Assembly (NCBI RefSeq): GCF_000219725.1
Contig: NC_015732.1
Coordinates: 2,982,972 to 3,046,971 of the forward strand
DNA: 64,000 nucleotides
Source of the DNA: Gracilinema caldarium DSM 7334
GTDB taxonomy: Bacteria > Spirochaetota > Spirochaetia > Treponematales > Breznakiellaceae
Reading direction: 5' to 3'
In this document: positions 1 through 64,000 of the stretch, in pieces
How the letters are laid out: the number at the start of each line of letters is the position of its first letter
Position numbering within the stretch: the first letter of the stretch is position 1
The notes under the pieces: generated by a model
The model's database searches: none
Told to the model about the DNA's origin: nothing
Seen by the model: only the letters and a program-made list of their open reading frames with translations
Position numbers and translations under genes: made by a program

Positions 1-247
1 AAATAATAGCGGTAGTTTGAGAGATGATTTGTATTTCCTTTGCAACTGAAATACCATCCAATCCCGGCATCTTAATATCTAAAAGCACTATATCAATTTT
101 AACCTGCTGTACTCGTTCTAGAACCTCCCGGCCATTCTCTGCTTCATATATCTGGATAGAAGGGATGCTCATTTCCTGGATAATCTTATGTAAAGCCCGA
201 CGTTCCAAGGCTTCATCATCAGCTATCAATATGCGTATGGTATTCAT
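1..247 (-). CDS. Response regulator, receiver domain (3' part outside window)
   Basis: The gene starts with ATG at 247 on the minus strand and is open to the window edge, so only the first 82 residues are visible. They begin MNTIRILIADDEALERRAL and contain the phosphoacceptor context DIVLLDIKMPGLDG, a classic CheY-like receiver with the acidic pair DD near residue 10 and the Asp near residue 60. Its start overlaps the 3' end of the upstream sensor kinase by 29 bases, so the two are translated together and form a two-component pair. With a YesM/LytS-type kinase the usual output is an AraC-type (YesN) or LytTR DNA-binding domain. That part is not visible, so the output is unknown. Confidence 0.9.
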   Translation of the reverse strand, partial: MNTIRILIADDEALERRALHKIIQEMSIPSIQIYEAENGREVLERVQQVKIDIVLLDIKMPGLDGISVAKEIQIISQTTAII

Positions 248-1679
248 GTATCATGGTCTCCATCTTTGGCCTAACAGGTATTTTAAGAAGAACCTTAGTC
301 CCTTGCCCCTCTTTGCTGGTAAGTCTTAATATTGCACCGTCCCCATAACAGAGCAGTAATCGTTTGCGGACATTACTGATTCCCAATCCTTCATGTACAG
401 CACATCCTTTTTCTACTACCATACCTTTGCCGGTATCTTTAATCTTAACAAATACCGTGGAAGATTTCCGAGTTATATCGACACTAACCATGCCGCCCTG
501 TTCCAGAGGTTCGATACCATGACGAACCGCATTCTCTACAAGAGGTTGTAAGGTAAAGCGAGGAATAAGTACAGAACGGACGCATTTCTGTATTCTCATA
601 ACCCACCTGAGCCGCTTGCCAAATCGGAGTGCCTGAAATTTGAGGTACTCCTCAACCACATCTGCTTCTTCCTGAATAGTGACAAAAGCCTCAGGAGAAG
701 CCAATGCATACCGAAAAAGGGTACCCAATGCAAGGGCAAGCTTTTCAGTTTCATGGGCTTCTTCAAAAAGTGCAGTCCGTGCTATGGTGTTAATCGCATT
801 AAAAAGAAAATGGGGACGTATTTGATCCTGTAAATTGATAAATTGGGCTTCACGAAGGGCTAATTCCTCCTCACGTAATTGACGTTCCAATTTCGCTTTT
901 TCCTGAAGATCTTGAACCATTTTTTTAATATTTCGACTCATCGTATTAAAAGATTGGGAAAGTATATCGATTTCATCTCCTGTGTTTGTATAAATTTCTG
1001 GCACATTCAGTTCCCCCTGGGCTATATGCTGAGACACTTCTGCCAGCCGATGTATCGGCTTTGCAATAGAGGAAGAAAAAGCAACACCGGTTATTATAAA
1101 AATACCAATACATATTCCTAACAACTCTAATGTGAAAATTCTAATTCTATGGATCCGTTTAATTAGAATTTGATAGATGTGAGCACCAGCTTGCATAGCA
1201 TCAGAAAGGGTTGCTGCTAGGTATCCATCAATATAATTCACAATTCGGTTGGCTAGTGCGATATCCTGATACCAGCCAAGTTCCCGCATTTCCCGTTTTG
1301 CAATGCCCTTTGCTAATAACAAGAAATAGGCATCTAAACCTCTCCGGGTAGCCCGAAGGTTAAAATAAACATTCTTTGATTCATGATCATCTGCTTCCAA
1401 TTGTGAAAGGGAAAAGTAGAGGGATTGTTGTTCGAAAGCCAGCTGAGACTCATCTGGAGTGGTACCTTCCCGCAGCTGCCGTTCTACCCGTTGAAACTGC
1501 TGTCCTAGATCGAGTCGTAACTGATGTATTCGGTGATAACGGTTAAGACGAATGTCAAATTCTTGAACACCTTGATAGGTAACCAATTGCACATATAAAT
1601 CAAGAATAGCTACTGCACTGATTGCAATAATATAAAACATAACTAATTTTAAACGAATTGAGAGTTTAATTAATGCCAT
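219..1679 (-). CDS. Two-component sensor histidine kinase, YesM/LytS type
   Basis: This 486-residue inner-membrane kinase has an N-terminal membrane segment (about residues 12-32), an extracytoplasmic domain of about 145 residues, a second membrane segment (about 180-200), a HAMP domain (about 200-255) and a charged coiled coil. A His_kinase (PF06580-type) box follows with PHFLFNAINTIA near residue 290, whose His is the phosphorylation site. An HATPase domain carries the N box PLVENAVRHGIE, the G1 motif KDTGKGM and GLGISNVRKRL. Such kinases sense sugars, peptides or cell-envelope signals; the ligand cannot be read here. The partner regulator is the overlapping downstream gene. It is divergent from the diguanylate cyclase gene, with only 44 to 62 bases between them. 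Confidence 0.93.
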   Translation of the reverse strand: MALIKLSIRLKLVMFYIIAISAVAILDLYVQLVTYQGVQEFDIRLNRYHRIHQLRLDLGQQFQRVERQLREGTTPDESQLAFEQQSLYFSLSQLEADDHESKNVYFNLRATRRGLDAYFLLLAKGIAKREMRELGWYQDIALANRIVNYIDGYLAATLSDAMQAGAHIYQILIKRIHRIRIFTLELLGICIGIFIITGVAFSSSIAKPIHRLAEVSQHIAQGELNVPEIYTNTGDEIDILSQSFNTMSRNIKKMVQDLQEKAKLERQLREEELALREAQFINLQDQIRPHFLFNAINTIARTALFEEAHETEKLALALGTLFRYALASPEAFVTIQEEADVVEEYLKFQALRFGKRLRWVMRIQKCVRSVLIPRFTLQPLVENAVRHGIEPLEQGGMVSVDITRKSSTVFVKIKDTGKGMVVEKGCAVHEGLGISNVRKRLLLCYGDGAILRLTSKEGQGTKVLLKIPVRPKMETMIHEYHTHIDS

Positions 1680-1707
1680 AAGCTAATTATAAATTCAAAT
1701 TCCTATC

Positions 1708-1735
1708 TTTACATCCTGTAAATTTGGTTTATACT
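1708..1735 (+). promoter_or_regulatory. Candidate promoter with -10 box next to the start codon
   Basis: A TTTACA box (1708-1713) and a TATACT box (1730-1735) are separated by 16 bases. The ATG at 1742 is only 6 bases after the -10 box and no Shine-Dalgarno sequence precedes it. If this promoter is used, the transcript would begin at or within a base or two of the start codon (a leaderless mRNA). Inferred from sequence alone. Confidence 0.45.
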
Positions 1736-1741
1736 AAAAAG

Positions 1742-3130
1742 ATGTTGCGTAACTATTTACCATTAAAAAAATTATCATTACAACAAAAAATCCAAAAATC
1801 TCCATACCTTTTTACCTTGCTTAAGGGAACCGGTGTCTTCATGAAAGATTATGAAACCGGCGAAGTTATTCCCAACACACTCTGGAAAAACTTAGGTTAT
1901 TCCGAGAAAGATATGAAACAGGATAATTGGCTTAAGTTTATTCATAAAGAAGATCTTCATAAAGCTCAGGATTTTCACCGGCGACTGCTTCATGGAGAAA
2001 GCGACCTCTGGGAAGGACAATATCGGATACAAGCTCGTTCAGGCGAATATTACGCGATACGGCATCGGGCTCTTATTTTAGAACGTTCAGCAGAAAAAGT
2101 TCCTCGAATATATATCGGTTGGGATGTTGATATAACCGATATGGTAAAAAAACTTGAAGAGGCAAATAAACAAATTTCCATCTATCAACATTTGTTGCTA
2201 CGTTCTGAAGAAATACGGCATGCAGTATCTATCCTGAGTACGACCTTAGACCCCTACGAAGCAGCGGAACAAATGATGTATCAAGTCAAAAAGTTAATTA
2301 CCTTTGATGCCGCTGTAGTTCGTGTGCTCGAAGAAAATGAGTCCATCGTCCTCGCTGCATCAGGGTTTACTTCAAAATCTTGCCCACTACAAGTACCAAC
2401 TCTGACTTTAACATCTCTACAATTTACAACGCCAAATCCACAATTATATACTCCTGCTACAGGCCCGTATCGTTCGGTTTTAGTTGTGCCAATCTATAAA
2501 AAGAATAATCTTATCGGTTGCCTTGAGTTATTTGCAAAGAATGCTAATCATTTTAGCAATGAAGATATAGGTAATGCGATGCTATTTTCTGAACAAGCGG
2601 GGATCGCTTTTACCAATGCATTACGTTACAAGGTTAGAGAACAAGAAGCAGCTACAGACTGGTTAACGGGGCTTCCCACAAGAAGGTCCTTTCATGCCCG
2701 ATTGAATAGAATGCTCTTGGAATCAAGACCTGATGAAATTTACTCTATTCTGATGATTGATATTGATAACTTTAAATATATAAACGACAACTATGGTCAT
2801 TTATTTGGAGACACCGTATTGATAGCTATTGCTTCAGCCTGTAAGGAGACCTTCCGTGCCAATGATATTAGTTGTCGATATGGCGGAGAAGAAATTCTTA
2901 TTTTACTACATGGAGCTGATCAAAAAGCAGCAACAATTGTTGCTGAACGTATCCGTGAACATGTTCAGCAACTTTCATTTACTGAGTATCCAAAAGTTTC
3001 AGTAACGGTAAGTGTCGGTATTTATACAACTACCTATCAAGAAGATATACGAGATGCAATCGCCTGCGCGGATGAAGCCTTGTATAGAGCCAAGGAATCT
3101 GGTAGAAACCGCTGTATACTTTATAATTGA
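1742..3130 (+). CDS. PAS-GAF-GGDEF diguanylate cyclase
   Basis: The protein has an N-terminal PAS fold (about residues 20-135, PAS_3 type with WEGQYRIQARSGEYY), a GAF domain (about 165-300) and a C-terminal GGDEF domain. The active-site motif is intact as RYGGEEILILLHG, preceded by the metal-binding DIDNFKYINDNYGH, so it should make cyclic di-GMP from two GTP. No transmembrane segment or EAL domain is seen, so it is probably a cytosolic signal-controlled cyclase. The start is taken as ATG 1742; an in-frame TTG at 1724 would add six residues. Its stop overlaps the candidate TTG start of the next gene. Confidence 0.9.
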   Translation: MLRNYLPLKKLSLQQKIQKSPYLFTLLKGTGVFMKDYETGEVIPNTLWKNLGYSEKDMKQDNWLKFIHKEDLHKAQDFHRRLLHGESDLWEGQYRIQARSGEYYAIRHRALILERSAEKVPRIYIGWDVDITDMVKKLEEANKQISIYQHLLLRSEEIRHAVSILSTTLDPYEAAEQMMYQVKKLITFDAAVVRVLEENESIVLAASGFTSKSCPLQVPTLTLTSLQFTTPNPQLYTPATGPYRSVLVVPIYKKNNLIGCLELFAKNANHFSNEDIGNAMLFSEQAGIAFTNALRYKVREQEAATDWLTGLPTRRSFHARLNRMLLESRPDEIYSILMIDIDNFKYINDNYGHLFGDTVLIAIASACKETFRANDISCRYGGEEILILLHGADQKAATIVAERIREHVQQLSFTEYPKVSVTVSVGIYTTTYQEDIRDAIACADEALYRAKESGRNRCILYN

Positions 3131-3138
3131 GGTTATAC

Positions 3139-4059
3139 ATGCAAAGGCCCATACAGATCGACCTTTTTCCTTTAAAGAAAGCCCTATGGTTTTTTATCTT
3201 CATATCAATCTACAACACCGTTATTGTTTTCCCAAAAGACACCGCTGATCTTCGTACAGCCATTGTAACAACTGCTCAAAAATATGTGGGGGTTCCCTAT
3301 ATGTACGGGGCCGCGTCCCCTTCAGCATTCGATTGCTCAGGTTTTGTTGGCTATGTATACCGGGAAGCTGCAAACATTAAACTGCCCCGTTCATCCCGTC
3401 AAATTTGGGTTATTGGTTTTCCGATACCGCTTGCAAAGGCACAACCGGGGGACATCCTTGTATTTGACACCTCAGGTGGATTTCCCAGCCATGTGGCACT
3501 ACTCATCGATAAAAACCAGATGATCCATGCGGTGTCCCAAGGCCCGAAGACAGGCGTCATGATTTCTTCTTTAAATGATTCATATTTCGGGCCTCGGCTT
3601 ATCGGTGTTCGTCGTTTTCTCTCTGAGGGCGTAGCCACAGGTACTGTAGCTGATGCAGGAAGTAAGACAGAAAAAGTTACAACCAGTACTACACCAATAG
3701 CCTCTGACAAAGCACAGGTTAAAAACGAGATCCCTATAGACACTATTTCGTTTACCATCACTAATGAGCCGGTTATATATACTGATAAAATTCCCGCCCA
3801 GGTCGGAAGCGGGGTACAGTTTATCGTCAGCAACGGGACCGGCAAGGACGGAACCTTTGAGATTCTCTTTTATAAGATGGATATGGACCCTGCTAAGGCA
3901 AAAACCATCCGCCAGGATAGAATACAGATAAAAACAGGGGCCTCTCTCGAACTGGATCCCATTATTTTAACCGAAACAGGACAGTACAAGCTTATCCTCA
4001 AAACCAGCAGTAACCTGAAACGGGTCGAACGGGTCTGGAAAGTAGTAAGTTCAAAATAA
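3139..4059 (+). CDS. Secreted NlpC/P60-family cell-wall hydrolase
   Basis: An N-terminal hydrophobic segment (FFIFISIYNTVIVF) suggests export or membrane anchoring. An NlpC/P60 domain follows, with the catalytic Cys in AFDCSGFVG, the His in PSHVALLID and a third polar residue near MIHAVSQG. Enzymes of this fold cut the gamma-D-glutamyl-diamino acid bond of peptidoglycan stems. After about residue 165 there is a linker rich in Thr, Ser and Ala and then a beta-rich C-terminal domain of unknown role (about 200-306). ATG 3139 is chosen because TGAGG lies 6 bases upstream; a TTG at 3127 is also in frame. The gene follows the GGDEF gene with a few bases between and may be co-transcribed. Confidence 0.85.
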   Translation: MQRPIQIDLFPLKKALWFFIFISIYNTVIVFPKDTADLRTAIVTTAQKYVGVPYMYGAASPSAFDCSGFVGYVYREAANIKLPRSSRQIWVIGFPIPLAKAQPGDILVFDTSGGFPSHVALLIDKNQMIHAVSQGPKTGVMISSLNDSYFGPRLIGVRRFLSEGVATGTVADAGSKTEKVTTSTTPIASDKAQVKNEIPIDTISFTITNEPVIYTDKIPAQVGSGVQFIVSNGTGKDGTFEILFYKMDMDPAKAKTIRQDRIQIKTGASLELDPIILTETGQYKLILKTSSNLKRVERVWKVVSSK

Positions 4060-4127
4060 AAGGGCTATTCTATGTTTACTGAGCCTGCAAAGGATAGCCC
4101 CCATCGTAAATACCTGGGATCCCAGCC

Positions 4128-4146
4128 CGGGGCAGGAAAAGCCCCG
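4128..4146. terminator. Weak hairpin between convergent genes
   Basis: The arms 4128-4133 and 4141-4146 (CGGGGC/GCCCCG) form a 6-bp GC stem with a 7-base loop, in the 100 bases between the NlpC/P60 gene and the convergent vor operon. A second, looser pair (GGGCTAT 4062-4068 with ATAGCCC 4094-4100) lies just before it. Neither has a clear T-tract, so a terminator role is only suggested by position. Confidence 0.3.
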
Positions 4147-4162
4147 ATGAAAGCTTCTGGCT

Positions 4163-4696
4163 TTACACGGCCTTATAACCTGTCTGTATGGCCTCCAGGT
4201 TCATAGGTATGAATTTATGCTTGGTTTCTGGGAAAAACTTTTTAAGGATCCGCTCCGTATCGGTAAGTTTTAAGGCACCGGTCAATTTTGCCAGGGCTCC
4301 CAGAGCGACCATATTGGCAATCTTTGCATCCCCAATTTTTTCAGCTATTCCCTGAGCATCCACCTTAACAAGGCGGATATCCTTCCGTTCAGGGGCTGTT
4401 TTCACCAGGGTCGAATTGACCAGCATAAGCCCATCAGGTTTTACTATTTTTTCGCAGAGGGCCAATGAATCCTGGTTCATCACTAACACTGAATCGGGGG
4501 TCGTCACCAGGGGACTCGCTATTTCTTCATCCGAAACGATGACCCCCGCCCGGGCAATACCCCCTCGCTTCTCCGCACCATAGAAGGGGAAAAAGGTTAC
4601 ATTCTTTCCCTCTTCCATAGCCAGGTACACCCAGATCTGTCCCAGAGATATAATACCCTGGCCGCCAAAACCGGCAAAAAAAGATTTTTCTGTCAT
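4163..4696 (-). CDS. vorC: 2-oxoacid:ferredoxin oxidoreductase, gamma subunit
   Basis: At 177 residues this matches the gamma subunit of 2-oxoacid:acceptor oxidoreductases. It begins with the typical glycine-rich segment GFGGQGIISLG, followed by TFFPFYGAEKRGG. It is the last gene of vorDABC; its ATG overlaps the stop of the beta gene by four bases (ATGA). In the complex it helps bind coenzyme A during oxidative decarboxylation of a 2-oxo acid to the acyl-CoA with reduction of ferredoxin. The branched-chain 2-oxo acid preference is inferred from the linked buk and ptb genes. A 2-oxoglutarate or indolepyruvate specificity cannot be excluded from sequence. Symbols for these subunits vary between genomes. 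Confidence 0.9.
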   Translation of the reverse strand: MTEKSFFAGFGGQGIISLGQIWVYLAMEEGKNVTFFPFYGAEKRGGIARAGVIVSDEEIASPLVTTPDSVLVMNQDSLALCEKIVKPDGLMLVNSTLVKTAPERKDIRLVKVDAQGIAEKIGDAKIANMVALGALAKLTGALKLTDTERILKKFFPETKHKFIPMNLEAIQTGYKAV

Positions 4697-5511
4697 CGTG
4701 CAGCCCCCTTTGCAGCAGCGCCACCCAGGCCTGTGCTGGCCGCGGCAGCCCCCTCAGAAGCTCCAGCAAGCTCATTTTTAATCTCGCCCAGGTGATAGTA
4801 GGGAATCATGTTATTTTCGAGCCATTCCACCGCATCCTGAGGCTCCATCCCCCAGTTGGTAGGACACTGGGAAAGGATTTCTACCATGGTAAAACCTTCT
4901 CCATTCATCTGAGTCTGGAAGGCTTTTTTTATATATTGCTTGGTTTTCCGGACATTGGCGGGGGTATTTACAGCACCACGGGCGAGATACCGCGTACCAC
5001 CGAGGGTTGCAAGGAGTTCGCAGACCTGAATCGGGTAGCCCATGCCGGCTCCTACAGGATCCCGGCCCAGGGGTGCGGTGGTCGCCTTTTGCCCTACCAG
5101 CGTGGTGGGAGCCATCTGACCACCTGTCATCCCATAAATGGCGTTATTCACAAAAATAACGGTAAATTTTTCGCCCCGGTTAGCGGCATGGATGATTTCT
5201 GCTGTTCCTATAGCAGCCAGGTCACCGTCGCCCTGATAGCAGATAACAAGATGATCCGGTAGAACCCGCTTAATACCCGTAGCCGCTGCAGGAGTACGGC
5301 CATGGGGCGGCTGGACTGAATCAAAATCAAAATAGAGGTCCGCCCAGATAGAACAACCCACCGGATTGGTGATAATTGCCCGTTCCCGCATATTCATTTC
5401 ATCAATAACTTCAGTAATAAGCCGGTGTATGACCCCGTGCCCGCAACCTGCGCAGTATTTTGTGGATACTGTTTTTAAGCTCCCGGGGTGTCCGTAGAGT
5501 TTTTTCATCAT
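4693..5511 (-). CDS. vorA: 2-oxoacid:ferredoxin oxidoreductase, beta (thiamine diphosphate) subunit
   Basis: This is the thiamine-diphosphate-binding subunit. The N-terminus has YCAGCGHGVIHRL and NPVGCSIWADLYFDFD. The cofactor motif is GDGDLAAIGTAEI with the downstream NNAIYGMTGGQMAPTT. It is about 272 residues long, and roughly the last 25 residues are a low-complexity Ala/Gly/Ser tail that the family usually lacks. Two ATG codons occur at the start (5511 and 5508), just after a GGGAGG ribosome site that overlaps the alpha stop. The tail ends within the 4-bp overlap with the gamma gene. Subunit naming (VorA/KorB) is ambiguous in the family. Confidence 0.92.
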   Translation of the reverse strand: MMKKLYGHPGSLKTVSTKYCAGCGHGVIHRLITEVIDEMNMRERAIITNPVGCSIWADLYFDFDSVQPPHGRTPAAATGIKRVLPDHLVICYQGDGDLAAIGTAEIIHAANRGEKFTVIFVNNAIYGMTGGQMAPTTLVGQKATTAPLGRDPVGAGMGYPIQVCELLATLGGTRYLARGAVNTPANVRKTKQYIKKAFQTQMNGEGFTMVEILSQCPTNWGMEPQDAVEWLENNMIPYYHLGEIKNELAGASEGAAAASTGLGGAAAKGAAR

Positions 5512-6576
5512 TTACCTCCCGAGGATCCGTTTCGCCTCTGCGAAGACCTCTTCTTCTGTGGGAATAACCCCGCCGCAATGTCCTAAAAAATGCACCGGTG
5601 TGCGGCCCAGCACCGACAACCGGACATCTTCTACCATCTGACCCATGCTCATCTCCACGGTGAGGAAGGGCTTTTTTCGTTCAGCCAGCCGGGACAAAAC
5701 CTGTTCCGGGAAGGGCCAAAGGGTAATGGGCCGGAACAATCCGAGCTTAATACCTGCCTTATCCGCAAGTTTTTTAGCACCCAGACATACCCGGGCAGAA
5801 GTACCGTAGGCTACCATATACAAATCCGCATCTTCGCCAATAAGTTCGTACCGTACCTCTTTTGCCTTTATCGCTTCATAGCGCTGGAACCGGGCTTTCA
5901 CTTTTGCTTCGAGATTTTCAGGGACCAGATCGAGGGAAGAAATATGACGGGCCGGCCGGCTGGTACCCGCCTGGTGCCCAACGGTCCAATCCCGCTTTGG
6001 AAGACTCTTGAGGTCCCGTTCAGGGGGCAGCACCACTCCTTCCATCATCTGTCCGATCATACCATCGGCCTGCAAAATAACCGGAATACGCCAGGTATCG
6101 GCGAGGTCAAAGGCGAGATAGGTCAGATCCGCCGCTTCCTGGACACTTTTTGGAGCCAAAACAATGGTGTAGTAATCACCATGGCCGCCCCCCCGGGTAG
6201 ACTGGAAATAGTCTGCCTGACTGGGAGCAATAGACCCAAGCCCCGGACCGCCTCGGACCACATTAGCTAATACCAGGGGTATATCTGCACCTGCCGCATA
6301 GGAAATGCCTTCCTGCTTAAGGCTTACGCCGGGACTGCTCGAACTCGTCATGGCCCGGGCTCCAGCAGCACTGGAACCATAGACCATATTGATGGCTGCC
6401 ACTTCGCTTTCAGCCTGGATAAAGATCCGTCCCCGGGCAAGCATGTGCCGAGCCATATAGGCAGTAAGCTCATTCTGGGGAGTAATAGGGTATCCATAAT
6501 AAGCGGTGCAGCCTGCCCTGATAGCCGCCTCTGCGATAGCCTCATTCCCCTTCATCAGGCGCTTTTCTTCGCTCAT
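5512..6576 (-). CDS. vorB: 2-oxoacid:ferredoxin oxidoreductase, alpha subunit
   Basis: At 354 residues this matches the alpha subunit (pyrimidine-binding domain plus transketolase C-terminal domain) of VOR/KOR enzymes. Landmarks are GNEAIAEAAIRAGCTAYYGYPITPQNEL at the start, AESEVAAINMVYGSSAAGARAMTSSSSPG, and later QADGMIGQMMEGVVLPP. The ATG overlaps the stop of the ferredoxin subunit by four bases. It works with beta, gamma and the 2[4Fe-4S] delta subunit to convert a 2-oxo acid and CoA to acyl-CoA and CO2. It is equally similar in outline to 2-oxoglutarate:ferredoxin oxidoreductase; gene context favours branched-chain substrates. Confidence 0.92.
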   Translation of the reverse strand: MSEEKRLMKGNEAIAEAAIRAGCTAYYGYPITPQNELTAYMARHMLARGRIFIQAESEVAAINMVYGSSAAGARAMTSSSSPGVSLKQEGISYAAGADIPLVLANVVRGGPGLGSIAPSQADYFQSTRGGGHGDYYTIVLAPKSVQEAADLTYLAFDLADTWRIPVILQADGMIGQMMEGVVLPPERDLKSLPKRDWTVGHQAGTSRPARHISSLDLVPENLEAKVKARFQRYEAIKAKEVRYELIGEDADLYMVAYGTSARVCLGAKKLADKAGIKLGLFRPITLWPFPEQVLSRLAERKKPFLTVEMSMGQMVEDVRLSVLGRTPVHFLGHCGGVIPTEEEVFAEAKRILGR

Positions 6577-6803
6577 GCTTCATCTCCTTCCAATTCATAT
6601 ACCTCGATGCAGACATCGGGGCATACCTGATAACAACTGCCGCAGGCTATACATTTCTCCGCATATTTTGCAAAGGATGGATAGGTTCCTGTTGAATTTG
6701 GGTTAGTATCCGGTTCAAGGACCTTAACAGGACATGCACGGACACAGAGATAGCACCCCTTGCACATTTCCCGGTCAATGACCACCTTTCCTCTCTTAGC
6801 CAT
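6573..6803 (-). CDS. vorD: 2-oxoacid:ferredoxin oxidoreductase, delta subunit (2[4Fe-4S])
   Basis: A 76-residue bacterial-type ferredoxin with two cluster motifs, CKGCYLCVRACP and CIACGSCYQVCP, each followed by the distal Cys that serves the other cluster. It passes electrons from the thiamine/Fe-S core to free ferredoxin. A strong ribosome site (TAGGAGG) precedes the ATG. It is the first gene of vorDABC and follows ptb after a 76-base gap that contains a hairpin, so it probably belongs to the same operon as buk and ptb. Confidence 0.93.
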   Translation of the reverse strand: MAKRGKVVIDREMCKGCYLCVRACPVKVLEPDTNPNSTGTYPSFAKYAEKCIACGSCYQVCPDVCIEVYELEGDEA

Positions 6804-6838
6804 AGGGCCTCCTAATTTATAGTATTGGGCAGGATTAA

Positions 6839-6860
6839 ACCCTTTTTATAAGCAAAGGGT
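6839..6860 (-). other. Intercistronic hairpin between ptb and vorD
   Basis: Arms ACCCTTT (6839-6845) and AAAGGGT (6854-6860) form a 7-bp stem with an 8-base loop just after the ptb stop codon. There is no strong U-tract after it in the transcript. It could be an attenuator, an RNA-processing or stability element separating buk-ptb from vorDABC, or chance. Confidence 0.4.
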
Positions 6861-6879
6861 GTCCCTACCCCGAACCTTG

Positions 6880-7806
6880 CTAGTTTCGTTTCTGGCTAAA
6901 GGCAACCAATACCGCCAGAGCAATAGAAGCATGTTTGGTTTCGGCCGAATCGGCCCGGCTTGTCAGGACCACTGGTGCACCGGCCCCCATCACAAGCCCT
7001 GCTCCCTTTGCCCCTCCCAGGTCAATGACTGCCTTATACAGGATATTTCCCGCCTCTATATCCGGCGCCACCAGGATATCCGCATCCCCTGCCACGGGGC
7101 TGTCGATTTTCTTTATCCGGGCCGATTCGGCGCTGATCGCATTATCAAGGGCCAGGGGACCATCGATGATACAGTCCTTAATTTGCCCGCGGCGATTCAT
7201 TTGGGTAAGAACAGCCCCATCCATGGTACAGGGCATTTTGTCCGGGTTTACCTTTTCCACCGCCGCAAGCAGGGCCACCTTGGGAACAGCAATACCCAGC
7301 GCATGGGCACAATCGACAGCGTTTTTTATAATATCAATTTTTTCCTGCAGGGATGGTGCAATATTGATGGCCGCATCGGTCATCAAAAATAATTTGTGAT
7401 AATTCAGTGATTCAGCCACCCCCACATGACTCACGAGGCGCCCCGCATTCAATCCTGTTTCTTTGTTTAATACGGCCTTGAGCAGAACCGAGGTATCCAG
7501 GATGCCCTTCATCACAAAGGCGGCTTCTCCCCGCCTGACATAATCCACTGCCAGAGCTGCTGCCCGGGCAATATCAGGCTCATCGACTACAACATAATTT
7601 GAGAGCTCAATATGAATATCCTTGGCGATTGTCTCAATAAGGGAACAATCCCCAATTAGTGTTGCTTCTGCAAAACCATCTCTCCGGGCGGCTTCCACAG
7701 CCTCAAGAACATCTTCATCATGGGCGGCAGCAACCACAATCCGGACCCGCCCCTGTTCCCGAGAAAGGGACTTAGCCCTATGAATGAGTTCAGCAATAGT
7801 TTTCAT
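6880..7806 (-). CDS. ptb: Phosphate butyryltransferase (branched-chain acyl phosphotransferase)
   Basis: The protein has about 308 residues and the phosphate acetyl/butyryltransferase fold: RVVVAAAHDEDVLEAVEAA at the N-terminus, then GLNAGRLVSHVGV and DAAINIAPSL, and near the end DILVAPDIEAGNILYKAV and KGAGLVMGAGAPVVLTSRADS. It exchanges the CoA of butyryl-, isobutyryl- or isovaleryl-CoA for phosphate. It lies between buk and the vor genes, so the chain 2-oxo acid to acyl-CoA to acyl-phosphate to acid plus ATP is complete. ATG 7806 is preferred over ATG 7812 because GAGG sits 7 bases before the former and directly on the latter. Confidence 0.92.
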   Translation of the reverse strand: MKTIAELIHRAKSLSREQGRVRIVVAAAHDEDVLEAVEAARRDGFAEATLIGDCSLIETIAKDIHIELSNYVVVDEPDIARAAALAVDYVRRGEAAFVMKGILDTSVLLKAVLNKETGLNAGRLVSHVGVAESLNYHKLFLMTDAAINIAPSLQEKIDIIKNAVDCAHALGIAVPKVALLAAVEKVNPDKMPCTMDGAVLTQMNRRGQIKDCIIDGPLALDNAISAESARIKKIDSPVAGDADILVAPDIEAGNILYKAVIDLGGAKGAGLVMGAGAPVVLTSRADSAETKHASIALAVLVAFSQKRN

Positions 7807-7866
7807 GGTCATACCTCAGTTTATTGTTCCATTGAAATTTCTCAAACCACAGATTCTCGAAGGCTC

Positions 7867-8934
7867 CTAATATTCTACAGGTATTTCCTCGCCCCGCAAT
7901 ACCCGGAGGCCCGCATCCCGCAGGGCTTCCAATTCACCTTCTCCAGGATAGACCTCTACAGGGGCAATCCAAGCCACCTTTTTGGTAATTCCCTGAACCA
8001 CATTGGTATCATGGGCAATACCACCGGTGAGTAGAATCGCATCAATCTTGCCATCCGCCGCCGCCGCCAGGGCTCCGACTTCCTTTGCAACCCGATAGAT
8101 AAATCCATTCAAGACAAGCGCCGCTTCCTGATCCCCTTCACCAACCCGCTGTTCCACTTCCCGCATATCATTGGTTCCGAGGAGGCTTACAAAACCTCCA
8201 TGACCGGTGAGCATTTTCCGGATCTCATGTTCACTGTATTCTCCAGAAAAACAGAGACCCACCAGGGATCCCGCCGGTATGGTCCCAGCCCGTTCCGGCG
8301 TAAAGGGCCCCTCGCCATCGAGTCCATTATTTACATCCGTAACCCGGCCCCGGCGATGCAGTCCTACCGTCACACCGCCGCCCATATGGACAACAATGAG
8401 ATTTATGTCATCATAGCGCAAACCATGGGTCTTTGCATACCGCAGAGCTACCGCCCGCTGGTTCAATGCATGAAAAATAGACCGGCGCTTTATTCCCTTA
8501 ATTCCGGTGAGGCGGGCCACATCATCCAGTTCATCCACCACCACCGGATCACTGATATAGGCAGGAACCCCCAGTTTGGTTGCCAGGTCATCGGCTATGA
8601 GGGCCCCCAGATTAGACGCATGCCCCCCATAACAGGCGGTACGCAGGTCTTGCTTCATCTTTTCATTCACCCGATAGGTTCCGTGAGGCAGAGGCCGTAC
8701 GAGTCCTCCCCGGGCAACAATACAGTCAATAGCTTTAATATCGATAACATGGGAATCAAGCAGATCGAGAATAGCCTTTTCACGAAATTCTATCTGATCT
8801 GCTACCGTATCAAATTGAGCAAGGTCTTCGACCGAATGGGAAACACTGGAGGTAAAGACCGTTTCTTCATCCCGGTAGACCCCTATCTTGGTAGAGGTTG
8901 ATCCGGGATTGATGACAAGGATGGTATATGCCAT
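7867..8934 (-). CDS. buk: Butyrate kinase (branched-chain carboxylic acid kinase)
   Basis: This 355-residue acetate/sugar kinase superfamily enzyme begins MAYTILVINPGSTSTKIGVY, the usual butyrate kinase start, and has VVHMGGGVTVGLHRRG, LDGEGPFTPERAGTIP and the late phosphate loop AILLTGGIAHD. It makes ATP from acyl-phosphate, the last step of fermenting butyryl- or branched-chain acyl groups. It is the first gene of the catabolic operon. A TTG at 8955 is in frame, but ATG 8934 matches the family start. No Shine-Dalgarno sequence is seen, and a -10 box lies 9 bases upstream. Confidence 0.94.
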   Translation of the reverse strand: MAYTILVINPGSTSTKIGVYRDEETVFTSSVSHSVEDLAQFDTVADQIEFREKAILDLLDSHVIDIKAIDCIVARGGLVRPLPHGTYRVNEKMKQDLRTACYGGHASNLGALIADDLATKLGVPAYISDPVVVDELDDVARLTGIKGIKRRSIFHALNQRAVALRYAKTHGLRYDDINLIVVHMGGGVTVGLHRRGRVTDVNNGLDGEGPFTPERAGTIPAGSLVGLCFSGEYSEHEIRKMLTGHGGFVSLLGTNDMREVEQRVGEGDQEAALVLNGFIYRVAKEVGALAAAADGKIDAILLTGGIAHDTNVVQGITKKVAWIAPVEVYPGEGELEALRDAGLRVLRGEEIPVEY

Positions 8935-8943
8935 AGCATTGAC

Positions 8944-8971
8944 AGTATATACCAAAATGGAGATTTAGCAA
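8944..8971 (-). promoter_or_regulatory. Candidate promoter of buk-ptb-vorDABC, near-leaderless
   Basis: Read on the minus strand, TTGCTA (8971-8966) and TATACT (8949-8944) are 16 bases apart, and the buk ATG at 8934 follows 9 bases later. This would start the mRNA within a few bases of the ATG. A second perfect TATAAT on the same strand (9011-9006), without a good -35, could instead give a leader of about 60 bases. Confidence 0.4.
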
Positions 8972-9000
8972 GAAAAATGTTGATTTTGCACAGATAAATC

Positions 9001-9028
9001 TTGATATTATAAAGAGAAGCAGTATACT
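9001..9028 (+). promoter_or_regulatory. Candidate promoter for the metallo-hydrolase gene
   Basis: TTGATA (9001-9006) and TATACT (9023-9028) are separated by 16 bases, ahead of the gene at 9056. An AGGA lies at 9037-9040, somewhat far from the ATG. The region is shared with the divergent buk promoter. Confidence 0.4.
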
Positions 9029-9055
9029 CATACTAAAGGAGCTTTAGCGACAATA

Positions 9056-10000
9056 ATGAACCAGACAGGATTTTCTCTCCGATTCCTTGGCCAAAATTCG
9101 TTTATCCTTACCGATGCCAGGGGATTTTCCGTCGCCATAGACCCCTACCTGAGCGACTGGTGTGCCACCCGTGGTACCAGCACCCAACCAACTGCCAAAA
9201 GCAGGCTCTTTCCGCCTGCCATAAGACCGGAAGAACTGGATGTGGACCTGGTCCTGTTAACCCATTCCCACTGTGACCATGCGGATCTAGAAACCCTGAA
9301 GGCCCTCGCCCCTAAACGGCATATCCGTATTGCAGGGCCCCGGGATGCGCTCAAGATTGCCGAAAAGGCAGGAATATCAGCGGAACGGATCAGGCTCATC
9401 CACCCGGGGGAAGAAATAACTTTTCATAGTAAACCGGGCGTACTTGCCGCGGCAGAGCAGATCCGCAGCGGCAGCGGCGAACGGGGTTTACGGGTTAAAG
9501 CAACCTTTGCATTGCCTACCGATGGTTCAGATCTGAACCATGTGGGATACCTTCTGCAATTCAGCGATGGCAGTACCTTCTGGAATACGGGGGACACCGC
9601 CTGGTGCGATATTCTCCCAGTACTGGCGGCAGGAGAAGTGGTAAAAACAATACAGGCTTGGAGAGCTGAAAACACAGAGGAAAGCCCGGGTGAACCTGGC
9701 ACATCGGAGATCCCGAGCTCCCCTGAGAGCCCAGCCGGCCCTGACGTTATGGCGGTCTGCATCAATGCGGGGTACGGGAACCTCTCCCATTGGGATGCGA
9801 GCAGACTCGCCGGAGCGGCCCATGCTCGCTATGTGCTCCCCGCCCACTGGGACCTTTTTCCCCATAATTCACTGAACCCCGAGCCCTTTAGAACATCCCT
9901 CGAAAAGAATGCTCCCGGATCCATCTATTTTCTTATGGAGCGGGACCGGGAATATAGGTTCAATGAAGGCCAACTGCAACCCGCTCAGGAGAACCTCTAA
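9056..10000 (+). CDS. Metallo-beta-lactamase-fold hydrolase, UlaG-like
   Basis: A 314-residue cytosolic metal-dependent hydrolase. The zinc-binding motif is LTHSHCDHAD (HxHxDH) near residue 68. A later Asp occurs in NTGDTAWCD, and a His in LPAHWD near residue 264. The overall form resembles the L-ascorbate-6-phosphate lactonase (UlaG) branch of COG2220, but the substrate is unknown and no sugar genes are nearby. Residues about 202-228 are an insertion rich in Glu, Pro, Gly and Ser between core strands, likely a disordered loop. It stands alone between two minus-strand genes. Confidence 0.8.
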   Translation: MNQTGFSLRFLGQNSFILTDARGFSVAIDPYLSDWCATRGTSTQPTAKSRLFPPAIRPEELDVDLVLLTHSHCDHADLETLKALAPKRHIRIAGPRDALKIAEKAGISAERIRLIHPGEEITFHSKPGVLAAAEQIRSGSGERGLRVKATFALPTDGSDLNHVGYLLQFSDGSTFWNTGDTAWCDILPVLAAGEVVKTIQAWRAENTEESPGEPGTSEIPSSPESPAGPDVMAVCINAGYGNLSHWDASRLAGAAHARYVLPAHWDLFPHNSLNPEPFRTSLEKNAPGSIYFLMERDREYRFNEGQLQPAQENL

Positions 10001-10005
10001 AAGTC

Positions 10006-10896
10006 TTACGATTTATTGCTCATTCTATCGCTCAGGGTCCCCACATACTTACGGACAAAACCACAGGGTCGGTAGGTCATCTTGGCCTGCCGGAGCCCCT
10101 CATCACCCAGATCCTGTTCCCGGTTTATATAGAGGAAATGTTTTGGAAGGGATGATGCGAAGGCCTGATTGATAAACTGGTAAATTCCCTTGTAGATCTC
10201 AAGCCCCTTTTCAAAATGAACCGCAAACATGCGCCCCTTGGCCACACTTTCTCCAAGGCACCAGCCTGCTGGTTTGTTGTCCACATAGTACATGGCACCC
10301 TTAAGCCCCAGATATTCAAACCTTTCCAGAGCTTCTTTTGCGGCCACATAGTCACCTTCGATATTTTTTTCCTTACACCATTCATCCAGTACATAGAGGG
10401 CCTGAGGTACCAGTTCAGCGGTGAGGGGACGTTCTTCATAGGTATAGGAATTGATAAAGGCATTCACGAGGTTTCGTTTCTTGTGATATTTCTTGCCCGA
10501 CAGCTCCGCCAGGTCAGTTCTCAGATACAGGTAGTCAAAATTATCCCGATCTTCCCGGGTTTCTATGCCCCAATCTTTCAGGTTTATACAGTTGGAACAG
10601 ACCACCGAGTCGGAAAGATTTTTCCAGTAATCATGATGGGCAAAGAGGTCCTCTATAACATCCCTGGATGGAATGGAACAGGGAGTCATAAAGAACTTTT
10701 TTCCATCCCGTTCGCCGGAAATAATGATCGTATTATCATCATGAGAGAGTTGATACTGATACCGGTGCCGAAAGAGGTATAAATTGGAAAAGGTAAATTC
10801 CGAAACTCCGTCGGCGGTCATATTCAGCCGGGGATATAAATCTTCTTTCAGTTCAAGTCCTATGGGAATGAATTCGGGATATTTTGGTATTCTCAT
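10006..10896 (-). CDS. DUF2156 (GNAT-like, LPG-synthase C-terminal type) protein
   Basis: The 296-residue protein matches the DUF2156 pattern: FTFSNLYLFRHRYQYQLS near the start, then YLYLRTDLAELSGKKYHKKRNLVNAF, the central YLGLKGAMYYVDNKPAGWCLGE, and the C-terminal YINREQDLGDEGLRQAKMTYRP. The family has a double GNAT acyltransferase fold related to the aminoacyl transfer domain of lysyl-phosphatidylglycerol synthase. The reaction here is not known. No membrane segments are seen. It is divergent from peptidase T. Confidence 0.78.
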   Translation of the reverse strand: MRIPKYPEFIPIGLELKEDLYPRLNMTADGVSEFTFSNLYLFRHRYQYQLSHDDNTIIISGERDGKKFFMTPCSIPSRDVIEDLFAHHDYWKNLSDSVVCSNCINLKDWGIETREDRDNFDYLYLRTDLAELSGKKYHKKRNLVNAFINSYTYEERPLTAELVPQALYVLDEWCKEKNIEGDYVAAKEALERFEYLGLKGAMYYVDNKPAGWCLGESVAKGRMFAVHFEKGLEIYKGIYQFINQAFASSLPKHFLYINREQDLGDEGLRQAKMTYRPCGFVRKYVGTLSDRMSNKS

Positions 10897-10994
10897 TATA
10901 GATAATAATATACAGATTGATAAACTGAAAGGGCAAGCGGATTCTGCATCTGCCGGGTCTTTACCTTACAGCCCATATTACGCATAGTATAGAT

Positions 10995-12263
10995 ATGAGT
11001 ACGTTTGCACAACGATTAGCGGATACCGACATGGTAGACCGCCTGCTCCCCCGGTTCACCCGGTATGTCCAGGTATGGACCACCAGTGACCGACATATTG
11101 CGGAAACCCCTTCCACCCCGGGCCAGTGGGATCTGGCGAAAATGCTTGTGGATGAGCTTAAGGGGCTTGGTATAGAACAGGTTGAACTCACCGATCATTG
11201 CTATGTGATTGCTCGGCTCCCCGCTACACCGGGCTATGAACTGGCACCCACCATCGGTTTTATGGCCCATATAGATACCGCCAGCGATGTAAGCGGCAAG
11301 GACGTTCATCCCATCATTACCAAAAGCTATGATGGTTCGGTCATTCCCCTCAAGGATGGTATACAACTGGATCCCGCGCAGGACGAAGCCCTGGCCAAAC
11401 GAATTGGGGACACGATTATCCACACCGATGGAACCACCCTCCTTGGGGCCGATGACAAGGCTGGTATAGCAGAAATCATGGCGGTGATCGACTACCTCCA
11501 GAGCCATACAGACATTGTCCATGGTCCCCTGGAAATCGTCTTTTCCCCCGATGAAGAAACCGGCAAGGGCCTGCCTGAGTTCCCCCTCTCACAATTTAAA
11601 GCAAAGGCCTTTTACACCCTCGATGGCGGGCCAGCAGGAGAACTGGAAGCAGAGTGCTTTACCGCCTATAAGATCGATGTGCTCTGTCATGGTAAGGCTA
11701 TTCATATCGGGCAGGCCCGGGGAAAGCTCGCCAACGCCACCATGATGGCCGCTATCTATGCGACCATGCTCCCCCGTTCAGAAAGCCCTGAGGCTACCGA
11801 CGGCTACTATGGCTATTACTGCCCCATTGAAATTAAAGGGGATCTCGAAGAGGCTTCACTGGAAATCTACATCCGCGACTTTGACCAAAAGGAAATAGAG
11901 CGGCGGCTTGCGGCATTAGAGCTTTTTGGTAAAACCGTTGAGGCCCTCTTTCCTGGCGGAAGGGTCGAAGTAAAACCCCAGCTTCAGTACATCAATATGA
12001 AAGAAAAGATTGATGAACACCCCAAAGTTCTTGAGCTGTTAGAAAAGGCTGCGGAACGGGCAGGGGTACAGGCCTACCTGAAACCAATCCGGGGCGGCAC
12101 CGACGGTTCCCGGCTTACCCAGATGGGCATTCCAACCCCCAATGTGTATACCGGCGGACACAACTACCACAGCAGAACCGAATGGGCATCCCTTTCAGAT
12201 ATGGTGGCCGCGGCAAGAACCGTACTGGAACTGGTTCAGCTCTGGGCTCACGAGAAAACCTGA
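10995..12263 (+). CDS. pepT: Peptidase T (tripeptide aminopeptidase)
   Basis: A 422-residue M20-family dizinc aminopeptidase that releases the N-terminal residue from tripeptides in the cytosol. Metal and catalytic residues are visible in FMAHIDTASDVSG (His, Asp), LLGADDKAG (Asp), FSPDEETGKG (Glu pair), YTLDGGPAGELE (Asp) and HNYHSRTEW (His). RGGTDGSRL is the usual substrate-side loop. Length and motif order match PepT. Peptide breakdown would feed amino acids to the fermentation operon at 4-9 kb. No clear ribosome site precedes the ATG, and a TAGTAT box ends 4 bases before it. Confidence 0.95.
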   Translation: MSTFAQRLADTDMVDRLLPRFTRYVQVWTTSDRHIAETPSTPGQWDLAKMLVDELKGLGIEQVELTDHCYVIARLPATPGYELAPTIGFMAHIDTASDVSGKDVHPIITKSYDGSVIPLKDGIQLDPAQDEALAKRIGDTIIHTDGTTLLGADDKAGIAEIMAVIDYLQSHTDIVHGPLEIVFSPDEETGKGLPEFPLSQFKAKAFYTLDGGPAGELEAECFTAYKIDVLCHGKAIHIGQARGKLANATMMAAIYATMLPRSESPEATDGYYGYYCPIEIKGDLEEASLEIYIRDFDQKEIERRLAALELFGKTVEALFPGGRVEVKPQLQYINMKEKIDEHPKVLELLEKAAERAGVQAYLKPIRGGTDGSRLTQMGIPTPNVYTGGHNYHSRTEWASLSDMVAAARTVLELVQLWAHEKT

Positions 12264-12265
12264 AA

Positions 12266-13549
12266 ATGAAGCACCAGGCTCCCGACCTGACGGTCTGGGA
12301 ACAACGGCTGATACACCAGTGGCGTGCCTTATCTCCGGACCGGCGCGTCCCGAACCGAAGCGGCCCGGCAGGTTCCGCAGGGGCCTCGCTCCGGCATACC
12401 CCATCCGGCGCACCGAGATCCAGGGGGCAGCACTTCCCGGACAGTTCCGCACTGCCCCCGGACAGGCTTACCCCGGCTGAATTAGATCGGGCTGCGGCGG
12501 ACCTTCTGACACTCCAGCGGGGGCTTACGGGAGAACGGCACCTTATCGGTTCCGTTTATATGGATGAATCCCGCAGGCTTGGGGCATACCTGCTTTTTTA
12601 CTGGTTTACCTCCTATGCACAGACCTGGGGCATGCTCGACATGGCCTTGAGCGCAAGGAGAGCTCTACATAATGGTTCTGGGGCTGCCCCGTTCCGTATC
12701 CTCGACCTCGGCTCCGGGCCGGCCCCCTGCGGCTTAGCCGCCGCCGATTGGTTGAGAGCGGCTTTTCATGTCAGCGAAATTGAACTCACCGCCTGCGACC
12801 AGAGCACCCTGGCCCTCCGCCTTGCGGGGGAGCTCGCCCAATCGGCGGGGGTCACCCTTCGCAGGGTGGCCCCCTGGCGGGCCGGCCCGGACACCATTCC
12901 AGCGGATACCTATAACTGTATTGTGATGGGACACCTTCTCAATGAACTCTGGAAGGATGAGCCGGACAGGCTTGAACAACGAACCGCCTTTCTAGAAGCA
13001 TTGGGGAACCGGCTGGAAGCAGGGGGTATCCTTGTCATTCTTGAGCCCGCACTGCTGGGTACCGGACGGGACCTGCTGGTCTTGCGGGACCGGCTTGTGA
13101 GATCCGGCTGGCACATCCTGGCTCCCTGTTTTACCCAGGGCCCCTGCCCCGCGGCGGCCCAGCCTAACCAGACCTGCCATAGCGATTTTGCATGGAAACC
13201 GCCCCGGATAGTCCGGGAACTGGAACGAAGGACCGGTCTCGACAAGGACCTGATTAAAACCACAGCCCTCGTACTGAGCCGCTCAATGAGCCGGCCCGTT
13301 GCAGTGGAAACGATTGATAGGCTGTACCGGGTTGTTTCGGAGCCGATGCTCAATAAGGCGGGGAGAACCCGGCTTATTCTCTGCGGCAAGGAGGGCCGGA
13401 TCCCCCTGTCTACCCGGCTCGGCGAGGGGTTCCCCGCAGAAAAGGTTTTCAAACAGCTCCGCCGTTCCGATGCCATTTTCTTGCACCAACCGGAACAGCG
13501 GGAAACCGGCCTCGCCCTGGGACCTGAAACCAGGATTACCCGTTTATAA
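12266..13549 (+). CDS. Rsm22-like small-ribosomal-subunit methyltransferase
   Basis: This is about 427 residues from ATG 12266, right after the pepT stop; a longer in-frame start at 12182 would overlap pepT and is less likely. The middle has an S-adenosylmethionine-binding fold with ILDLGSGPAPCGLAA and the later NCIVMGHLLNEL. The C-terminal part carries the Cys-rich stretch CFTQGPCPAAAQPNQTC followed by HSDFAWKPP, as in the Rsm22 family, where Cys residues bind an Fe-S cluster or zinc. Residues about 20-70 form a Pro/Arg/Ser-rich insertion. Bacterial members are poorly characterised; mitochondrial Rsm22 is a ribosome assembly factor. Confidence 0.8.
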   Translation: MKHQAPDLTVWEQRLIHQWRALSPDRRVPNRSGPAGSAGASLRHTPSGAPRSRGQHFPDSSALPPDRLTPAELDRAAADLLTLQRGLTGERHLIGSVYMDESRRLGAYLLFYWFTSYAQTWGMLDMALSARRALHNGSGAAPFRILDLGSGPAPCGLAAADWLRAAFHVSEIELTACDQSTLALRLAGELAQSAGVTLRRVAPWRAGPDTIPADTYNCIVMGHLLNELWKDEPDRLEQRTAFLEALGNRLEAGGILVILEPALLGTGRDLLVLRDRLVRSGWHILAPCFTQGPCPAAAQPNQTCHSDFAWKPPRIVRELERRTGLDKDLIKTTALVLSRSMSRPVAVETIDRLYRVVSEPMLNKAGRTRLILCGKEGRIPLSTRLGEGFPAEKVFKQLRRSDAIFLHQPEQRETGLALGPETRITRL

Positions 13550-13631
13550 TCACCAGCGCAACAATGTACAAAACAAGACAAAAGGCGCCATACAATAACA
13601 GCAGGCGATTGCTTAATTTTTTAACCTTCAT
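13536..13631 (-). CDS. Unannotated 31-residue single-pass membrane protein
   Basis: A short reading frame that normal length cut-offs miss. ATG at 13631 overlaps the GntR stop codon (ATGA), and a strong ribosome site (GAGGAG) lies 7 bases upstream inside the GntR gene. The product starts MKVKKLSNR, continues as one hydrophobic segment of about 20 residues (LLLLYGAFCLVLYIVALVII) and ends NG. The positive N-terminus predicts an N-in orientation. The last codons overlap the 3' end of the convergent Rsm22-like gene by 14 bases. Position suggests a small partner of the GntR-controlled ABC exporter, for example in the transporter complex or in stress sensing. This is inference. Confidence 0.65.
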   Translation of the reverse strand: MKVKKLSNRLLLLYGAFCLVLYIVALVIING

Positions 13632-14002
13632 GGTTCACTCCTCATATGGATAAAAGATTCCCAACGGGGTAAGAGTTCATCAAACTGAATTTCGAGACTC
13701 CGCATCATCCCAAACACCCGCGGGAGTTCTTCAGAAAAAAATCGTTCCCGTCTCAAATTTCGTATATGTTCAGCCGCACCGGGAGCAACAAAATAACCGG
13801 AGCCCCGTTCTGCATAGGCAAGCTTCATATCCGCCAGATATTGAAGCGCCCGGGCAGCGGTATTCGGATTCACCTCCAGGGAGGATGCGAGCTCCCGGGC
13901 TGAAGGAAGCCGTCCCGATTCGGTAAATGCACCGGAGAGGATTCGATCTTCCAGCAATTGGGCAATCTGCTCAAAGATGGGCCGGTCATCATTGAACTTC
14001 AT
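13628..14002 (-). CDS. GntR-family regulator, YtrA type
   Basis: A 124-residue regulator: an N-terminal winged helix (RPIFEQIAQLLEDRILSG, then GRLPSARELASSLEVNPNTAARALQYL) with a short C-terminal helical segment typical of the YtrA subfamily, which lacks a large ligand domain. ATG 14002 is chosen because AGGAGG lies 8 bases upstream; longer in-frame starts run into the permease gene. It overlaps the permease 3' end by 14 bases and is third in the ABC operon. The perfect 26-bp palindrome at the operon promoter is its likely operator, giving autorepression. In known YtrA-type systems such operons respond to cell-wall antibiotics. Confidence 0.9.
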   Translation of the reverse strand: MKFNDDRPIFEQIAQLLEDRILSGAFTESGRLPSARELASSLEVNPNTAARALQYLADMKLAYAERGSGYFVAPGAAEHIRNLRRERFFSEELPRVFGMMRSLEIQFDELLPRWESFIHMRSEP

Positions 14003-14786
14003 CCCGGGCCTCCTTTTCACGGACCAGAGCATAACCGTATCCCATGGTAAATAACGCGGTACCAATCTGAAACACCCGAACTAGGTACCAAAAAGACTGA
14101 TTTCTGCTTTCATATTCCGATAAATCAAGTTCTTTATGAACAATCACAGATTGAGCGGCATTGGGCTGAAATAATGCTGTTTGGACCCACGGATCTTTCA
14201 ATAATATACCCAGTAGTAGCAGAAAAGAAGCGAGCAGTATAAAGCCGAACGTGATCGCTGCGGTCTTCCCAATGGCAAATTTTCTGAACCGGGCTGAGCC
14301 GGCCAATGAGAGAAGTACCAAAAAGGCATAATCGAAGTAGTACCTGATAATAACCGGTGCAACAGGATTATAAACCCAGAATCGACCAGTTCTCATAAGG
14401 GTTGCAACACCACTGATTAACAGAGTCTCCAGAACCACAAGGAGGGAAGCAATCACTGGATATACCACAAGATAGGTAACGAGGGCGGCGATATATTTCT
14501 CAGCGCTGCTTGCAGGAAGGAGGATCCACTCGGTACCAGCCTTTCCATCATGCATTTTGGAAAATGCGATCCCCGCAAGCAACATTCCACCACCAGCAAT
14601 GAGCATGCCCCAACTTTCTGTTGACCCGGGATTATAATTATCCGTAAAGAATAGCAAAAGCAAATTGAGTGCAAGGAAAGCCCCTGCCACAATCAATACC
14701 GATGCACTATCATCGAGTATCCTGTTGCGGACGAGATAGTATAATCGACGAAAAGAAAAGGTTGTACGGATCGATGTTGTGTTCAT
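13989..14786 (-). CDS. ABC transporter permease (YtrC/ABC-2 like)
   Basis: A 265-residue membrane protein with about six hydrophobic segments, for example ASVLIVAGAFLALNLLLLFF, SWGMLIAGGGMLLAGIAF, IAALVTYLVVYPVIASLLVV and a late AITFGFILLASFLLLLGILL. ATG 14786 is used: AAGGAG lies upstream and the ATPase stop is 2 bases away. The longer open frame starting at 14945 lies inside the ATPase gene. It probably forms a homodimer with the ATPase as an exporter or a peptide-sensing transporter. The substrate is unknown. GntR context points to envelope stress or bacteriocin/antibiotic defence. Confidence 0.82.
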   Translation of the reverse strand: MNTTSIRTTFSFRRLYYLVRNRILDDSASVLIVAGAFLALNLLLLFFTDNYNPGSTESWGMLIAGGGMLLAGIAFSKMHDGKAGTEWILLPASSAEKYIAALVTYLVVYPVIASLLVVLETLLISGVATLMRTGRFWVYNPVAPVIIRYYFDYAFLVLLSLAGSARFRKFAIGKTAAITFGFILLASFLLLLGILLKDPWVQTALFQPNAAQSVIVHKELDLSEYESRNQSFWYLVRVFQIGTALFTMGYGYALVREKEARDEVQ

Positions 14787-14787
14787 A

Positions 14788-15639
14788 TCAGTGGGTCTCC
14801 TTTGTCTGACTGGGCTGTGAGGAATAGAGAGCTTGTTTAAAAACTTCGGGATTTTGAATGGCAGCAGTAAACAGCATTTCCAGATCCGCACCGGCTCCGG
14901 GCTCTGCAAGCAAGGCCTGATAACCCAGAGCATCCTTTTCTGCATATATTACAGACAGCCCATTGAGTGAATCAGTTCGTCGCAGAGAAAATTGTTCGGT
15001 TATGACCGAGGCTGAGAAATTACAGAGCAGTTCTCCCTCATGAATAATCAGGATGGGATCCAACACCGTTTCCAGATCCCGGGCTTGATGGGTTGATATG
15101 ATAAACATTTTATCTTGAAGATCCACCAGCGACAGGGATCGGCGAAACTGAGCCTTTGAAGGTATATCTAATCCATTGGTGGGCTCATCGAGCAAAATAA
15201 GCCGGCTGCCACTGGCCATAGCCTGTGCCAGGGCACATTTCTTCCGTTGACCATAGGACATCCGGGAAATCAATTTAGTTCTATCTACCTTAAACTCTTC
15301 GAGAAGCGTAAAAAACAAATCCCGGTTCAAGTTAGGTCTAAAAACTCCATATCGATTGAGCCATGACTCTGGTGTAAGGGCAGGACCCCAGGGGTCTTCC
15401 GGTACAAAATAGATATCCGCGAGGACCTCTGGATTCCGCTGCAGGGTGGATTTCCCATACAGGGTAATGTCACCGCTTTGCGGATACAGTGCTCCAGCGA
15501 TGAGCTTTAACAGACTGGTCTTACCGGCACCATTGAGGCCCAGGAGCCCAACAATCTGACCTGGTTCTACAGATAAGCTCAGGTTCGTAAATAGACGTTG
15601 CTTGTTGTATCCAAATTCTATATTGCTGACATCAAGCAT
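14788..15639 (-). CDS. ABC transporter ATP-binding protein
   Basis: A 283-residue nucleotide-binding subunit with Walker A GLNGAGKTSLLKLIAG, signature MSYGQRKKCALAQAMA (SYGQR in place of the canonical SGGQ), Walker B RLILLDEPTNGLD and switch His in ISTHQARD. ATG 15639 has GGAGG five bases upstream; an upstream ATG at 15669 falls inside the operator palindrome and is rejected. It is the first gene of the operon ATPase-permease-GntR-small protein. The tail after residue 210 is longer than in minimal ATPases and may contact the permease. Confidence 0.92.
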   Translation of the reverse strand: MLDVSNIEFGYNKQRLFTNLSLSVEPGQIVGLLGLNGAGKTSLLKLIAGALYPQSGDITLYGKSTLQRNPEVLADIYFVPEDPWGPALTPESWLNRYGVFRPNLNRDLFFTLLEEFKVDRTKLISRMSYGQRKKCALAQAMASGSRLILLDEPTNGLDIPSKAQFRRSLSLVDLQDKMFIISTHQARDLETVLDPILIIHEGELLCNFSASVITEQFSLRRTDSLNGLSVIYAEKDALGYQALLAEPGAGADLEMLFTAAIQNPEVFKQALYSSQPSQTKETH

Positions 15640-15652
15640 ATAACCTCCTACA

Positions 15653-15678
15653 TAGTGTACTATGTACATAGTACACTA
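15653..15678. promoter_or_regulatory. Perfect 26-bp palindromic operator for the GntR regulator
   Basis: Positions 15653-15678 read identically on both strands (half-site TAGTGTACTATGT). The dyad contains AGTGTA and TACACT separated by 12 bases, similar to half-sites described for YtrA-type GntR repressors. It overlaps the -10 box of the ABC operon and lies 14 bases before the ATPase start codon, ideal for repression. The regulator is encoded in the same operon. Confidence 0.85.
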
Positions 15679-15701
15679 CTACACAAATACAACTATGTCA
15701 A
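15673..15701 (-). promoter_or_regulatory. Promoter of the GntR/ABC operon
   Basis: Read on the minus strand, a perfect TTGACA (15701-15696), a 17-base spacer and TAGTGT (15678-15673) form a sigma-70-type promoter. The -10 box is the first six bases of the operator palindrome, so repressor binding would block it. Confidence 0.65.
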
Positions 15702-15706
15702 GGCCA

Positions 15707-15736
15707 CCTCTAAAAACTCGGTTAGATTTTTAGAGG
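15707..15736. repeat. 10-bp perfect inverted repeat upstream of the ABC operon promoter
   Basis: CCTCTAAAAA (15707-15716) pairs with TTTTTAGAGG (15727-15736) across a 10-base loop. It sits just upstream of the -35 box and downstream of the cyclase gene. It may end cyclase transcription (the stem arm itself is A/T-rich, but no separate T-tract follows) or be a second regulatory site. A smaller pair AAATCC/GGATTT lies at 15746-15762. Confidence 0.45.
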
Positions 15737-15793
15737 CGCCTAAAGAAATCCCTATAGGATTTGGAGAGAATTCTGAGGTCTTTAAAGGGGTCC

Positions 15794-17296
15794 TTATTTT
15801 TTCCCTGAATGTATGGAAACATCGAGACTCTTCTGAAGGTTGTCGATGACATTGGACCACAAGAGAGAAATTTCCAGGGGAGTCAGGGTCTGGTACAGCC
15901 GTTCCCTGAGTTTCTGGTAAACCTCCGATCCCCGGCGGCCTTCTTCGTACAGGGTACGATACTTAGCCGGTAGTACGGTAGGTACTTTTTCATCAATTTT
16001 TGGTTCAATCCGTTCGTTATACCGGGCCTGGATTTTTTTATACTCCCCCAGAATTGAACGGGAATATTCAAGACAAAGGGGATCAAAATGAGGAATCATA
16101 TCCAAATAACCTACCAGTTTTTCCAGGTTCTGCAGGGACTTTCGGTAATCCTGGGCGAGACGGAAGGTGGAGAGGGTATCCTGGGCGAATTTGATAAGAT
16201 CTTCATTGGTCAAGGATTGAATGATGCCCTGTTCTGTAACATCAATTTTTATTTTAGGCATGGTTCGCAACACCTTAGAAATCAGAGTCAAAAGGGAAAT
16301 AAAAATACCATCCTTCCAGAGGCCTCCTTCTATGGCACGGTACAAGTCGGTCATCTGAGCCTCATAAAGCAGCTTTTTCATATCCCGTTCGGTATAGAGC
16401 ACCTCGTGAACAGCGACTGATATGCCCTTAAAGCTGATCCAGCCGGAATCAAAAAACTTGATATGGGTCTTCGCAAAAAAAGGATGGGCAGCAGCTTTCA
16501 TTTCCGCTGTAAAGTTGGTATACACGGTCCGACTCACAAGTATAATAGACTGAGATCCGGACAACTCATTGGCCCTGCCCTGAAGTCGTGCTGCGGTATT
16601 AATGACCCCGCCAGAAAGGTCCCCATCCTTGGTGATGATAAAGGGGGTAAATTTTTTACCCCCCGCAATACCGGCAGAAACATGCATTTCTTCAAGGATA
16701 ATCTTATATCCCGTTCGATGGGTGGCCGATTCCTTTACATTAAAAGTCCGGCGTTTTGCAAAGGTATCGATGATGAGAAGGGTCACCGCAAGGACATCAC
16801 AGGCAGAAGCGCCGACGAGCACCATTTCATCACCCTGCCGCCGCTGGAACACCACATTGTAGGATTTAGCGATGTTCATGAGGTCTACCTGGATAATATC
16901 ATCCAGCATCTGGAGCATGGAAAGGTTATTCTTGTTTTTTTCGCAGAACCGGGTATAGCCATGCAGGTCGAGAATACCCACATAAACATCGGAAATCGTC
17001 AGGTTCCGCTTCAGGTCGCCGCATTGTTTTAATTCCTTATGAGGAATGACAACCTCTTTCCAAATTTTCGGATAGGTTTCAGGATCGATATCCCGGAAAA
17101 AGCCCCAGTTGAGCTTTCTGAGCAGTTTAAAAATCCGGGGAATCACCGCATTAAAACGGGCATCCCGGGGCAGAGGAGCAACCCATTCCATCAACTCTGA
17201 AAACGTCTGGATCCGTTCTTCGACAACCGCTTCTGCAAGAAAGGTATAGAGTTCAACAGCAGAGGTGGTACTGGTATAATCACTGATACTTTTCAT
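15794..17296 (-). CDS. Adenylate/guanylate cyclase-domain protein
   Basis: A 500-residue protein with a class III nucleotide cyclase domain in its middle third. The first metal-binding Asp is in VGILDLHGYTRFCE (about residue 112) and the second in RQGDEMVLVGAS (about 160). The segment GGVINTAARLQGRANELSG fits the adenine- and transition-state-binding end. N-terminal (1-105) and C-terminal (about 300-500) regions are helical and of unknown role. No membrane segments are predicted. It could make cAMP or cGMP, or be an inactive relative. The gene has no Shine-Dalgarno sequence and a strong promoter ends 8 bases before its ATG. Confidence 0.75.
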   Translation of the reverse strand: MKSISDYTSTTSAVELYTFLAEAVVEERIQTFSELMEWVAPLPRDARFNAVIPRIFKLLRKLNWGFFRDIDPETYPKIWKEVVIPHKELKQCGDLKRNLTISDVYVGILDLHGYTRFCEKNKNNLSMLQMLDDIIQVDLMNIAKSYNVVFQRRQGDEMVLVGASACDVLAVTLLIIDTFAKRRTFNVKESATHRTGYKIILEEMHVSAGIAGGKKFTPFIITKDGDLSGGVINTAARLQGRANELSGSQSIILVSRTVYTNFTAEMKAAAHPFFAKTHIKFFDSGWISFKGISVAVHEVLYTERDMKKLLYEAQMTDLYRAIEGGLWKDGIFISLLTLISKVLRTMPKIKIDVTEQGIIQSLTNEDLIKFAQDTLSTFRLAQDYRKSLQNLEKLVGYLDMIPHFDPLCLEYSRSILGEYKKIQARYNERIEPKIDEKVPTVLPAKYRTLYEEGRRGSEVYQKLRERLYQTLTPLEISLLWSNVIDNLQKSLDVSIHSGKK

Positions 17297-17304
17297 ATAC
17301 TGCT

Positions 17305-17333
17305 ATTATGAATCGATTTTTCCTGTCTGACAA
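17305..17333 (-). promoter_or_regulatory. Strong promoter placed directly at the cyclase-gene start
   Basis: On the minus strand, TTGTCA (17333-17328), exactly 17 bases, then CATAAT (17310-17305), with the ATG (17296) 8 bases later. The expected transcription start falls within a base or two of the start codon, and no ribosome site is present. This is the clearest of several leaderless-type starts in the window. Confidence 0.6.
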
Positions 17334-17357
17334 CGTTTTTCATACCGGGAGTCAGCG

Positions 17358-18950
17358 ATGAGCCTGTATAGAATCCCCCAGCTAGCCCTCTCTCTCGACG
17401 CAGATGAAGCGGAACTGCGAAAGCGGGTGATCAAAGCCCTGCGTATTTCCCCTGCGGCTCTAAGGGAGCTTCGTATCGAACGAAAATCGATTGATGCCCG
17501 GGACAAGGAACATATTAAAATTGTCTATGGTGTTTTGGTTGATGTAGATCATGGTAAACAGGGCCTTATTCCTTCGTCTGTAGCAACACCCGTGGGTCCC
17601 GAACCGGTATATACGGTTCCGTTACCCCGTCGTGTTTTTACAACACCGCCCGTTGTGGTGGGAACCGGGCCGGCAGGCCTTTTTGCTGCCCTCATTCTCG
17701 CTGAAGCGGGACTACGCCCCCTCGTGCTTGAACGGGGGGATCCGGTAGAAATCCGCGATGTAAAAATCTGTCATTTCAGGGACGGGGGAGATCTAGACCC
17801 GGAATCGAACATTCAGTTCGGTGAAGGCGGCGCAGGAACCTATTCGGATGGGAAACTGACCACCCAGGTAAAGGACGAAGGGGGCAGGAACAGGAAAGTA
17901 ATCCGGGAATTGATTGGCGCAGGAGCCCCGCCAGAAATAGGGATCCTTGCAAAACCCCATGTGGGGACCGACCAGCTCATCCGCGTTGTTGCCGGATTGC
18001 GGAAAAAGATTCAACAGCTGGGCGGGACCTTTCGTTTCAGAACCCGTTTGGATGATATACGGATAACCCAGGGTAAACTCACGGGAATTCTTGTTAATGG
18101 GTCCGAATGGATCGAAACAGACACCCTGGTTCTGGCAGTAGGTCACAGTTCCCGGGACACCTTTGCCATGCTGGAACGGCGGCAGGTACCAATGGAACAG
18201 AAGGCCTTTGCCATAGGGATCCGGATTGAACATCCCCAGGAGATGATTTCCCGCTCCCAATACGGCCGGTTTTGGAAACACCCGGCCTTACCAGTAGCGG
18301 ATTACAAACTGGCAGGACGTACCAGCGATGACCGGGGCGTGTACAGCTTCTGCATGTGTCCCGGGGGGACTGTGGTAAACGCCAGCTCAGAATATGGCGG
18401 GGTCGTTTGCAACGGGATGAGTGACTTTGCCCGGGATGGGGTCAATGCAAATGCGGCCATAGTGGTTGCTGTCCGTCCTGAAGACTTCGGTTTTCCAGGA
18501 CTTTTAGACGGTGTGGAGTTTCAGCGCCGGTGGGAACAGGCGGCATACCGGATCGCTGGAGCTACCTATGCACTGCCAGTTCAGCTCTGGAAGGATTTTC
18601 TCGATGACCGCCTCAGCACCAAACTAGGAGCCATACAACCCACCGCTACCAGGGCGTGGAGCCTGGCAAACCTGCGCCAGTGCTTACCGACCTTTGTAAG
18701 CCGGGGATTGGTCGAAGGCATAGCCCGCTTCGGGAAATCCATTGCTGGCTTTGACCGGCCCGATGCACTGCTGACCGGTGTAGAGACCCGGACGAGCAGT
18801 CCCTTGAGGATCCTCCGGGACGGAAACTGCCAATCACACATCCGGGGATTGTACCCCGCCGGAGAAGGAGCGGGCTATGCCGGAGGCATCATGTCTGCGG
18901 CCATGGATGGTATCCGGGTGGCGGAGGCCATCCTGAGCCGGGATTCGTAA
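17358..18950 (+). CDS. FAD-dependent dehydrogenase (COG2509 family)
   Basis: A 530-residue flavoprotein. About residues 1-95 form a small N-terminal domain, then the Rossmann FAD site VVVGTGPAGLFAALILAEAG with the acidic strand end VLERG. NIQFGEGGAGTYSDGKLTT and a C-terminal LYPAGEGAGYAGGIMSAAMDG, which closes the FAD site, are hallmarks of COG2509 (NAD(FAD)-utilizing dehydrogenases of unknown substrate). GGGAG lies 7 bases before the ATG. The cytosolic reaction is unknown. It is divergent from the cyclase gene. The 140 bases after it hold only a short repeated TTTGTTGCGTA. Confidence 0.85.
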   Translation: MSLYRIPQLALSLDADEAELRKRVIKALRISPAALRELRIERKSIDARDKEHIKIVYGVLVDVDHGKQGLIPSSVATPVGPEPVYTVPLPRRVFTTPPVVVGTGPAGLFAALILAEAGLRPLVLERGDPVEIRDVKICHFRDGGDLDPESNIQFGEGGAGTYSDGKLTTQVKDEGGRNRKVIRELIGAGAPPEIGILAKPHVGTDQLIRVVAGLRKKIQQLGGTFRFRTRLDDIRITQGKLTGILVNGSEWIETDTLVLAVGHSSRDTFAMLERRQVPMEQKAFAIGIRIEHPQEMISRSQYGRFWKHPALPVADYKLAGRTSDDRGVYSFCMCPGGTVVNASSEYGGVVCNGMSDFARDGVNANAAIVVAVRPEDFGFPGLLDGVEFQRRWEQAAYRIAGATYALPVQLWKDFLDDRLSTKLGAIQPTATRAWSLANLRQCLPTFVSRGLVEGIARFGKSIAGFDRPDALLTGVETRTSSPLRILRDGNCQSHIRGLYPAGEGAGYAGGIMSAAMDGIRVAEAILSRDS

Positions 18951-19089
18951 CCAGATCTCGAAGCGACCTTTGCACCCACCGGCCATCACCGCCGGCGCTC
19001 GAGTACATCGGGCCCAACAACCACTGGTCTGGACTGCTGAGTCCCAATCTCAACTCAGTTTGTTGCGTAGTCAATTTGTTGCGTACCAA

Positions 19090-21354
19090 CTACGTGAGCC
19101 GCGTCTCCAGGGCATCGAGCCGCTGTTCAAAAGCCTGGGTTTCTTTCCGGGCCATGTTGATGAAGGGGTTATCCTCCACTCGACCTAAGACGGCTTCCAT
19201 CTCGGCCTCATTGCGGAAAGTCATTTTTTTAAAGGGGTCCCGCCAGTCCTTAGCCCTGCTTTTATATACTTCGGCTTCTATCCAGCGGCGTGTTTCCCGG
19301 CCTTCCTGGAGGAGCTTCTGCAAATCGCCCCCCTGCATCAAACTTTCTGAGGTAAAGGGAGCAGATCCATCAAGGGGGGGTATCTCCAGGAGGACTGCCC
19401 AGGCGTGGATTGCCGCATCCCGGCGATAGGAAGCGGCCATAGCTTCATAGCGGGCATGGATTTCGTCCCAGGATGTAAGCAGTCCCTGGCGTATATCCTG
19501 CCGCAGCGCATCGAGCCGGGAAGATGGAACAATCTGTCCACCCAGGTTTACCCATTCATGTTCCCGCTGTGCCCCATTTTTTTGGTACCCTTCATTAAGC
19601 TCTGCCAGAAGTTCACCTATTCTGGTATCGGGCCGGGATTCTGCATAGGCAAGCAGTGCCTTAAGGGCATAGTAGCGGAGCATTCTGTTATAGGCCCGCC
19701 AGGCTTTCCTCGGTTTCAGCACCAGGGCGGGCCGCTTATGCCGTTCCAGGCCCTCCGTATAGACCTCGAGCCCACCCATGCGGTTTTCCGCCGCAGCCAG
19801 GAGGTTTCTGCCAAACTGGCGGAGGGCACCTTCTGTATAGGTGTCGGGATTTTCTCCACCTGCAAGGATCGCGGCCCGCCCGGTCCACAGCTCCAGAAGG
19901 TCCATTGCATACAAAATTTCTTCCGCCGTATCAGGGGCGAGGTAATCGGTTTCAATCTGCTGTATTTTAACGACCCGCTTATCCCTGTTGGCCGCTTTCC
20001 ATGCATTGCGCTCCAGGGCATACATGTTGTACATCCAGAAATAGGCCGGCATGACTTCCAGCCGGTCCCGGGCAACATCATGGTTTACCAGCGAAAAAGG
20101 AAGGGGGATATCAAGCTCATAGGGATAGTCCCCTTTCGCAATGAGCACATAGGATGCGAAGCGGCTTGGATGTTTCAGGGTTACCGATAGGCCCGGCCAG
20201 AAGCCCCTGCCCGCCCGGATTTCCCCGTCGTTGGCACGGCTATTATGATTAGAACCAATCGTAGCTCCCGCCGCAATATTGGACTGTCCCTGCACGAGGC
20301 TTGCGATAAGAAAGGAATTATTATGATGCTGTTCATGGGCCGGAAAAATGAGATTATTGAGCATTTCACAGCAGGAAACGGTAGAATTATCTCCTAACAC
20401 AGAGTGGATGAGCCGGGCTCCGTATTTCAGGTTGCTGTTCCGGCCCATCACAAAGCGGACGGCTTTACAGCCATAAAAGATATGGCAACCATACCCAATA
20501 ATGCCGTTAACCAGTTCCACCCCTTCGCCGATCTGGGTAGGTTCATCGGCGCTGGAAAGGATGGTCAGATTTTTAAGTTTGTTAGCACCCTTAATATAGG
20601 CACAGGAGCCAATAGCCACATCCTTAATGATGCCGCAGCCCTTAATGACTGACCAGGACCCAATGGTCCCATATCGGCCCCGGCCTGCGCCATATTGGTT
20701 TTGAGTAATATCCTTAAGCTTTGTCACCAGTTCCGCATCATCCCGGTAGGTAGCCCAGAGATAGGCATCGGCAGGAATCATATCCTCGAACGGAAGGATG
20801 GAGCGGCCTCCAGCCTCATTCATCACATCAATCCAGATCCGTACATCCTCCGATTCTCCAGGAGTCAAAATACCATTCCCGAATTTGGCATGATTAGACA
20901 CCTGGATTTCATCAACCCTGCTGATGATGACCTGATTGCCAATAATGTAATGGGAAATATAGGGACAATTTTGTATGGCACAGTCATCGCCAATGTCACA
21001 GGAGATAATCGTGCTATCCCGGATTCCTGCAGGTATTTTATAATCATGGTATTGAAGCAAGTTTTCCCGCACTGCCCCAAGCCGTACAAGCCCGTAAAAC
21101 TGTGAACTACGAATTAAATGAGGATTAAAGGGGTCGCTCACAAGAAAATCATCCCAATTAGCGCAAAAATTGTTGTTTTTTACTAAAATCGCAATTTCAT
21201 CTGCCCGCAGTTTCCGCCAATTTTTTGCATTTTTACCAATTTGCTGGTTTCTTTGCCAATATTCATCGCTGCCTTCGGGCAAAAACTGGCTGTCTATAAA
21301 ACCATAACCTAATTTTCCTGAAACGATATGGCTTATCTGGTGCATATTGTTCAT
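19090..21354 (-). CDS. DUF4954 protein with left-handed beta-helix
   Basis: A 754-residue cytosolic protein with no signal peptide. Residues about 120-450 show the hexapeptide-type pattern of a left-handed beta-helix (for example IGSWSVIKGCGIIKDVAIGSCAYIKG and LKYGARLIHSVLGDNSTVSCCEML), as in nucleotide-sugar acyltransferases and pyrophosphorylases. The C-terminal 300 residues are helical. It fits DUF4954, known mainly from spirochaetes and Bacteroidetes and without assigned reaction. GGGGGAG precedes the ATG. It stands alone and is divergent from the next gene. Confidence 0.8.
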   Translation of the reverse strand: MNNMHQISHIVSGKLGYGFIDSQFLPEGSDEYWQRNQQIGKNAKNWRKLRADEIAILVKNNNFCANWDDFLVSDPFNPHLIRSSQFYGLVRLGAVRENLLQYHDYKIPAGIRDSTIISCDIGDDCAIQNCPYISHYIIGNQVIISRVDEIQVSNHAKFGNGILTPGESEDVRIWIDVMNEAGGRSILPFEDMIPADAYLWATYRDDAELVTKLKDITQNQYGAGRGRYGTIGSWSVIKGCGIIKDVAIGSCAYIKGANKLKNLTILSSADEPTQIGEGVELVNGIIGYGCHIFYGCKAVRFVMGRNSNLKYGARLIHSVLGDNSTVSCCEMLNNLIFPAHEQHHNNSFLIASLVQGQSNIAAGATIGSNHNSRANDGEIRAGRGFWPGLSVTLKHPSRFASYVLIAKGDYPYELDIPLPFSLVNHDVARDRLEVMPAYFWMYNMYALERNAWKAANRDKRVVKIQQIETDYLAPDTAEEILYAMDLLELWTGRAAILAGGENPDTYTEGALRQFGRNLLAAAENRMGGLEVYTEGLERHKRPALVLKPRKAWRAYNRMLRYYALKALLAYAESRPDTRIGELLAELNEGYQKNGAQREHEWVNLGGQIVPSSRLDALRQDIRQGLLTSWDEIHARYEAMAASYRRDAAIHAWAVLLEIPPLDGSAPFTSESLMQGGDLQKLLQEGRETRRWIEAEVYKSRAKDWRDPFKKMTFRNEAEMEAVLGRVEDNPFINMARKETQAFEQRLDALETRLT

Positions 21355-21418
21355 GTAATCTCCCCCAACAGTAAACTTACCTTGACAATTCGATATAAAT
21401 CAGCGCTTAATACATACC

Positions 21419-22396
21419 ATGGATCAAAAATCAGCTATCCATCGCATAGGTTCTGCCCTTCGCAAAGCCTGGAAGCCCTCACTGCAAACCATCCAGTTTT
21501 TACTTTCTGTTATGATTCCCGTCTCACTGGGGGTACTGATCCTGGAAAAAACTGGTTTACTTTTTAACATATCCCGTTTTCTTACACCTTTCATGCATCT
21601 CTTGGGGCTCCATGGGGAAAGTTCCCTGGTCATACTCAGTGCTATGTTTATGAATAACTATTCGGCCATTGCGGTTATAGAAACCCTGCATCTTCCCCTA
21701 CGAGAGATTACGATTTTAACGGTGATGAGCCTCATCGCTCACAACCTTATTGTAGAAAGCACTGTTATGAAGAAAACAGGTTCTTCGGTTACAAAGATGG
21801 TCTTCCTCAGAATTTCTACTGCCCTTATAGCCGCATGGATTTTAAATTATATCCTTCCGGCAGACTTTGGTGCAAGCAACATGCAGACTATTTCTGAAAC
21901 AATAACTACTCCACAACAGTTCATGATGCAGGATATTCCCCAGATTTTTAAGTCGTGGACCCTACAAACAGGAAATCTCATACTTAAAATTGTTATCTTA
22001 ATAAGTCTCCTCATGGTGGCTCAAAAAATCATGGAAGAATTCGGTTTGCTGGAATTCCTGGGGAAAATCACCGGGCCTTTTATGCGTCTTTTAGGACTTC
22101 CGCCCTCGACAGGATTTCTCTGGATTGTGGCGAACACCCTGGGTCTTGCCTACGGATCGGCAATCATGATTGAACGGGTTGAATCAGGGAAGCTCAGTCT
22201 TTCCGAAGGAGACCTTTTTAACCATCATGTGGGGATCAGCCATTCACTACTGGAGGATACCCTCCTTTTTATGGCCATTGGAGTCCCCCTTTTCTGGGCC
22301 GTGGTACCCCGTTTTATATTGGCTATTATCATTGTCTGGATGGAACGGGGCAGGCGAATCCTCTTTAGGAAATCCTTCCAGGTCGGAACTCTTTAA
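21419..22396 (+). CDS. Nucleoside-recognition (gate-domain) membrane protein
   Basis: A 325-residue membrane protein with about eight hydrophobic segments and two Gate-like repeats. The first half has MHLLGLHGESSLVILSAMFMNNYSAIAVIETL; the second repeats the pattern with MRLLGLPPSTGFLWIVANTLGLAYGSAIM. This duplication is typical of the nucleoside-recognition/SpmA-SpmB-like family related to CNT transporter cores. Transport of a nucleoside or an ion is possible; the substrate is unknown. It converges on trpR with 50 bases between and no obvious terminator. Confidence 0.75.
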   Translation: MDQKSAIHRIGSALRKAWKPSLQTIQFLLSVMIPVSLGVLILEKTGLLFNISRFLTPFMHLLGLHGESSLVILSAMFMNNYSAIAVIETLHLPLREITILTVMSLIAHNLIVESTVMKKTGSSVTKMVFLRISTALIAAWILNYILPADFGASNMQTISETITTPQQFMMQDIPQIFKSWTLQTGNLILKIVILISLLMVAQKIMEEFGLLEFLGKITGPFMRLLGLPPSTGFLWIVANTLGLAYGSAIMIERVESGKLSLSEGDLFNHHVGISHSLLEDTLLFMAIGVPLFWAVVPRFILAIIIVWMERGRRILFRKSFQVGTL

Positions 22397-22446
22397 TACC
22401 CTATTGGTAAACCTTCAACCCTGCACCGTATTGCCGTATTGCTATT

Positions 22447-22749
22447 TCATCTGTCCAGATTATCCAGAATATGAAGCATCTTCCGGAAGGGAGAATCGGG
22501 CTTTTTCAATTCCCGGGAGCCACGAGTAATTTTACAGAGGGAAAGTCCCAGGGTACTGGCTATTTCTCGCTGAGGTATTTTGTTATCCAACGCTTTTACC
22601 AGAGCCCAACGGGCTGCAATATCCGCAGTTTCCGATGGAGTTAAAAGACTACGTAAAAAGTCTGCGATAAGTTCTGCATCCGATGTGGCAGCCAGGGTTC
22701 GTGAAAGTTCTTTAAGGTTCATTTCTACGGCAGGATCATCAATCTTCAT
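22447..22749 (-). CDS. trpR: Trp repressor (TrpR family)
   Basis: A 100-residue helical repressor. The core FLRSLLTPSETADIAARWALVKALDNKIPQREIASTLGLSLCKITRGSREL matches the TrpR helix-turn-helix (QREIASTLGLSLCKITRGS aligned to QRELKNELGAGIATITRGS). TrpR binds DNA with L-tryptophan as corepressor. No trp biosynthesis gene is in the window; its targets could be elsewhere or could include the DAHP synthase fusion gene at 52.5 kb. ATG 22749 gives family length; a longer frame from 22839 is open. A TATAGT box lies 6 bases before the ATG, with no ribosome site. Confidence 0.85.
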   Translation of the reverse strand: MKIDDPAVEMNLKELSRTLAATSDAELIADFLRSLLTPSETADIAARWALVKALDNKIPQREIASTLGLSLCKITRGSRELKKPDSPFRKMLHILDNLDR

Positions 22750-22877
22750 GCTGTTACTATACATTGGAAATACTAACTTTTCCAGAGAAATCCTGTACGG
22801 CGTAGAAAAGAACCCAAACCAGCCATCAGTCCCTTTCACCAGGTGTCCAGTTCATCAATTTCTGATATAACATGCCT

Positions 22878-24779
22878 ATGGCACTTATATCATTGGATTC
22901 GGTCAGTAAAACCCTCGGGGAGACATCCCTGTTTACCAACGTATCATTTAGCATAGAAGCGGAAGAACATATCGGCTTTGTGGGCCCTAATGGGGCTGGA
23001 AAATCGACCCTGCTTAAAATACTTGCCGGGATCCTGGAAGCAGACCAAGGAACCATTACTCGAAAACGGGGTCTGCATATCAGCACCCTGGATCAGGTCC
23101 CCCGATGGGAACGGGGGGATCGGATTCGGGACTTTCTCTTCCGTTCCACCGATCCTCTGGTACAGCTTGTGGACCGCTATGAACGGGTACTGCAGGATCC
23201 AGCCAGTTCACCGGAAACCATCAGTGCCCTCAATCATGAAATGGAAGAACGGGGGGGATACAACGTTGAACATCGTTTTTCATCGCTCCTGTCTGAATTG
23301 GATATCCAGGACCTCAATGTACCCATGGAGACCCTTTCGGGCGGTATGGTTAAAAAAGTCGCTCTGGTCCGCTGTCTAGCCAGCGACACAGACCTGCTCT
23401 TGCTGGATGAACCAACCAACCACCTGGATATCGATACGATCGAATGGCTCGAAAAAAAACTTATCCAGAGCGGCAAGGCTTTTGTGCTGGTTACCCATGA
23501 CCGCTGGTTTCTCGATACGGTCTGCAATGTCATCATTGATATTGACCGCCGGGGAGTAGCTAAATATCCAGGGGATTACAGTGAATACCTTGAACGGCTT
23601 GAGGAACGGGCCCAGATTTCTGCAGGGAGGGAACGCCGCCGGGAAGCTATACTCCGAGTGGAACTTGAATGGCTGAAACGGGGTCCCAAAGCCCGGGGCG
23701 GGAAAGATAAAAAACGAAAAGAACGGATCCGGGAACTGGTACAGGGCCGGCCAGAGGCCCCCGAAGCAAAACCAGACGCGTTTCGTACAAGCCAACGGCG
23801 GCTTGGCGGGAAAGTGTTGGAACTGCACCAGGTGAGTAAATCCTATGAGGGGAAACCGGTGCTTAAAAACTTTTCCTATACCCTATCTGTGGGGGAGCGT
23901 ATTGGGATTATCGGGCCCAACGGAAGCGGAAAATCTACCCTGCTGAATCTTATCGCCGGCACTATTGAGCCTGACAGCGGTACTGTAGTCAGGGGAGAAA
24001 CGGTCGCCATCGGTTATTTTGACCAAACCGGAGCAGCCATGAACGCCAATTCGAGCATCCTCGAATATGTGCAAAGCGCAGCAGAACGCATTTCATTTGA
24101 TGATGGGACAGAGCTCACGGCAGAACAATTTTTGGAACGATTTGGTTATCCCCGCTCTATGCAATCACAAAAAATAGAAAAACTTTCAGGAGGAGAGCGT
24201 CGCAGGCTCCAGCTGGTACGGCTGCTCATCGCAAGCCCTAATGTACTTCTCTTTGATGAACCCACCAACGATATTGATATTGGAACCATTGCGCTCCTCG
24301 AAGACTTTCTCAGGCATTTTCAGGGCAGTGTCATCGTTGTATCCCATGATCGTTCATTTCTGGAAGGTATGACCGACAGCCTCTGGATATTTGATGGCAA
24401 GGGGAATATCCAATCCTATGTGGGAACGTACAGTGCATGGCGGGAACAGCAGGAACTTCTCCAGGAACAGATTGAACAAGAGCGGGGACCGAAATCGGCT
24501 CTGGTCCCGCAGGATAAGCTGCAGAGGGAACCTATAAAAGGGCAGAAACAAAAGCTCAGTTTTAAGGAAAAACGGGAACTGGAACAGCTTTTACCAGAAA
24601 TCTCTGCCCTCGAGGAAGAAAAGACAGCCCTCGAAGCGGCTTTTTCCCATCCTGAAAGTCCCTTGGCCAGAGACGGAAAGGCCCTTGCAGAAGCGCACCG
24701 CCGTTATGAGACTGTTCTTCATCTTATTGATGAGAAAACCCTTCGGTGGGAGGAACTGGCTGCTCGCTCTGATACATAA
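22878..24779 (+). CDS. uup: ABC-F ATPase, Uup-like
   Basis: A 633-residue soluble protein with two fused ATPase domains: Walker A GPNGAGKSTLLKILAG with signature LSGGMVKKVAL and Walker B LLLLDEPTNHLD in the first; GPNGSGKSTLLNLIAG, LSGGERRRLQL and VLLFDEPTNDID in the second. The linker between them is charged and helical, and the C-terminus is a coiled coil (about 560-633), as in Uup. ABC-F proteins act on ribosomes or, for Uup, on branched DNA intermediates; they do not transport. An ATG at 22872 is also in frame. TATAAC at 22866-22871 precedes the start and no ribosome site is seen. The 3' end overlaps the convergent hybrid kinase gene by 56 bases. Confidence 0.92.
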   Translation: MALISLDSVSKTLGETSLFTNVSFSIEAEEHIGFVGPNGAGKSTLLKILAGILEADQGTITRKRGLHISTLDQVPRWERGDRIRDFLFRSTDPLVQLVDRYERVLQDPASSPETISALNHEMEERGGYNVEHRFSSLLSELDIQDLNVPMETLSGGMVKKVALVRCLASDTDLLLLDEPTNHLDIDTIEWLEKKLIQSGKAFVLVTHDRWFLDTVCNVIIDIDRRGVAKYPGDYSEYLERLEERAQISAGRERRREAILRVELEWLKRGPKARGGKDKKRKERIRELVQGRPEAPEAKPDAFRTSQRRLGGKVLELHQVSKSYEGKPVLKNFSYTLSVGERIGIIGPNGSGKSTLLNLIAGTIEPDSGTVVRGETVAIGYFDQTGAAMNANSSILEYVQSAAERISFDDGTELTAEQFLERFGYPRSMQSQKIEKLSGGERRRLQLVRLLIASPNVLLFDEPTNDIDIGTIALLEDFLRHFQGSVIVVSHDRSFLEGMTDSLWIFDGKGNIQSYVGTYSAWREQQELLQEQIEQERGPKSALVPQDKLQREPIKGQKQKLSFKEKRELEQLLPEISALEEEKTALEAAFSHPESPLARDGKALAEAHRRYETVLHLIDEKTLRWEELAARSDT

Positions 24780-27700
24780 ATCGCAGAGATTCTACATGAT
24801 TGCGTCCCTTTGTCTTTGCCCGATATAAAGCATCATCCAGGGTCCTGAGCAGAGCCGAAGCAAGAGATTCTTCATCTGAAGTTGTATCATCACAGACTAC
24901 AAGACATATCCCGATAGAGATGGAAAGTTGAATCCTTTCTCTGCCAATAACAAGAGGTTCTTCAAGGATCTGATTACGTACAGCCTCTGCCTGTTGCTGC
25001 GTAAAGGCAAGATGTGTTTCCGGATCCACCCCCGGCTCTCCGCTCAGAATTGCCAGAAATTCCTCACCGGACCAACGGCCAAGCAAAACCTTTTTATCCA
25101 GAGCACGGGCAAAACGGTGAGCACACTCGGTTACTGCCTGGTCTCCTAAAACTTGACCATACCTATCATTCACTTGTTTCAGATGATCTATATCACCAAG
25201 CATAAGGGCAAGACTGAGTCGATGGGTTTTACAACGGCCAATTTCCTTTATAAGCCAATACCAGAGTGTTTTTCTGTTAGCAAGTCCGGTGAGATCATCT
25301 ATGGATATAAGCTTATCAACCTGCACCGATAACTGCTGCAAACGGCTGGTAGTTTCACTCAACGCCCTATTAACCGCAGCAATCCTGGTTCGGCTCGTTT
25401 TAAGCTCAATCTGGTTCATTAAGCGAAGCCAAAACTCTTCTGGGTCTATTGGTTCCTGAACATAATCGAGACCACCGATACTTAAAATACTAAGTAAATT
25501 TTCTCGATCCACTTCTACTTGCTTCGCTGGAATTACAACTAAGAGGGGTGTTTTATATACTTGAACCCATTTATTAATAAGTTCCCGGCTAGCGTCGAGT
25601 TGTTTCTGATCCGCAGGAACATCAAATATGATACCATGGACCTGCTGAATCGGATAGGTTTGGGCAACATCAAGGGTAGCCTCAAAGATATTAACTTGTT
25701 TTTCCTTTAACAATTCCCGAAACCATCTTAGTCGATCTTCAGAGCTTCCTACAAGCAACAGTGTTAAGGATGCATCCTCATGTTGCACTACTGGAATTAG
25801 TTCTGATTGTTGTTTTATTTTTTCTTCAAAACCATGACCGAAGGTGACAAAATACTGAACATCGTTACCAGTAGCAGGTACCTGAGGTATGTCTATTCTG
25901 AACCGGGTTCCACCCTGTTCAGGGGCCTCACAACGTATTGTACCTCCCATAAGATCCAGCAAACGTTTTGAAATTGCCAGCCCCAGTCCGGTTCCCCCAT
26001 ATTTCCGGGCAATCTTGAAATCCTGCTGGCTAAAGGGATCAAAAAGACGGGCCCGAAATTCTTCAGAAATACCGATACCGGTATCGGTAATTTCAATACA
26101 AAGATGGTATCTGGTGAGACCATGGATTTCTCTATTCTGAGAACCTTCAGGTTTTGCATCAATAAAAAGGCTTACTGAGCCAGCATCAGTAAATTTTATT
26201 GCATTGCCTAACAAATTTACCAAAACCTGGCGAAGCCGGTTCTGATCCAGCATAATAGTCTTTGGTACAGCTTCGGTGATTTGAATCTGGACGACGAGCC
26301 CTTTTTCTTCAGCATTAAATCTGAAAATATCGAGCAGTTCACCTGCCAATTGGCGTATTTCAAAAGGAATTGGCACTAGCTCGATACGCCCCGATTCAGC
26401 CTTTGTCAGGTCAAGAATATCATTAATTATAGCAAGCAGGGATCGCCCTGCGGTATTGATAGAAGTAAGGTAGCGAAGACCTTTTTCATCCTGGATATAG
26501 GGTTGTAACAGAGAACTATAGCCTAGAACAGCATTAAGAGGGGTCCGCAGTTCATGGCTCATGGTAGCAATAAAGAGACTCTTGGCCTTACTTGCCTGTT
26601 CTGCATCTATTCTTGCTTGTCTGAGCCGTTCTTCAATTTCCAATTGTCGGGTAATATCATGACCTGCAGCAATTACCAGATTCCGATCTGGAACTCCGAC
26701 AGCAGACAAAGCGATCATCATCCAACTGCCATCGGCGCGCCTAAAACGGACATGAAAATCCTTGAGGGGAACCCCCGATAGAAGCAATTTTGAAGCTTCA
26801 ATCAGCCGTTCCCTATCATCTTGAAATACAAATTGCAGAACCGAAACCCCCACCAATTCATGTTCTGGCCAGCCCGTATCGATAACCCAGGACTTGCTCA
26901 CCTTTTGGAAATAACCATTCATATTGATGATACATAAATAATCCAGGGTTACCTCAAAAAAGAGATCCAAATCCCGTTTAGCTTCCCGTAAGACCCTGGA
27001 TCGTTCTTCGACCCGTTTTTCCAGTTGTTCACTCAATTCTCTGTATTTTTGTTCACTTTCTTTAAGGGCTTCCTGGGTCCGGATACGGCCAGTTATATCG
27101 ATAAACATAACAAGTACACCAGTCACTGTCCCAGATGCATCCCGGACTGGGGTCTTTATCGTTTCTACCCAGCTTCGCTCATCTCCCTGAACATGTTCTT
27201 CTATAAAGCTACGGCTTAAACCACTCTCAATGACATCCCGGTCATCGGCCCGATATTTTTGAGCAAGCTCTGAAGGATACAGATCCGCATCGGTTAATCC
27301 TACAAATTCTTCAGGTTTTTTATTGTGCAGCATAGCAAAGTAAGAATTAACAAAGAGATAAATGGACTGGCGGTCTTTCAGAATAATTGCTTGTGGTACT
27401 ATATCAATAATTGTCCGTACTAACTGGTCATACTGGTTCTGGGTTAATCTCAATTCCCTGCTTGCTAATTCACCCTGCAAACGAAGTACACTCAGTAAAA
27501 GAATCCCAAAGCTAAAGAGAATTCCTGCTATTGTCATAACAAAGAGGATTACCGTATAAGATTCTGAAAACAGTTTTAAAAATGTTAATGAAGTAATTAA
27601 AGATAAACCACGAACAAAATAGATACAGGCAACCAATAAACAAACTATACCAATAAAATTGGACAATACCCTCTGATTTAATATCAAAGCTTTTAAATTT

Positions 27701-28170
27701 TGCCTTTTATAAACCAATCCTTCACGGATAATAAAGATTCCATTAGACAAAAATAAAATAGCAGACATCCATGATAACAGAGCCTGGTTCCAACCTTGAG
27801 AGACCGAAAAAGATAAAAAAACTATTTCAAAAATAATGGTACCAAAGGCTGGTAAAAAGAACCATGTACTTTTTATTTCGAACAACTCATTAAAAAAACA
27901 TCTATAACCTACACCAATATACGAAATACCAATCAATAACAGAGGATATAGAACAAGGTTTCCAATTACTTCATAGTCTGAACCGATATAAACAAGCCCA
28001 ACCAAAGCCAGAGATATAATAATATTAGCTAAAGCTATATGCAGTAAACCTCTAATACGATTTTCAAACGCATTATGAAATATGATCAATAATAATGCGA
28101 GAAAGAGACCACCCATTGCAAAAATGAGAGATGGACTAGTAATAGTAATGAACCTGGTTATTGAGTTCAT
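24724..28170 (-). CDS. Hybrid membrane sensor: 7TM-PAS-PAS-histidine kinase-receiver-like-GGDEF
   Basis: A 1148-residue protein. Residues about 1-230 form seven or eight membrane segments, then PAS (about 255-370), a coiled coil, PAS (about 405-520), a HisKA box with SHELRTPLNAVLGYSS, an HATPase with EITDTGIGISEEFRARLFDP and GGTGLGLAISKRL, a receiver-like segment (about 795-920, with Asp in HGIIFDVPADQ), and a GGDEF domain. The last has MLGDIDHLKQVNDRYG and an active-site loop RWSGEEFLAIL, where Ser replaces the first Gly. One chain could thus autophosphorylate and control c-di-GMP synthesis. It begins only 26 bases after rfuD on the same strand, so it may be read from the FMN-riboswitch promoter. 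Confidence 0.85.
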   Translation of the reverse strand: MNSITRFITITSPSLIFAMGGLFLALLLIIFHNAFENRIRGLLHIALANIIISLALVGLVYIGSDYEVIGNLVLYPLLLIGISYIGVGYRCFFNELFEIKSTWFFLPAFGTIIFEIVFLSFSVSQGWNQALLSWMSAILFLSNGIFIIREGLVYKRQNLKALILNQRVLSNFIGIVCLLVACIYFVRGLSLITSLTFLKLFSESYTVILFVMTIAGILFSFGILLLSVLRLQGELASRELRLTQNQYDQLVRTIIDIVPQAIILKDRQSIYLFVNSYFAMLHNKKPEEFVGLTDADLYPSELAQKYRADDRDVIESGLSRSFIEEHVQGDERSWVETIKTPVRDASGTVTGVLVMFIDITGRIRTQEALKESEQKYRELSEQLEKRVEERSRVLREAKRDLDLFFEVTLDYLCIINMNGYFQKVSKSWVIDTGWPEHELVGVSVLQFVFQDDRERLIEASKLLLSGVPLKDFHVRFRRADGSWMMIALSAVGVPDRNLVIAAGHDITRQLEIEERLRQARIDAEQASKAKSLFIATMSHELRTPLNAVLGYSSLLQPYIQDEKGLRYLTSINTAGRSLLAIINDILDLTKAESGRIELVPIPFEIRQLAGELLDIFRFNAEEKGLVVQIQITEAVPKTIMLDQNRLRQVLVNLLGNAIKFTDAGSVSLFIDAKPEGSQNREIHGLTRYHLCIEITDTGIGISEEFRARLFDPFSQQDFKIARKYGGTGLGLAISKRLLDLMGGTIRCEAPEQGGTRFRIDIPQVPATGNDVQYFVTFGHGFEEKIKQQSELIPVVQHEDASLTLLLVGSSEDRLRWFRELLKEKQVNIFEATLDVAQTYPIQQVHGIIFDVPADQKQLDASRELINKWVQVYKTPLLVVIPAKQVEVDRENLLSILSIGGLDYVQEPIDPEEFWLRLMNQIELKTSRTRIAAVNRALSETTSRLQQLSVQVDKLISIDDLTGLANRKTLWYWLIKEIGRCKTHRLSLALMLGDIDHLKQVNDRYGQVLGDQAVTECAHRFARALDKKVLLGRWSGEEFLAILSGEPGVDPETHLAFTQQQAEAVRNQILEEPLVIGRERIQLSISIGICLVVCDDTTSDEESLASALLRTLDDALYRAKTKGRNHVESLRFMYQSEQPVPPTEGFSHQ

Positions 28171-28196
28171 GAACTGACTAAAATTATCGAATTTGT

Positions 28197-29006
28197 TTAT
28201 TCTTTTCTCAAGAGCTGAGAAATAATATATAAAAGAAGAGCCAACAATGAGGGAAGCCCTAATAAAATAGTTGATGGAATTGAGAACATACCCTGGGCTT
28301 CTATTCCTAATCGTTCAATGAATGTAAAGATAATAGCTGCTAGGGCTACACCCCAAACACGTCTGAATCCAAGATACACCATAACCAGGGCAATCCATCC
28401 TTCTCCCGTGGTTCCCCCCGGAGTATATGCGCCAACTTTAACGGTAATGATGCCACCTGCAAGAGCGGCTAGCATCGCTGCCACTACCCAGGCACCATCG
28501 CGGTAACGAACCGGATCTATTCCGCGCTGTAGAAGGACTTCGGGCCGTCGGCCAGAAGCCCTCAGTCGGAGACCTATAGGAGTATGATAAATTACAGCAT
28601 AGGCAAGTATCATAATCAGAAATGAGATCCAAACAAAAAAATACATATCCACACGAGGGAATCGCGGATCTCTAAGAACACCTTTAGTATGATATAGCAA
28701 CACTGATACGGTCTCAATGATACCTACAACCCCCAAATTGAGTGCGAGGGCTGAGACAAAAGGATTCGCACTAGTCCAGCGGATAAAACGAGATAGTAAC
28801 CAACCGATAAAACCAGTTAATATCATCGTTATTAGGAAACCAATTGAAAGCGAATTGCTCCATACACTAAACACCCACACTAAAAAAGATCCCAGGGCAA
28901 GAGCCCCTTCTAAAAAAACCGCCAGGTAACCAGAAAAGTCACTGACCAGAGCTCCTAAACTGGCAAGCAACAGGGGCATCGAAGCAACAAGCAGTGCATG
29001 AATCAT
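28197..29006 (-). CDS. rfuD: Riboflavin ABC transporter, second permease
   Basis: A 269-residue permease of the BMP-associated (BPD_transp_2) type with about eight membrane segments. It shows SALALNLGVVGIIETVSVLLYHTKG and the C-terminal GAYTPGGTTGEGWIALVMVYLGFRRVWGVALAAIIFTFIE, as in YufQ/TP0302-like proteins. Its ATG overlaps the rfuC stop by four bases. With RfuC it forms the membrane channel. Riboflavin as substrate is inferred from the FMN riboswitch ahead of the operon and the treponemal RfuABCD precedent; without these a nucleoside transporter would have been the default call. Confidence 0.85.
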   Translation of the reverse strand: MIHALLVASMPLLLASLGALVSDFSGYLAVFLEGALALGSFLVWVFSVWSNSLSIGFLITMILTGFIGWLLSRFIRWTSANPFVSALALNLGVVGIIETVSVLLYHTKGVLRDPRFPRVDMYFFVWISFLIMILAYAVIYHTPIGLRLRASGRRPEVLLQRGIDPVRYRDGAWVVAAMLAALAGGIITVKVGAYTPGGTTGEGWIALVMVYLGFRRVWGVALAAIIFTFIERLGIEAQGMFSIPSTILLGLPSLLALLLYIISQLLRKE

Positions 29007-30034
29007 GGTTTCCTCCAGAAACGGGGAACATATCGGACTGTTACAAATAACAAAACTATCGCTTGAACAAAGGCTGATGTTTCAAACTGGAGCCCTGATG
29101 CAAGAATCGCCACATCTGAACCAGCCTTAAGCCATGCAAAGATTAACGCTGCAGGGAACAGTGCCAGAGGATCATTACGGCCAATCAGAGCAACTGCGAT
29201 ACCACTCCACCCTAAGCCGCCCGAAAACCCCTGATGACAGAGCCCATAGGTACCGGCTACTGCAAAAAAACCGGCAAGCCCATGGAGTGCTCCCGAAAAC
29301 CCTAGGGCGTACACCCAATAGGTCGGAGCTGGGAAGCCACCAAAACGGGCAAATTCAGGGCTAGCACCTGCAACACGGAACCGGTAGCCACCCTCAGTTC
29401 TGTTTATCAATATATAAACTAATAAAACAAGACCTATGGCCCAGATGAGGGATACAGATAAACTTGAAGGTAGCAACAGGTGAGGCAGAATCCTATCTGA
29501 AGAAAACCGACTACTAGCTAAAAGATTTCCTGACTTATCACGCAACGGGCCTGCAATGAGATAATCTGCTACGGGCGTAAGGCTCGCTGAAAGTAAAAAG
29601 CTGGTAATAAGCTCATCTGCGCGGGCAAAACGTTTCAAAAGTCCCGAAATGACCCCCAGGCAAGCCCCTAGGACTATGCTCCCAAGAGCCGCAAGTATCA
29701 GTGCAAGGGTACCTGGCAAAAGAGGAAACGAAAGGAGTATCACCGTTGCACTAAGGCCACCAATATATATCTGGCCCTCCCCACCCAGGTTAAAGGTGCC
29801 ACCACGAAAGGCTACAGTAACACCCAGGGCAGTCACAAGATACAATGCCACCAGATCCAGAGTATTACCAATAAACCAGCGGGAAGACCAGGGGCTAATA
29901 AAGAAACTTTTCAATGTAACAAAAGGATTATCAGTCATAAAAAGAATGATGACACAGATAAGCAGAATCCCGCTTCCTAGTGCGAAGAAGGATCCCCAAA
30001 AAGCACTGGTACGGGTTTTCATATATTTTTTCAT
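29003..30034 (-). CDS. rfuC: Riboflavin ABC transporter, first permease
   Basis: A 343-residue inner-membrane permease with about nine hydrophobic segments. Family landmarks are VTALGVTVAFRGGTFNLGGEGQIYIGG (residues about 65-92), RFARADELITSFLLSASLTPVADYL, and the late YGLCHQGFSGGLGWSGIAVALIG. This matches the YufP/TP0301 permease type. It overlaps both neighbours by four bases, so translation of rfuB, rfuC and rfuD is coupled. Confidence 0.87.
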   Translation of the reverse strand: MKKYMKTRTSAFWGSFFALGSGILLICVIILFMTDNPFVTLKSFFISPWSSRWFIGNTLDLVALYLVTALGVTVAFRGGTFNLGGEGQIYIGGLSATVILLSFPLLPGTLALILAALGSIVLGACLGVISGLLKRFARADELITSFLLSASLTPVADYLIAGPLRDKSGNLLASSRFSSDRILPHLLLPSSLSVSLIWAIGLVLLVYILINRTEGGYRFRVAGASPEFARFGGFPAPTYWVYALGFSGALHGLAGFFAVAGTYGLCHQGFSGGLGWSGIAVALIGRNDPLALFPAALIFAWLKAGSDVAILASGLQFETSAFVQAIVLLFVTVRYVPRFWRKP

Positions 30035-31656
30035 ATGAGGCCTTCCTGACCTTCAGGTTTAGCATCACTGCCGACCATAGCGGCAGAAATTTGCGGTTTT
30101 AATAGGTACCGTTGTACCGGATCAATAGGAACATCCACTTCCAGAACATTCCGGCCATCCCGTAATACCATAACCCGTGTAGCAAGTCTGAGGAGTTCAT
30201 CCACATCGGTAGAAAAAAGAAGTACCGTTCCACCCCGTTGCAGATAAGCTGTAAGCCGTTCATGAAGCAAAGCTCTGCCAGCAGCATCAAGGCCCCATCC
30301 CGGCTCAGACAGTACCAGTAATAAAGCCTCTTCTGCAAATTCCCGGGCAAGAATAAGCCGTTGAAGTTGACCACCAGAGAAAGCCTCAGCTGGACTATCG
30401 AGCCGGCTCTGTATACCGCTCTTTGTAAGGAGTTCATCTGCCCAGTACTGGATTGCCTTCAGGTCTAAAAACCGGGGCCAGAATCGGTGATTACGCAAAA
30501 ATCGCTGAGTAAATCTCCGGTGGGCATGGACGATAAGAGAATCCAGTATAGGCAGTTTTAACGCAAGGGCCCGCCCGAGCCGGTCTGCACTGACATAGGC
30601 CCCACCGGCTTTCCGAAAGGCAAGAGGCCCTTTACCTTCCAGAGCAGTTCCTTTCAGCGTTATATATCCATTTTGAGGCGAAATGAAGCCAGTGACTGCA
30701 TGCTCCAGGGTTTCCAATCCACTATCCCGAACACCTGCGACACCATAGACCTCACCGGGATATACAGAAAAACTCAAATTCCGCAGATGGGCCATATCCT
30801 TCTGACTAACATACAACTGCTCCACGGTAAATAACGGAGCCCTTGCCTCAAATTGGGATTTACTATACAACAACCCCAGCGCAGGAAACGTCTCAGCTTG
30901 AAATTGCACAACCTTTTCAGGTTGAATACAATCAACCGCATCACCAAACATAAGGGCAGTCAGTTCTTCAGGGTTTGTTTCTGAACTACGCCGTGTTGCA
31001 ACGGTCTTTCCCTGCCGGAGTACTGTAATGCGATCTGCGACCGAGAGGGTTTCTTCTAGTTTATGGGAAATAAGCACAATCGCCGTACCATCAGAACGGA
31101 GTTTCCTCAATAATGTAAAGAGCCGTTCCGTTTCCACAGGGGTCAGGACCGCCGTGGGTTCATCCAGAATGATACAGGAGACCCGGTGCATGAGCAGGGT
31201 AAGGATGGCCGCTTTCTGTCGCTGGCTTATGGTTAAGCTTTCGGTACGAGCGGTTGCATCCAGATCAAAGCCCCACTGATCTGACAGGTCCTGAAACCGT
31301 TGCCGGCCCAGGCGGCGATTGAGGAAGGAAAGGCCTGGGACCGGGAGCCCAAGCTGGGCATCTTCCCAGCAGGTAAAACCCGGGACCAGAACCGGGTGCT
31401 GGCGGACCATACCGATTCCGGCTAGTAAGGCCTCCCGGGGACTGTGAAACATACGGGGGATCCCATCAATCAGGCGTTCCCCCGTGGTCATACCTAAGTG
31501 TCCTGCGAGAATATGCATCAGAGTAGACTTACCTGCCCCGTTTTCGCCGACCAGAGCATGAATTTCTCCTGACAGGAGCTCAAAATGGGCTCCCGAGAGG
31601 GCCTGAACACCGTTGGTTGGAAAATATTTGGTCACATTCCGCAGGCTTATTGTCAT
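30031..31656 (-). CDS. rfuB: Riboflavin ABC transporter, tandem ATPase
   Basis: A 541-residue protein with two ATPase halves like RbsA/YufO. The first has an intact Walker A (GENGAGKSTLMHILAG) and Walker B (CIILDEPTAVLT), but its signature is reduced to LTISQRQKAAIL. The second has a degenerate Walker A (GVAGVRDSGLETLEHA), a good signature FSGGQLQRLILAREF, and LVLSEPGWGLD in the Walker B position. Such asymmetry is usual for this type, giving one working composite site. It follows rfuA by 16 bases. Confidence 0.87.
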   Translation of the reverse strand: MTISLRNVTKYFPTNGVQALSGAHFELLSGEIHALVGENGAGKSTLMHILAGHLGMTTGERLIDGIPRMFHSPREALLAGIGMVRQHPVLVPGFTCWEDAQLGLPVPGLSFLNRRLGRQRFQDLSDQWGFDLDATARTESLTISQRQKAAILTLLMHRVSCIILDEPTAVLTPVETERLFTLLRKLRSDGTAIVLISHKLEETLSVADRITVLRQGKTVATRRSSETNPEELTALMFGDAVDCIQPEKVVQFQAETFPALGLLYSKSQFEARAPLFTVEQLYVSQKDMAHLRNLSFSVYPGEVYGVAGVRDSGLETLEHAVTGFISPQNGYITLKGTALEGKGPLAFRKAGGAYVSADRLGRALALKLPILDSLIVHAHRRFTQRFLRNHRFWPRFLDLKAIQYWADELLTKSGIQSRLDSPAEAFSGGQLQRLILAREFAEEALLLVLSEPGWGLDAAGRALLHERLTAYLQRGGTVLLFSTDVDELLRLATRVMVLRDGRNVLEVDVPIDPVQRYLLKPQISAAMVGSDAKPEGQEGLI

Positions 31657-31672
31657 ATTGTATCAGTAGACC

Positions 31673-32827
31673 CTATTTACTTAGCTCTGTTCCATCCTCC
31701 CGGAGTGACAGGGTACCATTCCTGAATCGGGCTACTATGTCAGCCATTCGTTTCCGGATGGGCTCGTTCACGGTTTGTACATACAGCGGATCATCATCCA
31801 CAAAATCTACATAACCATCAGCTACACCAACCAGCTCTGCTTTACCGAAGGGAAGTTTCTCCTCCAGATAGAGCTTCGTTTTTTTATAGGCAGCCTTGTC
31901 CTGTCTGAGAATGGCACTTCCCACGACCACCCCAGGCTTTATCCCATAACCATTGACATCAAACCAGACAACCTTAGCTCCGCTATCAGAGGCAGCCTGA
32001 ACCACCCCCTGGTTGGCACCTCCGGAAATGGGGAGAATTACTCGAGCACCCTCCCGGATCATACTGGAAGCAAGTTCACTTCCCTTATCCGCATCATACC
32101 AGTTGCCTACCACCCGGAAATCGACGGAGAAATTGCTGTCTACAGCCCGGGCACCCTGGAGGTAGCCCGGAAGGATAATGGTATTCATAGCAGGATATTC
32201 CTGACCTGCGATAAGGCCCAGCTTGGGTGTACCGCTTGATGCACCTGATGATCCGCCCCTGCCGCCCTGGGTAGTCCCTGCATTCTGAGCCACCAGGGCC
32301 GCTACATAGCCCGCCAGGAATGCCTGTTCCCGCTGATTATAGCGGAGGGTATAGATCTGCAGATTACCTGCAAGCTGTCCATCAAATAAGAGAAATTTTT
32401 GTTTGGGGAACTTGGCTGCCACGGCCTCACAAATAGCGGGCATCGCTGGGTTGGATGAAATGATGAGATCATAGGCACCACTGGCGGCAATACTTGTAAT
32501 TTTAGATTCCCATTCAGCCTGATTAAAGCCCCCTTCAATAACCTTAAGACTGGTACCAGACTTTTCATCTACCGCCTTTTGAACCCCTGCTACAAGCATT
32601 TCATAGATAGGACTTCCGGAGGTTACACCGGGAACAAAGACTACAATCGATTTTCCCGACTTGTTGTTCCCGGATCCTTCAGCAGAACCGCCTGCAAAGG
32701 CCAGGCTGATACTGCCCGCAAGCAGAACACAAAAAAGAACAGCTTTGCCTCCAAAAGGCGCAAAGGACCGATTAAAAGACCGTCTCAACAATCCCGAAAT
32801 GAACTGTAATTCCCTTTGTGTCATCAT
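31673..32827 (-). CDS. rfuA: Riboflavin-binding BMP-family periplasmic protein
   Basis: A 384-residue BMP/PnrA-type substrate-binding protein: SIVVFVPGVTSGSPIYEMLVAG at the N-terminus of the mature part, YDLIISSNPAMPAICEAVAAKFP, and LPISGGANQGVVQAASDSGAKVVWFD. ATG 32827 has GGAGG six bases upstream. The export signal (about residues 25-48) ends LAFAGGSAEG and has no lipobox Cys, unlike the lipoprotein TP0298, so it may be freely soluble or keep an uncleaved anchor. A Gly/Ser-rich insertion (about residues 200-216) interrupts the domain. It is the first gene after the FMN riboswitch. Confidence 0.87.
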   Translation of the reverse strand: MMTQRELQFISGLLRRSFNRSFAPFGGKAVLFCVLLAGSISLAFAGGSAEGSGNNKSGKSIVVFVPGVTSGSPIYEMLVAGVQKAVDEKSGTSLKVIEGGFNQAEWESKITSIAASGAYDLIISSNPAMPAICEAVAAKFPKQKFLLFDGQLAGNLQIYTLRYNQREQAFLAGYVAALVAQNAGTTQGGRGGSSGASSGTPKLGLIAGQEYPAMNTIILPGYLQGARAVDSNFSVDFRVVGNWYDADKGSELASSMIREGARVILPISGGANQGVVQAASDSGAKVVWFDVNGYGIKPGVVVGSAILRQDKAAYKKTKLYLEEKLPFGKAELVGVADGYVDFVDDDPLYVQTVNEPIRKRMADIVARFRNGTLSLREDGTELSK

Positions 32828-32862
32828 GGGAAACCTCCAAAAAAGGATATGCATTCCAGGGC

Positions 32863-32891
32863 AAAAAAAAGCCCCGGAGTATATCCAGGGC
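32863..32891 (-). terminator. Riboswitch expression platform: intrinsic terminator
   Basis: In the minus-strand transcript, GCCCTGGA (32891-32884), a 5-base loop, then TCCGGGGC (32878-32871) form an 8-bp stem with one G-U pair, directly followed by eight U (32870-32863). It lies between the FMN aptamer and rfuA, so FMN binding should favour premature termination. Confidence 0.9.
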
Positions 32892-32949
32892 ATGGTTTGC
32901 TCGAAAATGATGGGTTATACCGAAGGCCCGGCCGGTACCTTCTTCCCTC

Positions 32950-33104
32950 GATTTTCTTTCATCCGGACTATACCGTCGGCACCGGAATTCCACCGGTTCA
33001 GTCAGCTGCTGACTTACAGCAGCCAAGTCGCGGGCTATACCGCCGGTAGGGAATTATTCATCAATCTTAATATATATTGATGAACTCACCCGACCCTGAA
33101 AATC
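32950..33104 (-). ncRNA. FMN riboswitch (RFN element)
   Basis: The minus strand carries the conserved FMN aptamer. The closing stem P1 pairs GATTTTC (33104-33098) with GAAAATC (32956-32950). Conserved blocks inside are CAGGGTCGGGTGA (33098-33086), TTCCCTACCGGCGGTA, GCCCGCGA, CTGAACCGGTGGAATTCCGG with GCCGACGGTATAG, and CCGGATGAAAGAA near the 3' end. Length (155 bases) fits the class. It governs the riboflavin importer rfuABCD through the terminator downstream, turning import off when FMN is abundant. The stem GAACC/GGTTC at 33115-33131 lies in the leader just before the aptamer. Confidence 0.96.
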
Positions 33105-33142
33105 TCAATATAAAGAACCTTCTTTAGGTTCATGCATACATA

Positions 33143-33171
33143 ATACTACTCAAAGGCTTCGGGTTCGTCAA
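33143..33171 (-). promoter_or_regulatory. Promoter of the rfu operon
   Basis: On the minus strand, TTGACG (33171-33166), a 17-base spacer and TAGTAT (33148-33143) lie about 40 bases before the aptamer. Spacing and position fit the start of the riboswitch leader. Confidence 0.6.
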
Positions 33172-33213
33172 TAAGCGCTGGACCAAAACAATCATGTTTC
33201 GTATAGTAGGACC

Positions 33214-33987
33214 ATGATTGGATTCCTTATTAAGAAAACCTTCTTTGATCTCTGGGACAACCTGTTCAGACTTGCCATAGTTAATCTTGGATTTATTATT
33301 TCGGCAGCAATCCCCATTTTGCTCCCCACAGTCCTGGCTGACATTCCCCTGCTTGCCCTGGTGGTAATTTTAGCAGGAACCTTCTGGTGCATTCTCTACC
33401 TTGTTGCAACAGCCCTTTCAGTAAAGTCGATTTCCGACTACGGCTCCTTTGGCTATGCAGACTTTGTTAAGAACCTTAAAGAGGGGCTTCCCACAGCCCT
33501 GCTCATTTTCATTACCGCAGGATTTTGGTTCCTTTTAGCCTATGTAGCCCTGCCCTTCTATACCAAACTTGGTACCATGGTCGGGCTCTTTGCTGCATCC
33601 TTAGTATTCTGGACCCTTGTTATTTTGTTGATGGCCTTCCAGTATCTTCTGCCGATCCGGGCTCGCCTGGACCGCAAGGCTGGTAAAATCCTGAAAAAGA
33701 GCTTTATCCTTTTTTTCGACAATCCCCTTTTCAGCATATTCCTCTTTATCCACAATCTGATAATTCTTGTTCTATCATTTTTTTTGGCCTTTCTTGCACC
33801 AGGCCCGGCGGGTATCCTCCTCTTCCTAGATGAAGCTCTCAGGCTCAGGCTCCTCAAGTATGACTGGCTCGAAGCCCATCCCGAGGCAGACCGTCGTCAC
33901 ATTCCCTGGGAAGAACTCCTTGCAGAGGACCGTGAAAAGACCGGCACCCGCAGCCTCCGCAGTTTTATTTTTCCCTGGAAGGATTAG
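33214..33987 (+). CDS. Membrane protein of unknown function, about six membrane segments
   Basis: A 257-residue integral membrane protein. Hydrophobic segments lie at about residues 22-45, 48-70, 92-113, 120-148 and 172-200, and the C-terminal 45 residues are charged and cytosolic (HIPWEELLAEDREKTGTRS). The opening FDLWDNLFRLAIVNLGF recalls DUF624/YesL-type proteins, but the match is too loose for assignment. An AGGA sits just before the ATG. It is divergent from the rfu operon and ends at a strong hairpin. Confidence 0.7.
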   Translation: MIGFLIKKTFFDLWDNLFRLAIVNLGFIISAAIPILLPTVLADIPLLALVVILAGTFWCILYLVATALSVKSISDYGSFGYADFVKNLKEGLPTALLIFITAGFWFLLAYVALPFYTKLGTMVGLFAASLVFWTLVILLMAFQYLLPIRARLDRKAGKILKKSFILFFDNPLFSIFLFIHNLIILVLSFFLAFLAPGPAGILLFLDEALRLRLLKYDWLEAHPEADRRHIPWEELLAEDREKTGTRSLRSFIFPWKD

Positions 33988-33998
33988 GCAGGAAAGAT

Positions 33999-34021
33999 AA
34001 GGGGATCTCTAGATCCCCCTT
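33999..34021. terminator. Bidirectional hairpin between convergent genes
   Basis: GGGGATCT (34001-34008) and AGATCCCC (34011-34018) form a perfect 8-bp stem with a 2-base loop (in practice a 4-base loop and 7 bp), extended by AA/TT on the flanks. It lies between the membrane-protein stop (33987) and the toxin stop (34024). T-runs are short on both sides. Confidence 0.6.
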
Positions 34022-34023
34022 AA

Positions 34024-34419
34024 TCAGCTGATTATTTTTAGGCCATATTTCTGATATTTCGATATCTCTCTATCTGCAGAAGCAAAAAACAAATCTGATT
34101 GAATACATTGCCATATCATGAGTCTATCAAAAGGGTCCCGATGTTCAATGGGGAGTTTATAAAATGAAACTAAATCTTTATTATCAAGCTTTTTACACTC
34201 AAAAAAACCATTCTCTATTTCAGCATAAAGGTCTTCGGGGCTTATGTTATTAAGAATAATTTTACCTAAATTATATTTTATCGATATCTCCCACAGGCTT
34301 GCCTGACTATAATATATTGTGTTTTCTTCATTAAGAAGTTCCTTATACACTGAAGGTCTAATCTTATCTATATCAAGATAGGACCAAATTAAATAATGGG
34401 TATCAATAAGGATATTCAT
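34024..34419 (-). CDS. PIN-domain ribonuclease toxin, VapC/PilT type
   Basis: A 131-residue PIN domain with the acidic quartet visible: Asp in MNILIDTHYLIW, Glu in SLWEISIKYNLGK, Asp in HRDPFDRLMIWQC and the late Asp in FASADREISKY. Such toxins cut RNA (often tRNA or rRNA) and are neutralised by a cognate antitoxin. Its ATG overlaps the antitoxin stop by four bases. AT content and codon use differ from the GC-richer neighbours, suggesting acquisition. Confidence 0.9.
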   Translation of the reverse strand: MNILIDTHYLIWSYLDIDKIRPSVYKELLNEENTIYYSQASLWEISIKYNLGKIILNNISPEDLYAEIENGFFECKKLDNKDLVSFYKLPIEHRDPFDRLMIWQCIQSDLFFASADREISKYQKYGLKIIS

Positions 34420-34655
34420 GAATTAATAAGTTCCTCATCGGTAATATTCCATTCGCCTTTAAATTCAACCGTGCCTTTTCCCTGTAAAGTACCAAGTTTT
34501 CGAGCCTTTATTCTTTTGTATTCTTCTATTGGAACTATTACTGCTATGGTCTTTTTTTTTCGTCCAAAGGCTATTCCAATCTCATTTCCAGACTCGACTT
34601 CCTTTAAAAGCGCGGAGAATTTAGCTCGAATTTCTGCTACTGGTAAGGTCTTCAT
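34416..34655 (-). CDS. Phd/YefM-type antitoxin
   Basis: A 79-residue antitoxin. The N-terminal Phd/YefM fold is seen as LPVAEIRAKFSALLKEVESGNEIGIAFGRKKKTIAVIVPIEEYKRI. The C-terminal 25 residues (to DEELINS) are the toxin-binding tail. It precedes the PIN toxin with a 4-bp ATGA overlap, the usual order. Pairing a Phd-type antitoxin with a PIN toxin is common. Confidence 0.9.
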   Translation of the reverse strand: MKTLPVAEIRAKFSALLKEVESGNEIGIAFGRKKKTIAVIVPIEEYKRIKARKLGTLQGKGTVEFKGEWNITDEELINS

Positions 34656-34704
34656 AGATTACATGATAATCATTTTGTACAACATAGTCAAATTCACACT
34701 ATAC

Positions 34705-35193
34705 TCAATTCACATCATCTTCGAAAAGGTCTGTTTCCCAGCTGTCGGCTACCTCAGCAGCGAAAGCGATGGACTGGCGTAAATCTTCGGCGTTGTGGGA
34801 GACTGGCAGCTTAACAGTATAAAACAACAGGATACCTTCATCATTTTCTTCTAATACCCATGCACCGATTTTGTTAGTTCCCGATTCTTCCATTAAAGCA
34901 TAGAGCAGATCTAATTTAGGATCCTCTTCCAAGACCCCCGCATTTGACCAGACTTCTCGAACCTCCATTCCCCGATACTTCTGAGTCTCCGACATGATAT
35001 AGACATACTGGGTTCGTCCGGAAGCAAGATCATATTCAATCTCATAGTTGCCATTATCAGTAATCGTATAGGGGATGTTTAAGCTTTTAAGCATCACCGC
35101 AACCCGCTGGTCGGGGGTTTTATTCGTTTGGGCAAAAAGAATTCCACTTCCTAAAACTGCAAAAAGAACCAAAATATACTTTACTTTGTTCAT
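34705..35193 (-). CDS. Secreted YbjN-like protein of unknown function
   Basis: A 162-residue protein from ATG 35193, which has GGAGG nine bases upstream; the longer open frame to 35388 is not supported. A signal peptide (KYILVLFAVLGSGILFAQ) with a signal peptidase I site after FAQ predicts periplasmic location. The mature part (RVAVMLKSLNIPYTITDNGNYEIEYDL, later LDLLYALMEESGTNKIGAWVLEE) resembles the YbjN/TY3-chaperone-like fold. No function can be assigned. It lies at the left edge of the repeat-bracketed island. Confidence 0.6.
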   Translation of the reverse strand: MNKVKYILVLFAVLGSGILFAQTNKTPDQRVAVMLKSLNIPYTITDNGNYEIEYDLASGRTQYVYIMSETQKYRGMEVREVWSNAGVLEEDPKLDLLYALMEESGTNKIGAWVLEENDEGILLFYTVKLPVSHNAEDLRQSIAFAAEVADSWETDLFEDDVN

Positions 35194-35244
35194 CAAATTT
35201 GCCTCCACGTATAAATGTAGTGCATATTGTTTTGAATTCACAGA

Positions 35245-35292
35245 TTGATGTTTAAAAAAATAAATGTACAGCCTGCGGAGATTATGTTTAGA
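35245..35292 (+). repeat. Imperfect direct repeat, left copy
   Basis: About 48 bases that recur at 37685-37730 in the same orientation: TTGATGT, an A-rich stretch, a 16-base perfect core (AATGTACAGCCTGCGG, 35263-35278) and a similar end with GTTTAGA. The two copies bracket the segment with mazEF, the barrel-like gene and the vapBC remnants. Each copy also lies 50-100 bases before a minus-strand start codon. Confidence 0.75.
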
Positions 35293-35455
35293 ACCTATCC
35301 CTACATTTGTATAAACGGTAATTATCATAGCGATACCCCAATCTCGGATAGGCATGGTCCATTTTTTAGAGATATATCGAGCAATCATGGGGTATTTAGC
35401 ATCCCACCGCTGGACAAATTGGGTGAGTTCTTTATTTTGCCTTTATAATTTTTTT

Positions 35456-35568
35456 ATATAACATTTGCTTAACTTGCAACGCGTACATGGTGCAATTCTT
35501 GCCGAGGAACGTAGTGACGACAGCAAGAATTGTGACATAGCGTTGTCAAGTTAAAGCAGTTGTTAGCT
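35456..35568 (-). repeat. attC-like recombination site 1
   Basis: A long imperfect dyad just after the mazF stop. Outer arms AACATTTGCTTAACTTG and CAAGTTAAAGCAGTTGTT pair with a few unpaired bases; then CAACGC/GCGTTG (35477-35482 with 35540-35545) and a perfect 10-bp stem CAATTCTTGC/GCAAGAATTG (35493-35502 with 35523-35532). Outer ends carry AAC and GTT as in integron attC sites (RYYYAAC...GTTRRRY). Read on the minus strand it follows mazF as a cassette's attC should. It shares its outer arms and a central GCCGA..AACGTAG.GA motif with site 2. Confidence 0.55.
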
Positions 35569-35575
35569 GTCTTAG

Positions 35576-35914
35576 TTATTCTATTATTACTTTAATTTTA
35601 TCTATTACTTCATCAACTATTTCATTGTTAACTTTTTCTATATATTCAATATTTCTAATTCTCCAATCTAAGTTTTTAAGTTGATCACTCAGCACACATC
35701 CTTTTATTTTTTTCCCTTCTATTTTAACTTCAAATGGATATCCTTTTTCTTTGCTTGTAATAGGGCAAAAAATACCTAATCCAATTTTTTCATTATATGC
35801 TTTATACGATAGAACTAAAGCAGGTCTGCGTCCACGCTGTTCATGCCCTAACTGTGGATTAAAATCAAGCCAAACTATATCGCCTTTATTTGGAATATAT
35901 GTTGTTTTTACCAT
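35576..35914 (-). CDS. mazF: MazF/PemK-type endoribonuclease toxin
   Basis: A 112-residue toxin with the family pattern PNKGDIVWLDFNPQLGHEQRGRRPALVLS, then IFCPITSKEKGYPFEV and LSDQLKNLDWR. Arg and Thr/Ser residues of the active site (RRPALVLS, PITSK) are present. MazF cuts single-stranded mRNA at short sequences. It overlaps mazE by seven bases. Together they are one AT-rich cassette lying between the two attC-like sites. Confidence 0.93.
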   Translation of the reverse strand: MVKTTYIPNKGDIVWLDFNPQLGHEQRGRRPALVLSYKAYNEKIGLGIFCPITSKEKGYPFEVKIEGKKIKGCVLSDQLKNLDWRIRNIEYIEKVNNEIVDEVIDKIKVIIE

Positions 35915-36141
35915 TCTTCATTTCCAACTGAAAAACCAGTTTCTATTGCTTCATGAATATTTTCAGTTGTCACTTTAGCCAATAACTCATTTAAGCTAAT
36001 TCTTTTTGGTATAATAACTAATTTTCCTTCTTCTTCCGATATTTCGACTGTACTGCCATTTTTTAGTTCCAAATCCTTGGAATATAATGCTGGGATTCTA
36101 ATTCCTAAGCTATTTCCCCATTTTTGTACAACAGTTTGCAT
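35908..36141 (-). CDS. mazE: MazE-type antitoxin (AbrB fold)
   Basis: A 77-residue antitoxin beginning MQTVVQKWGNSLGIRIP, the SpoVT/AbrB swapped-hairpin DNA-binding motif, followed by STVEISEEEGKLVIIPK. The acidic C-terminus (TTENIHEAIETGFSVGNEEW) is the toxin-neutralising tail. It is upstream of mazF in the usual order and is expected to repress the pair's promoter in the 36142-36250 segment. Confidence 0.92.
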   Translation of the reverse strand: MQTVVQKWGNSLGIRIPALYSKDLELKNGSTVEISEEEGKLVIIPKRISLNELLAKVTTENIHEAIETGFSVGNEEW

Positions 36142-36248
36142 ACTAATACCTCTGAGAATAAGTATATATATTGTCTATTCATTAGTCAAGTATACAATGT
36201 ATAAACTTAATAAGCTGAACTACCTTCTTTTTTGCACCGAAGGCGTCC

Positions 36249-36367
36249 ATCCAACATTTGCTTTACCTGCATTTCCGTGCCCCCTAGGGCTTGGCATGAA
36301 AATTGCCGAACGTAGCGATTGCAATTTTCATACCAAAGGAAATGTCTGGTTAAAGCAGTTGTTATGT
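36249..36367 (-). repeat. attC-like recombination site 2
   Basis: A second long dyad, just after the stop of the barrel-like gene. Outer arms AACATTTGCTTTACC and GGTTAAAGCAGTTGTT pair imperfectly; inside are CATTTCC/GGAAATG (36270-36276 with 36338-36344) and a perfect 11-bp stem ATGAAAATTGC/GCAATTTTCAT (36296-36306 with 36321-36331). On the minus strand its right end reads GTTGGAT, a full match to the GTTRRRY core at which integron cassettes join. The next cassette (mazEF) begins there. Confidence 0.6.
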
Positions 36368-36378
36368 TTTTATACTAA

Positions 36379-36957
36379 CTAATTTTTATGTCGATAAGCA
36401 TATTTAACAAATATACAAAATATTGATGATTCTTGTTTTGCTTTTGATATTTCAAGTTTATTTGATGTAAATGCATATTTTGCTCCGAGTAAAACCCCAT
36501 TTTTTTCTTTGCCAAAATCAAATGCAATTGATATATTTGCTGCTGTTCCGCCTTCACTATCATTCATTTCCATTGGTAAATCTGTTTGATTAGAAACAAA
36601 CGAATAACCTATAGATGTCCCTAATTGAATAAATGGCACAGGATAAATTATTAATCCAGGACCAATTAAGTATGAATTAAACTGTATATAATTATAATCA
36701 TCTTCAAATCTATGACCAATTCCACTTATCTCACCAACAATATAAAGAGGTGTTCCTGAAATCGGACCATAACCTAATTTAAGTCCTAAATCAACACCAA
36801 CTTCTTTAACTGATGAACCAAATAAATCAGACATATCTTGACCATTGATTTTTGTTTTTGCATTACCAACCCCTAAACCAATATCAAAGTAAAAACCTTG
36901 TGCAAAACCTATCATTGCACTCATAATTAGGAAACTCGTTAAAAACAGCTTTTTCAT
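36379..36957 (-). CDS. Exported barrel-like protein of unknown function
   Basis: A 192-residue protein with a signal peptide (KKLFLTSFLIMSAMIGFAQ) followed by alternating hydrophobic and polar beta strands rich in Gly and Tyr (FDIGLGVGNAKTKING, GLKLGYGPISGTPLYIVGEISGIG) and a terminal aromatic-rich strand (IFCIFVKYAYRHKN). This suggests a small outer-membrane beta-barrel. The family was not identified. GGAGG precedes the ATG. It is AT-rich, unlike chromosomal neighbours, and attC-like site 2 begins 12 bases after its stop, so it looks like a cassette gene. Confidence 0.65.
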   Translation of the reverse strand: MKKLFLTSFLIMSAMIGFAQGFYFDIGLGVGNAKTKINGQDMSDLFGSSVKEVGVDLGLKLGYGPISGTPLYIVGEISGIGHRFEDDYNYIQFNSYLIGPGLIIYPVPFIQLGTSIGYSFVSNQTDLPMEMNDSEGGTAANISIAFDFGKEKNGVLLGAKYAFTSNKLEISKAKQESSIFCIFVKYAYRHKN

Positions 36958-37207
36958 TTCAAATCCTCCTACAAATCTTTTTATTTATACCTGAAATAAC
37001 AGGTTAATAAACACTATTAAAGTATTTATTATCATATTTTTTCTAAACTTTTTTATCTTTTTTATATCTTTAATAAACCTAACATCCCCCATATTATACC
37101 CCTGCATAAGAGGCCTTGCAACTTGTTTTAAAAAACTGGTATGTAAACCGACAAGGCACCCCAGGCCTAGGCAAACAAACACTTTTGATCAAACACTGGC
37201 ACTAGGC
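36958..37207. other. Non-coding stretch with inverted repeat, upstream of the barrel-like gene
   Basis: About 250 bases without a convincing gene. It holds the ribosome site and presumed promoter of the barrel-like gene, a small dyad CCTGAAATAACAGG, and the left arm of an inverted repeat AGGCCTAG (37163-37170) with CTAGGCCT (37202-37209), 31 bases apart. This dyad overlaps the end of the vapC remnant and could be another, degraded cassette border. Confidence 0.45.
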
Positions 37208-37477
37208 CTTAACAAGTATTTTTATTTGCAACTCTTGTGCAGTCCTATTCATTTTTTTAACCCGATTTAGAAGCGCCGCATTATGCCTTTTTCACGCTTC
37301 TCGATTGGTATGTGAGAAAAAAATGTATATTTCCAAAAAACATTGGTAATCTCAGAGGGAAATATATCCGGAGCAATGACTAAATCAGATTCTTTTAGTA
37401 AATTTCTATAGGCTTTACTTTTTTCATTGTTAAGAACTATTTACATAGCTCCACTTGCGTCTAATAACTATGATCAT
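37208..37477 (-). pseudogene. Decayed VapC-type PIN toxin
   Basis: From ATG 37477 the frame reads MIIVI, then one extra base shifts it. In the next frame DASGAM is followed by a TAA stop (37443-37441) and then by a clear PIN-domain run: IVLNNEKSKAYRNLL, ESDLVIAPDIFPSEI, TNVFWKYTFFSHIPIEKREKGI, ending in a second frame break near 37267. A third frame continues ALLNRVKKMNRT to a stop at the AGGCCTAG dyad. The C-terminal catalytic Asp region is missing. With two frame changes and an internal stop it cannot make an active toxin. Confidence 0.75.
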
Positions 37478-37480
37478 CTT

Positions 37481-37636
37481 TCACGCTCCTCTCGTATTAG
37501 GTCTACAGGATCTGGTAATACCTTCTTTTAAAAGGACAATAGCTTCCTGTGTGAGGCTCCTGTGTTCTTTTTTGGCGAGATAGTTTATTTGATTGTATAT
37601 GTCATCAGGTAAATCCATTACTTGAAGTGTCGGCAT
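37481..37636 (-). pseudogene. Frameshifted VapB/FitA-type antitoxin
   Basis: ATG 37636 follows an AGAGG ribosome site. The 51-codon frame encodes the ribbon-helix-helix antitoxin start MPTLQVMDLPDDIYNQI, then NYLAKKEHRSLTQEAIVLLKEGITR, and then a foreign tail (SCRPNTRGA). Shifting one base at that point restores DPVDLIREERER and a TGA that overlaps the vapC ATG (ATGA), clearly the original end. The DNA-binding half could still be made. Confidence 0.75.
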
Positions 37637-37684
37637 GGGTACCTCTTAGATGCAACATACATTTATCTTGCATGCATATCAATT

Positions 37685-37730
37685 TTGATGTGCAAAAAAT
37701 CAATGTACAGCCTGCGGGGTTAGGTTTAGA
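37685..37730 (+). repeat. Imperfect direct repeat, right copy
   Basis: Partner of 35245-35292, with the perfect core at 37702-37717. After the core it reads GGTTAGGTTTAGA; GTTAGGT here also fits the GTTRRRY core. A small hairpin TTAGG/CCTAA follows at about 37720-37740. It separates the vapBC remnants from the 3' end of the RluA-type gene. Confidence 0.75.
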
Positions 37731-37764
37731 TTTCCCTAAGCGCCTGTAGGACAAGTCCGACAAA

Positions 37765-38472
37765 CTAGTAGCGGTACAGCTTGGGAGAAGTAAAACTCGG
37801 GGGCGGCGGAACCGAAAACTCCAGGGGGGCTCCGGTCCGGGGGTGATGAAAGGCCAGGGTTTCCGCATGGAGACCGAGTCTGCCCAGGGGATCACTGCGA
37901 CTGCCGTACTTGGAGTCCCCCACCACGGGGTGGCCGATAGCGGCACAGTGGACCCGAATTTGGTTCCGCCGCCCGGTTTCAAGCTCGAGGGCAAGCATAC
38001 TGTAGCGGGACCCTGAACGCAGGAGCTTCCAGCGGGTCACAGCCCGCAGGCCCTTCCCAGGAGGCGCAATGACCACCCTGGCCCGGGAATCTTCTGTCAG
38101 GGGCAGATCAATCGTACCCTCCGCTTCGGTAACGGAGCCTTCCACCACCGCCACATAACGGCGTGCAGCCACCAGGTCATCCCACCGATCCATAAGGACC
38201 TTTTTCATCACCGCCGACTTGGCAAAGACCATCACCCCTGAGGTATCCCGGTCCAGCCGGTGCACCACCGCAATCTGCCGTTTCTGACCCCGGCGACGGA
38301 GGTACTCATTCAAAATCCAATAGGCAGTCCGGTTCTTTTCTCCTCCGGCAGCAACAGAAAGAAGCCCCTCAGGCTTAAACACCACCATAATATCATCATC
38401 CTCATAGAGGATTTCGAGCCCGAAGGGCAGACGCCAGGGCCGCTGTTGTTCCTTTCCTGTGGTTCTTTTCAT
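37765..38472 (-). CDS. RluA-family pseudouridine synthase
   Basis: A 235-residue enzyme with the catalytic Asp in VVHRLDRDTSGVMVFAKS, plus RRYVAVVEGSV and the late GRRNQIRVHCAAIGHPVVGDSKYGS. There is no S4 RNA-binding domain, so it resembles the RluA/YciL-like single-domain members. It converts a uridine of 23S rRNA or tRNA to pseudouridine; the exact site is unknown. The ATG overlaps the upstream HAD gene by four bases. Confidence 0.9.
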   Translation of the reverse strand: MKRTTGKEQQRPWRLPFGLEILYEDDDIMVVFKPEGLLSVAAGGEKNRTAYWILNEYLRRRGQKRQIAVVHRLDRDTSGVMVFAKSAVMKKVLMDRWDDLVAARRYVAVVEGSVTEAEGTIDLPLTEDSRARVVIAPPGKGLRAVTRWKLLRSGSRYSMLALELETGRRNQIRVHCAAIGHPVVGDSKYGSRSDPLGRLGLHAETLAFHHPRTGAPLEFSVPPPPSFTSPKLYRY

Positions 38473-39413
38473 CCTACAGGTCCTGATTGTGCTGTACCTT
38501 TATGGGCTGTTCCATTCTGGGCTTGAGGCTGAGCGGATGCCACCGGGGAACCGGGGGAGCCAACGGCTGTCAGCAGGGCTTCGGCAATTTCAGCAAAGCC
38601 GTCACCACAGTCCCTGCTCGACACATAGGCGGGCAAATGCTTGATAAGGTGCATATACTTGTGGATATTTGCCACTCCGCAGGTCACGGGAAAGGCTGCA
38701 AACATGGGTTCATCGTTGGGGGAGTCCCCTGCAAACAGCACCTGGTGCCGGTCACGAACCGGGTCCCAGCCATATCGCTCCTGCAAAAACAGCTCCGCCA
38801 TGGTAAGCTTGTCGTAGGTACCCATCCATATATTGACATGGATTGATGAAACCTTCGCCCGGGCTCCCATGGTTTTTGCAAGTTCCGCTACCTGGACGGC
38901 TTTTTCAAGGGGGAGCACCGGCTCTTCTTCGGCAAAATCGATGGCAATATCAAAAAGCCGGGAAAACTGATCCTTGGCCAGCCTGAGCCGTTCATCAATA
39001 TGAAGAACCGCTTTCTGTATCACCTGGAGCCGGCTGTCACTGTTTCGGACCGCCTGCGGATGGAAGCGCTGTTTCAGTACCGGCAATCGTTCCGATCGGC
39101 CAGCATCTCTAGGGGATATTTCGGCCGATCGGCCAGCGTCTGCAGAGAATATCTTTGCTTCTTCCCAGAACACGAGGGCGCCGTTTTCGCCGATAACCCC
39201 ATTCACGGGCCACTGACGGGCAATGAGGTCGCACCAGCCTGCGGAGCGGCCCGTAACGGGGATAACGATAAAGCCCGCCGATTGGAGCTTCCACAGGGCG
39301 GTATATGAGGAGGCGAGCAATTTTCCCTGCCGGGTAAGGGTGTCATCAATATCCATAAGAATATATCTGACCTGGCGGGCTTCCGTTGAATTCAGTTCTG
39401 AGAGGCGACGCAT
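38469..39413 (-). CDS. HAD-superfamily hydrolase, Cof/IIB-like
   Basis: A 314-residue phosphatase-like protein. HAD motif I is LMDIDDTLTRQG (nucleophile Asp near residue 21), motif II VIPVTGRSAGW, and motif IV LFAGDSPNDEPMFAAF. The C1/C2 cap position and length fit type IIB, which act on sugar phosphates. A short duplicated segment in the cap repeats DAGRS twice (coded by two copies of a CGATCGGCCAGC element at about 39093-39140). The last 30 residues are low-complexity (SPGSPVASAQPQAQNGTAHK). Substrate unknown. Confidence 0.85.
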   Translation of the reverse strand: MRRLSELNSTEARQVRYILMDIDDTLTRQGKLLASSYTALWKLQSAGFIVIPVTGRSAGWCDLIARQWPVNGVIGENGALVFWEEAKIFSADAGRSAEISPRDAGRSERLPVLKQRFHPQAVRNSDSRLQVIQKAVLHIDERLRLAKDQFSRLFDIAIDFAEEEPVLPLEKAVQVAELAKTMGARAKVSSIHVNIWMGTYDKLTMAELFLQERYGWDPVRDRHQVLFAGDSPNDEPMFAAFPVTCGVANIHKYMHLIKHLPAYVSSRDCGDGFAEIAEALLTAVGSPGSPVASAQPQAQNGTAHKGTAQSGPVG

Positions 39414-39448
39414 GGGGCCATCATGCCACAGTCATCCCGCTCATGCAA

Positions 39449-40759
39449 CTATACCCCACCCTCTTTTTTCACTGCCTCGAGGGTCTGTGTGTCGAGGGTC
39501 TTAAGCGCCTCGATAGCCTTTAGCCGGGCCAGGAGAGGCGGGTGGGAATAATTCACAAATACATACAGCGGATGGGGATAGAGGTCCGAAAGATTGTCCG
39601 CAAAGAGTCGTTTAAGGGCCCTCCCCATGCTTTCTACCGACACAGCCCTGACTGCATAGGCATCGGCCTGGTATTCAAAACGGCGGCTGATGATGTTGGT
39701 GCCTATATTCATGAGGAGCGAAAGGGGTTCATAGAGGAGGAAAAAGGCAAGCAGATTGATGTGCACCTGGAGGTCCGCCGCCCCGAGGGCCAGGGACAGG
39801 GACCGGGAACCCACGAGGAGTGAAAAGAGGGCCATGGTAATAAAAATGGACAAGGCCGACAGCACATTACCATAGGGAATATGATGCCGTTTATAATGGC
39901 CGATTTCATGGGCCAGAATCGCGGTAATTTCATCCACAGGATGATTTGCTATGAGGGTATCGAAGAGCACAATTTTCTTAAACCGCCCTAAGCCAGAGAA
40001 GAAGGCGTTGCTCTTTTTACTCCGTTTGCTGGCGTTCATCACATAGACCCCCGAGAGGGGGAATCTGGTCTGGCTCGCCAGTTTTTCGATAGCTGTTTTC
40101 AAGTCCCCCGCTTCCAGGGGACTAAGCTTGTTAAAGAGGGGCAAAATAAGGGTCGTATAGAGAGAAGAAATAATGAATGTTACGGCAAAGAGGATCAGAC
40201 CAAAGATAAGCCAGAAGAGGGATCCAAAGGTGTCGATACAGATGAGGAGGAGATAGAGGAGCCCGCCCCCAAAGACTGCCCCCAGGATAAGCCCCTTGAT
40301 GGTGTCACTGATATAGATGCCGATGGTTTTTGTGTTAAAGCCATAGCGGGCTTCCAGGGAAAAATCGTGGTACAGTGAAAAGGGCAGACTGAGCAGGCCC
40401 GAAGCGAGGCTCAGTATACCGAAAAACACCAGGGCCCGCAGACGGGCATGGGCGATTACCGATGCCAGCATCCGGTCGAGCTGACCTGGGCCGTCAAACA
40501 GGAGGAAGAGTAGGAGCGCCGCAAAAGAAAGGAGCCCTTCCCACAGGGCAAGCCGGCTTTTTTCCTTATTATAAGCAAGCAGCTGGGCATACTTATTTTC
40601 ATCAATAAACTCCGCCAGGGAACTTTCGATCCTCGGACGGCGATGCTTGAGGTTCAGGATGCTGACGATGAGCGAAAAACCGTAGGAAAGGCTCAGGGTT
40701 GCTATCACTACAAGCTTCAGGGTCAGTGGGTTTGATATGAGGTTTGCAATCAGGTCCAT
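39449..40759 (-). CDS. M48 membrane metallopeptidase (Ste24/CAAX protease type)
   Basis: A 436-residue membrane protease. Several membrane segments occupy residues about 10-30, 65-90, 105-125, 150-175 and 180-205. The zinc site is AILAHEIGHYKRHH (HExxH) near residue 285, with the third ligand Glu in ISRRFEYQADAYAVRAV near 370. The form matches the Ste24p family (with the DUF-like N-terminal M48 extension). It should degrade or process membrane proteins on the cytosolic side. It is 35 bases upstream of the HAD gene on the same strand. Confidence 0.9.
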   Translation of the reverse strand: MDLIANLISNPLTLKLVVIATLSLSYGFSLIVSILNLKHRRPRIESSLAEFIDENKYAQLLAYNKEKSRLALWEGLLSFAALLLFLLFDGPGQLDRMLASVIAHARLRALVFFGILSLASGLLSLPFSLYHDFSLEARYGFNTKTIGIYISDTIKGLILGAVFGGGLLYLLLICIDTFGSLFWLIFGLILFAVTFIISSLYTTLILPLFNKLSPLEAGDLKTAIEKLASQTRFPLSGVYVMNASKRSKKSNAFFSGLGRFKKIVLFDTLIANHPVDEITAILAHEIGHYKRHHIPYGNVLSALSIFITMALFSLLVGSRSLSLALGAADLQVHINLLAFFLLYEPLSLLMNIGTNIISRRFEYQADAYAVRAVSVESMGRALKRLFADNLSDLYPHPLYVFVNYSHPPLLARLKAIEALKTLDTQTLEAVKKEGGV

Positions 40760-40785
40760 GGACCTGTCATAGCATACCCGGTGCC

Positions 40786-40815
40786 CTTAGGCAAGATGCT
40801 CACTTAGGCAAGATG
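40786..40815 (+). repeat. Short tandem duplication
   Basis: CTTAGGCAAGATG occurs at 40786-40798 and again at 40803-40815, a 17-base period in the gap after the ilv operon. No function is evident. Confidence 0.5.
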
Positions 40816-40860
40816 TTCTAGAGGCGGCAAGTTGAAACCTTACAGAACTTTCCCGGACTG

Positions 40861-40890
40861 CTCTCTGCAGGGAGCAGTCCCTGCAGAGAG
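40861..40890 (-). terminator. 13-bp perfect hairpin at the end of the ilv/leu operon
   Basis: CTCTCTGCAGGGA (40861-40873), a 4-base loop and TCCCTGCAGAGAG (40878-40890) form a perfect 13-bp stem 22 bases after the ilvB stop. It lacks a U-tract, so it may act as a 3' stability element or a factor-dependent end rather than a plain intrinsic terminator. Confidence 0.65.
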
Positions 40891-40912
40891 CCGCCCGGGG
40901 GATTCCCCTTTA

Positions 40913-42664
40913 CTATAAAATCATGTCGTCGATAGCCTTCCCGCCAGGCACCATGGGGAGCACCTGTTCATCCATATCGATGACCGCCTCGACGACCGCT
41001 GCTTTTCCGCTTGCGATGTCAGCCAGGGCTTTTTCCAGGGCATCCATGAATTGGCTCTCCCCTTCTGCCCGGTAGCCGTTAAGACCATAGGCTCCTGCTA
41101 GTTTGATGAAATCCGGTGGTCTCAGTAAGGTTGTTTCAGCATACCGTTCGTCATAAAAGAGGGTCTGCCACTGGCGCACCATGCCTAAAACACGGTTATT
41201 CATGATAACCACAAGGATCGGCAGGTGATACATAAAGGCGGTAGCCATCTCACCAGCGTTCATTCTGAATGAGCCATCGCCGGTAAAGAGGACCACCGGC
41301 CGCTCAGGATTCGCCATTTTAGCGCCGAGGGCAAGCCCCATACCACTTCCCATGGTTCCCAGCCCTCCAGAAGTAAGGAATGAACGGGGCCGGTTCAGGG
41401 GATAGAACTGGGCAGCCCACATCTGGTGCTGGCCCACATCGGTTGCAACAATGACCTCTGGCCCGAGGCGCTGTGCTACCGCTTCTATGACAAATTTGGG
41501 ATGAAGCGGAACCGGGCGGCTGTGGGCTTCGGGGACAATCTTTTTCAGCTCCGCCACATCGCCATTCCATTCGTTTTCTGTCCGTTCAGGAATTTTTTGC
41601 AGGAGTTCACCAAGAACTTTTTTGAGATCCCCGATGATCCAGTGTTCTGACTTTACATTCTTGTTGATTTCTGCGGGGTCAATGTCCAAATGCAGGATTT
41701 TCGCATCCACGGCGAATTTGTCTGCCTTGCTCACGACCCGGTCGGAGAAGCGGGCGCCGATGGCAATCACAAGGTCCGCTTTCTGGATGGCCTTATTGCT
41801 GGCCACCGAACCGTGCATACCGATCATCCCCGTATTCAGGGGATGGTCGAAGGGGAGCGCACCCTTACCCATGAGGCTTAAAGCTGCTGGAGCTTTAAGC
41901 TTTTCTACCAGGGCTTTCAGTTCCGCCGCAGCATCGGCAATAATAACCCCGCCGCCGGCGTAAATAAAGGGCCGTTTCGCCTTGCTGATGAGCTCCGCCG
42001 CGGCGAGTACATCTGCTTCAGTATAGGTCTTCCGGTTTCCCCGGGCGGAGAGCCGGGCGGCCCGGGCCAACGCGACCGGGCTCTGGGCCACCGGGTTTTG
42101 GTTGTTCAGACTTGCGGCCGCAGCGGGATCATGCTGGGAACGGGGGGTCCATTCGCAGAGGGCCGCCGTCACGTCCTTGGGAATATCGATGAGGACCGGC
42201 CCGGGCCGCCCAGAGGCTGCCACAAGGAAGGCTTCCCGCACCACCTCAGCCAAATCCTTCACGTCCTTGACAATCCAGTTATGCTTGGTAATCGGCATCG
42301 TAACGCCGGCGATATCCACTTCCTGAAAGCTGTCTTTTCCCAAGAGGCTGGTGGGCACGTTGCCGGTAATGGCCACCAGGGGAACCGAGTCCATATAGGC
42401 TGTCGCAATACCGGTTACGAGGTTCGTAGCCCCGGGGCCTGAAGTGGCAATGCAGACTCCCACTCTGCCGGTTGATCGGGCATAACCATCCGCCGCATGG
42501 GCCGCATGCTGTTCATGACTTGTGAGGACATGCCGGATCCGGTCCTTGTGTTTATAAAGCTCATCATAAATAAAGAGCACTGAACCGCCGGGATACCCGA
42601 AAACCGTATCCACCCCCTGTTCAATTAAGGATTCAATGAGAATCCGTGCACCGGTGTACTGCAT
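40913..42664 (-). CDS. ilvB: Acetolactate synthase, large subunit (copy 1)
   Basis: A 583-residue thiamine-diphosphate enzyme that joins two pyruvates (or pyruvate and 2-oxobutyrate) in valine/leucine (isoleucine) synthesis. The N-terminus has GYPGGSVLFIYDEL and the catalytic Glu in LTSHEQHAAHAADGYARS. The cofactor motif is LFTGDGSFRMNAGE with NNRVLGMVRQWQ. An insertion of about 30 residues rich in Ala/Asn/Gln (about 178-208) lies between the first and second domains. It is last in the operon, while its regulatory partner ilvN is near the front. A second copy is at 63205. AAGGAG precedes the ATG. Confidence 0.95.
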   Translation of the reverse strand: MQYTGARILIESLIEQGVDTVFGYPGGSVLFIYDELYKHKDRIRHVLTSHEQHAAHAADGYARSTGRVGVCIATSGPGATNLVTGIATAYMDSVPLVAITGNVPTSLLGKDSFQEVDIAGVTMPITKHNWIVKDVKDLAEVVREAFLVAASGRPGPVLIDIPKDVTAALCEWTPRSQHDPAAAASLNNQNPVAQSPVALARAARLSARGNRKTYTEADVLAAAELISKAKRPFIYAGGGVIIADAAAELKALVEKLKAPAALSLMGKGALPFDHPLNTGMIGMHGSVASNKAIQKADLVIAIGARFSDRVVSKADKFAVDAKILHLDIDPAEINKNVKSEHWIIGDLKKVLGELLQKIPERTENEWNGDVAELKKIVPEAHSRPVPLHPKFVIEAVAQRLGPEVIVATDVGQHQMWAAQFYPLNRPRSFLTSGGLGTMGSGMGLALGAKMANPERPVVLFTGDGSFRMNAGEMATAFMYHLPILVVIMNNRVLGMVRQWQTLFYDERYAETTLLRPPDFIKLAGAYGLNGYRAEGESQFMDALEKALADIASGKAAVVEAVIDMDEQVLPMVPGGKAIDDMIL

Positions 42665-42667
42665 AAG

Positions 42668-44338
42668 CTACTCCTTGAAAATAGCACCGGAGGCGGCGGA
42701 GCTCACCTGCCGGGCATAACGCGCCAGGTACCCATGGGTAACCTTGGGCGGCAGGGGTTTCCATTGGGCCCGCCGCTGGGCCAGTTCAGCATCGCTGAGC
42801 TGGACCGAAAGGGTGCCCCCTTCAATATCAATCTGGATGATGTCCCCTTCCTTAAGGAGCCCGATGGGCCCCCCTTCAGCGGCTTCCGGGGATACATGGC
42901 CGATGGCGGCCCCCTTAGTCGCCCCGGAGAAACGGCCGTCGGTGATGAGGGCTACCTTGTCATCGAGACCCCGTCCTGCAAGGGCGGCGGTGGGAGCGAG
43001 CATCTCCTTCATACCGGGGCCGCCACGGGGACCCTCATAGCGGATAACCACCACATCCCCTGCTTTAATTCGGCCTTCCATAATGGCAGAGAAGGCGTCT
43101 TCTTCCTTGTCAAAAACCCGGGCAGGGCCGGAATGTTTGAGCATATTTGGGGCGACGGCGCTCTTTTTCACGATACAGCCGTCGGGGGCCAGGTTACCCC
43201 GGAGTGCCACAAGGCCGCCGGTGGCCGAATAGGGATTATCAGCGGGCCGGATTACCTGGGGATTCCGGTTATAGGCCTTCGCGATTGCATCCTTAAGGGT
43301 GCCATACACCGTTCGGGCGTTAATATCAATTAATTTCTTACTGGCCAGTTCCTTAAGCACCGCTTGTACGCCACCGGCGGCATAGAGGTCCTCGATATGG
43401 GTGGCGCTGACCGGTGCGAGCCTGCACAGGTTCGGGGTAACTGCGCTGACTTCATTCAGCATATCCAGGGTAAGTTCCACACCCGCTTCATGGGCAATGG
43501 CAGGCAAATGCAGAGCCGTATTGGTGGAACAACCCAGGGCCATATCTAACGCGAGGGCATTCCGGAAAGCGGTCTTGGTCATGATGTCCCGGGGCTTCAA
43601 ATTCTCCTTCAGGACCTTTAGAACCTGCATGCCTGCCTGTTTTGCCAGGCGTATCCGCTCCGCATAGACCGCAGGGATGGTGCCATTGCCGGGAAGCCCC
43701 ATGCCGAGGGCTTCAGTAACACAGTTCATCGAATTGGCGGTAAACATACCCGAACAGGACCCGCAGCCGGGACAGGCTTCATTTTCAAGCTGATCCAGTT
43801 CTTCCTCTGACATTTTGCCGGCCCCAACGGCACCGACCGCTTCAAACATGGTGGTCAGGCTCACCGCCCTTGTTCCCTGGGCATTGGAATGGCGGCCTGC
43901 CAGCATGGGTCCCCCTGACACAAAGACCGAAGGTACATTGAGCCGGGCTGCGGCCATGAGCATACCGGGAATAATCTTATCGCAGTTCGGTACATAAACC
44001 ACCGCATCAAAGGCATGGGCCATGACCATACACTCAATGGAATCAGCGATCAGTTCCCGGGTCACGAGGCTGTAGCGCATTCCCTCATGGCCCATGGCAA
44101 TCCCGTCGCAGACCCCAATAACGGGGAATTCGATGGGGGTGCCCCCTGCAAGACGAACCCCATCGGCCACAGCCTTGGCAACCTTATCCAGGTGGATGTG
44201 ACCGGGAACAATTTCGCTCTTTGCCACCACAATACCAATGAGGGGGCGCTCCAGTTCTTCATCAATAAAACCCATGGATTTAAAGAGAGACCGGTGGGGT
44301 GCCCGTTCTATTCCTTTTTTAACCGCATCACTTCGCAT
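42668..44338 (-). CDS. ilvD: Dihydroxy-acid dehydratase (copy 1)
   Basis: A 556-residue Fe-S dehydratase that turns 2,3-dihydroxy-isovalerate or 2,3-dihydroxy-3-methylvalerate into the 2-oxo acid. Cluster Cys residues are in [12 protein letters not shown] and [18 protein letters not shown]. The C-terminal [28 protein letters not shown] is typical. The length fits the shorter archaeal/clostridial-type IlvD, distinct from the 626-residue copy at 59257. GGAGGG precedes the ATG, and ilvB follows after 3 bases. Confidence 0.95.
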
Positions 44339-44353
44339 TGTCTTTGCCCTCCC

Positions 44354-45583
44354 TTATTTACTCTGGGCTTCCAGAGCGGCCAGCACCGCCTTACCCATCT
44401 CGCGGGTACCCACGATTTTTTCCCGGGCAGCGTTGGCAGTGCCGACGGCACCTGTAGAACCGGCAGCAGCGTTTACAGCGCCGGCGCTGCCATTCCGGCT
44501 TGCAATATCCCTGGTCCGGTACCCTGCGTCCAGGGTCGCCGTTACGGCCGATTCAATCGCCCGGGCTTCCGTTTCGAGCCCAAAGGAATAACGGAGTAGC
44601 ATGGCCGCTGAGAGAATCGTGGCCAGCGGGTTGGCTATATCCTGGCCCGCAATATCCGGCGCAGACCCATGTATCGGTTCATAGAGCCCCATGGTTACCC
44701 GTTTGCCGCTGGCCTTTGCGCCGCCTGATGAGCCGGCCTTAGGTTCTTCCTCCGGACTGTCACCGAGGCTCGCCGAGGCCAGCATACCGATGGAGCCGGT
44801 CAGTACCGAGGCTTCGTCGGAAAGGATGTCCCCAAAGAGGTTCGAGGTAACAATCACATCGAACTGGCCCGGGGCCCGTACGAGTTGCATGGCACAGTTA
44901 TCCACGTACATATAGGTCGTCTCGATATCCGGATAATCCTTGGCCACCTCGGCGGCCACTTCCCGCCAGAGGCGGCTCGATTCGAGCACATTGGCCTTAT
45001 CGACCACGCAGAGCTTTTTCCGCCGGACCGCCGCAGACCGGTATCCCACCCGGAGGACCCGTTCAATTTCAGAGCGGGAATAGGTTTCCGTATCAAAGGC
45101 CGAACTGCCATCAGGACTCCGGCCCCGCTCGCCAAAATAGAGACCTCCCGTCAGTTCTCGAACAATAAGAAGATCAAAGGAAGCTTCCCCCTTGGGGTTA
45201 CTCGCCCGGAGAACCTCATCCTTAATGGGACAGGCTTCCCGAAGCTGGGGTAAAAGCGCCGCAGGCCGCAGGTTTGCATAGACCCCAAGCCCCGCCCGTA
45301 GGCCTAGAAGGGCCCGTTCGGGCCTGAGGTGGCCCGGCAGGGTTTCCCACTTCGGCCCTCCAACAGCACCCAGAAGCACCGCATCGCATTGTTTTGCTGC
45401 TTCCAGGGTTTCCGCAGGGAGGGGTTCCCCGGTAGCATCGATGGCACAGCCGCCGGCTTCCAATTCTACATAGTTAAATACATGGCCATACTTGTCGGCC
45501 ACCGCATCCAATACATCCACAGCCTGGGCCACCACATCGGGCCCGATACCATCCCCCGGGACAAGGGCGATTGAATAGTTCAT
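44354..45583 (-). CDS. leuB: 3-isopropylmalate dehydrogenase
   Basis: This oxidises and decarboxylates 3-isopropylmalate in leucine synthesis, and likely 3-methylmalate in the citramalate route to isoleucine. It has 409 residues from ATG 45583, preferred because GGAG lies 9 bases upstream; the ATG at 45592 touches the ribosome site. Landmarks: [38 protein letters not shown], and [17 protein letters not shown]. Two low-complexity insertions make it about 50 residues longer than usual: [18 protein letters not shown] before [16 protein letters not shown], and a Gly/Ala-rich stretch near residues 365-392. Confidence 0.94.
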
Positions 45584-45598
45584 GTTTTTCATCTCCTT

Positions 45599-47317
45599 CT
45601 ATATATAAGCCTTGAACCGGCGTTCAATATCATGGATCAATTTATATTCGATAGCATCCACCAGGGCCGACCGGCTCGCATCGATGATGTCGGCGGAAAC
45701 TCCAACCGTAGTCCAGGCCGACTCGCCGTCGGTGGATTCAATAAGTACCCTAACCTTGGCAGCGGTAGCATCATTCCCATTGATGACCCGGACCTTGTAG
45801 TCCGAGAGCCGTACCCGGCCCAGTTCGGGGTAAAAGCGCTCCAGGGCCCGGCGCAGGGCTCCGTCCAGGGCATTCACCGGGCCGTCCCCTTCCGCCGCGG
45901 CAATTTCGGTTGAACCATCAACCTTTACCTTGACCCAGGCATTGGAACAGGTGGCACCATCGGAAGATGGATGCTCGCTCACTACCCGGTACCGCTCAAT
46001 ACTAAAGAGGGGTTTGTATTTACCCAATTCACGGCGGACCAACAGTTCAAAGCTCGCATCGGCCCCTTCGAATTGCCACCCTTCAGCTTCCAGGGCTTTA
46101 AGCCGGGCCGCCACAGCGGCAGTAACCGGGTGGTCCTTGGTAATGGCGGGATCAATTTTCTTTGCCCGTTCGGCAATGGCCGAGCGTCCCCCGACCTCAC
46201 TCATCAGGAAGCGCCGGTCATTGCCCACCCTGGCGGGGTCCACATGTTCAAAGGATCGTCGAACCTTCAGGATCCCGTCCGCATGCATACCCGCCTTATG
46301 GGCAAAGGCATGGCTTCCCACATAGGGCATTCCGTCGGGAACTGCCACATTGGCAATTTCTGCAACCCGGCGGGTCAGCTCCGAAATCCGTTCGAGCCGG
46401 CCCTCGGGCAGACAGCGCAGATTCAGTTTCAGTTCAAGGCTCGGCACGATAGCCGCCAGGGCTGCATTCCCGCAGCGTTCGCCAAAGCCTACGAGGGTTC
46501 CCTGCACATGCCGGGCACCGGCCTGTACTGCCATGACCGAATTGGCACTGGCCATGCCCGCATCGTCGTGGGCATGGATGCCCACCAGTTTGCCTGCCAG
46601 CTCGCGGAGCTCCTCCTCACTTTCTTTTCCCCGGATTAGCCCCCGTAATGCGGAGACTCCGCTGTGGGCAACCAGGTTAATCACCTCTTTCACACAATGC
46701 TGAACCACATCGGGGAAAGTACCACCGTTGGTATCGCAAAGGACAATCCGGTCGGCCCCCGCCTCCAGGGCAGTCTGCAGGGTTGTCATGGCATAGTCCG
46801 GATTGGCTTTCCAGCCATCAAAAAAATGCTCCGCATCATATATGACAGTTTTTCCCGCATCTTTAAAGAAGGCTATGGTTTCCCGGATCATAGCCAGGTT
46901 TTCTTCCAGACTTACCTTGAGCACCTCCGTCGCATGGAGGTCCCAGCTTTTGCCGAAGAGCACCACCGCCTCTGTTTCAGCCTGAAGCAGACTGCGGACA
47001 TTGGTATCTTCCTGGGGCGTCACGCCCTTCTTCCGGGTAGCCCCGAAGGCGCAGAGCTTTGCCGTCTGGAGACCCAGATCCCGGGCAAGACGGAAGAATT
47101 CCATATCCTTGGGATTACTCCCCGGATTTCCCGCTTCGATCCAGGCAACCCCCAGTTCATCCAGGGCTCTGGCTACGGCAATTTTATCCTGTACCGAAAA
47201 GGCAATCCCCTCGCCCTGGGCTCCATCCCGCAGGGTGGTATCGAATATTTCAACCTGAGGTTCAAATCGTTCTTCAAATCGAGCTTCAGATTGATGTTTT
47301 GCTGTATGTTCAGACAC
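45599..47317 (-). CDS. cimA: Citramalate synthase (isoleucine pathway from pyruvate)
   Basis: A 572-residue enzyme condensing acetyl-CoA and pyruvate to citramalate. The TIM barrel starts EIFDTTLRDGAQGEGIAFSVQDK and has WIEAGNPGSNPKDMEFF, a signature of the TIGR00977-type citramalate synthases, then HAHDDAGMASANSVMAVQAGARHVQGT. The C-terminal regulatory domain is LeuA-like. The start is set at GTG 47317, which overlaps the leuA stop and has AGGAGG upstream; the longer open frame to 47461 lies within leuA. Its presence, with no ilvA in view, implies threonine-independent isoleucine synthesis. Confidence 0.9.
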   Translation of the reverse strand: MSEHTAKHQSEARFEERFEPQVEIFDTTLRDGAQGEGIAFSVQDKIAVARALDELGVAWIEAGNPGSNPKDMEFFRLARDLGLQTAKLCAFGATRKKGVTPQEDTNVRSLLQAETEAVVLFGKSWDLHATEVLKVSLEENLAMIRETIAFFKDAGKTVIYDAEHFFDGWKANPDYAMTTLQTALEAGADRIVLCDTNGGTFPDVVQHCVKEVINLVAHSGVSALRGLIRGKESEEELRELAGKLVGIHAHDDAGMASANSVMAVQAGARHVQGTLVGFGERCGNAALAAIVPSLELKLNLRCLPEGRLERISELTRRVAEIANVAVPDGMPYVGSHAFAHKAGMHADGILKVRRSFEHVDPARVGNDRRFLMSEVGGRSAIAERAKKIDPAITKDHPVTAAVAARLKALEAEGWQFEGADASFELLVRRELGKYKPLFSIERYRVVSEHPSSDGATCSNAWVKVKVDGSTEIAAAEGDGPVNALDGALRRALERFYPELGRVRLSDYKVRVINGNDATAAKVRVLIESTDGESAWTTVGVSADIIDASRSALVDAIEYKLIHDIERRFKAYI

Positions 47318-48872
47318 CGATGGGCTCCTCCTGTGCAGGTCCGCGCTGGCCACTTGCCGCAGACAGCTCCCATTCCATGGCATTAATGGCAGCCACATAG
47401 GCTTTAATGGCTGCTTCGATGATGTCCGTAGAAAGGCCCCGGCCATTCCAGCGCCGGCCATCCCAGGAAATCTTTACCGTAGCCTCGCCCTGGGCATCCT
47501 CACCGCCGGTAACGGCACCCAGTTCGAAGGTTTCCAGGTCCGGCTGTTTCCCGATAATCCGATCAATAGCCTTAAAGGCTGCATCGATGGGACCATCTCC
47601 CACGGCCACTTCTTCGCGGTAGGTACCATCCTTATGCAGGAGCCGAATTGTGCTCGTCGCACTGAGACTAGATCCGGAATTGACCACCCAGCGATCCAGC
47701 TTATAGGTCTCAGGCACCGCCGCGGCAGACCCAACAATCATGGCTTCGATATCCCGGTCGCTGACGACCTTCTTTTTATCCGCCAGCACCTTGAACTGGG
47801 CAAAGAACTCATCCACCGCCTTGCTATCCAATGAAAAACCCAGATCCTTAAGGCGTTCTTCAAAGGCATGCCGCCCCGAATGCTTACCCAGGACCATCCG
47901 ATTCCGGGGAATACCTATCGATTCGGGGGTCATTATTTCGTAGGTAGAGCGATTGGCAAGAATTCCATGTTGATGAATCCCCGCTTCGTGGGCAAAGGCG
48001 TTTTCTCCGACCACCGCCTTGTTGGGCTGTACCCTGACGCCGGTAACCTGGGAAACAAGGCGACTGGTGGCATAAATCTGGGTAGTGTCAATGCGGCTTT
48101 CTATGTCAAGGAAATCCTTCCGGGTCCGCATCCCCATGACAATCTCTTCCAGGGCGGCGTTGCCAGCCCGTTCGCCCAGGCCATTTATGGTGCATTCAAG
48201 TTGATCAGCCCCCGCCAGTGCCGCTGCCAGGGTATTGGCTACGGCGAGGCCTAAGTCGTTATGGCAGTGCACCGAAATGCGGGCCATATCGATGTTAGGG
48301 GTATGGGCCTTAATATAGGCAACCAGGTTTCCAAATTCCGCAGGAATCGCATACCCTACCGTATCGGGGATATTCACCACCGTCGCCCCCGCATCGATAA
48401 CCGCCGAAAAGACCTTGCAGAGGAAATCGGGATTACTGCGGGATGCATCTTCGGCGGAAAACTCTACATCGGAGCAATACTTTTTTGCGTATTTAACCGC
48501 CGCTACAGCCCGTTCCAGTACCTGTTCCGGTGTCATCTTCAGTTTGTATTCCATGTGAATCGGCGAAGTCGCAATGAAGGTATGAATCCGCGGTTGAGCG
48601 GCCTTTGATAGGGCTTCCCAGCCCGCATCAATATCCTTTTCCAGAGCCCGGCAAAGACCAGCCACTACGCTGTTCTTTACCACGCCCGCCACCGCCTGGA
48701 CCGCCGCCAGGTCACCGGGACTCGCCGCGGGGAACCCTGCCTCCATCACATCCACCCCCAGCTTTTCCAGCTGGCGGGCTACCTCTACCTTTTCCTGCAA
48801 ATTCATACTGCATCCGGGAGCCTGTTCGCCATCCCGGAGGGTTGTATCAAAAATCTGTACTGTACGGGCCAT
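47310..48872 (-). CDS. leuA: 2-isopropylmalate synthase
   Basis: A 520-residue enzyme, first step of leucine synthesis (acetyl-CoA plus 2-oxoisovalerate). The barrel starts IFDTTLRDGEQAPGCSMNLQEK and includes VHCHNDLGLAVANTLAA and NGLGERAGNAALEEIVM. The C-terminal LeuA dimer/regulatory domain (about 385-505) binds leucine for feedback control. AAGGAGG precedes the ATG. The 3' end overlaps cimA by eight bases. The last 15 residues are a Gln/Glu/Pro tail. Confidence 0.95.
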   Translation of the reverse strand: MARTVQIFDTTLRDGEQAPGCSMNLQEKVEVARQLEKLGVDVMEAGFPAASPGDLAAVQAVAGVVKNSVVAGLCRALEKDIDAGWEALSKAAQPRIHTFIATSPIHMEYKLKMTPEQVLERAVAAVKYAKKYCSDVEFSAEDASRSNPDFLCKVFSAVIDAGATVVNIPDTVGYAIPAEFGNLVAYIKAHTPNIDMARISVHCHNDLGLAVANTLAAALAGADQLECTINGLGERAGNAALEEIVMGMRTRKDFLDIESRIDTTQIYATSRLVSQVTGVRVQPNKAVVGENAFAHEAGIHQHGILANRSTYEIMTPESIGIPRNRMVLGKHSGRHAFEERLKDLGFSLDSKAVDEFFAQFKVLADKKKVVSDRDIEAMIVGSAAAVPETYKLDRWVVNSGSSLSATSTIRLLHKDGTYREEVAVGDGPIDAAFKAIDRIIGKQPDLETFELGAVTGGEDAQGEATVKISWDGRRWNGRGLSTDIIEAAIKAYVAAINAMEWELSAASGQRGPAQEEPIGV

Positions 48873-48897
48873 AGGGGCCTCCTTTTCTACTTCAGTG

Positions 48898-50015
<1,118 letters not shown>

Positions 50016-50017
50016 GG

Positions 50018-50518
50018 TTAAATGCTAATGCTTAGTACGAGGGAACCGCGCTCCAGGGCTACTAGACCCGTGCGGGCTAGTTCGAGAATGCCATAGGGGC
50101 GCAAAAGGAGGAGGAGGCCTTCCAGCTTGTCAGAATCGCCGGTAGCCTCAATGGTAATGGTGGAGGGAGATACATCAATAATTCTAGATCGGAAAATCGT
50201 GGCAATTTCAATCACCGCAGGCCGGGTAACTTCGTCAGCCTTTACTTTGACCAGCATCAGTTCCCGGCGGATACAGGAATCGGGATCCAGCTCTCGGACC
50301 TGGATAACATCTACCAATTTCCCGAGCTGCTTTACAATTTGGTCCAGGACCTGTTCGTCCCCGCTCACTGCAATGGTCATACGAGACACGGAGGGGTCCT
50401 CCGTCTCGCCCACGGTCAAACCGTCGATATTAAATCCACGACGGCTAAAAAGGCCAGAAACCCGACTGAGTGTACCCGATCGGTTTTCCACCAAGGCCGA
50501 CACCACGTGCCGTTTCAT
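50018..50518 (-). CDS. ilvN: Acetolactate synthase, small (regulatory) subunit
   Basis: A 166-residue subunit with an N-terminal ACT domain (RHVVSALVENRSGTLSRVSGLFSRRGFNIDGLTVG) and the IlvH-type C-terminal domain (RELMLVKVKADEVTRPAVIEI, then LLRPYGILELARTGLVALERG). It confers valine feedback on the large subunit. It follows the DAHP synthase fusion gene by 22 bases and is separated from ilvB by five genes, an unusual split of the two subunits. Confidence 0.95.
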   Translation of the reverse strand: MKRHVVSALVENRSGTLSRVSGLFSRRGFNIDGLTVGETEDPSVSRMTIAVSGDEQVLDQIVKQLGKLVDVIQVRELDPDSCIRRELMLVKVKADEVTRPAVIEIATIFRSRIIDVSPSTITIEATGDSDKLEGLLLLLRPYGILELARTGLVALERGSLVLSISI

Positions 50519-50540
50519 GCCTACCCCCGTTTCAGGCTCC

Positions 50541-52541
50541 TTACAAGGAAGCCCGATATGCTCCGAGGAATCGGAAGTCCTCGGTCTTCGTTTTCAATTC
50601 ATCCATAGCCAGATCAAAGATTTTTTCTTCCTCCGGTATGGTAATATCCACATAAAACATATAGCGCCAGGGTTTTCCCGGAATAGGCCGGGATTCGAGT
50701 TTGGACATATTGATGCCCCGTTCGCTCAAGATTTTAAGGCACGCAAAAAGAGCACCGGGCTCATTGGGTGTGCTGAAGACCACCGAAGCCTTATTGGGCA
50801 CCTGAGTCTCAAAACCCGGAGGCAATTCTGCTCCCGTATTGAGCAGGGAGGGAACCTCTGTCTCGCTGCCCTTATTCCTCCGGCTTAAAATAAAGAAGCG
50901 GGTATAATTTAAAGGATTGGTTTCAATGCCCTCTTTCAACACCTTTAACCCATACAGTTGGGCGGCCACTTCACCGGCGATGGCAGCCACATGGGTCAGA
51001 TGTTCCCGCGCAATAGAGGCAACCGCACCGCCCGTATCGGTGCTGGGTTCCAACTTCCATTGGGGGTGCTGATCCAGGAATTCCCTGCACTGGGCAAAAC
51101 CCTGGGGATGGCTCCGGACGGTCGTAATGGTATCGAGGGTCGCATCCTGGGTACCGATGAGGCAATGCACAATACGGAGTTTTATTTCACCTACTATTGC
51201 AATATCCGGATACCGGATTAAAAGGTCATAGTTTTCGTGAACCGAGCCAGCAAGGCTGTTCTCTATGGGCACCATACCAAAGCGGGCCTTCCCTTCCAGG
51301 ACCGCATCAAAGACTGCTTTAAACGAAGGAACCGACATTCGTTTGGAATCTTCCCCAAAGGCGCGGATAATAGCCTGATCCGCATAGGCCCCGCTTTCTC
51401 CGGAAAAGGCAATACTGTCCTGAGTATCGGTTTCGGTGGATGAACGGCTCTGGGGCTTTTCAGCTTTCACTTCAGTAGTTGTAAAACCAGCTACAACCAG
51501 CTTACTCTGGCTTGCTGGCATGGGGGTCCTCAAGAGTTCCTTGCCAACCACCGGCGCCAGGGCTTCGATATCCCGCATGAGTTTTTCAAACTGCTCTGGA
51601 TACAGGGACTGGGGACCGTCAGAGAGGGCTTCTTCCGGCCGGGGGTGGACCTCTACGGTAAGACCATTGGCTCCGGCGGCAATGGCAGCCAGTGCAACGG
51701 GGCTTACCTTGGCCCGAATACCCACCGCATGGCTCGGGTCAACAATAACTGGCAAATGGGAAAGTTTGCGAACCACCGGGATTGCCGAAATATCCAGGGT
51801 GTTCCGTGTATAGGTTTCGAAGGTTCGGATACCCCGCTCACAGAGGATCACATCCTTGGTGCCTGAAGATAAGAGATATTCCGCAGAGAGGAGCCATTCT
51901 TCTATGGTAGCCGCTGGGCCCCGTTTGAGCAGTACCGGTTTTCCCAGGGCACCAACTTTTTTTAAGAGTTCATAATTCTGCATATTCCGGGCGCCGATCT
52001 GGAACATATCGGTAAGGTCATTCATCTGCTGGGCCAGCTCAGGGGAAACGACCTCGGTTACAATGGGCATACCGTAGGCTTCGCCGGCCTCTTTCATATA
52101 TTCCAGGCCCTTCATCCCCAGACCTTGGAACGCATAGGGACTGGTCCGGGGTTTATAAGCCCCACCCCGGAGCATCACCGCCCCCGATTCCCGAACCAGC
52201 GCGGCGGTTTCCAGTATCTGTTCCCGGCTTTCGATAGCACAGGGTCCGGCAATCACCGAAATACGACTGCCGCCAATTTTTACTGGGCCGATCGTCACGA
52301 TGGTATCTTCGCTCTTCGTTTCCCGGGAGGCTAACTCATAGGGTTTAGAGGTTTGGGCCACCCGTTCAACCCCGGGCAGGAGGGACAATTCGCGGATATC
52401 AACGGACCCCTTACCCGTCGCACCAAGGATATCATCATCCCCAAACACCTGTTCCCGGACCTTAAAGCCCCGTTCGCTTAAAAACACGCGAAGCCGGTCC
52501 TTATCATGGGAAGAAATGTTTTTTGAAAGTACGACGATCAT
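50541..52541 (-). CDS. DAHP synthase-prephenate dehydratase fusion protein
   Basis: A 666-residue bifunctional protein. Residues about 1-75 are a ferredoxin-like regulatory domain, about 85-335 a type I-beta DAHP synthase (ISVIAGPCAIESREQILETA, LRGGAYKPRTSPYAFQGLG, IVDPSHAVGIRAKV), then a polar linker (about 345-375), a prephenate dehydratase (IAFSGESGAYADQAIIRAF, VPIENSLAGSVHENYDLL, and TRFFILSR) and a C-terminal ACT domain (NEPGALFACLKILSERGINMSKLESRP). It joins the first step of the aromatic route to the phenylalanine branch; no chorismate mutase domain is present. GGAGG precedes the ATG. It is the first gene of the operon. Confidence 0.93.
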   Translation of the reverse strand: MIVVLSKNISSHDKDRLRVFLSERGFKVREQVFGDDDILGATGKGSVDIRELSLLPGVERVAQTSKPYELASRETKSEDTIVTIGPVKIGGSRISVIAGPCAIESREQILETAALVRESGAVMLRGGAYKPRTSPYAFQGLGMKGLEYMKEAGEAYGMPIVTEVVSPELAQQMNDLTDMFQIGARNMQNYELLKKVGALGKPVLLKRGPAATIEEWLLSAEYLLSSGTKDVILCERGIRTFETYTRNTLDISAIPVVRKLSHLPVIVDPSHAVGIRAKVSPVALAAIAAGANGLTVEVHPRPEEALSDGPQSLYPEQFEKLMRDIEALAPVVGKELLRTPMPASQSKLVVAGFTTTEVKAEKPQSRSSTETDTQDSIAFSGESGAYADQAIIRAFGEDSKRMSVPSFKAVFDAVLEGKARFGMVPIENSLAGSVHENYDLLIRYPDIAIVGEIKLRIVHCLIGTQDATLDTITTVRSHPQGFAQCREFLDQHPQWKLEPSTDTGGAVASIAREHLTHVAAIAGEVAAQLYGLKVLKEGIETNPLNYTRFFILSRRNKGSETEVPSLLNTGAELPPGFETQVPNKASVVFSTPNEPGALFACLKILSERGINMSKLESRPIPGKPWRYMFYVDITIPEEEKIFDLAMDELKTKTEDFRFLGAYRASL

Positions 52542-52565
52542 TGGCTATCCGCCTCCATGTTATGG

Positions 52566-52594
52566 ATAGTAACGACTTGCAGTTACTTTGACAA
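52566..52594 (-). promoter_or_regulatory. Promoter with embedded dyad ahead of the aromatic/ilv/leu operon
   Basis: On the minus strand, TTGTCA (52594-52589), 17 bases, then TACTAT (52571-52566), 24 bases before the ATG. The dyad AGTAAC (52568-52573) and GTTACT (52582-52587), 8 bases apart, overlaps spacer and -10 box and may be an operator. The short leader has no room for a T-box or attenuator. Confidence 0.6.
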
Positions 52595-52749
52595 GAGGAT
52601 TTCTGTATGGTTATGCAATATTCTTAAGTATTTTTGCATATTTTTCTAATAATAAAGAGGCTTTAATAATAATAAAGTCTAAACAGAGGTATCATTTCAG
52701 ATTGATGAATATCATTGACGGAAGTTAATTCGGCCGTCATACTGAGCAT
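52595..52749. other. Intergenic region of the divergent pair, AT-rich
   Basis: It contains two direct copies of TAATAATAAAG (within 52648-52680) and a 6-bp dyad TGACGG (52716-52721) with CCGTCA (52734-52739) just before the plus-strand gene. TTGACG (52715-52720) and TACTGA (52740-52745) could be a weak promoter ending 4 bases from the ATG at 52750. No gene is seen. Confidence 0.4.
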
Positions 52750-53535
52750 ATGACTAAGAATCTTGATATTATCCGCTCCAAACGAGCCTTTATTATTGAT
52801 ATGGATGGGGTCATCTACCATGGGAACCGGCTACTTAAGGGAGCCGCCGAGTTGGTGGATTGGCTCAATGCAAACAATAAGTCCTACCTGTTTCTAACTA
52901 ATTCCAGTGAACGGTCACCCATCGAACTGTCCCAAAAGCTTGCACGGCTCGGTATATCGGTAGAACCGGAGCATTTTTATACCAGTGCCCTGGCGACGGC
53001 CAGTTTCCTTGCCGCCCAAAAACCAGGCGGCTCGGTCTATGTGATCGGCGAACCGGGCCTCATTGCAGCCCTCTATGATGCGGGCTTTACCATGAATAAC
53101 ATCAATCCCGATTACGTGGTGGTTGGGGAAGGCCGGGGATACAGCCTCGAAGCCCTGGAACGGGCGGTAAAGTTGGTACTTCAGGGAGCCCGGCTCATCG
53201 GCACCAATCCTGACCTGAGCGGGCCCACCGAGGATGGCATTGTCCCTGCCTGCGGGGCCCTCGTCGCTCCCATAGAGCTAGCTACGGGCAAGAAAGCCTA
53301 CTTTGTCGGAAAACCGAACCCCCTCATGATGCGCCACGCCCTGCGCCGGCTCAACGCCCGGCGGGAAGAAACGGTCATCATCGGCGACCGGATGGACACG
53401 GACATCGTCGCCGGAATTGAATCGGAAATAGAAACGGTCCTCGTCCTCTCCGGCGTCACAGGCCCCCTGGATATCGCCACCTATGCCTACCAGCCCCGGC
53501 ACATCCTGGACGGGGTATTCGAGATTGTGGGGTAG
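52750..53535 (+). CDS. HAD-IIA family phosphatase, NagD-like
   Basis: A 261-residue HAD hydrolase with motif I FIIDMDGVIYHGNRLL, motif II FLTNSSERSPIELSQKL, the motif III Lys in FVGKPNPLMMRHAL and motif IV VIIGDRMDTDIVAGIES. NagD/AraL-type enzymes remove phosphate from small nucleotides or sugars; the substrate is not known. The last 28 bases before the final four codons recur after the AbiE module, so its C-terminal codons (EIVG) may come from an insertion, the original end probably being ILDGVF. No ribosome site is seen. Confidence 0.9.
   Translation: MTKNLDIIRSKRAFIIDMDGVIYHGNRLLKGAAELVDWLNANNKSYLFLTNSSERSPIELSQKLARLGISVEPEHFYTSALATASFLAAQKPGGSVYVIGEPGLIAALYDAGFTMNNINPDYVVVGEGRGYSLEALERAVKLVLQGARLIGTNPDLSGPTEDGIVPACGALVAPIELATGKKAYFVGKPNPLMMRHALRRLNARREETVIIGDRMDTDIVAGIESEIETVLVLSGVTGPLDIATYAYQPRHILDGVFEIVG
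53493..53520 (+). repeat. 28-bp direct repeat flanking the AbiE module, left copy
   Basis: The 28 bases from GCCCCGGCACATC to GGGGTATTC lie inside the 3' end of the HAD-IIA gene and are identical to 55054-55081. They bracket exactly the AbiE operator and genes. Confidence 0.95.
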
Positions 53536-53540
53536 TACTT

Positions 53541-53587
53541 GTTTTTCTCCAGAAAGTATACTATTGTTATACTTACTGGAGAAAAAC
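53541..53587 (+). promoter_or_regulatory. Long palindromic operator of the AbiE module
   Basis: GTTTTTCTCCAG (53541-53552) is the exact reverse complement of CTGGAGAAAAAC (53576-53587), and inside it AGTATA (53555-53560) pairs with TATACT (53568-53573). The right arm contains the GGAG ribosome site and ends one base before the ATG at 53589. AbiEi antitoxins repress by binding inverted repeats before their own gene, so this is the likely autoregulatory site. Confidence 0.85.
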
Positions 53588-53588
53588 T

Positions 53589-54179
53589 ATGATTTTAAAC
53601 AGTCTTTCAGTGATGGACTCTCTAAAAAAGTATGCATCTCCAAAAGCCCGCCTCACCAGATTATTAAAAACCGGTAAGCTTATCCAGATACGCCGGGGAC
53701 TCTATGTTGATGAAAGAACTATTTCACCCCGAGTTCTTGCCCCGCTGATCTACGGACCATCCTATATATCTTTTCAATATGCCCTGGCCTTTCATGGGCT
53801 AATTCCAGAAAAGGTCGAAATCGTTACTTCTGCAAGTTTTAATAAAAATAAGAATAAGATCTACCGTACCCCCCTGGGGGAATACAGATATTATTATGTA
53901 CCAACGACTGTATATTCTTATGGCATTTCGCTCATTGACGAAAATGGATATACATTCTTGCTCGCATCGGCAGAAAAAGCACTGTGTGATGCCCTCTATA
54001 GGATTACAAGTATTACTAAGGTTTCTGATCTGGAAACAGTATTATTTGAAGACTGGCGAATGGAACCTGAAGACATAGAATCCCTGGATACGGACTTTAT
54101 AATGATGATTACACCGAGATATGGCAGAAGATCACTGTTATTCTTTCGTGAATGGTTTCAAAAAAGGGGAACGCAATGA
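53589..54179 (+). CDS. AbiEi-type antitoxin (type IV toxin-antitoxin system)
   Basis: A 196-residue protein with an N-terminal winged-helix (KARLTRLLKTGKLIQIRRGLYV) and the AbiEi body: YGPSYISFQYALAFHGLIPEKVEIVTSAS, then YYVPTTVYSYGISL and ASAEKALCDALYRI. Such antitoxins repress the operon and counter the nucleotidyltransferase toxin without direct contact. The stop overlaps the toxin start (ATGA). Confidence 0.9.
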   Translation: MILNSLSVMDSLKKYASPKARLTRLLKTGKLIQIRRGLYVDERTISPRVLAPLIYGPSYISFQYALAFHGLIPEKVEIVTSASFNKNKNKIYRTPLGEYRYYYVPTTVYSYGISLIDENGYTFLLASAEKALCDALYRITSITKVSDLETVLFEDWRMEPEDIESLDTDFIMMITPRYGRRSLLFFREWFQKRGTQ

Positions 54180-55051
54180 AGGATAGGTCAGCGATACAAA
54201 CTTTGATGGAACGCTATAACTGTCAAAATAACGATGATCGACGAATTGCTCTACGAGAAATTGTTCAAGAGATAAGCCTGCTAGGACTGTCACGAACAAG
54301 TTTTTTTAATCATGCAGCATTTTATGGTGGTACAGCTCTTCGAATATTTTATGACCTCGATCGCTTTTCTGAAGATATGGGTTTCAGCCTAATCGAGCCT
54401 GATGAAAACTTTAAACTTGAATCATACTTGGGAGCCGTTAGAGATGAACTGGGGGCATGGGGCTTTGACATGCAGGTTGAACAGAAAGTACAAAGTACTG
54501 ATAAAACTATTCAGTCCGCTTTTATTAAAGGGGGTACGCTCATTCATCTTATAAAGATTGCCTCGATTACCCTACCCGTTTCAGGGGTCCCGGAAAATGA
54601 GTTGATTAAAATAAAAATCGAAATCGACACCAATCCTCCTGCAGATGCGGGCTTTGAAGTTAAATATCGATTACAACCGCTTCCATTTTCTGTACGGTTG
54701 TATGATAAGGCCTCATTGTTTGCAGGGAAATTACATGCACTACTCTGTCGTGGGTGGAAAAACCGAGTAAAGGGAAGAGATTTTTATGATTACCTATGGT
54801 ACCTTTCCAGAAATATTCCGGTAAACATCAGACATCTCCAGCGGCGAATGGAACAAACTGGTCATTGGAAATCAGATGATATTCTTACCCTGGAAAAACT
54901 TAAACAATTACTATCTGAGCGTTTTACTACAATAGATTTTAAACAAGCCAGGGAAGACGTGCTTCCCTTTGTCAAGGACAGCCGCACCCTGGATCTTTGG
55001 AGTTATGAGTTTTTTAACACGGTAACCCAGGACCATTTGCACGTTATGTGA
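54176..55051 (+). CDS. AbiEii-type nucleotidyltransferase toxin, altered catalytic motif
   Basis: A 291-residue nucleotidyltransferase-fold protein starting at ATG 54176, with a GGGGA ribosome site. The first motif FYGGTALRIFYDLDRFSEDMGFSL corresponds to the family pattern GGTALRxxYxLxRFSEDLDFSL, but the second metal-binding Asp is Gly here (codon GGT). Later parts are present: the Lys-rich IKIKIEIDTNPP, and DKASLFAGKLHALLCRGWKNRVKGRDFYDYLWYL. AbiEii transfers nucleotides to tRNA or RNA and mediates phage abortive infection. The Asp-to-Gly change may make it inactive or need another metal ligand. Confidence 0.88.
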   Translation: MKDRSAIQTLMERYNCQNNDDRRIALREIVQEISLLGLSRTSFFNHAAFYGGTALRIFYDLDRFSEDMGFSLIEPDENFKLESYLGAVRDELGAWGFDMQVEQKVQSTDKTIQSAFIKGGTLIHLIKIASITLPVSGVPENELIKIKIEIDTNPPADAGFEVKYRLQPLPFSVRLYDKASLFAGKLHALLCRGWKNRVKGRDFYDYLWYLSRNIPVNIRHLQRRMEQTGHWKSDDILTLEKLKQLLSERFTTIDFKQAREDVLPFVKDSRTLDLWSYEFFNTVTQDHLHVM

Positions 55052-55053
55052 GT

Positions 55054-55081
55054 GCCCCGGCACATCCTGGACGGGGTATTC
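55054..55081 (+). repeat. 28-bp direct repeat flanking the AbiE module, right copy
   Basis: Identical to 53493-53520. In the HAD-IIA reading frame this copy would read RHILDGVF followed at once by a TAA stop, probably the original 3' end of the HAD-IIA gene before insertion. Confidence 0.95.
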
Positions 55082-55099
55082 TAAATTACAGGAGCAGCT

Positions 55100-55774
55100 A
55101 TGCAGCGCCATACATATTCATTGCCACGGGGCCTCACCCTTCTGTTCATCAACCTGTTTATCCTTCTTCCCGGATCCTTAATAGCCCATCCTCACATGTC
55201 CCTGGAAGCCAAAGTAGATTTTGTTCTGGAGGGCAAAACCTGTACCGGTGCCTGGATGGAGTGGACCTTTGACCCCCTCTTTAGTGCGGCCATCATTGGT
55301 GAACATGACACTAATCGGGATGGCCGCTTTGATACAAAAGAAAACACCCAGGTCTACCAGAGGGCATTCATCAACTTAAAAAACTATGGGTACTTTATCT
55401 ATATTCGGAAAGGAGACACACGATCAAATCCGGCGGGGGTGGAACAATTTCAGGCTTTTCAGAAACAGGGACGGCTGGTCTATCGTTTTTTTGTCCCCCT
55501 CAAACAGGATCTTGCCGCTAGCCCTCTGCATCTTGCGGTGTTCGATACCACCTTTTACTGCGCTGTGCGGTATGCTACGAATGGAATCGGCTGTATCGAT
55601 GCAACAGGGAAACGGCTTCCTGAGCCGCCGGAGGAGCCTTCTATTACGGTTGCGATTAATAAAAAATATCCTATATATTATAATCCGCAAGGGGCATCGA
55701 ATGATTTTCGGGTCTACAATACCTGGGAAAAGGGTTTAGAGATTGCCTATCCGGAGGAGATTACCATTCAATGA
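55100..55774 (+). CDS. DUF1007 family exported protein
   Basis: A 224-residue protein with a signal peptide (TLLFINLFILLPGSLIAHPH) whose mature start HPHMSLEAKVDFVL is typical for DUF1007, often encoded beside metal-ion exporters of the NicO/RcnA type. Conserved parts are WTFDPLFSAAIIGEHDTNRDGRFD and LKNYGYFIYIRKGD. It is likely a periplasmic, metal-binding accessory. A strong ribosome site (AGGAG) precedes the ATG. It overlaps the transporter gene by four bases. Confidence 0.85.
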   Translation: MQRHTYSLPRGLTLLFINLFILLPGSLIAHPHMSLEAKVDFVLEGKTCTGAWMEWTFDPLFSAAIIGEHDTNRDGRFDTKENTQVYQRAFINLKNYGYFIYIRKGDTRSNPAGVEQFQAFQKQGRLVYRFFVPLKQDLAASPLHLAVFDTTFYCAVRYATNGIGCIDATGKRLPEPPEEPSITVAINKKYPIYYNPQGASNDFRVYNTWEKGLEIAYPEEITIQ

Positions 55775-56790
55775 AGTCCTTCATAAATCTAATCATTACT
55801 ATATTGATGAAGGGTCTGCACAGCTTGCACAGCCCCTTTTTACGAATTCATAGAACGACTTCTTTTTGGCGGCGACTTGTATTAGCGGTATTTCTCCTAT
55901 GCTGTGGTTTTACGCCCATGGTGCAGGCAAATCCCTTTCTCTCCTCAGGTTCTTCAGAAACCAACGAAGGCCCCCTGGTGCGCCCCCCTGCCAGTACGGG
56001 GCCTTTTACCGCCACTCAGCTGGACCTGCGGGAACAGCTGGTCCAATATCTGGAATCCTTTCGAGAACATCCGCAATTGTCAGCGGTTTTTGCTGTTCTG
56101 GCGGCGGCTTTTGCCTATGGGGTACTACATGCGGCAGGGCCTGGGCATCGAAAGACCATTGTGTTTTCACTCTTTCTGGGAAAAACCTGCAGAATATGGG
56201 ATCCTTTGGTGGCAGGTTTTTTCTCAGCCTTTGTTCATGCAGGTTCTGGCATTATCCTGATCCTTGGACTTTCTCTGATTCGAGGCACAATCATAGGCCT
56301 GGGGACTTCAGAGCGTATCCGGGAATACCTTGATGCGGGGACCTTTGTAGTACTGGCTGGTTTTGCAGTCCTGCTGCTCTTATACCGTGGCTGGAGCTTT
56401 TTCAGAACACAACCAAAAGGATTAAACCAAAAAACGCCAACAACCCAGAAGACACCAACCGCTTTGAACACCGGTGTCTACACCCTTCTTTTTACGACAA
56501 GCCTCGTCCCCTGTCCGGGAGCCATGATGGTCCTGCTCTTTGCGTTATACGGAGAAGTCCTCTGGCTCGGTGTTGTAAGTGTTCTATCCATGTCTATCGG
56601 AATGGGTCTTATTATTTCTCTCGTGGGTTATCTGGCCTATGCAGGAAATCAAGGCCTTTTTTGGAAACTGCGTACAAAGGGCCCAGTCCTTGAGCAGATT
56701 TCCCATGGCATGGAACTTTTTTCTTATATCTTGCTTATTGGTTTTAGTTTGTACAATCTTGAGCCACTTATTAGGAACCTTAGTCGCTAA
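55771..56790 (+). CDS. Nickel/cobalt transporter-like membrane protein, NicO/RcnA family
   Basis: A 339-residue protein with an N-terminal signal-like segment and about six membrane segments. The metal motif is YGVLHAAGPGHRKTIVFSLFLG, followed by AFVHAGSGIILILGLSL and the late TTSLVPCPGAMMVLLFALYGEV. There is no His-rich loop as in RcnA. With the DUF1007 partner it probably exports or imports a divalent metal (Ni, Co or Zn). The gene starts in the ATGA overlap. Confidence 0.85.
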   Translation: MKSFINLIITILMKGLHSLHSPFLRIHRTTSFWRRLVLAVFLLCCGFTPMVQANPFLSSGSSETNEGPLVRPPASTGPFTATQLDLREQLVQYLESFREHPQLSAVFAVLAAAFAYGVLHAAGPGHRKTIVFSLFLGKTCRIWDPLVAGFFSAFVHAGSGIILILGLSLIRGTIIGLGTSERIREYLDAGTFVVLAGFAVLLLLYRGWSFFRTQPKGLNQKTPTTQKTPTALNTGVYTLLFTTSLVPCPGAMMVLLFALYGEVLWLGVVSVLSMSIGMGLIISLVGYLAYAGNQGLFWKLRTKGPVLEQISHGMELFSYILLIGFSLYNLEPLIRNLSR

Positions 56791-56821
56791 GGGGTACAGC
56801 ACACATTTTGTATTTATTTAC

Positions 56822-56855
56822 TTAACATTTTTACATCTTTACTGTATAATGTTAA
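56822..56855 (+). promoter_or_regulatory. Promoter inside a dyad ahead of hipA
   Basis: TTAACA (56822-56827), 17 bases, then a perfect TATAAT (56845-56850). The same bases make an inverted repeat TTAACATT (56822-56829) and AATGTTAA (56848-56855), so a dimeric repressor such as the HipB-like protein could cover both boxes. Confidence 0.75.
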
Positions 56856-56871
56856 ATGGATAGATACAAAC

Positions 56872-58056
56872 ATGATAGATGTCTATGTGAACCAACAAAA
56901 AGTGGGGACTCTAAGCAAGGAAGGTCGGGAGTATGTTTTTACCTATCACACTACCGCCCCTGCCCTGTTCGTATCCCTGACTATGCCTGTTCGGGAACGC
57001 AGTTATGTTTTTTCCCATGACCAACTGCACCCAATATTTAATCAATATATACCGGAAGGATACCTCCTGGAACTGTTCAGGAACCTTCTCTCAAAGCAAC
57101 TCGGCGAAATTGATGAGTTAAAATTACTTGCAGTACTGGCACCAGGTATTACAGGACGCTTAACCTTTGTGCCCCATGACTCGGCAATACAACAACTTGT
57201 AACTACATCATCAAAATATCCGAAGACATCTATATCAGTAGATACAATTCTTCATAGTCCGGAAGACGTCTTTGAAGAACTCATCCAGCACTTTCTCTTT
57301 CGTTCTGCCATTGGAGGAGTACAACCAAAGGTGCTTGCCACCTTGCAAGAAAGGGTAAGTCTTCCCTATCAGGATTACATCATAAAAACCAGCGGGGACC
57401 ACTATCCTTTCCTAACGGTTAATGAATACTTCTGTTTACGAGCGGCCCAGAGCGCCGGATGTCAGGTGCCGGAAGTATACCTGAGTGACAACCAAAAACT
57501 CCTTGTAATTAAGCGGTTTACGGCTAACCACAATCCAGCCCCAGGATTTGAAGAAGTGGCAGTCCTTCTTGGAAAAACAAACCGGCAGAAATACGAAGGA
57601 AGCTATGAACAGGTAGCCCGGGCTTTTCAAGTTTTTACTGCACCTCAACATCGCATCGAATCCCTTGAACAGCTGTTTCGGATGATGGTCCTTATGGTAC
57701 TGCTTCGAAATGGTGATGCACACCTGAAAAACTTTGGTCTCCTGTATACCACAGGAATAGATGATGCCCACATCTCGCCGGTCTACGACCTGGTCACCAC
57801 TACCTGTTATCTCCCTCGCGATATCCCGGCCCTCACCTTGAATGGTAATAAACGATGGTGGACTAAAAAACAGCTCTGCGCCTTTGGAGAACGGTTCTGC
57901 CTGCTTCCTCCCTATCGAACAAACGAAATCTGGGAGCAATGTATATATGCCATTGAGCACACAAAAAAGGAACTTCAGGAGTATACGCGGGAGCACCCTA
58001 TCTTTCGGGATATGGGCGAGCGGATACTTCATCAATGGCAGTCTGCAGTTTCCTGA
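56872..58056 (+). CDS. hipA: HipA-like serine/threonine kinase toxin
   Basis: A 394-residue HipA-type kinase. It has the N-terminal subdomain (DVYVNQQKVGTLSKEGREYVFTY, FNQYIPEGYLLELF), a nucleotide loop in IGGVQPKVLATL, IIKTSGDHYPFLTVNEYFCLRAAQSAG, the catalytic loop RNGDAHLKNFGLLY (Asp and Asn present) and the metal Asp in ISPVYDLVTT. Known HipA proteins phosphorylate aminoacyl-tRNA synthetases and induce growth arrest. It precedes its HTH partner by 27 bases, the reverse of the classic hipB-hipA order. Confidence 0.9.
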   Translation: MIDVYVNQQKVGTLSKEGREYVFTYHTTAPALFVSLTMPVRERSYVFSHDQLHPIFNQYIPEGYLLELFRNLLSKQLGEIDELKLLAVLAPGITGRLTFVPHDSAIQQLVTTSSKYPKTSISVDTILHSPEDVFEELIQHFLFRSAIGGVQPKVLATLQERVSLPYQDYIIKTSGDHYPFLTVNEYFCLRAAQSAGCQVPEVYLSDNQKLLVIKRFTANHNPAPGFEEVAVLLGKTNRQKYEGSYEQVARAFQVFTAPQHRIESLEQLFRMMVLMVLLRNGDAHLKNFGLLYTTGIDDAHISPVYDLVTTTCYLPRDIPALTLNGNKRWWTKKQLCAFGERFCLLPPYRTNEIWEQCIYAIEHTKKELQEYTREHPIFRDMGERILHQWQSAVS

Positions 58057-58083
58057 TTCTTAACCGATTCCAAGGAGTTTCGT

Positions 58084-58332
58084 ATGAAGATTGATGAACT
58101 GGGACCAGCCCTGGCACAGCGCCGTAAAGCCTTGGGACTTACCCAGGAAGCCCTCTGCAGGGAACTAGCCATAAGCCGGGTTACCCTTTCGGCCTTTGAA
58201 AACGGCAGAAACCTTTCCCTGAGCCTTCGCCAGTTAGGCCGTATTCTGCAACGGCTCGATTTGGAACTGGACCTGCAACCTCGGCAGAGTCTTCCCACCC
58301 TGGACGAAATCCTTGCGGGGAAGCTGTCATAA
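58084..58332 (+). CDS. hipB: HipB-like Xre-family antitoxin/repressor
   Basis: An 82-residue protein with a helix-turn-helix (ALAQRRKALGLTQEALCRELAISRVTLSAFENGRNLSLSL) and a short tail (LELDLQPRQSLPTLDEILAGKLS). As in HipB it should bind an operator and neutralise HipA. An AAGGAG site precedes it. The likely operator is the dyad at 56822-56855. Confidence 0.88.
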   Translation: MKIDELGPALAQRRKALGLTQEALCRELAISRVTLSAFENGRNLSLSLRQLGRILQRLDLELDLQPRQSLPTLDEILAGKLS

Positions 58333-58366
58333 ATCTACAATTAATAGCATCATAAGGAGTCCTGCT

Positions 58367-59143
58367 GTGTCCCACCAAGACCTTCCACCCCTCATTCCTT
58401 CTCCCCTGCCTCGACTAAGTCGGCCCTATGTGGTCCTCAGTTGGGCCCAGAGTGCGGATGGGCAGATTGCCACAAGAACCGGCGACTCCAAGTACCTTTC
58501 ATCCCCCGAATCCCTGCAGGTTCAGCAAATACTCAGGCGGGACTGCGATGCGGTTCTGGTCGGCATCGGGACGGTCCTGGCCGATGACCCGCGGCTCCTC
58601 TGCAGACTATCCCCGGAAGCAAATCCCCGGAACAGACAGCCCCTGCGGGTCATCCTGGATGCCCGCTTTCAGACACCCCCCGAAGCCTCTCTGTGCAAAA
58701 CAACTCGGGAAGGACCGGTCCTCATTATCGGAGCCGAAACCCAGCCCAGTAACAACGCAGAAAACGAAGCACAACGGAAGGATGAAGAAACGCGGATTCA
58801 AAAACTTCTTGCTCTGGGACTGGAAGTCATACGGGTGCCCATTGAAAAGGATTCCGTACCGAGCCGGCTGAAACTGGACCTTAGGACAGTGCTTGATAGA
58901 CTGTATCAACGGGGCATTCAAAGCCTTTTTGTAGAAGGCGGCTCGGCGGTCCTCACATCCTTTCTCAGGGCAAACCTCGCAGACCGGGTTATCCTGGATA
59001 TCAGCCCCCGCTTCATCGGCCAGGGCATTCCCGCAGTCCGGGATTTAGGGGTCCTTACCCTTCCTGAAGCGCGGCGATTTAAGACCATATCTGTGGAACA
59101 TTGGGGCGAAAATGTCGTCTGGGTCATGGATGCCCTTTCATAG
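58367..59143 (+). CDS. Stand-alone RibD C-terminal (DHFR-like) reductase
   Basis: A 258-residue protein from GTG 58367, eight bases after AAGGAG; a longer frame overlaps hipB. It has the RibD_C pattern YVVLSWAQSADGQIATRTGDSKYLSS, CDAVLVGIGTVLADDPRL and SLFVEGGSAVLTSFLRANLADRV. The usual substrate is 2,5-diamino-6-ribosylamino-4(3H)-pyrimidinone phosphate (riboflavin synthesis), with NADPH. No deaminase domain is attached and no other rib gene is nearby. The genome also imports riboflavin (rfuABCD), so the role may differ. A Gln/Asn/Glu-rich loop lies near residues 130-150. Confidence 0.82.
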   Translation: MSHQDLPPLIPSPLPRLSRPYVVLSWAQSADGQIATRTGDSKYLSSPESLQVQQILRRDCDAVLVGIGTVLADDPRLLCRLSPEANPRNRQPLRVILDARFQTPPEASLCKTTREGPVLIIGAETQPSNNAENEAQRKDEETRIQKLLALGLEVIRVPIEKDSVPSRLKLDLRTVLDRLYQRGIQSLFVEGGSAVLTSFLRANLADRVILDISPRFIGQGIPAVRDLGVLTLPEARRFKTISVEHWGENVVWVMDALS

Positions 59144-59158
59144 CACTACATATATTTA

Positions 59159-59256
59159 ATTTTACTAAAGTTTCTGTAAAATATATTCAAAATATTAAGA
59201 ATTCCTCTTGTTTTAATGATTATATTTTTAATAATATATAACCAACAGGAGGTCCT
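59159..59256 (+). promoter_or_regulatory. AT-rich promoter region of the second ilv/leu operon
   Basis: It holds the dyad ATTTTAC (59159-59165) with GTAAAAT (59176-59182) and a possible promoter TTGTTT (59208-59213), 18 bases, TAATAT (59232-59237). A strong AGGAGG (59247-59252) precedes the ATG of the second ilvD. The dyad may be an operator; the regulator is unknown. Confidence 0.4.
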
Positions 59257-61137
59257 ATGCCAGCATTACGGTCCCAAACAAGTACCCAGGGCAGAAAGAT
59301 GGCCGGAGCCCGAGCCCTCTGGCGGGCCAACGGGATGAAGGTTCATCAATTTGGAAAACCCATTATTGCCATAGCCAACAGCTTTACCCAGTTTGTCCCC
59401 GGACATGTACATCTGCATCACATCGGACAGGAAATAAAAGCAATCATCGAAAGCCGGGGCTTTTTCGCCGCCGAGTTCAATACCATCGCCATCGACGACG
59501 GTATCGCCATGGGCCACGAAGGCATGCTCTACAGCCTGCCATCCCGGGACCTTATTGCGGACAGCGTGGAATACATGGTCAACGCCCAGCGGGCAGACGC
59601 CCTCATCTGCATCTCCAACTGCGACAAAATCACCCCCGGCATGTTAATGGCCGCCATGCGCCTGAATATTCCCACCGTCTTTGTTTCCGGAGGGCCCATG
59701 GAAGCGGGTAAGGTTGATGAACGGTCCCTGGATTTGGTGGATGCCATGGTTATGGGGGCTGACGATTCAGTTTCCGACGCCCAGCTTGCACGGGTGGAAG
59801 AATCGGCCTGCCCCACCTGCGGAAGCTGTTCGGGGATGTTTACCGCCAACTCGATGAACTGTCTGAACGAAGCCCTCGGCCTTGCCCTGGTCGGCAACGG
59901 GACCGCCCTGGCGACCCATGCAATTCGGAAAAACCTCTTTACCGCCGCGGCCCACCGAATTTGTGATATAGCCGAAGAATACTATAGCACCGGTAACGAA
60001 GGGCTCTTACCCCGGGGCATTGCCACCAGGGCGGCCTTTATGAATGCCATGGCCCTGGATATTGCCATGGGCGGGAGCACCAATACGGTTCTGCACCTGT
60101 TAGCCATCGCCCGGGAGGCCCAGGTCGATTTTACCCTTAAGGATATCGATGCCCTTTCCCGCCGGGTTCCCTGCATCTGCAAGGTGGCGCCCAGTTCTAC
60201 CTACCATATCGAAGATGTGCACCGGGCCGGGGGCATCATGGGCATCCTGAACGAATTAGACCAGGCAAACCTGCTTGACACCAGTACCGCCCGGGTCGAC
60301 TACCCCACCCTGGCCGAAGCCTTGAGTCGCTTCAAACTAAGGCCAAGCCCAGAACCTGGAGTTGCCGGTACCGACGACAGGCCCCGGGGAGACCCCCGGC
60401 TGGGCCAGCCAGAGGACTTTTACCGGGCTGCCCCCGGCGGGAAACCGAACCTCATTCTCGGAAGCCAAAACAGCCGTTACAAGGACCTGGACCTGGACCG
60501 GAGGAACGGCTGTATCCGTGATATTGCCCACGCCTATTATCCCGATGGAGGCCTCGCAGTCCTGTACGGAAACATCGCCCGGAAGGGAGCCATTGTAAAG
60601 ACCGCCGGGGTCGATGAAAGTCTCTTCCGTTTCAGCGGTCCTGCTATCGTGTTCGAGAGCCAGGAAGCGGCGGTGGAGGGCATCCTAAGTGGCCAGGTAC
60701 AACCGGGGATGGTGGTGGTCATCCGCTACGAAGGCCCCAAGGGAGGCCCGGGCATGCAGGAAATGCTGTACCCTACGAGCTACCTAAAAAGCCGGGGCCT
60801 CGGCAAGGCCTGTGCCCTCATCACCGACGGCCGTTTTTCCGGCGGCACGAGCGGCCTTTCCATCGGACACATCAGCCCCGAGGCCGCCGCGGGGGGAGAA
60901 CTGGCCCTGGTGCAAAACGGGGACATCATCGCCATAGATATCCGGGAACGGTCCATCAACCTGATGGTATCCGATACTGAACTGGAACAACGCAGACAAA
61001 AGGAACTGGAGCGGGGAAAACAGGCCTGGACACCGGCCAAGCGGAACCGCAGGGTCAGCCAAGCCCTCAGGATCTATGCCCACTTCGTCCAAAGTGCCGA
61101 TCTGGGAGCCACCCGGCTCTTGCCGGAAGATGTGTAA
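59257..61137 (+). CDS. ilvD: Dihydroxy-acid dehydratase (copy 2, long form)
   Basis: A 626-residue Fe-S dehydratase of the long (enterobacterial-type) class. It has [37 protein letters not shown], and [28 protein letters not shown]. Around residues 370-400 an insertion rich in Pro, Gly and charged residues ([20 protein letters not shown]) interrupts the central part. It catalyses the same step as the 556-residue copy at 42668, from which it is clearly divergent. First gene of the plus-strand operon with leuC, leuD and ilvB. Confidence 0.94.
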
Positions 61138-61158
61138 GAATTTGTAAGGAGTACATTG

Positions 61159-62559
61159 ATGGGAAAAACATTGCTCGACAAGGTCTGGGAAACCCATAAG
61201 GTTGCCACCCTGCCTTCGGGAGAAGATCAGCTATTTATAGGACTGCACCTCATTCATGAAGTTACCTCCCCCCAAGCCTTCGCCATGATCCGGGAGCGGG
61301 GTTTTAGAGTAAAGCATCCTGAACGAACCGTCGCCACCGTAGACCATATCGTCCCCACGGACGACACGAGCCGCCCCCTGAAGGATGACCTGGCGGAAGA
61401 AATGCTCAAAGCCCTGGAAGAAAACACCTCCGCCCAGGGGATCCGTTTCTTTTCCTGGGGGAGCGGTAACCAGGGTATTGTCCATGTGATCGGCCCGGAA
61501 CTGGGACTCACCCAGCCGGGGATGACCATTGTGTGCGGCGATTCCCATACATCCACCCATGGAGCCTTTGGGGCCGTTGCCTTTGGGATTGGCACGAGTC
61601 AGATCCGGGACGTTCTGGCGACCCAGACATTGGCGGTCTCGAAACCGAAGGTCAGGCGCATCAATTTTGTAGGCAAACCGGGGCCGGGGGTCTATGCAAA
61701 GGACTATATTCTGGCCCTCATTGCCAGGCTCGGCGTAAAGGGCGGCATCGGCTATGCCTATGAATACGGCGGCCCTGCGGTAGAAGCCCTTTCCATGGAG
61801 GGCCGACTCACCCTCTGCAACATGAGCATCGAAGGGGGAGCCCGCTGTGGCTATATCAACCCGGATGCTGTTACCGTGGAGTACCTGCGGGGCCGGCCCT
61901 ATGCGCCAGAGGGACCAGCCTTTGAAGCGGCCCGGGACTACTGGCTTTCCATGGCTTCGGACCGCGATGCGATCTATGACGACGAAGTCACCATCGATGT
62001 CTCGACCCTGGCACCTATGGTAACCTGGGGTATCACACCGGGCCAGGGGATTCCCATTTCTGAAAAGCTTCCGCACCCCGAAGACCTGGGGGAGGATGCG
62101 GAACTGGCCCGGAGCGCCTATGCCCACATGGGGCTGGAACCGGGGAAACATGTCCTGGGGACACCGATACAGGTAGCCTTTATCGGAAGCTGTACCAACG
62201 GCAGACTGAGCGACCTCCGGGAAGCTGCGGCAATTCTGCGTGGAAGACATGTCGCTCCGGGGGTGCGGGCCCTGGTAGTTCCCGGTTCTGAACAGGTGCG
62301 GGCCGCCGCGGAGGCGGAGGGGCTGGACCAGGTTTTTACCGAAGCAGGGTTCGAGTGGCGCCAGGCGGGCTGTTCCATGTGCCTGGCCATGAACCCGGAC
62401 CGTCTTAAGGGGAATGAGCTTTGTGCCTCATCATCGAACCGGAACTTTATCGGCCGTCAGGGCTCCGCCCGGGGACGGACCATGTTGATGAGCCCCGCCA
62501 TGGTTGCGGCCGCCGCAATCCGGGGAGCTATTGCGGATGTACGGGAGTTTTTAGCATGA
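61159..62559 (+). CDS. leuC: 3-isopropylmalate dehydratase, large subunit
   Basis: A 466-residue aconitase-family subunit with a [4Fe-4S] cluster. Landmarks: [41 protein letters not shown] (Cys), and the double Cys in [14 protein letters not shown]. It isomerises 2- to 3-isopropylmalate, and in this genome probably citramalate to 3-methylmalate too, since no separate leuCD pair is seen near cimA. ATG 61159 has GGAG seven bases upstream; TTG 61156 is also in frame. Confidence 0.95.
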
Positions 62560-63224
62560 TTGATACTCGGATTTTTTTTATAACAAGCCGGGCTGTCCCA
62601 GTGCGGGGGGATGACATCGATACGGACCGGATCATTCCGGCCCGGTTCCTTCGCTGTGTTACCTTTGACGGCCTGGGAGAACAGGCCTTTCGGGATGAGC
62701 GGTTCGATGAACAGGGCAAGGAAAAGCCCCACCCCTTTAACGATGTACGCTACCGGGGTGCGGAAATTCTCGTGGTGAACCGGAATTTCGGTTGCGGCTC
62801 TTCCCGGGAACATGCCCCCCAGGCCTTAGCCCGCTGGGGCATCCGGGCCCTCCTCGGCATTTCCTTTGCGGACATCTTTGCGGGGAACTGCGCCGCCATC
62901 GGCCTGCCGGTTGTAACCGCCCCGGATGAACCGGTACGGAAGCTTCAGGGCCTTCTCGAAGCAGACCCCACCCTACAGGTAACCCTGGACCTGGAAGCCC
63001 TGCGCTGCCAGGTACAGCAGACACCGGCCAGAATAGGCTCAAACCATCAATCTGAACTGGTATTGGAATTCCCCCTTACCATGAACGAGTCCCATCGGCA
63101 GAAATTCCTCGCCGGGACCTGGGACACCATGGCAACCCTGCTCCAGCAGGAAGCAGCCATCGGGGCTGTCGCGGCGCGGCTCCCCTATATGAAAGGATTT
63201 TCCTATGAACAGTACCACCACTAA
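62556..63224 (+). CDS. leuD: 3-isopropylmalate dehydratase, small subunit
   Basis: A 222-residue subunit starting at ATG 62556 in an ATGA overlap with leuC; an upstream ATG at 62421 lies inside leuC and is not used. It has [17 protein letters not shown] and [20 protein letters not shown], the swivel-domain motifs. It partners LeuC. At 222 residues it is the longer (enterobacterial-type) LeuD, in line with the LeuC form. Confidence 0.95.
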
Positions 63225-64000
63225 ACCAGCCGCCGCTGGTGCCACTATGACCGGAGCTCAGGCTATTATCGCATCCTGCGAACAGCATGGGCTCACCCAT
63301 ATATTCGGCTATCCGGGGGGCGCCAACATCCCCCTCTTCGACGCCCTCCTGGATTCATCTATTAAACTGGTTCTGAGCCGCCACGAACAGGGGGCGGTGC
63401 ACATGGCCGACGGGTACGCCCGCGCCAGCGGCAAGGTCGGCGTAGCCCTGGTCACGAGCGGCCCCGGGGCAACCAACGCCATCACAGGGCTCCTGACAGC
63501 CCACATGGATTCGGTGCCCCTCATTGTCATCTGCGGCCAGACCATTACGGCAAACCTGGGCCGGGATGCCTTTCAGGAAGCGGATGTGTCCGGTATCAGT
63601 TACCCCGTGGTTAAACACTCCTACCTCGTAAAGGATCCAGCCCAACTGCCCCGGATTATGAAGGAAGCCTTTTACATTGCCGCTACCGGCCGGCCCGGCC
63701 CGGTCCTTATCGATGTGCCCAAGGATGTGTCCTCCGCGGTCTGCCATGCGGATTTTACGGTAGCTATGGACCTGCCGGGCTACCAGGTGGTGCAGGGTTT
63801 TGATGAGTCCCAGATTGAGTGCACTGCTGCAGCCCTTTCCAGGGCCCGGCGGCCGGTGCTGCTGTTAGGTCATGGGGCGATCATTTCGGGAGCTCACAAC
63901 GAAATCCGGCACCTGGCAGAAAAACTTCGTATACCGGTGGTTTCTACCCTGCTTGGGAAGGGTGCGTTTCCCGAAACCCACGAACTATCCCTGGGGATGC
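63205..64000 (+). CDS. ilvB: Acetolactate synthase, large subunit (copy 2, 3' end outside window)
   Basis: The first 265 residues are visible: MTGAQAIIASCEQHGLTHIFGYPGGANIPLF, the catalytic Glu in LSRHEQGAVHMADGYARASG, SGPGATNAITGLLTAHMDSVPL and GRPGPVLIDVPKDV. It starts at ATG 63205, overlapping leuD by 20 bases, with AAGGA upstream. It is a paralogue of the copy at 40913 and is the fourth gene of the operon; a paired small subunit may follow beyond the window. Confidence 0.94.
   Translation, partial: MNSTTTKPAAAGATMTGAQAIIASCEQHGLTHIFGYPGGANIPLFDALLDSSIKLVLSRHEQGAVHMADGYARASGKVGVALVTSGPGATNAITGLLTAHMDSVPLIVICGQTITANLGRDAFQEADVSGISYPVVKHSYLVKDPAQLPRIMKEAFYIAATGRPGPVLIDVPKDVSSAVCHADFTVAMDLPGYQVVQGFDESQIECTAAALSRARRPVLLLGHGAIISGAHNEIRHLAEKLRIPVVSTLLGKGAFPETHELSLGM

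Follow-up and report, generated by a model that had tools for sequence, protein, structure and literature searches.

The window analysed here, 64,000 nucleotides of the single-contig genome of Gracilinema caldarium DSM 7334 (3,239,340 bases), contains a run of four genes on the reverse strand. These encode an ABC transporter ATP-binding protein (14788-15639; Pfam PF00005, E 1.9e-25), an ABC-2-like permease of about 265 amino acids (13989-14786), a GntR repressor (13628-14002; PF00392, E 9e-14; start set by alignment) and, last, a product of only 31 residues, MKVKKLSNRLLLLYGAFCLVLYIVALVIING, whose open reading frame runs from ATG through 31 codons to TAA (13536-13631, stop codon included). The small protein begins with basic residues (MKVKK..NR) and continues into a single, strongly hydrophobic stretch, with a best 17-residue mean of 2.78 on the Kyte-Doolittle scale; judging from the basic residues, the N-terminus would lie on the inside. 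An AGGAG ribosome-binding site (13642-13638, reverse strand) stands six bases 5' of the ATG, with comparable purine-rich sites in congeners and in other genera, and the start codon shares the sequence ATGA (13631-13628) with the stop codon of the GntR gene. The next gene, an Rsm22-like methyltransferase gene outside the system, is convergent (12182-13549, forward strand; PF09243, E 9.6e-12), so the small gene does end the operon, as an earlier note made from this sequence alone had stated. The strong ribosome site, the overlap with the GntR gene, the basic N-terminus with its single helix and the partial antisense placement listed in that note can all be read at these positions, although the overlap with the Rsm22-like gene amounts to 14 bases only, at the extreme 3' end of the small gene.

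The repressor combines a GntR winged helix with a short C-terminal domain in 124 amino acids, as is characteristic of the YtrA subfamily (120-130 amino acids), and its nearest NCBIfam models include that of the small-size YtrA-type regulator PmtR, matched below the model's cut-off. The model nearest to the ATPase is PmtA, again below cut-off. No Pfam family matches the permease at cut-off, a homolog has a sub-threshold match to ABC2_membrane_5, the structural model is all-helical at low confidence (pTM 0.48), and no related solved structure was found. Too diverged for Pfam, the permease carries a motif, MHDGKAGTEW, that is fully conserved among close relatives.

Ahead of the operon, between a TTGACA (15696-15701, reverse strand) that reads as a likely -35 element and the ribosome site of the ATPase gene, lies a perfect palindrome of 24 bp, AGTGTACTATGTACATAGTACACT (15654-15677), predicted here to serve the whole operon as a YtrA-type operator. 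A length of 24 bp is typical of YtrA operators (PMC6746942), and the Bacillus subtilis YtrA protein binds AGTGTA-13bp-TACACT (PMC8060467); the layout here, AGTGTA-12-TACACT, agrees with a subfamily operator. A perfect match to the palindrome occurs only once in the genome, where shuffles of the window give an expectation of 0. Like sites precede homologous operons in other spirochaete genera, and TTGACA or TTGACT is found at the equivalent place in most of them. Since the predicted operator precedes the operon, is its own only perfect match and has counterparts at homologous loci, ATPase, permease, repressor and small gene probably form one self-repressed unit.

Three congener genomes were found besides that of the window; in one the contig stops short of the gene and is uninformative there, and in both of the others (G099 and G070), where the locus is intact, the frame is present, as MSVKKLSSKLLLIYGVFCFLTYIVAIVLFIR and MKVIKLSSKVLLFYGLFCVLLYFFTILLLIK, respectively. 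Both versions have 31 residues and the ATGA overlap. The overlap with the Rsm22-like gene is similar in G099 and absent in G070, where that gene and the small one are separated by an inserted gene, reading as DNA methyltransferase-like (L004:1662-2534), that is not present at this place in the other congeners. Because the frame is intact in G070 even though this overlap has been replaced, its conservation cannot be put down to the antisense gene.

Between the window and G099, changes affect 18.5 of 21.3 synonymous sites versus 19.5 of 71.7 non-synonymous sites. Pairs of the window gene within its own genus are saturated at silent sites (pN/pS 0.31-0.34), and unsaturated pairs of short genes from five clades, with start sites picked by judgement, give dN/dS values of 0.19-0.33. 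For five independent clade pairs the combined Fisher p for purifying selection is about 3e-12.

When 393 spirochaete genomes were searched with a profile of the YtrA-type GntR protein, 38 places scored E < 1e-35, well separated from the matches that followed. Among 30 loci from the class Spirochaetia and close bins, 26 show a gene with a membrane helix that starts at the GntR stop; such a frame arises in a mean of 0.06 of 30 loci when the downstream DNA is shuffled, and none of 11 loci outside the Spirochaetia group has one. Of the four exceptions, two carry such a gene slightly further on (about +50 in G347 and +160 in G179), and the operons of the subfamily in G401 and G496 have no such gene. 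Thus, the search for like frames after GntR genes that the earlier note had proposed turns out in favor of the gene, whose start, frame and hydrophobic pattern, the features on which the note had staked its claim, are conserved in relatives; what was a guess there ('conserved-looking') is true in related genomes. Taken with the constant length, overlap and helix in congeners, the purifying selection and the presence of short forms in about 13 genera, this strongly supports, on comparative sequence grounds, that 13536-13631 is a real, conserved gene for a single-span membrane protein of the GntR/ABC operon. Most of the family lacks the operon itself, a relative of the permease being present in 4 of 150 genomes, so the role of the operon is dispensable in those members.

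The genes that start at the GntR stop come in two forms, a long one with an anchor and an outer domain and a short one with the anchor only or the anchor and a short tail. The long forms of G155, G198, G290 and G507 have 229-248 residues and match PF10988 (DUF2807, or 'Toastrack') at E values from 2e-17 to 2e-28. The long form of G456 (251 residues) is a diverged DUF2807 relative (blastp 6e-4, hhalign 1.8e-5), and those of G167 (388 residues) and G179 carry a larger domain with no Pfam match. The same anchor with a large outer region lacking a Pfam match is seen in family f29 at L103:2173-3336, 388 residues in total, and at L100.

Short forms range from 28 to 76 residues in the same 13 or so genera. 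Those of 52-56 residues (L084, L087, L092, L094, L097 and L098) end in a beta-like, aromatic-rich tail, for example VTKVTIVKNW, GSYNYSF or TYNYTYTYKP, possibly the first strand left from a lost outer domain; G494, of the same genus as a tailed short form (G493), is without the tail.

A basic N-terminus, a K-x-[ST]-[NTDS]-[KR]-like motif (K-x-S-N-K/R) and one helix are common to both forms. The motif is present in 28 of 31 family members versus 5 of 111 control anchors, the controls being N-terminal membrane anchors from 464 kb of the same genome. The window protein has this architecture as well (KLSNRLLLL..., one helix). Direct searches with the 31-mer beyond the genus gave chance-level matches only, and no short form tested had a significant match in Pfam and NCBIfam; one matched MgtR at E 0.007, far below the MgtR cut-off.

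Profiles of the anchor, a test that spans about 30 residues, did pick out the window protein. Against a short-form profile built without Gracilinema it scored 17.9 bits, where the best of the 111 controls reached 7.0, and against a profile of long-form anchors only it scored 16.9 bits, again above all 111. Under the short-form profile the long anchors of G198 and G155 fall within the control range, and under the long-form-anchor profile most short forms are not clear of all controls; for these the case is carried by synteny, start position and motif. In Bacteroidota, a long protein with the same motif ends the same operon, with anchors such as MKKSNRIFIAL... in Parabacteroides, MKKSNIYLLSI... 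in Flammeovirga and MKTSDKLLIGS... in Spirosoma. Scored with the spirochaete profile of short forms, these rank above every control, their outer domains have no Pfam match, and a profile built from Bacteroidota only fails to recover G099 and G070. The gene order differs in a Vibrio record. The earlier note, made without relatives at hand, could not see this match to the N-terminal anchor of full-length operon-terminal proteins, which changes the identity of the gene.

In a tree of GntR and permease, the forms of 28-31 residues in Gracilinema and its order fall in one clade (support 90), with the long form of G456 as sister (support 100) and the long forms of family f5 next (82). The position of this short clade beside long forms, together with the long Bacteroidota forms bearing the same motif, favors a history in which this lineage lost its outer domain at least once, with another such event probable in the f12-type group; the deep nodes are weak, too weak for counting losses. 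With 31 residues and no Pfam match, the window protein is outside the DUF2807 domain family and would be a reduced relative of its anchored members. The only DUF2807 gene found in the genome (L139:2987-3814, at about 3,103 kb) lies beside dnaK/grpE. We rejected the possibility of a split gene, with the anchor left in the operon and the DUF2807 part moved elsewhere, given that this gene has a membrane anchor of its own and no visible link to the operon.

The explanation we favor, and think rather probable, is that the gene encodes an anchor-only version of the operon-terminal protein of ATPase-permease-YtrA operons, and that the product acts as an accessory helix of the exporter. In relatives the N-terminal anchor bears an extracytoplasmic domain, DUF2807 in several; an ancestor of the Gracilinema group would have lost the outer domain and retained the anchor at 28-31 residues. 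The helix would then pack on the exporter permease within the membrane and serve it as a subunit, accessory or regulatory, which we infer to be the likeliest function, in line with the role that the earlier note suggested from the operon layout. Retention of the helix despite loss of the outer domain would be expected of a segment in contact with an unchanging partner in the membrane, and besides the small protein the operon encodes one integral membrane protein, the permease. Through the overlapping genes the small protein would be made in step with the repressor, and it would be induced with the exporter once YtrA leaves the operator, the trigger probably being envelope stress or a membrane-active compound. 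With the rest of the protein apparently gone, the working element may be the anchor helix as such. A broader proposal, to which we give somewhat less than even credence, is that the helix is the functional core of the whole family, embedded in the transporter or sensing the membrane and conserved in Spirochaetota and Bacteroidota alike, with an optional outer domain of Toastrack type, and that several spirochaete lineages independently cut the protein to 28-76 residues; the short proteins would then be a previously undescribed microprotein family of YtrA-ABC operons.

The main rival, which we consider unlikely yet deserving of weight, gives the helix no part in transport and has it couple the membrane to YtrA, for instance as a tether that keeps the repressor membrane-bound or, in the manner of a reduced Lia-type Toastrack sensor, as a detector of the state of the membrane. 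It is the repressor gene, not the permease gene, that the small gene overlaps; the C-terminal domain of the repressor is short, and it is doubted that YtrA proteins have effector pockets (PMC6746942, PMC5080381); and Toastrack proteins are tied to envelope-stress signalling in a recent survey (PMC11237479). However, the conserved cytoplasmic part of the small protein is about 5-8 residues, too small for an obvious repressor-binding surface.

That the gene is a decaying remnant, a functionless anchor drifting after loss of its outer domain, seems improbable. It does resemble a truncated form of a larger protein, and the short forms vary over the full 28-76 residues, even to the presence and absence of a tail within the genus of G493 and G494. 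Drift is difficult to reconcile with the low dN/dS, with start, ribosome site, overlap and motif being retained over some 13 genera, or with a length of exactly 31 residues in three congeners. Still less credible is a frame whose translation stabilizes the operon mRNA or helps termination of GntR while the peptide sequence is irrelevant: the ATGA overlap and strong ribosome site would suit such a role, but the frame sits at the downstream end with no later gene to serve, its amino-acid sequence is under selection, and no structured RNA family was found at the locus in Rfam. Basic-hydrophobic peptides of one helix can be membrane-active in general, but a small membrane-active toxin under YtrA control is equally far-fetched, as no antitoxin RNA or partner was seen (Rfam had no matches), and the position and anchor similarity favor an operon protein family instead.

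The accessory-helix reading can be set against several described systems. A 2024 survey of the phage shock system describes operons of a membrane-anchored Toastrack protein (DUF2807/DUF4097/DUF2154), an ABC ATPase, a permease and a GNTR regulator (PMC11237479). Their gene content is the same as here, and the long forms of related spirochaetes, with DUF2807 behind an N-terminal anchor after GntR, are of this published kind. The window gene differs in having the anchor and no Toastrack domain; we found no description of such an anchor-only form in the passages of that survey consulted, and it is absent from Pfam and NCBIfam, so that it appears to be undescribed.

The B. subtilis ytrGABCDEF operon (PMC12772383, PMC8060467) shares the operator half-sites AGTGTA and TACACT, and its YtrG, compared here by description, is characterized as a small membrane protein of unknown function (PMC12772383). 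Unlike the window gene, which is last, ytrG is named first in its operon, and the B. subtilis transporter contains two ATPases together with an FtsX-like subunit. Staphylococcus aureus PmtR-PmtABCD (PMC5080381) also pairs a YtrA-subfamily repressor with an ABC exporter, and supplies the below-cut-off models nearest to the ATPase and among those nearest to GntR. Its operon, however, has four transporter genes, no known small anchor protein, and the repressor gene first.

Bacterial microproteins usually appear without a visible origin. Here an origin by domain loss is traceable, because the long protein, intermediate sizes and the bare helix occupy one conserved place in relatives. This suggests that, in an envelope protein whose mechanism is unknown, the membrane helix is what cannot be dispensed with, and makes the contact partner of that helix a directly testable question. 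One-helix proteins associated with transporters or enzymes include KdpF. Other short single-helix proteins of comparable build are AcrZ, which attaches to the AcrB pump at its membrane portion (PMC7267776), CydX, a required oxidase component (PMC6005532), and DltX, a small membrane protein encoded in the dlt operon (PMC10903887). No sequence relation to any of these four is found or claimed, and their likeness to the window protein is an analogy of possible role.
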